Of a DNA stretch of 22,026 nt, positions 1-22,026 are shown one piece after another. How positions within the stretch are numbered: the first letter of the stretch is position 1; each line of letters opens with the position of its first letter. The DNA comes from a virus, in IMG/VR virus record IMGVR_UViG_3300023112_000103, positions 1-22,026 of that record; one strand, written 5' to 3'. Under the pieces are notes generated by a model. That model did not search any database. It had not been told where the DNA came from and saw only the letters and a program-made list of their open reading frames with translations. Both the position numbers and the translations under genes were made by a program.

Positions 1-306
1 CCCGACCAGAACCTGAGCCATTTGGTTATACAGATTAATCTTTTTGGAATTTTGAACCGAGGAGACTCCGGACAAGGCAGAATTAGAAGAATACCCAACA
101 GTTAAATCAAAAATATGGTTTGCAGAAGAGCTTAGGTAGGGATAATCGTATACAGATTGGAACATACCATGAGCATAATTTTTGATATTTTCGTCCGCGT
201 AGGTTCCGGAAACAATTGTTCCAGTCAGGGGAATTGCCTCATTAAGCAAAGTTCTTGTATTTGCGACATCTTTGTCTAAAACTAATGTTTTGTATGTAGT
301 AGCCAT
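1..306 (-). CDS. Partial structural protein, N-terminal 102 residues (unrecognised)
   Basis: An open frame starts at ATG 306 and stays open to the left edge, so only the first 102 residues are visible. An AGGAT ribosome site lies about 10 nt upstream, in the 22-nt gap after the 307-residue gene. The protein begins MATTYKTLVLDKDVANTRTL and continues with a Gly/Thr-rich stretch (IPLTGTIVSGTY) and an aromatic, Ser-rich stretch (residues 50-60, FQSVYDYPYLS). The visible end is NLYNQMAQVLVG. No signal peptide or membrane segment is visible. Its place at the end of a tail-gene run and its composition suggest a virion protein, but I do not recognise the family with certainty and assign no function. 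The C-terminal part lies outside the window. Confidence 0.8.
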   Translation of the reverse strand, partial: MATTYKTLVLDKDVANTRTLLNEAIPLTGTIVSGTYADENIKNYAHGMFQSVYDYPYLSSSANHIFDLTVGYSSNSALSGVSSVQNSKKINLYNQMAQVLVG

Positions 307-328
307 TTATTATAAATCCTATATTTTA

Positions 329-1252
329 TTATGGTGTTGATTTCCACTTAAGAAGTCTCACAGGGAGATCTATTCTATATCCTGTTGTTAATCCTACGAC
401 ACGGACAGTGGTATCTATGAAATAATATGTTTTGCCAAGGTATGAGACCTCTGACCCAAGTGTGGTAAAGAGATAAGTCCCAGATTGTAAATCTATTGAG
501 ACCCTCAAGCCAAGCTTTAGCCTGCTGCCTCTCGGGCCAGCGATGTTGCTATCCGCTTCAGAATCTAAACTAGATATGTCCTCAACAAAACTAGTTCCAT
601 CCGAAACCGAATAGGAGGCAATAGAGTCGTCATCCACGAAAGATGGTGTGATTACTGTGGCACCGGTCGGTGTTGTTAGGGACATGAGCCGGTTATCCAT
701 CTCTATTGAGTATTGTGTTTCAAAGAGGTCCGTTGGGATTGTCACACTCGGAACTATCTCGGTTGTATCAAGACCTTGGTCAAAAACAAGAGGTGTGGAT
801 ACCGATGACACTCCGTTGTATGCACGGGTATTCAGGCGCGCCGTTCCGTCTGCTGGGTCGGTGCTCATCGTCGCGACATCTACACCAATTGGAAGTGATC
901 CGTTTGCAAGAGAATTCTCATTCAGAGCAAACCCCTTTTCTCCTTTTTCGCCATTATATTTAACAATTGGCAAATAGAGAATGTTTGTTCTCGTTATGGT
1001 GATCAACTTAGACTTCATGGTCGAAGTGTTATTTGTGAATGCTTCCAAAACTGGAGATTGTAAAATTTCCAAATCATAAAAGGCAGAACCTCTCGAATCG
1101 TTGGGGTTATACAATTCATAATTAATCTCGTCATCACCAAGCGCAAACTTTGTAATTTTAAAGCTTCCGTCGCCTCGTGCTAACCTTTCTCTACCCGCAT
1201 CCGTCAAGACAGCATCTAAAATGATGTCTCCACTATTATCCAAAAATGACAT
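329..1252 (-). CDS. Virion structural protein with fibre-type LTxxG...ALGDDEIxY N-terminus, 307 aa
   Basis: The start ATG 1252 has an AGAGGG ribosome site 6 nt upstream, and the gene ends in TAA 22 nt before the next start. Residues 12-45 carry LD-x2-LTDAGRERLARG, then a short gap, then KFALGDDEINYELY. This layout resembles the N-terminal domain of phage tail-collar fibre proteins (DUF3751-type, usually ILTNxGxxxLAxA...MAVGDG), which attaches fibres to a baseplate. The resemblance is by eye. The same layout occurs at the N-terminus of the 339-residue protein at 7495-8514, so the two look like diverged paralogues at that end. The rest is beta-rich, Thr/Ser-rich and without Cys, with a C-terminal YLGKTYYFIDTTVRVVG segment. 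It is probably a baseplate-peripheral or fibre-connector protein; its exact role is unknown. Confidence 0.85.
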   Translation of the reverse strand: MSFLDNSGDIILDAVLTDAGRERLARGDGSFKITKFALGDDEINYELYNPNDSRGSAFYDLEILQSPVLEAFTNNTSTMKSKLITITRTNILYLPIVKYNGEKGEKGFALNENSLANGSLPIGVDVATMSTDPADGTARLNTRAYNGVSSVSTPLVFDQGLDTTEIVPSVTIPTDLFETQYSIEMDNRLMSLTTPTGATVITPSFVDDDSIASYSVSDGTSFVEDISSLDSEADSNIAGPRGSRLKLGLRVSIDLQSGTYLFTTLGSEVSYLGKTYYFIDTTVRVVGLTTGYRIDLPVRLLKWKSTP

Positions 1253-1331
1253 TTTTTACCCTCTTAAGCTTGAAGTGGTTTTATATAATAAATAGTTTGA
1301 AAATTTGTATTTTTCAAAAACATTTGTTTTA
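1253..1331 (-). promoter_or_regulatory. AT-rich intergenic gap with ribosome site and weak hairpin
   Basis: This 79-nt gap is the longest non-coding stretch in the window. It contains the AGAGGG ribosome site (1259-1264) for the 307-residue gene. It also contains an inverted repeat, TTTGAAAA (1296-1303) and TTTTCAAA (1311-1318), with a 7-nt loop. The stem has few G-C pairs and no clean T-run follows it on the minus strand, so it is a poor intrinsic terminator. The segment 1282-1295 is almost pure A/T and could be a promoter -10 region, but no exact T4 late-promoter TATAAATA is present. It may be an internal promoter, an attenuator or an RNA-processing site for the last genes; the sequence does not decide between them. 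Confidence 0.35.
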
Positions 1332-4300
1332 TTATATTGTACCCTCTGTGGTTTCTACCACATTAGATGTAAAATCTAAATTTAAATCGACCGATTTACC
1401 TGTTTTTTTAGAAGTCAATCTTATTTTAAATTGCTTTCCAAATAATCTCTCATTCTCTCTACCAAGTATGCTTGTTTTCCCAAGAGATAATCCAGAGTAT
1501 GAAGATAGTTCCGGGTCGGGCAGCACTTGTGATAATCTAGGCACCACATTAAATAGCCGCTTGAATCCCTTGGCTGTTTCCGATTTTTGACTTGGAAAAT
1601 CATAAAGTTTGATAAGCGGGTAAATAATACCACTATTTTCAACTATTTCTATTTCGTAAACAGAAGTGGGATTTGAAACTGTATTTCTTCTATCATAGAC
1701 CCTAAACATATAATAATATTTTGTATTATTCTTAATTGTATCTTTGTACGCAGCAGAGGGTGTTTTATCCCCCGTGGATATTGAGTTTGATATCCTGACT
1801 ATTTTCGCTGCATTAAAGTCTTCCATGCTCTCTGGTGCTCTCACTAAGCGCCTAATCTCAAAAGATGTTCCCAGATTTTCTGTCTCGTCGGTGGTGTACA
1901 GTATTGGCTGAAAATCGTTTAATTTTCTTGATCTGCGGTAATCTTGCAAGAATTTTGCCTCAGATTCTGAAAATATGACCGGTGTGTCCTCTAGAGAGCC
2001 TTGACCAGAATTCATAAAGAAAGATAGCTGGTTTGATATGCCTTTGTAAGTAACAACATTTATATTTGGAAATAAAGGAGGGCTGTCCAAGATGGAACCC
2101 TCGCTTGTATAGTAGGGGATCTCAGCAAAATTCATAGATGGTTTTGTCGTCGCTTTCAGGCTGTACCTATTTGCTCTTTTAAAATCCAGCAAAATCGAGA
2201 TTCCAGATGCACTGTTTACGAAATCTTCAAAGCATTCCAAATATTCTTCTACTGTTTGCTCGAATATTTTGGCTTGTTGGCTTACATGTTTGTAATAGAG
2301 TGTTTCGAGTTCCGCCCTCTCTCTGGCTTTTCTGTCGGCGGCCTTCAGACCTTTTTTGGCTGCCTTCGTTGAGATTGAGAGGCCAAGGACAGTCTTATCT
2401 AAGGCTGATGCACTATCTGGCCAGTCAAAGGTGTGTGGGCGGTCGATTTGCACAATATATTGCTCGTCCAATGCATAAAAATCAGAAGTGGCAGATCCGC
2501 CTGCGGCTGCGATGGCTCTAGCAACTTCCGCGTCGAGCTTGAGGTCGGCAAATGATCCATAAATATCATTTATTCTGTCTTGACTTAAATCTTCAACCCC
2601 GTGGCCACCTACATTTACAGATTTTTTTAGCAATGATGCAATGGCTGAAGCGGCTAGCCCAGTAACAAAGCCTAAGCCTGCACCTACTGCACCGCCAGAA
2701 AATATCAGGGAGCCTGCGGCGCCGCCCGTGGCTACCCCTGCGGCTGTTCCGAGTGTTGTAACGGCAACATCAACGACACCCTCTAAATGTTTTTCTTTTT
2801 TTCCATCTGCGATGGACTGTTCGTCTAATCCATTTCTTATTATATTCTGCAAGTTTTTCAGGACGCGGAGTTTTCTGAAGCCGATTTCTAGTTCTTTTAA
2901 TTTCCCATTATCAGTTCCAAAATTTGTCAAGCAAGCCCACCCTCTGCTAATTTTTTCAAAAGCTATTCTCTCATTTTCTGTCAAATCGCCTAAAGAAACT
3001 TCTGTATCGTTGTATGTCGTGGGGGTGCCGGATAATACCCCATTAACAAAAGCCACTATTTTATTAGCATTGGATTTTATTGCTGAAATATCGTTAAATC
3101 TAAATGCTTCTAAACTATTATTCTCAACATACTCGCCGATGATACTGAATATTATGTTGTCCAATTTAATGTTTGTGCCTTCAAAGTCTGCCTGAGATAA
3201 GTTATCCTCGATCAGGGTTCTTATTTCCCTTATGGTGTATAGCTGGATGACATATTCTTGTATGTAATTTATATAATTTTGTAAATCTTCTGTAAAGTCT
3301 ACATTGTTTACTGGTTTTTCTTCGAACACATATTTTGATCCAATAACGAACTTATATGCATATACGATATATTTATACTTTTTTCCATACTTAACTTGTG
3401 TATCTATGTAATTTATTCCACGATATCCTGGCTCTGATGGAATCCAAAAATTTTGAAGTGGTATGTTTGATCCTTCCTCGAACTTGGAAATTTTATAAAA
3501 AAGGACTTTTGAGGAGTATGATTCCTCTCCACTAAGTATTTCCTTGTAGCTTCGCTTATTATCGAACGATGTCCCATTGATTAATTCTTGGATCTCCTCG
3601 ACCACATCATCTAAGCTATTTTCATAATCAAACTTATCTTTTGCCTTCGAAATGGAAGATAGTCGGAAAGACGCCTCTTGGGAATTTTTTGTTTTATAAT
3701 ATTCCGATATTCTAACGGGATCGTACTCTTCTGACAGTGCTGAATACATAATATTGAGCATCGTGACTGCATCGTATAACTTTACTCCACCATCTTTTAT
3801 TTCGCTTCTCAACTCAAAGCTCTCTTGAGATGGGTCCGCATAGCTAGATGATATATAGGAGTTTGTAAATGGAAGCAGTCTGGTTGCTGTGGCTAATTCT
3901 GGATCTGTCTCGAAAAGTGAAGATTGTCTGTTTAACAAGTCGCAAAAGGCAGTGACCAGTCCGCTAGAAAAGATTGTGTTTTTTAAATCATCATTTCCGA
4001 AATTTTGAGGCGGGTTAGTAAAATAAACTTGATTATAAAATGGAAAGTTTTCTTTTTTATCTAGCAATCCTAAACTATCAATATAGTTTCCGTGTGTGAT
4101 AAAATAATCTTCAATAATTTCAGGAGATGACCCCTTCGAATCCCTTAATACTAGTTTTGTTTGCTGCTTCGTAGACGGGGAGATGGGGATTGCAACGGTA
4201 ACTCCCGCACCAGTACTAATTGGGGGTATTAATGATCGTGAACCCTTCTCTATTAAATTATAAAAATTATATAGCTTTGTTTCGCTAATAGCACCTGCGG

Positions 4301-4835
4301 CGATGGCGTTTTCGTAGGATTCCAGTCCGTAATTGTAATTATAAAATACTGTTCCGGCTACGACAGACTTATTATCGACTTCTGAAGCATACTCTATCGG
4401 AGACTGTAAATTTATCTCGTAATCTTCTCTCTCTATATCCAAAGATGGTATGATATTATTTATAATATAATTATCAAAAATATCTTCCGGATCGACGGTG
4501 GATACCGAATCAGTGGTAACTAGTGCCTCGGAAGAACCGGCATACCTTGGGGTAATTTCTATAGTTTCTTTAAAATTTGGAATTGTGAGTACTGTATCAA
4601 AATCAAATTTAATTTTCTCGATGGAGATATCACTCTCAATAAAATCTATTTTTACACCTCTCGTTCCAGATTTGGTTCCGGAATCATACAAATTCTGAGG
4701 ATTATAATTCATCTCGGCGTCGAATACCCAATAACTTTGCAAGGTATCCCTTATTGGGTCCAGAGATGAGCCAAAGTTATCAGATAAAATAAAACTTTTC
4801 TTATTTATTATTCCGTCTTTTTTACGAGGTGCCAT
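1332..4835 (-). CDS. Large virion protein, 1167 aa, with Gly/Ala-rich hydrophobic stretch and FN3-like segments
   Basis: ATG 4835 follows an AGGAT ribosome site that overlaps the TAG stop of the upstream gene, with an 11-nt gap. I do not recognise the family with confidence. Visible parts are: a beta-rich N-terminal half; a fibronectin-III-like segment at about 441-505 with KKYKYIVYAYKF; a strongly hydrophobic Gly/Ala-rich stretch at about 687-737 (AAGVATGGAAGSLIFSGG, then GFVTGLAASAIASLL) bounded by Lys on both sides; an Ala/Lys/Glu-rich helical, possibly coiled-coil stretch at about 822-875; and a second FN3-like segment at about 970-1066 with NNTKYYYMFRVYD and SNPTSVYEIEIVE. Only three Cys were noticed. 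FN3-like domains are common in phage tails and usually act as surface decoration. The hydrophobic stretch could be a buried oligomerisation core or a membrane-active hairpin. Large VrlC-type structural proteins of T4-like marine phages may be relatives, but this is only an impression. Confidence 0.85.
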   Translation of the reverse strand: MAPRKKDGIINKKSFILSDNFGSSLDPIRDTLQSYWVFDAEMNYNPQNLYDSGTKSGTRGVKIDFIESDISIEKIKFDFDTVLTIPNFKETIEITPRYAGSSEALVTTDSVSTVDPEDIFDNYIINNIIPSLDIEREDYEINLQSPIEYASEVDNKSVVAGTVFYNYNYGLESYENAIAAGAISETKLYNFYNLIEKGSRSLIPPISTGAGVTVAIPISPSTKQQTKLVLRDSKGSSPEIIEDYFITHGNYIDSLGLLDKKENFPFYNQVYFTNPPQNFGNDDLKNTIFSSGLVTAFCDLLNRQSSLFETDPELATATRLLPFTNSYISSSYADPSQESFELRSEIKDGGVKLYDAVTMLNIMYSALSEEYDPVRISEYYKTKNSQEASFRLSSISKAKDKFDYENSLDDVVEEIQELINGTSFDNKRSYKEILSGEESYSSKVLFYKISKFEEGSNIPLQNFWIPSEPGYRGINYIDTQVKYGKKYKYIVYAYKFVIGSKYVFEEKPVNNVDFTEDLQNYINYIQEYVIQLYTIREIRTLIEDNLSQADFEGTNIKLDNIIFSIIGEYVENNSLEAFRFNDISAIKSNANKIVAFVNGVLSGTPTTYNDTEVSLGDLTENERIAFEKISRGWACLTNFGTDNGKLKELEIGFRKLRVLKNLQNIIRNGLDEQSIADGKKEKHLEGVVDVAVTTLGTAAGVATGGAAGSLIFSGGAVGAGLGFVTGLAASAIASLLKKSVNVGGHGVEDLSQDRINDIYGSFADLKLDAEVARAIAAAGGSATSDFYALDEQYIVQIDRPHTFDWPDSASALDKTVLGLSISTKAAKKGLKAADRKARERAELETLYYKHVSQQAKIFEQTVEEYLECFEDFVNSASGISILLDFKRANRYSLKATTKPSMNFAEIPYYTSEGSILDSPPLFPNINVVTYKGISNQLSFFMNSGQGSLEDTPVIFSESEAKFLQDYRRSRKLNDFQPILYTTDETENLGTSFEIRRLVRAPESMEDFNAAKIVRISNSISTGDKTPSAAYKDTIKNNTKYYYMFRVYDRRNTVSNPTSVYEIEIVENSGIIYPLIKLYDFPSQKSETAKGFKRLFNVVPRLSQVLPDPELSSYSGLSLGKTSILGRENERLFGKQFKIRLTSKKTGKSVDLNLDFTSNVVETTEGTI

Positions 4836-4846
4836 GGTTTATTATC

Positions 4847-7495
4847 CTAATTAGTTTTCTGTAAAATAAAATATTTATTTGAATATGTAATTTTGTCCAA
4901 TCCGAGTCCCACTTTAAGCTCCGCATCGACATAGGGAGTGACTCTACAGATTACATCGGACGCAGAATTTAAATCCCCACTTGTCAATTTGCGAAAAATT
5001 GGAAAATTTATATCCGGGATGCCAGTTATATCATTTTCAAAGCCCGTCAAGACCTCTACCTTAACTAAGTTCATATAATTCTGCTTCATCATATAGTATG
5101 TGTTGGGATTTTTAAAATAATCTCCAGCTAGAGCTGGACTGAGCCATTGGTTTATACACTTATCTGATTTACCTGCGAATAAGGCCCGGACCTGATTGGG
5201 CATGCCTGAAACTTTTAAGAGGACATTGGAAGGTCTTTTACCAAAACTCTCTTCTTCTGGGATTTTGCTCAATAAATTGTTTGTTATATTTGCGAGATCG
5301 AAATCCTCTTTGGATAAATCCCACCCCTCTTCGCTTTTCAGCATCATATTTATCATTGTCTTATAGTTGTCTTGAAGAGGCAGCTCCGATATTCCGGAAA
5401 TATATGGCTCATCCTCTTTTTCATATTCAAGATTTATAGGATCTCCAGGTCCAAACTTTTCCCTTGCTGTCGTCGTCTTTTTTGTTGATGTTGGGATGCC
5501 AGCATCTGTTTGATCGAAGAATCCCTGCTCGACAGAGACCCCCAAATTCATCAAATAATAAGATATCGAAGTATCTGCTGTCAAGTTTTTGCTAAATTTC
5601 TTTTTATAGTGCTCCTCGTTGAAGACTTTAATATCAAACTGATTAGAACTTCCTAGCAGAGTATCTCCTATCACCCTTGGTGATAAAAAACTATAATAAT
5701 TGCTTTCGAAGTTAAAATAGGAACTCTGCAAACTTGTTGGGGAGGGGGAGGAGTAATCATATGCTGTTAGAAGTATCTCGTTGTTCAAGTTTTCGAAATT
5801 ATCGGGGAGTTCTTTCATTATTTTTAAAAATTCATCATCAAATCTTTCTTTGATATATGTGGCAGTTATTTTAGCAACACCGAAATCTCTATTTGATATG
5901 TTTTCCAAAGACACTGTATCAGTACGCGAGCGGCCGGAGGATACAGTTACCGGCTCGGGGCCGAGGTAGTCATATGAAAAGTCGCGGGCATCTGCAAAAT
6001 TGACGGTATTTGGGAATTTTTTTGCAGAAGATAAGAAAAATAAGTCTGAATTGTTCTTTGTGTATGTTTTTGATGGACTAGAATTTGTTTGAGATACTAC
6101 ACCGGATTTTCCAATGAGGGATAATATTTTCTGTATCAAAGAATCGTTGTTTCGCCTCAATTGAATGGCGGATACTTCGTGAAAAAGGAGATTTTTAATA
6201 TATTTCTTCAAATCTTCACTTGTAAGTGTTATTTCGTCGTTTAAAGATAACAATTTTGTGGATATTCTCTCAGATATCACAGTTGAGGGTGCTAAAGCTG
6301 CACCGCCAGATGATGTGGTCGGCTTTTTAGTAATAATTTTATCGATATCTACCTGAATTTCAATTAATTGATTTAATGTATCGATCAGCCATATCAAAAT
6401 CCCGTCTTGGACTCTAATTTCCGCAGAATACTGATATTCTCCATCATCTGCTGTAGAGAAATCATCAAATCCGACTATTTTTTCTGATTTAATGCTTGGC
6501 AAATCTATATTTTCGATTTCTTTTATGTTTGCAAGCAATGTACCCTGGCTGTTACTCTTAGAGGTGTTTATTAGGGTGCCAGTAGAGTCAGATTCCGTAG
6601 TTGAGATTATCTGCAATATCGATTGGTTCTTTTCGGCCGAGACGGGACGGTTTTTAAAGTCTAAAAAATGAGCCAGCTTGCGCCTCTTGATTCTCAAGTT
6701 CACAATTTTAGAGTTATTATATATCTTTTCCTCTTCGATGGAAGGTATGTCGGTGTTTTGCAACATTTTTCCGAATTTACTATTTTGAATCAGATATTTT
6801 CTCTTATCAAAGAAGAACATTCCTTTTATCTCACCAGATTGTCCGTAAGAGGAAAACAAATCTGATATTGCCGGTCCTTTTTGCCCCTCCGAGGGGGTGA
6901 AAAGACTAAAATTAAAAAGATTATCATAAAAAACAGTCCTCGCGTCTTCGATACGTTGCGAAGTGTCTTCTATATTTAAATTTCCATCCTCAATTACTAT
7001 ACGAGATTGATATTGCTGATTATATTTTCCATTTCTCTTTTGAAATAAAAATACCTCCAAATATGCGATATTATCCTCTTCCGGTGTTATTTCAGCTCTA
7101 TAAGAGAAGGGATATTTATAATATTTATCTCCAGATTTTTCATCTACCTCTATATCTGGATTAATTTTTCCAAATAAAAAGGTTTGAAATTGTAATTTTT
7201 GCTCTTGTCTGATTGACTTAGTGCTTGTTTCTATCAACCATCGGGTGATTCCACTATCTTCTATATCTTGTTTTAAATTTTCAGAAACAATAGGATCTGT
7301 TACCAGCACCATTACTGAATGTAATCTCTTATCTTTTGATAAGTCCAGTGCGGGATTTCCGAAAGCATCCCTGCCAGAAAAGACACTATGCTCTAATTGC
7401 AGATTATATCCGATTAAAGAGTCTCCAGAATCTGTTCTTGAATCAGAAATTTTATCTGTTATTGATATTTTTTCGATTTGTAAGACATAGCTCAT
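4847..7495 (-). CDS. Virion structural protein, 882 aa (unrecognised)
   Basis: I place the start at ATG 7495, giving MSYVLQIEKIS. Its A is the last base of the upstream TAA stop (TAATG), and a TGAGGA ribosome site ends 9 nt before it. The TTG codon at 7504 would add only three residues and sits too close to that ribosome site. The protein is hydrophilic, without signal peptide or membrane segment. It is rich in Ser, Asn, Lys and Asp, with predicted beta structure in the first 180 residues. A notable motif is DDGEYQYSAEIRVQDG at about 350-365, followed by an Ile/Leu-rich amphipathic helix at about 366-390. The C-terminal 150 residues (from FGKRPSNVLLKVSGMPNQVR on) look like a compact domain. 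Position and size suggest a baseplate or tail-tip component, but no known family can be named. Confidence 0.85.
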   Translation of the reverse strand: MSYVLQIEKISITDKISDSRTDSGDSLIGYNLQLEHSVFSGRDAFGNPALDLSKDKRLHSVMVLVTDPIVSENLKQDIEDSGITRWLIETSTKSIRQEQKLQFQTFLFGKINPDIEVDEKSGDKYYKYPFSYRAEITPEEDNIAYLEVFLFQKRNGKYNQQYQSRIVIEDGNLNIEDTSQRIEDARTVFYDNLFNFSLFTPSEGQKGPAISDLFSSYGQSGEIKGMFFFDKRKYLIQNSKFGKMLQNTDIPSIEEEKIYNNSKIVNLRIKRRKLAHFLDFKNRPVSAEKNQSILQIISTTESDSTGTLINTSKSNSQGTLLANIKEIENIDLPSIKSEKIVGFDDFSTADDGEYQYSAEIRVQDGILIWLIDTLNQLIEIQVDIDKIITKKPTTSSGGAALAPSTVISERISTKLLSLNDEITLTSEDLKKYIKNLLFHEVSAIQLRRNNDSLIQKILSLIGKSGVVSQTNSSPSKTYTKNNSDLFFLSSAKKFPNTVNFADARDFSYDYLGPEPVTVSSGRSRTDTVSLENISNRDFGVAKITATYIKERFDDEFLKIMKELPDNFENLNNEILLTAYDYSSPSPTSLQSSYFNFESNYYSFLSPRVIGDTLLGSSNQFDIKVFNEEHYKKKFSKNLTADTSISYYLMNLGVSVEQGFFDQTDAGIPTSTKKTTTAREKFGPGDPINLEYEKEDEPYISGISELPLQDNYKTMINMMLKSEEGWDLSKEDFDLANITNNLLSKIPEEESFGKRPSNVLLKVSGMPNQVRALFAGKSDKCINQWLSPALAGDYFKNPNTYYMMKQNYMNLVKVEVLTGFENDITGIPDINFPIFRKLTSGDLNSASDVICRVTPYVDAELKVGLGLDKITYSNKYFILQKTN

Positions 7496-8514
7496 TAAAT
7501 ACAATCCTCAATATCGTCAATGGACACATTCGTTCCGTATATATCAGAAATCGCTTCTCTAATAAATAGGCTAGTTTCAGATAAATAATCTTGATCCGTA
7601 TATAAACCCTTTGATTTTAATACGGAAACAGAATTACTAATTAGCTCGCGGTCGATATCGCCATCATAAAATATATCAAAGTAATATTCCACATTAGAGG
7701 GATTCAAGGTGACTTCTTCCATGTCCTCCTCTGGTATCTCATCCAATAAAATATTATTAACTATACTTTTTCTTGTTTTCTTGGCGAAGCTTAGAGGGAT
7801 GAGCTGCTCTTCTAGTCCAACGGGAGTTACTACCTCGAATACCTCTACTTCAAAATTTTCTATCATAAAGTCTGTATTTTCTTCCAATATATCTGCTAAT
7901 ATAAAATCTGTTTGAATTGACAAGAATGTCCCATCAGGGGCTATTTCGCTAGTTATATTACCATCTGTCAGTTCCGTCTGTGCGATTATATCCGAACTAT
8001 CATCCATTGGGCGCAATGATGTTTCAGGAGAAGTGATGTTCGAGACTGTAACCTTGAAATCAACGTTAATATTAATTTGTGGTATTATTGTTTTTCCAAA
8101 TTTTGTCCGATATTCCAAATCATATGAGTTTGCAGTACCCTTTAACAGTCTCATGTTTGTTGCCGCATACTTGTCAACTCCCATTTGGGATGTTCCAATT
8201 GGCTTTGAGAGGGCATCTTTCTCAAGGGGAGCGGTAGTTACAACTTTATCGCCGCCGCCAAAGTCCACCTCGATGCTCTCTTTAAAATCCTCAGTAAATT
8301 TGCTCTGAGTTTGTAACTGCGGTGTGATATTCCGGATACGAGTATCTGCGGCACTTTGATTTTCTGTTTCGCCACCATATTGAATATCGTAAAGAATATT
8401 GTCATCAAAAAAAGCATAATAGACGGGCTTGAGTTTTCCGTTAGATAAAAGATGCTTTCCATATGGGGTCAGCTCTATGTCTAGAACTTCTTCTTTTTTG
8501 TTCATAAAAAGCAT
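7495..8514 (-). CDS. Virion structural protein with fibre-type LTPYG...FFDDNILYD N-terminus, 339 aa
   Basis: ATG 8514 follows the TAG stop of the giant gene with no gap, and GGAG lies 9 nt upstream. An in-frame ATG at 8505 (giving MNKKEEVLDIEL) is the alternative start but is poorly spaced from that ribosome site. Residues 11-43 read LDIELTPYGKHLLSNGKLKP and then YYAFFDDNILYD. This matches position by position the N-terminal motif of the 307-residue protein at 329-1252 (LT-x2-G-[KR]-x2-L-x2-G, then [YF]A-x2-DD-x-I-x-Y). The remaining part is acidic and beta-rich, with many Glu/Asp-Ile pairs and a very acidic region near 265-280 (EIPEEDMEEVTL). No Cys occurs before the terminal DCI. It is probably a small adaptor or fibre-attachment protein of the baseplate periphery; the exact role is unknown. 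Confidence 0.87.
   Translation of the reverse strand: MLFMNKKEEVLDIELTPYGKHLLSNGKLKPVYYAFFDDNILYDIQYGGETENQSAADTRIRNITPQLQTQSKFTEDFKESIEVDFGGGDKVVTTAPLEKDALSKPIGTSQMGVDKYAATNMRLLKGTANSYDLEYRTKFGKTIIPQININVDFKVTVSNITSPETSLRPMDDSSDIIAQTELTDGNITSEIAPDGTFLSIQTDFILADILEENTDFMIENFEVEVFEVVTPVGLEEQLIPLSFAKKTRKSIVNNILLDEIPEEDMEEVTLNPSNVEYYFDIFYDGDIDRELISNSVSVLKSKGLYTDQDYLSETSLFIREAISDIYGTNVSIDDIEDCI
7505..7510 (-). promoter_or_regulatory. Ribosome binding site TGAGGA deciding ATG 7495
   Basis: TGAGGA on the minus strand ends 9 nt before ATG 7495 and lies inside the last codons of the 339-residue gene. The spacing suits ATG 7495, which overlaps the upstream stop as TAATG. It does not suit TTG 7504, which immediately follows the site. 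This supports translational coupling of the two genes. Confidence 0.6.
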
Positions 8515-11500
8515 CTATTCGGTCTCCAATTTTAGTTTATTTGCCTGAACAAGCGCAGCTGTTTGACCTTCTTGAAAAGATTTTTGCTGCTTTGACTCTG
8601 TAGAACTCAAAGAGTTGGCAGATGGGATGTCCGTAGTGGGATCTGGCGGCAGTGTGTTTTTCGAAATGGGTGATTGAGTCTTGAGAGTGGCATTCGGGAT
8701 TGTTCCATACGAAATTTCTGCATCCATTTTTGCGAACTCCACCATTGAAAAATAATCGTATGGCCAATTGTAGCTAAATTCGCTAGTTGTGGCTTCCTTT
8801 GGCGGACTTACCAGTATATTATTCCAATAATCTGCCTCAGCCCTTTGTTTTACCTTAAAGACCATCCACTTCACTTTCTTCTTAAGGTCTTCGTTATCTA
8901 AAAGCTCGGTTGTTAAAAGAGGGTGAGTGATAGAAGAGGTAGCTTCTTTAAACTCTGTTCCAAATCTAGGGGCTATATTCTGCCACATACACGATAAGTC
9001 AAACTTGTTAAAGGTGTGATCAAATTCAAAAATATACATGGATACTGGCTTTGCCCCCAAGTTTCTAAAAAAGTCAAATTGAGGGGGGAAGACATACTTA
9101 TCTTTCACGAGAAGAGCCATATTAATGATGTCCTGACTAGCATCTGCACCGAACATTGCTAATGGGGAACGCTCTTGCAGGGGAATTGAGGTGTGGAAAG
9201 ACCCCACGGTAGGGATGTCGAAAAACTTCCTTTGGACTCTTGCACTGCTCTTTCCCTTCGCGATATCTGCGGCTAATTCGGTATAAAACGGAACTGCGAC
9301 GATTGCCTCATATACGGTTTTTTCCTCCGAGATATTTCCTATTTTTTTACTTTGGGAGCTGTTCTTGCCAGCAAAGCCCACAATTTCAGCCAACGATCTG
9401 GATCTGTTAATATTGAGATATTTTGCGGAAATATCCGACTGGGTTGCCCTCTTGTCTAACCAATCTTCTGGAATAGGACCAACTTCCAAAAAGATTCCCT
9501 GATCTTTTTCTGGAATCGTGCCAAACTGATGCCATATGCCTATTGGAGTTGTTGTTTGTCCTCCGACACCCGTCCATGGGGTACTCCCTGTTGTTGGCAG
9601 TGTCAATCCAGTAAGATATCTGTAGAAAGGTATGGAATTCGAATAATCCGCTTTCCCAAAAGGTCCAAAATTCAATACTGGTGTTTCAAACTTAGTCTGA
9701 ATTGCCCATGCGGGATTGTTAGTAGCAGGATCGACTTCGGATTGCACAAATTTCTTCCCCATTAGATTAATTGAAGATGTCAGTTGCATCGCATAATTGT
9801 TGACACTCGCGCTGTGCATGGGATAGGCTGCTGCACCTGTGTCTCCACTTGGCCAAGTGTCAGGGTCGAGACCGTCTATTCTCCAGCAGATTTGTTCAGA
9901 ATTCGCCTGAATGTCCTCAAGGGATGGAATTCCTCCACTTGCGGGAGTATAAATAAGATCGATCCAAGATTCTCCACTATAATAAGGTGGTGTGTGAGTT
10001 ACATTGTATCCGTATAGGGCATCAGTAACTTCTTGTCTGTTCCACAGTCCATATCTAGGCGCGTCGAGGGTGGCGGATCCGCAGGTAGGATCAGGACCTC
10101 CAAATATCCCCCTGAACTCTGGAGTTCTTATGCTACCACTAAATGAACCCGTACCGGCCATTGGCGGACCAAAAGCACTAGGTCTGCTGTACATATTTAG
10201 AGTCGCCATTCTATAATTATTTTCGACATCTCCAACAAAATTCAATCCTGAGTTATCCGAATAGTATTCTTGCGGGGTGGTCCAATCGGATATTTCTCTC
10301 TTTACACCGGTCATGCTTCTTCTGATTTTTACCCTCATTGCATATGAAACACCTGCATTTACGGGAGAAAAGTCGCTCTCTTGCTTACTATCCAAACTAG
10401 TAAGTTCCTCACCTTTTAGGAAAAATTTGGTACTTTCTCCCAAGAAATTACTGATTGCCAGTTTGTAGTCGTCATTGCGAGTGGACTCGGCGATTATGGT
10501 AGAATATATGCTGTTAAGAGAGCAACTTGGGTGCGGCTCCATATCATAAAATTTTATGTCCTTCAACAATGTCGGGTCCAATATTGACTCAAACGGAACT
10601 CGGTAGTGCCATCGTCCGGAATCTGAAGTCGCTGGTCCAATAGCATAATAATCACTATAATCTTCTGGAGCAGGTGGTGTGACGGTGCCGCTATTGTTGA
10701 AATACTGCACCGTCGTAAAAGACCCCGTATACACAGGATAATCGACTGCAATTCCAGATTTAATTGTATTATATAAAATGCCAGGAGAGAATAATGGTGC
10801 CAAGATTGGACGCATCTTTAAAATTTCCGATGAAGCATCGGAACCTTCTGTTCCTGCAATTTTATCTTCGTACACTTCTGTGAATTTTTTAGCAATTTGC
10901 AATGTTCTTTCGGCGGGATAAAATCCGTCATATGGAAGAAACTTCATCAATGCCTTGCAATAAAGAGTCAGGTTTTTCGGCATATCAAAGTCGTCGTGGT
11001 CGTCAGAAACAATTTTGAAATTCTCCATAAAATCAGAAAAAGAATAAATCCTATAGAATTCATCTTCAGAACTATTTCTTGGTGTTATTTCTGAAATTTG
11101 TACATCGTATGTGTCGCCCTGTCCGGCAGTATCTGCATAGTCAACCACCTGAGTGTTGTTTACATTTACTCCGAAAATTGAAAATGAAGCCGTATTTTGT
11201 GCTAAGAACCCGTCAGCATCTTCTAAATATTTGTTCACATGATCGCTTATTCTAAATTCTGGCACAAGAGACATATCCTTATTTTTTAGCCTCATGTTGT
11301 GTACATATTGTTCGTATTTGTCGTAGAATGGTGTCGACGGGGAAGAAACAAATACACCATCTTCCATATATCCAGATTGCTCATGAGCTTCAAATTTTGC
11401 ATTTCCTCCAAAAATTGAAACATATCCGAGATCATTGAATTGAGAAGACCCTGGCCAGGAAGTCGTTCCTGGCATCTCTTCTGCGGATAGATAATGCACA

Positions 11501-14500
11501 TCTTCCAAGATTGTATTATAAATCCACCTTTGGCCGCTAGGCGGGCTGGAACATCCAGCTTTGGTGAGGAACCAAGGATTTATTGCCCACGGATCGATTA
11601 CAGATAAACAAGACCCAAGAGTGTGTTTCCTTGCATATATTGGAGCTGGCTGCAGAGATCCGGTATCTCCAGAAACTCCGCCAATGAGTCGGTAAGCAAA
11701 GGTATAATCATTCTGAAGCTCACCTGCAGCTCCCATTGATGCACTTTCCGCTATATAAGTTGATAACCCAGTCCCAAACTGTTCTGATGTGTCAAGTGCC
11801 CAAGCACTTTGTGATACAACATATCCTTGAGAATTGGATCCTCCAAATTTAGTTTTTCCAAGTGCCGTTCTTTCCACTCTGGAGTTCTTCCAAAAATCAT
11901 TCTCGTATTCGTGTCGGGCACGGTTTCTGGAACTATATGAATTTTGAGCTGTTGGATATACTTGTTCTTGGTATGCGAAATACCCTATTCCCTGTATTGG
12001 GTTTGAAATTTCATCAAAAGAACCCTTGACATAAAATTCTTTGATAACATCATATGAGGTTTTTACATTCTCATTTGTTATATTTAAATCCGAAGAGATT
12101 AATCTATTTGAGAATAAGGTTTTTTGGTTGCCATAGGAGCTATTAATTTTTGTGTTTTCTATGGTGGAATAACCTATTTCCTGAACTGCTGTTTTTAAAA
12201 TGTGTTTTAAAGGCTTATATTTTGAGATGACTGGAGAGTCTTTTCTTATTATGAAGTCGCCATTGGTCAAATTGTAAGCAGTTCTATTCGAAGAGTTCCA
12301 TTTTCTCACAAGGGGATTCTCGTGCCCTCTCGTCTGCTTCCAACTTGGATGCTGGTATGGTCCGTTTCTCTTTAGAAGAATGGCATTCAACAGAGATGCT
12401 TTTCCGTCTCCAAAGAAAAGACCAGAAGATATCAGAGAATCATTCAAATAACTAGAGACATCCAAACCTGATTGATTATATCCTATGAAAGAGTTTATAT
12501 ACTCCTGCGGTTCGTAAACATTGTAATTTAACCAATTATATACTGTCGGGACATAATAAGATGCTGTATAGTTTATCGTCTCGTCTGGAAGTTCAGACGC
12601 ATCTGCACCAAACCTTGGAATCGGAGCAGTTGGTCCAACCACATCATAAATTACAGATACGAAATCGCTTGCTGATGAGAAGGTTATTAGATCGCCAGTG
12701 CCGTCGTAAGGGAGGTATCCGAATGTTCCGTATGACATTGCAGAAGCTGCTATCCAGGAATACTGCAGATCCGATCTGGGGATGGCATGCTGGACATAGA
12801 AGTTATCATAAACAGATGCAGTAACCGTGGTCGATCCGGAATCTTTCATTTGCCTAATTGTATTTCTGTTTACCTGATACATGCTGCCGGTGCCAGCATA
12901 ATTTAGCGAGTTAACTACGGATGGTCCATTTCCGATGTCAAATGTGTCGGAATAAAAGCCAAATTGATTGACATGTGAAGCCAATAAGAGGTTATTGATA
13001 TCCCGCACGGGAGTGTTTCTATAGTTTATGTTGTTATATGGTGAAAATTCTGCAGCTTCTGGGTCAAGTGCTGGTCCGCCGTCTGAGTCACCGGCAGTGT
13101 CTGGGGATCCTGGAGATGAAAAGCGGTTAACGAAGACATACTCGGTCCTGCCGCGTTGGGGTTTTGTATAGTCAGTCATGCCAGCGACAAATGGCGATGG
13201 GATTTCCTCAACACTGAAGCCGCCAGCCTTTACGAAAGCGGAATTATTTTTTGTTCTACTGACCGTCTGAACGATTTCATAGTCTTTTGAATAGTTTCCT
13301 AGCCCATATGTAGCAGTGCTGTCCTTAATATTCTTAATATTCAGCAATCTTTTTGCTGTGAGATCCCTATAGTGAGTCGCTCTGGGGTGACTTACTGGCT
13401 GGTGGATAACCTTTAAATCTGAATAGAGACCCTGAAAGTCCATTACCCATGCCTCTGGGCGGTTTAGTGGATTATCGGTGCCAGTATTTAAGGGAACATG
13501 TCTGTGCTGGTTTCCTCCGACATATTTTTCAGTGAATGGACCTTGAAGTGGCACCTCCGAGTCGATATAGGAATCAATATGTAGGTTCTCTATACTGAAT
13601 GCTGGCTGGAATTCTTCGTTTATCTTCTTGTTATACCCAGAATTTACGAAAACACCGTTTACATATAAATCTCCAGTTAATACTGATATAAAAGGCGCGA
13701 AAAGATCGCCCGGTCCGGACATGTATGGGTCCGAATCTAGTTGATTCTGTATTTTGTAAGGAATTTTTATTTTTGATATAGGAGTAATCCCATCAACACA
13801 ATCTGGCGGAGACCCACCCCCTTCAATTGGAATCAAGAGTCCATCTGTAGATCCAAATTTAACAGATTTTTTAAAATTTTGTCGAATATTATTATTATTG
13901 GATGTCAAGCCAGAAGATACAAGCTCTTCCCTCTTCACCCCCATTCTCAAGGGGGTAGAATATTTTCTCGTCAAAGCAGACAGTGTAACTGATAAGATTT
14001 GCTCTTTTGCGGAGTCAACACCGGCTATTCCAGTTGCTAATGGCGGATCTTCCCTTGAGGCGCGCTCTTTCCAATAGAAGCAAGCTTCCCTCTCTGATCC
14101 AGCGATGGGGCGATGACCTGTTTTCCAGTCATAAAGCAGTTCGTTTATGCCTCGAATTCCCGTTTCTGGGTCTTCCTTTTTCATATCGACTGTGGGATAT
14201 TTATTCCAATACTTATTTCTCTCCAAAACATGGCTTTCAACCATGGTTCTTATGCCATCTTGTGTAATAGCACTCGCTGGGAACAATTCCATCAACATTT
14301 GTCCCAAAGAATCGTCTACCCACTTATAATATTCAACATATCTCTCAATATCCGGTGTATTTTCAATATTTTCGAAGAAAAGAGATCTTAATTTACCGAG
14401 AGATTTATATTCCTGTCTATATCTGTTAACTGGATCACCAATTAAACTATTAAAATCTAAAATTGTTGCGAAATAATTAATTATTTCTTCGGTTATGGTT

Positions 14501-17500
14501 GCATACATACTTTTTTCTATGCTATAGAAAAAGTTTATTGGTCTTGACTGCTTAGTGAATAGCTGTTCATCTTCAATATTGAATACTTTAACCATGTCGT
14601 ATGAATTTACCACTTCGGGAGCAACTTGTCTTCCGGCGGGGATAAATTCTACATTTATTACTGACAAGTCTTCTGGATATAAGAAATCTGCACGACCTGT
14701 GTGTTGCTTTCCTATTACATTCCCGAGCCAACCATATCTAGAGGCTATTTCAGTCGAGCCAGAAGAGTAATCCGTCACTCCGAATCCTGCATCCGCTGTG
14801 GTTGGAGAGCCGGAGCCATTGTCCGAACCAGTGATTTGGTCAAATCTCCAATGAAGGGCGAGAGTTTCCATCTGTGGAATTTCCCGATTATCCAAAGATG
14901 TTACGAAATTATAAGTATTTTGGTATGGAGATTCTTGTCCAAAGTTATCAGTGTCTCTCGCATGGGATTTTATTGTGTTATCGCTAAGATAGCTCGTCCA
15001 ATATCTGAAATTCGAAACCTTGATATCACTTCCATGAATAACACTTGAGCCTGTGAAGTTCGGCCGGTGAGCACCGACATAAATTCTTTTTGGTTTATTC
15101 AAGTATTTATCACCATCTGTAGTGACTGTAGTGCTCAGGGAAACTTCATTTTGTACAGTATCCATTACCATATTTACGGCGTAGAGTTCCACCAGATAAT
15201 CAGTGTTGGACGAACCCGATACTAGATTTGATTGTTGTTTTTCTGGACTTACTCTTGCGGAAATATTCCATTTTCCGTTATTATATAAATCTTTTACCGT
15301 ATCGCTGACCAACTCTATTCCGTAATAAGAACTTGTCAACATTAGACGACCATCGGAAAGGTTTCCGTTAAGATCTGGTCTTATGGCATAAACTTGTAAA
15401 TCGTAATCTGGAGAACCCCATGTGAAATTCGTCGGGTCTGTATCGTCTGCTGTATGGAATCCAAATATAGAAGAGGTTTGAAATGGTGTGGGATAATACA
15501 CATTATTTTCAGATACCTTCTTTTTTGGAAATAATACCTCGATCTCCGCAGTAAATGAAGTGTAGTCCTCTAAGTCTGAGTTAGAAGCCGAAATAAAAGA
15601 TACAGAATCTGGAACTATAGACGAAGTTTGTTGATATATTGTTGAATAGAATGCATCGGGGCGATAGAAATCCACAAACCTCTTTTTAGATGTTGCGAAG
15701 CTGTAATTTTCCCTCAAATCATATGTTAGATTATTGGCATATGCATTAATTTTAATTAATTTCTCATCAATACCATAGCATCTCATGACATTTCGAAATG
15801 ATTTTTCAGTTCCCTTTGATTTATAAATGTCAACAACATTATTATAAATATTTTTATAAATTAAGTTCTTTGTTTCAAAAAGGTTCTCCAAAAACTCCTT
15901 TCCCTCATCTCTTGAGGAAATTTGATTCAAAACGGATGCATCTGCGAATATTTCAGGTGTTAAGAAGCCAACATTATCCAATAATTCATCAGAAAAAGGA
16001 ATTTCTTTGTTGCTAGAGCTTACATATGAAATATTTTTTAGCTTATTTACTTCCCCTATTTGTAAAAATAATGTATCTAAGTAACTCGACATTACTTGTG
16101 TTAAATCTTTTAGACTTCCATCCTGATCGCTGTCGGCTTGAGTGATCCAATTCGGGAAACTGTCATATAGAGAGGTAGTGTTCTGATAATCATGATATGA
16201 ACCAGATGATGCCATTTCAGAAACCAATGCCTGCACGGCGGGATGTTCTGAATATATAATGGGATCTAAAAATTCTGATGAGGCGGCGTTGGCTTCAACC
16301 ATGGCTGAAGAAGTATTTCTGGAGTTTACAGTGTATCCGGTCCATGTGCCATTTGTTACTCTACCAGAATAGTCCAAAACTGAAGAGTCTATGGTGTTGA
16401 TTCCCGTAATCCCTTCATTAAATTTATAGTATACACCTAAATCAGCATTAGAAATATCAGTATTTGTTCCACCATAAACTTGTGTAAACCACTCTCGGCC
16501 AATTTCCTGCGAAGTTCTTTTTGATTTCCAGAAGCGGAATTCATCGAGAGAGCCAGAAAGCTTTCCCCAACCCTTATCGGCATATTCAGTTGACGAAACA
16601 ACTGCTGGACTCGTTAATGCTCCGATATTTGCTTGGAGGGCACCCGTAATTTCACCCAAGTTCGGGCTTCGGGCTTCTGTTTCTGCGAGTTCCCCATTGA
16701 TATAAAAGTCTGTTTTAATTGAGGCATCGTCATTGTAGATTCGAAAGGCATAATGTGAAAATGTGTCAAATGACGAAGTTGTTAAAGTTGTTCCAAAGGA
16801 TACCTCCTCAAACGGAGCAGTCGCTCCGGACTGGACTGTTAAAATAAATGGCGATGTGCCAGATGTTCCAGTAACTTGGAGAAGTATTCTTCCGTAAGAG
16901 GCTGCCGAGGAGGTAGTATTGTTCCAGAGGTCAAAAATTACTTCTTTTTCTGTTTTTGTGTTATCAAAATTTTCTTTTTTGAACCAAAATTCAACAGTTA
17001 CTCCATTGTCGAAATTTGTTTTTAGATTGCCCTCTCTTGTTCCCGTGCCCTCATATCCAGCATTATCATAGATGTCGGTATCGTATTTGTTCGAATCTTC
17101 AAATGTGGAGCTTATTCTTTTACCAAACATCCCCTCAGATGCCGTATGTGGTCCTCCAAAAAAATTAATGTATTCTTTAGTGGTTGGTTCTCCGTAAAAG
17201 CTTGTAGCCACCGTTGGGGCGGTCGTAGAGGCACCCCACCCGTTGGCAGAAAGCTGAATATAGCCGTTTGTTCGAGGATATTTGTTGTCCAACATCCACA
17301 GATCAATATATGTTGATTCATATGTATATTGTTGCTTTTCTTTTGAGGATCCATCATATGGGTAATCCTCATAAATGCGAGTTATTGCATCGCGATAGTA
17401 TTTTTCAGCCGAACCGTATCGTGCAAAGTTTTCAGGCTTGGAGAAATCTACCTGTGGGATGGAGCGGTTTCTGTTTTTCCAAGTTACAGAAACATTTTCT

Positions 17501-17589
17501 AAAGATTCCCCGTCATCTCTAATTTTTTTTGGCTTCTCTGCGAAGACGGAGTAGGGTGTGTCTCCGTCAAAAAGATTTCTTATACTCAT
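8515..17589 (-). CDS. Giant virion protein, 3024 aa, two LamG-like units around a GpI/gp7-like segment
   Basis: The start is taken as ATG 17589, which overlaps the upstream TGA as ATGA and has AGGA 10 nt upstream; TTG 17613 would add eight residues. An N-terminal linker (1-185) leads to a LamG/concanavalin-A-like domain at about 190-370 (VTVEFWFKKE ... LSGSLDEFRFWKSKRTSQE) and a YYKFNEG...DYSG tail. Next is a helical segment at about 545-630 with IYKSKGTEKSFRNVMRCYGI, resembling the KGT helix of P2 GpI-type tail proteins, the counterpart of T4 gp7. A second LamG-like unit spans about 675-890 (GKWNISARVSP, RIYVGAHRP, VSNFRYWTSYL) with its own HWRFDQ tail. Residues 1000-2960 are unrecognised but well folded in appearance, with YVGGNQHRHVPLN at about 1356. 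The last 60 residues are Pro/Ser/Gln-rich and probably disordered. It is three times the length of T4 gp7 (1032 aa). It probably forms part of the wedge and its outer shell. Confidence 0.88.
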   Translation of the reverse strand: MSIRNLFDGDTPYSVFAEKPKKIRDDGESLENVSVTWKNRNRSIPQVDFSKPENFARYGSAEKYYRDAITRIYEDYPYDGSSKEKQQYTYESTYIDLWMLDNKYPRTNGYIQLSANGWGASTTAPTVATSFYGEPTTKEYINFFGGPHTASEGMFGKRISSTFEDSNKYDTDIYDNAGYEGTGTREGNLKTNFDNGVTVEFWFKKENFDNTKTEKEVIFDLWNNTTSSAASYGRILLQVTGTSGTSPFILTVQSGATAPFEEVSFGTTLTTSSFDTFSHYAFRIYNDDASIKTDFYINGELAETEARSPNLGEITGALQANIGALTSPAVVSSTEYADKGWGKLSGSLDEFRFWKSKRTSQEIGREWFTQVYGGTNTDISNADLGVYYKFNEGITGINTIDSSVLDYSGRVTNGTWTGYTVNSRNTSSAMVEANAASSEFLDPIIYSEHPAVQALVSEMASSGSYHDYQNTTSLYDSFPNWITQADSDQDGSLKDLTQVMSSYLDTLFLQIGEVNKLKNISYVSSSNKEIPFSDELLDNVGFLTPEIFADASVLNQISSRDEGKEFLENLFETKNLIYKNIYNNVVDIYKSKGTEKSFRNVMRCYGIDEKLIKINAYANNLTYDLRENYSFATSKKRFVDFYRPDAFYSTIYQQTSSIVPDSVSFISASNSDLEDYTSFTAEIEVLFPKKKVSENNVYYPTPFQTSSIFGFHTADDTDPTNFTWGSPDYDLQVYAIRPDLNGNLSDGRLMLTSSYYGIELVSDTVKDLYNNGKWNISARVSPEKQQSNLVSGSSNTDYLVELYAVNMVMDTVQNEVSLSTTVTTDGDKYLNKPKRIYVGAHRPNFTGSSVIHGSDIKVSNFRYWTSYLSDNTIKSHARDTDNFGQESPYQNTYNFVTSLDNREIPQMETLALHWRFDQITGSDNGSGSPTTADAGFGVTDYSSGSTEIASRYGWLGNVIGKQHTGRADFLYPEDLSVINVEFIPAGRQVAPEVVNSYDMVKVFNIEDEQLFTKQSRPINFFYSIEKSMYATITEEIINYFATILDFNSLIGDPVNRYRQEYKSLGKLRSLFFENIENTPDIERYVEYYKWVDDSLGQMLMELFPASAITQDGIRTMVESHVLERNKYWNKYPTVDMKKEDPETGIRGINELLYDWKTGHRPIAGSEREACFYWKERASREDPPLATGIAGVDSAKEQILSVTLSALTRKYSTPLRMGVKREELVSSGLTSNNNNIRQNFKKSVKFGSTDGLLIPIEGGGSPPDCVDGITPISKIKIPYKIQNQLDSDPYMSGPGDLFAPFISVLTGDLYVNGVFVNSGYNKKINEEFQPAFSIENLHIDSYIDSEVPLQGPFTEKYVGGNQHRHVPLNTGTDNPLNRPEAWVMDFQGLYSDLKVIHQPVSHPRATHYRDLTAKRLLNIKNIKDSTATYGLGNYSKDYEIVQTVSRTKNNSAFVKAGGFSVEEIPSPFVAGMTDYTKPQRGRTEYVFVNRFSSPGSPDTAGDSDGGPALDPEAAEFSPYNNINYRNTPVRDINNLLLASHVNQFGFYSDTFDIGNGPSVVNSLNYAGTGSMYQVNRNTIRQMKDSGSTTVTASVYDNFYVQHAIPRSDLQYSWIAASAMSYGTFGYLPYDGTGDLITFSSASDFVSVIYDVVGPTAPIPRFGADASELPDETINYTASYYVPTVYNWLNYNVYEPQEYINSFIGYNQSGLDVSSYLNDSLISSGLFFGDGKASLLNAILLKRNGPYQHPSWKQTRGHENPLVRKWNSSNRTAYNLTNGDFIIRKDSPVISKYKPLKHILKTAVQEIGYSTIENTKINSSYGNQKTLFSNRLISSDLNITNENVKTSYDVIKEFYVKGSFDEISNPIQGIGYFAYQEQVYPTAQNSYSSRNRARHEYENDFWKNSRVERTALGKTKFGGSNSQGYVVSQSAWALDTSEQFGTGLSTYIAESASMGAAGELQNDYTFAYRLIGGVSGDTGSLQPAPIYARKHTLGSCLSVIDPWAINPWFLTKAGCSSPPSGQRWIYNTILEDVHYLSAEEMPGTTSWPGSSQFNDLGYVSIFGGNAKFEAHEQSGYMEDGVFVSSPSTPFYDKYEQYVHNMRLKNKDMSLVPEFRISDHVNKYLEDADGFLAQNTASFSIFGVNVNNTQVVDYADTAGQGDTYDVQISEITPRNSSEDEFYRIYSFSDFMENFKIVSDDHDDFDMPKNLTLYCKALMKFLPYDGFYPAERTLQIAKKFTEVYEDKIAGTEGSDASSEILKMRPILAPLFSPGILYNTIKSGIAVDYPVYTGSFTTVQYFNNSGTVTPPAPEDYSDYYAIGPATSDSGRWHYRVPFESILDPTLLKDIKFYDMEPHPSCSLNSIYSTIIAESTRNDDYKLAISNFLGESTKFFLKGEELTSLDSKQESDFSPVNAGVSYAMRVKIRRSMTGVKREISDWTTPQEYYSDNSGLNFVGDVENNYRMATLNMYSRPSAFGPPMAGTGSFSGSIRTPEFRGIFGGPDPTCGSATLDAPRYGLWNRQEVTDALYGYNVTHTPPYYSGESWIDLIYTPASGGIPSLEDIQANSEQICWRIDGLDPDTWPSGDTGAAAYPMHSASVNNYAMQLTSSINLMGKKFVQSEVDPATNNPAWAIQTKFETPVLNFGPFGKADYSNSIPFYRYLTGLTLPTTGSTPWTGVGGQTTTPIGIWHQFGTIPEKDQGIFLEVGPIPEDWLDKRATQSDISAKYLNINRSRSLAEIVGFAGKNSSQSKKIGNISEEKTVYEAIVAVPFYTELAADIAKGKSSARVQRKFFDIPTVGSFHTSIPLQERSPLAMFGADASQDIINMALLVKDKYVFPPQFDFFRNLGAKPVSMYIFEFDHTFNKFDLSCMWQNIAPRFGTEFKEATSSITHPLLTTELLDNEDLKKKVKWMVFKVKQRAEADYWNNILVSPPKEATTSEFSYNWPYDYFSMVEFAKMDAEISYGTIPNATLKTQSPISKNTLPPDPTTDIPSANSLSSTESKQQKSFQEGQTAALVQANKLKLETE
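15808..15822 (-). other. KSKGT motif of the GpI/gp7-like helix
   Basis: These five codons (residues 590-594 of the giant protein) encode KSKGT. They follow a run of helical residues (NLIYKNIYNNVVDIY) and precede a basic helix ending in a CYGI turn. In P2 GpI-type tail proteins a comparable 'KGT then helix then small-residue turn' is seen. I use it as the main evidence that this part of the giant protein occupies the wedge position next to the gp6/GpJ-like protein. The match is by eye and short. Confidence 0.45.
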
Positions 17590-19781
17590 ACTTCTTCTAT
17601 CCTGAATTTCCAAATGTGCGGCTGCTCAACATAACTGTTTACGGTATCATCGTAATAGGCTATCTTGATTCCATATGAATATCCAGGATCTAAGAGGTCC
17701 ATCTTTAAATCAAAGTAATTTCCACTGACATCAAAAGACATTTCTGTTCCCCTATCACTACCTGTATTATACGGAATTGCAACTAAGTCGTCTACTACTC
17801 TATGTATTTGATATGATGCACTCTCTATTGTAAGTGAATCATTTTTTGTAGTTGCCACAGTATAAATAGTGGGACTCCAATCTTTTTGTCTGACATAAAA
17901 TCTAAAACGATTTGCTTCATGTGTGTAATATATTGAGCGCAGATTTGTCAATGCTGTCACATAGTTGGGATAAGGATTGTGTGTGCTGGCAGAGTACCTC
18001 TTTACTTCGAAAGTTCCTGTGTGGTACACATTTGTTCCGCCGCCATCAAACCATCTATCATAGGCAATGCTAGCCGTCGTGTCCAGCGCGAAAGATGCAG
18101 AATAAATGCCAGTCGAAACATATCCAGCTGCAGTTGTGGTCAATAATTCACCCTCGGAAGCACTAGTATAGACCCTCACTACCATGGCTCCAGTTCCTAC
18201 TGCTGGAATATTTCTCAATCTTCCGCCGATTACATTATATAAGTATAAGGTTCGAAGATTGTCTGCGGCGGGGACCAATGAACTGCTAGCATAAAAATTT
18301 CCCCGATCATCTTTAATGGAGGAGTCCCACACAGCTTGAATAGTTGGTCTCTTAAAAAAGAATTCTGAGCCTCTGCCGAAAAACTTCTTTGTATAATAGG
18401 ATCCCCTTGTTCCGCCGGTATTAATTAATTGGCCACCTGACTCTCGGCCCACAGTTCCGTTTTGGCCGGAGCACGAGCCAGTTACGATGGACATGCCTCC
18501 CGAACCGGTGGCATAAAGATTCATGTCACCAGCCCTGTCATAAATACTTATTTCTATTGGGGGAGTTCCAAGATTAATTTCATCTCTAGGATCATCGCCG
18601 TGAACCCACCAATTTGAGAGATTTTCGTAAATAGAAAGCTCTTCAATCGGAGCCGGACATGCGCCATTATAAAGCTCAGTTATTTCTCCGGGACTTAAAA
18701 TTTTGTTAAAAAATGCTACGTCGTCTATAAATCCATTAAAATTATAGGAAGCTCCCAATTTTGAGCCTCCAATGGCAAACATATTGACATCAGTTAATGC
18801 AGAACCTGCGCCCTGTATGACCGTTGCAGAAGCGGAGATTGAGTTTATATAAATTGAGGGAATATCTGCTGAGTCTTGGGTGTCAGTCACTGCTATGTGG
18901 GTCCAGGTGTTCAGGGGGATGGAATCATCAGTTGTTATTATGGTGGTCCCTCCGGAGTATACCTTTCTATAAGTAATTGCGGTACCGCCTGGATCTATTA
19001 GCAAAATTCTCCGGGGTTGGTGATCGACTTCTCTCTGCCAAAAAAGAACATATCCCGGATCCGTGTTGATGGATTGTTTAATCCAGGCGGATATTGTAGA
19101 ATCGCTGGCCAGATCGGTATCCGAGGTTCCTGAAAGGAACGCTGAACCGTCAAATTGTACAGCTTCTCTTGGGTAATATTCTGCGAAATAAGCTTCCTGG
19201 CTTGAAGTTAGGTGAACCCCAACGCCGTAATTGTTAATTGTGCCATCTACCCAATTTTCCACAAGGCTAGTAATATTGATTTTTAAATCTTCGTTCCCGA
19301 TTGGAAGCTGTTGAGAAAAAGCAGGGGAATTCAGATAATCGCCACCCTCTCTTAGCCACGGTGTATTTTCAGCAGAATTAACCCAGTTAGACCCTTCACC
19401 ATTTCTTGTAACATCCTTATAGCTATCCATATCCAAACCTGTTCCCTCTTCCCAAGAACTAGAAATGGGGAGAACCGACAAAGACAGGTCTCGGGGCGTT
19501 GTTTGGTTGTGTGGTGCGTTGTATAAATTGAGTATGAAACTTACCTCTCCGGAATTTGGTATGATCCCTGCAGCCCTGTCAGAAACGATTTCGCTAATTG
19601 GAAACTGAATTAAAACTCTTTCCAACTCTGTAGACCCAGAACTAGCTTGACCATAAATTGAAAATGTTTCCAATATATCTGATAATCCCATATTTGCACC
19701 GGTGGCGCGGGTGGTCAAATTAGATTTAAAAGCATTCGTTATTGTGTTATCTTTGTTTGCAAAATATTTCTTAATCGCCAT
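17586..19781 (-). CDS. Virion protein, 731 aa, DNRLRE-type beta-sandwich with inserted LamG domain
   Basis: ATG 19781 overlaps the TAA of the gp6-like gene (TAATG) and has GGAG 10 nt upstream. The gene ends in TGA at 17586, inside the ATGA start of the giant gene. Residues 10-198 look like a DNRLRE-type carbohydrate-binding beta-sandwich (ERVLIQFPIS; LSVLPISSSWEEGTG; SLVENWVDGTINNYGVGVHL). A LamG/concanavalin-A-like domain follows at about 205-375 (VQFDGSAFLSG, STISAWIKQ, NTWTHIAVTD, FNGFIDDVAFFNKILSPGEI). The expected closing strand of the DNRLRE fold then appears at about 467-486 (FFGRGSEFFFKRPTIQAVWD). The LamG thus seems inserted into a loop of the first domain. The C-terminal 230 residues form a further beta-rich region ending HIWKFRIEEV. 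Both domain types commonly bind glycans, so a baseplate-linked, host-surface-contacting role is likely but inferred. Confidence 0.88.
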   Translation of the reverse strand: MAIKKYFANKDNTITNAFKSNLTTRATGANMGLSDILETFSIYGQASSGSTELERVLIQFPISEIVSDRAAGIIPNSGEVSFILNLYNAPHNQTTPRDLSLSVLPISSSWEEGTGLDMDSYKDVTRNGEGSNWVNSAENTPWLREGGDYLNSPAFSQQLPIGNEDLKINITSLVENWVDGTINNYGVGVHLTSSQEAYFAEYYPREAVQFDGSAFLSGTSDTDLASDSTISAWIKQSINTDPGYVLFWQREVDHQPRRILLIDPGGTAITYRKVYSGGTTIITTDDSIPLNTWTHIAVTDTQDSADIPSIYINSISASATVIQGAGSALTDVNMFAIGGSKLGASYNFNGFIDDVAFFNKILSPGEITELYNGACPAPIEELSIYENLSNWWVHGDDPRDEINLGTPPIEISIYDRAGDMNLYATGSGGMSIVTGSCSGQNGTVGRESGGQLINTGGTRGSYYTKKFFGRGSEFFFKRPTIQAVWDSSIKDDRGNFYASSSLVPAADNLRTLYLYNVIGGRLRNIPAVGTGAMVVRVYTSASEGELLTTTAAGYVSTGIYSASFALDTTASIAYDRWFDGGGTNVYHTGTFEVKRYSASTHNPYPNYVTALTNLRSIYYTHEANRFRFYVRQKDWSPTIYTVATTKNDSLTIESASYQIHRVVDDLVAIPYNTGSDRGTEMSFDVSGNYFDLKMDLLDPGYSYGIKIAYYDDTVNSYVEQPHIWKFRIEEV
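17590..17603 (-). promoter_or_regulatory. Ribosome binding site deciding ATG 17589
   Basis: The minus strand reads AGGATAGAAGAAGT directly before ATG 17589, with AGGA 10 nt and AGAAG a few nt from the start. The start overlaps the stop of the previous gene as ATGA. Together these favour ATG 17589 over TTG 17613, which would lie before the ribosome site. Confidence 0.6.
18657..19169 (-). other. LamG/concanavalin-A-like domain inside the 731-aa protein
   Basis: Residues 205-375 show the usual LamG order: an opening FDG strand, an SAWIK strand, a central NTWTHIAVTD strand, then YINS, and finally a GFIDDVAFFNKILSPGEI signature before the last helix turn. It sits between the VHLTSSQEAYF strand and the FKRPTIQAVWD strand of the surrounding DNRLRE-like domain. 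This is one of three LamG-like units in two adjacent genes. Confidence 0.75.
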
Positions 19782-21574
19782 TATCTTATAACTCCAGTAA
19801 TATCAATATCGGGAAATCTTATCTCAAAACAAACATTGGTAGGGCAATCAAGGCGGCGGCCGTCTGCAGATAAATTACTTGATATATCGTATCCTATCGC
19901 GGAGTATGCGGACCCAATTTTATTAGTCAATGTCACATTTCTAGTATCAATGACACCGCGCAAGCGATTTAATTCGTAATAAATGTCTGTCAGGTAAAAT
20001 GGTGCACCCATCAATAAAGATCTGGAATATCTCTCTTTTAAAGTGTTTATGCAACTCGCGAAAAGATCGGACTTATTGAAGGAGGGGTCGCCTATTACTT
20101 CAAAGTTGATACCAATATTTACTATTTTTCCATCAATTATATCAACAGTGTCGTTGACCATTTTATAATTCGAAAGCCAAATTCTTAAATTTTCCTTCAT
20201 AGTTTGACTAGCCGTTGCGAGTTTTTTGTCTTTGTTTTCTGTTAATACATATAGGTTTAGATTTCTTTTAAAAGAGTCTTGGTCAACTACCACTGCGCAG
20301 CGGCTAATCGAGCCGTACTTGGACGGCATTGCATATGCCATAGCCTCATAGTCTTTCGAAGTTACGGCTCTACTCTGTGTTGCGAAATATGATGATGCTC
20401 TTTGTTTTATTTCTTCACTTGTCGGAGAGACGGAGCTTCCATTGATTGATTTCTCATTTCTGCATTCAAGCGAATTTCTAATTTGCGAAACTTGTGATGA
20501 GTTTATCGATAATAAATTTGGATATTCCACAATCAGATTTGTGATATTTTTGATAGCACCCACAGAGGCGTTTGGATTTGAACTACTATTTTTTCTATAT
20601 TTAATTTTCAATTGTGTGTTAGACGGAGAGATCCCAAGCTTGTCTGTTGAAAGAAGTTTTGATGGATCCAGATGAACATCGCTTACATAATCTCTACCAT
20701 AAAGATGGAGAGTTATTGAAGAGGGATCTGCAACGGGGTCGAGCCTTATTTCATCTTCGGATCCAAAACCAAATTGGAGAAAATAATTCTCTCCATCGAA
20801 TTCGAAAACAAATCTTCTTGGAACAGAGACTGGTCTCAAATATTCTTTAACCTGATCTGAACCGGAGTTCTTATTTGGGAAAGATTTATAAACTATATTT
20901 TGTGCCAGATTTTCAACTTGAAAATATTCATTTCCCTCTGAATCTTCTACTGATAATATTTCTACTACATTTTTATCTCTTAGGAAAACTTTGCGGAAAG
21001 TTTTATATTCTTCCACTGAAACTATTTTCTCCACTATGTCGCCAGATATAACCTCACCGTATGCCTTTATCGCATAGTGTGTTGGAATTCCACTACTCTC
21101 ATCAACTCTACCAACTACTACTGTGTTTGATGGATTGTCGAATCTTATGTCTTCTGTCAGAATAAAATTATTTCCATCGTCAGAAGAGAAGATCGAACCC
21201 TGCCTAATAATTGGCATATAATTTGAATCTGGCCCCAGTCCAAATTCATTAGCGGGAATTAGAGCATAGAGCGATAATTCTCCTTGCGATGATGCGACCT
21301 CTTGAAATTTATATCCCAGTTGTCTAGATAGGTTGACAACATTTTTCTTCTCAAAAGCCGTTCCAAGAAAGGACTCATTAACTTGATAATCTAAGTAATA
21401 AGACAAGACATCGCCAACATAAGATACTGTATCCAGCATTAAAGAGCCAAACGAAGCTTCATTAAAATCCTGATATACATCTGGATAATATCTTTTTGTA
21501 TAATCTATAAGAGATTCCTTGATAGAATTGAAATCCCTTGAAGTGTAATCTATTGAAACTTTTTTCTTTGCCAT
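19781..21574 (-). CDS. gp6: Baseplate wedge protein, gp6/GpJ-like, 597 aa
   Basis: ATG 21574 is preceded by AAGGA about 9-10 nt upstream, overlapping the TAA stop of the gp25-like gene 12 nt away. The N-terminus has the typical gp6/baseplate-J opening: DYTSRDFNSIKESLIDY, then DFNEASFGSLMLDTVSYVGD and LSYYLDYQVNESFL (residues 9-70). In the middle, FLQFGFGSEDEI (about 265-276) fits a J-like beta domain. The segment at 385-431 (TSEEIKQRASSYFATQSRAV, then TSKDYEAMAYAMPS) is the conserved region in which gp6/GpJ proteins dimerise. T4 gp6 has 660 residues, so the length fits. In the family, gp6 dimers form the inner ring of the baseplate with gp25, gp53 and gp7 attached. The gene is directly coupled (TAATG) to the downstream 731-residue gene. 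The call is strong. Confidence 0.93.
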   Translation of the reverse strand: MAKKKVSIDYTSRDFNSIKESLIDYTKRYYPDVYQDFNEASFGSLMLDTVSYVGDVLSYYLDYQVNESFLGTAFEKKNVVNLSRQLGYKFQEVASSQGELSLYALIPANEFGLGPDSNYMPIIRQGSIFSSDDGNNFILTEDIRFDNPSNTVVVGRVDESSGIPTHYAIKAYGEVISGDIVEKIVSVEEYKTFRKVFLRDKNVVEILSVEDSEGNEYFQVENLAQNIVYKSFPNKNSGSDQVKEYLRPVSVPRRFVFEFDGENYFLQFGFGSEDEIRLDPVADPSSITLHLYGRDYVSDVHLDPSKLLSTDKLGISPSNTQLKIKYRKNSSSNPNASVGAIKNITNLIVEYPNLLSINSSQVSQIRNSLECRNEKSINGSSVSPTSEEIKQRASSYFATQSRAVTSKDYEAMAYAMPSKYGSISRCAVVVDQDSFKRNLNLYVLTENKDKKLATASQTMKENLRIWLSNYKMVNDTVDIIDGKIVNIGINFEVIGDPSFNKSDLFASCINTLKERYSRSLLMGAPFYLTDIYYELNRLRGVIDTRNVTLTNKIGSAYSAIGYDISSNLSADGRRLDCPTNVCFEIRFPDIDITGVIR

Positions 21575-21586
21575 TTAATGTCTTCC

Positions 21587-21991
21587 TTATAAAATTCCCT
21601 GCACCGAGTCTACTGGACTTAAGTTAATATTCAATACCTCATTCTGTGTAAACGATGGTATGAAATACTCTATTTTAACCTCATAGGTATTTTGTAAATC
21701 TGTGCGCGGGGCGATGATTATATCTGTTACTTTGATGTATGGGAGGTATTTTTCAACTTGCGAAAGTATTCTAGAATTTATTTCTCCGCTGCTAAAATTG
21801 CCCTCTTGGTCAAAAATATATCTACTTATGCCTACACCAAAATCTGGATTCATGATGCGCTCGCCAGGGTTTGTTAGAACCAGCATTTTTAAATTCTGTG
21901 CTCCAACTTCTCGCATAGTCTTCAATAGAGTATAGGGTCCATCAACTGGATCATAAAAAAGCGGTAATTTAACAGCCAGCCCGTTTCCCAT
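21587..21991 (-). CDS. gp25: Baseplate wedge / sheath initiator, gp25/GpW-like, 134 aa
   Basis: ATG 21991 has AGGAG (21999-22003) 7 nt upstream. The protein has the length of T4 gp25 (132 aa) and its core signature: helix YTLLKTMREVGAQNLKMLVL (20-39), then TNPGERIMNPDFGVGISRYI (40-59), then SRILSQVEKYLPYIKVTDI (73-91) and paired C-terminal strands (NTYEVKIEYFIPS, EVLNINLS). In T4, gp25 sits beneath the sheath and starts sheath assembly; GpW of P2 and TssE of type VI secretion systems are in the same family. The next gene is the gp6-like partner, as in other contractile tails. It is the first gene of the visible run. I am confident of the family. Confidence 0.94.
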   Translation of the reverse strand: MGNGLAVKLPLFYDPVDGPYTLLKTMREVGAQNLKMLVLTNPGERIMNPDFGVGISRYIFDQEGNFSSGEINSRILSQVEKYLPYIKVTDIIIAPRTDLQNTYEVKIEYFIPSFTQNEVLNINLSPVDSVQGIL

Positions 21992-22026
21992 TTACTCTCT
22001 CCTCAATACTTTTATAATATATTTTT
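21992..22026 (-). promoter_or_regulatory. Leader of the gp25-like gene with strong ribosome site
   Basis: These 35 nt hold AGGAG at 21999-22003 and, further upstream, an almost pure A/T stretch (TATATTATAAAAG) with stops in the frames checked. That suggests a true intergenic leader. The A/T stretch could be a promoter, but no exact T4 late motif (TATAAATA) is seen and the window ends here. Confidence 0.4.

Follow-up and report, generated by a model that had tools for sequence, protein, structure and literature searches.

The genes of P2 are arranged in the order W-J-I, and in T4 the slot after gp6 is occupied by gp7, a protein of 1032 aa with a KG(I/T) helix, FYSTKGIEASYKFLFKVLY, near residue 735. 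GpI-type proteins are short (about 180-240 residues) and without a lectin domain; in P2 GpI and its family PF09684 (Tail_P2_I), in pyocin Tri2 and in gp32 of A-1(L) a KGT helix is followed by a strand. In the cyanophage A-1(L), whose wedge has the composition (gp31)2-gp32, the subunit present once is gp32 (PMC10966104).

Much longer proteins are encoded in this slot by marine cyanophages (Kyanoviridae), with lengths, taken from record coordinates, of 3274 aa in Syn1, about 3495 aa in ACG-2014e, 4225 aa in ACG-2014f, 4314 aa in S-CAM7, 6167 aa in S-CAM8 and 6483 aa in Syn19. The gp25-gp6 order was read directly for Syn1, and gp6 is found directly upstream in ACG-2014e/f and S-CAM7. The ACG-2014f protein is annotated as 'baseplate wedge initiator'. 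Syn19_088 is assigned to T4-GC969, a cluster that proteomics found among the proteins of purified S-SM1 virions (PMC3037559).

The window, that is, the whole stretch of DNA analysed here, is an entire virus record of 22,026 bases (IMG/VR IMGVR_UViG_3300023112_000103). It encodes a protein of 3024 aa, hereafter the giant, which like the cyanophage giants comes after gp25 and gp6, extends over thousands of residues and carries a KGT-type helix, and which like the GpI-type proteins has a strand after that helix. We consider it likely that the giant is the third baseplate wedge subunit, of the gp7/GpI type, of a distant T4-like phage. The oddity known from the marine cyanophage giants in this gene slot thereby gains a new lineage.

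Gene order around the giant

All the main genes of the window are on the minus strand, and in the order of transcription the following four were identified:

21587..21991, minus strand: gp25-like sheath initiator, 134 aa (PF04965 1.3e-10, 41 bits; phrog_261 3.6e-22)
19781..21574, minus strand: gp6-like wedge protein, 597 aa (phrog_219 1.3e-25; tblastn to Mel-JY01 4e-86)
17586..19781, minus strand: P0006, a LamG-bearing protein of 731 aa between the gp6-like protein and the giant (PF13385 1.4e-17)
8515..17589, minus strand: giant gp7-slot protein, 3024 aa (ORF and translation; whole-length relatives)

The first-pass annotation of this DNA, made from the sequence alone, had given the giant these coordinates and this size and had placed a gp25-like, a gp6-like and one LamG gene before it; all of this was confirmed, the ORF lying on the minus strand. 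On the 3' side of the giant, proteins of 339, 885, 1167 and 307 aa are encoded, followed by a truncated one.

The giant thus sits downstream of gp25/W- and gp6/J-like genes, with one conserved gene of the P0006 family intervening, whereas in the cyanophages no gene lies between gp6 and the giant. The exact order gp25 - gp6 - P0006 family - giant was found in 77 of the 81 loci with three upstream genes. Relatives of P0006, of about 364-744 aa, occupy the same place between gp6 and the gp7-like gene; the N- and C-terminal parts of this family are conserved, and the LamG domain (P0006 residues 222-367) seems to be an optional insert. Since a T4-type gp23 capsid protein is encoded by five of the seven long contigs of the giant-bearing group, this group is regarded as distant T4-like.

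In most giant loci the gene immediately before gp25 also encodes a large unannotated protein, of more than 1000 aa in most cases; the one at L005:2-6223 has 2073 aa with its 5' end open.

The giant and its relatives

The length of 3024 aa is counted from an ATG, the frame being open for 8 codons upstream to a TTG; the motif MSI(R/K).LF is also the N-terminus of relatives of the giant. This makes it 2.93 times as long as T4 gp7, in agreement with the threefold size that had been noted at first. A single-sequence search of IMG/VR with the giant gave nine loci, and an alignment search gave at least 479 matching stretches, of which the best 80 were kept. Intact giants in these loci have mostly 2.8-3.5 kaa, and relatives of this size are about 30-67% identical to the giant along its length. 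Judged by this length-wide conservation in the sequences of relatives, a chance ORF is ruled out. The longest giant seen here has 4735 aa (L103:4889-19096).

Scans of the giant and its relatives against PHROGs (E 0.1) and Pfam (E up to 10) returned LamG and chance matches only, and no match to the giant was obtained among PDB sequence profiles. The T4 gp7 domains (PF21427, PF21428, PF21456; phrog_964) are not matched by the giant, and the cyanophage giant gp7 profiles (phrog_4406, phrog_2885, phrog_701) are likewise missing from its results, as it has no match to any PHROG family. Syn1_094 also lacks the T4 gp7 Pfam domains.

A shorter lineage defines a two-part core

Three deposited genomes were reached through the gp6-like protein, namely those of Microcystis phage Mel-JY01, Flavobacterium phage immuto and the metagenomic phage LR756508 (484 kb). 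Their slot proteins, of 1336 aa (WWT39511.1), 1265 aa (gp109) and 1400 aa, respectively, have no assigned function and are preceded by gp25, gp6 and another one or two genes; they are homologous to one another and to the giant. An HMM of giant residues 430-660 matched immuto at 1e-17 and Mel-JY01 at 1.3e-16, and hhalign of part A of the giant core (see below) against the shorter family gave 99.3%. In IMG/VR this shorter lineage amounts to at least 573 matching stretches, and gp25 and gp6 precede the shorter homologs in 84 of 103 loci.

The alignment of giants was divided into 11 pieces, and 104 shorter-lineage loci were searched with every one of them. Two pieces matched the shorter lineage broadly (E<1e-3), the first in the gp7-slot protein of 103 loci and the second in 92 loci:

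15670..16269, minus strand: wedge core part A, residues 441-640 (helices, KGT helix, first strand), shared with the shorter lineage and in GpI/gp7 register
14140..14649, minus strand: wedge core part B, residues 981-1150 (strand, helices, strand), shared with the shorter lineage

The first lectin piece matched other genes in nine of the 104 loci, and the eight remaining pieces had no match in them. As these two pieces alone are common to the shorter slot proteins, we consider them a two-part conserved core. The proteins of Mel-JY01, immuto and LR756508 are clear homologs of the giant that resemble it in slot and wedge core, but they are devoid of its first lectin-like domain, its N-terminal part and its C-terminal 1870 residues. 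The two core parts would fold together into a core binding the gp6-like dimer, a role that would parallel those of gp7 in T4 and of GpI-type proteins in simpler phages.

The KGT helix and its relation to GpI and gp7

The first-pass annotation had pointed to a helix reminiscent of GpI-type proteins within residues 545-630, and the motif was located inside that range:

15769..15828, minus strand: KGT helix IYKSKGTEKSFRNVMRCYGI, residues 588-607 (family conservation; alignment to the GpI/gp7 helix)

This helix is invariant or nearly so across the family, and an equivalent one is visible in P2 GpI (IHCHKGTIGAIRRVVEPLGY), in the T4 gp7 helix given above and in cyanophage gp7 (FYRAKGTDRSIKFIFNTL). 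When giants and shorter proteins together were compared with the GpI profile, the KGT helices fell in register (P 3.8e-4), and the giants alone scored 27.6 against GpI, the maximum in 200 column shuffles being 24.8. Comparison of the family with the cyanophage gp7 profile also set the KGT in register (P 0.0008-0.003). In addition, the KGT is covered by the best match of the GpI HMM in 81 of the 83 family proteins examined, and by that of the cyanophage gp7 HMM in 66 of 75, where random placement would give about one in each case; since the members are related, these counts are not independent trials.

Single matches to GpI/gp7 profiles were weak, with hhalign probabilities of 3-36% that refer mainly to 20-50 residues around the KGT. 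Direct comparison with T4 gp7 was not significant, the KGT being in register in some runs and the alignment lying elsewhere in others. A search of the ten related records with PF09684 gave one match (E 0.024), which lies around the KGT of the LR756508 slot protein, and phrog_48 gave none in the same records. The profile phrog_17744 matched nowhere and is therefore uninformative. The best relative scored 12.7 bits, below the curated PF09684 cut-off of 20.6 bits, and the giant had no listed match. Because it stays below the thresholds of Tail_P2_I, T4 gp7 and the cyanophage PHROGs, the giant is not filed in those families. It belongs to a distinct and abundant family that probably has the same role as the gp7/GpI wedge subunit. 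The original proposal of a protein in the gp7/GpI slot with a GpI-type helix agrees with the gene order and with the register, weak as the latter is in each comparison. A separate gp7/GpI gene, which would have spoken against that proposal, was not found in related records: no second GpI (PF09684/phrog_48) appeared in the seven long contigs and the three phage genomes, the family itself being also below the cut-off; of the giant's own genome the window covers a 22-kb fragment.

Comparison with the cyanophage giants

The same slot, a similar size (3274 aa in Syn1) and the same KGT helix could also mean that the giant and the giant gp7 of cyanophages (T4-GC 826/969, phrog_4406/2885) are orthologues, descended from a common ancestor in which the protein was already giant. 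We find this very improbable. Besides the missing PHROG match, direct BLAST of the giant against Syn1_094 was no better than noise, the KGT helix is located close to residue 197 of the Syn1 protein and close to residue 592 of the giant, and for Syn1, the cyanophage protein compared, the long parts have no detectable similarity to the giant outside that helix. Given this lack of similarity of the long parts to Syn1, the two groups probably have a core in common around which each was enlarged independently, and we find this explanation more likely. This suggests that gp7 turned giant more than once.

Lectin-like domains and structural models

Two lectin-like domains had been proposed for the giant. 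The first is firm; the second is LamG-like by its predicted model:

16270..17271, minus strand: first lectin-like (LamG/pentraxin fold) domain, residues 107-440 (Pfam and VIA-align)
14650..15669, minus strand: second, LamG-like beta domain, residues 641-980, between core parts A and B (AF2 model)

PF13385 matched residues 192-363 of the giant (7.5e-08) with 33.1 bits, above its cut-off of 27.6, and VIA-align of residues ~107-440 returned pentraxin/LamG domains with Z about 20. No LamG match was found in T4 gp7. An AF2 model of residues 1-1160, built with 65 sequences (pLDDT 81), is nearly all beta at 641-980, and its matches to pairs of LamG domains span both domains, for which reason the second one (~641-980) is described as putatively LamG-like. 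The first domain stands before the core and the second interrupts it; at this latter point the immuto clade is without a domain and the Mel-JY01 clade has an insert. The core elements in the model are a helix, the KGT helix, a helix, a strand (613-618), the beta domain, a strand (1020-1027), helices up to residue 1100 and a strand (1109-1116). Based on this predicted secondary structure and on the P2 GpI sequence, we infer that the second beta domain would sit in the loop that follows the first strand of a GpI-like domain.

Foldseek and VIA searches of the PDB with the 1-1160 model gave pentraxin/LamG folds only. Since the pentraxin/LamG domain fills the match list, the core was modelled instead in a lectin-free relative, from the immuto clade (L194), whose AF2 model is poor (pLDDT 59). 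The best of 265 PDB chains aligned to it by VIA was 8kea_c, gp32 of A-1(L), with Z 7.2 over 114 residues at 4.8 A; taken by itself, a Z below 8 does not decide the matter, and this value, obtained with a model, lies in a range compatible with a common arrangement. The second chain was from the Streptomyces CIS baseplate 9GTP (Z 4.9), and ranks 4 and 21 were chains from the baseplates of phages 7-7-1 and phi812. Plain Foldseek with this low-confidence model gave no significant PDB match, and a BFVD search gave mostly uncharacterised viral proteins. The gp32 of A-1(L) is itself matched by the GpI profile (E 0.038). Profile and structural comparisons taken together point to GpI/gp7, each profile match being weak, and the proposed fusion of a wedge core with lectin-like domains and a long additional part is supported, the fold of the core depending on the low-confidence model of a relative.

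The lectin-like domains and the size of the giant would also fit a peripheral, fibre-like baseplate adhesin that happens to occupy this slot, with a coincidental KGT and with the true gp7/GpI in another small, unrecognised gene; the weakness of the single profile matches and the small size and divergence that GpI proteins can have go in the same direction. We consider this improbable because conservation in the family falls exactly on the KGT-bearing core, which is common to slot proteins that do not have the other pieces, because no other GpI was found in the ten related records and the slot order is fixed, and because the core model (L194) matches the wedge subunit gp32.

The C-terminal extension and the splitting of the gene

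Beyond core part B the wedge subunit candidate continues as a single long region, in which recurrent gene-split sites of relatives fall:

8518..14139, minus strand: C-terminal extension, residues 1151-3024 (~1870 residues), no database match
12736..12834, minus strand: gene-split region, residues 1586-1618 (L060/L068, near 1585; L005/L008, L093, L094 and L107, near 1617)
11827..11847, minus strand: second recurrent gene-split point, residues 1915-1921, near 1917 (L048, L051, L062, L077)

Residues 1151-3024 had no match in PHROGs, Pfam, PDB sequences or the shorter-lineage loci. Members of the giant lineage keep most of this region. Nevertheless, the giant is encoded as two genes, with the C-terminal part separate, in 10 of 73 non-redundant loci; besides the positions listed, a split was found near residue 1267 in L066. 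The split sites have new start codons, with an RBS-like sequence in most of them, which at the second point is purine-rich and present in each of the four loci, and no such split falls inside the wedge core. Sequencing errors were rejected as the cause at the new-start sites, given the RBS-like sequence in most and the recurrence of the position across loci. For the 1917 site, programmed frameshifting was assessed by eye; each of the four loci provides a separate start codon for the second ORF. Stops within an otherwise continuing homologous ORF were also observed (L003:7804-16956, L059:6710-15584, L063:3-8052) and may be sequencing errors or decay.

The first-pass annotation had envisaged a baseplate in which one chain supplies both wedge core and outer shell. 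The single chain holds for the window, where the giant is one ORF, and not for the 10 split loci, in which the separate C-terminal gene makes a single chain unnecessary and covalent linkage dispensable. Whether the chain covalently replaces the peripheral proteins gp8, gp10 and gp11 of T4, an idea that overlaps with that of a gp7/GpI-type subunit, seems doubtful to us: 1870 C-terminal residues are large enough for it and are mostly retained in the giant lineage, but they form a separate gene in the loci just mentioned, and no piece of the giant is similar to T4 gp8-gp12 above noise. In its fullest form, a wedge initiator would carry the whole peripheral wedge, that is, the core, two lectin-like domains (one between the core halves) and a shell module of 1870 residues, with repeated fission in sister lineages; this we put forward only tentatively, as a rather unlikely case. 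Under the preferred reading of the giant as a gp7/GpI-type subunit, the C-terminal part would be a separable addition, probably placed at the periphery of the baseplate, that could dock fibres or contact the host surface.

These results give a probable function to a large unannotated protein family of uncultured T4-like phages, with at least 479 stretches of the giant and at least 573 of the shorter lineage, and distinguish the wedge core from lineage-specific additions along the giant chain. Two cultured phages, immuto and Mel-JY01, open the prediction to test, and the suggested repeated enlargement of gp7 turns the reason for the growth of wedge initiators into a testable question.

Two minor observations concern the genes downstream of the giant. 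The proteins encoded at 329-1252 and 7495-8514 have in common an N-terminal module some 80 aa long (BLASTP E 0.005). For the N-terminal part of the 329-1252 protein, relatives are encoded just after the gp7-like gene of immuto, Mel-JY01 and LR756508.
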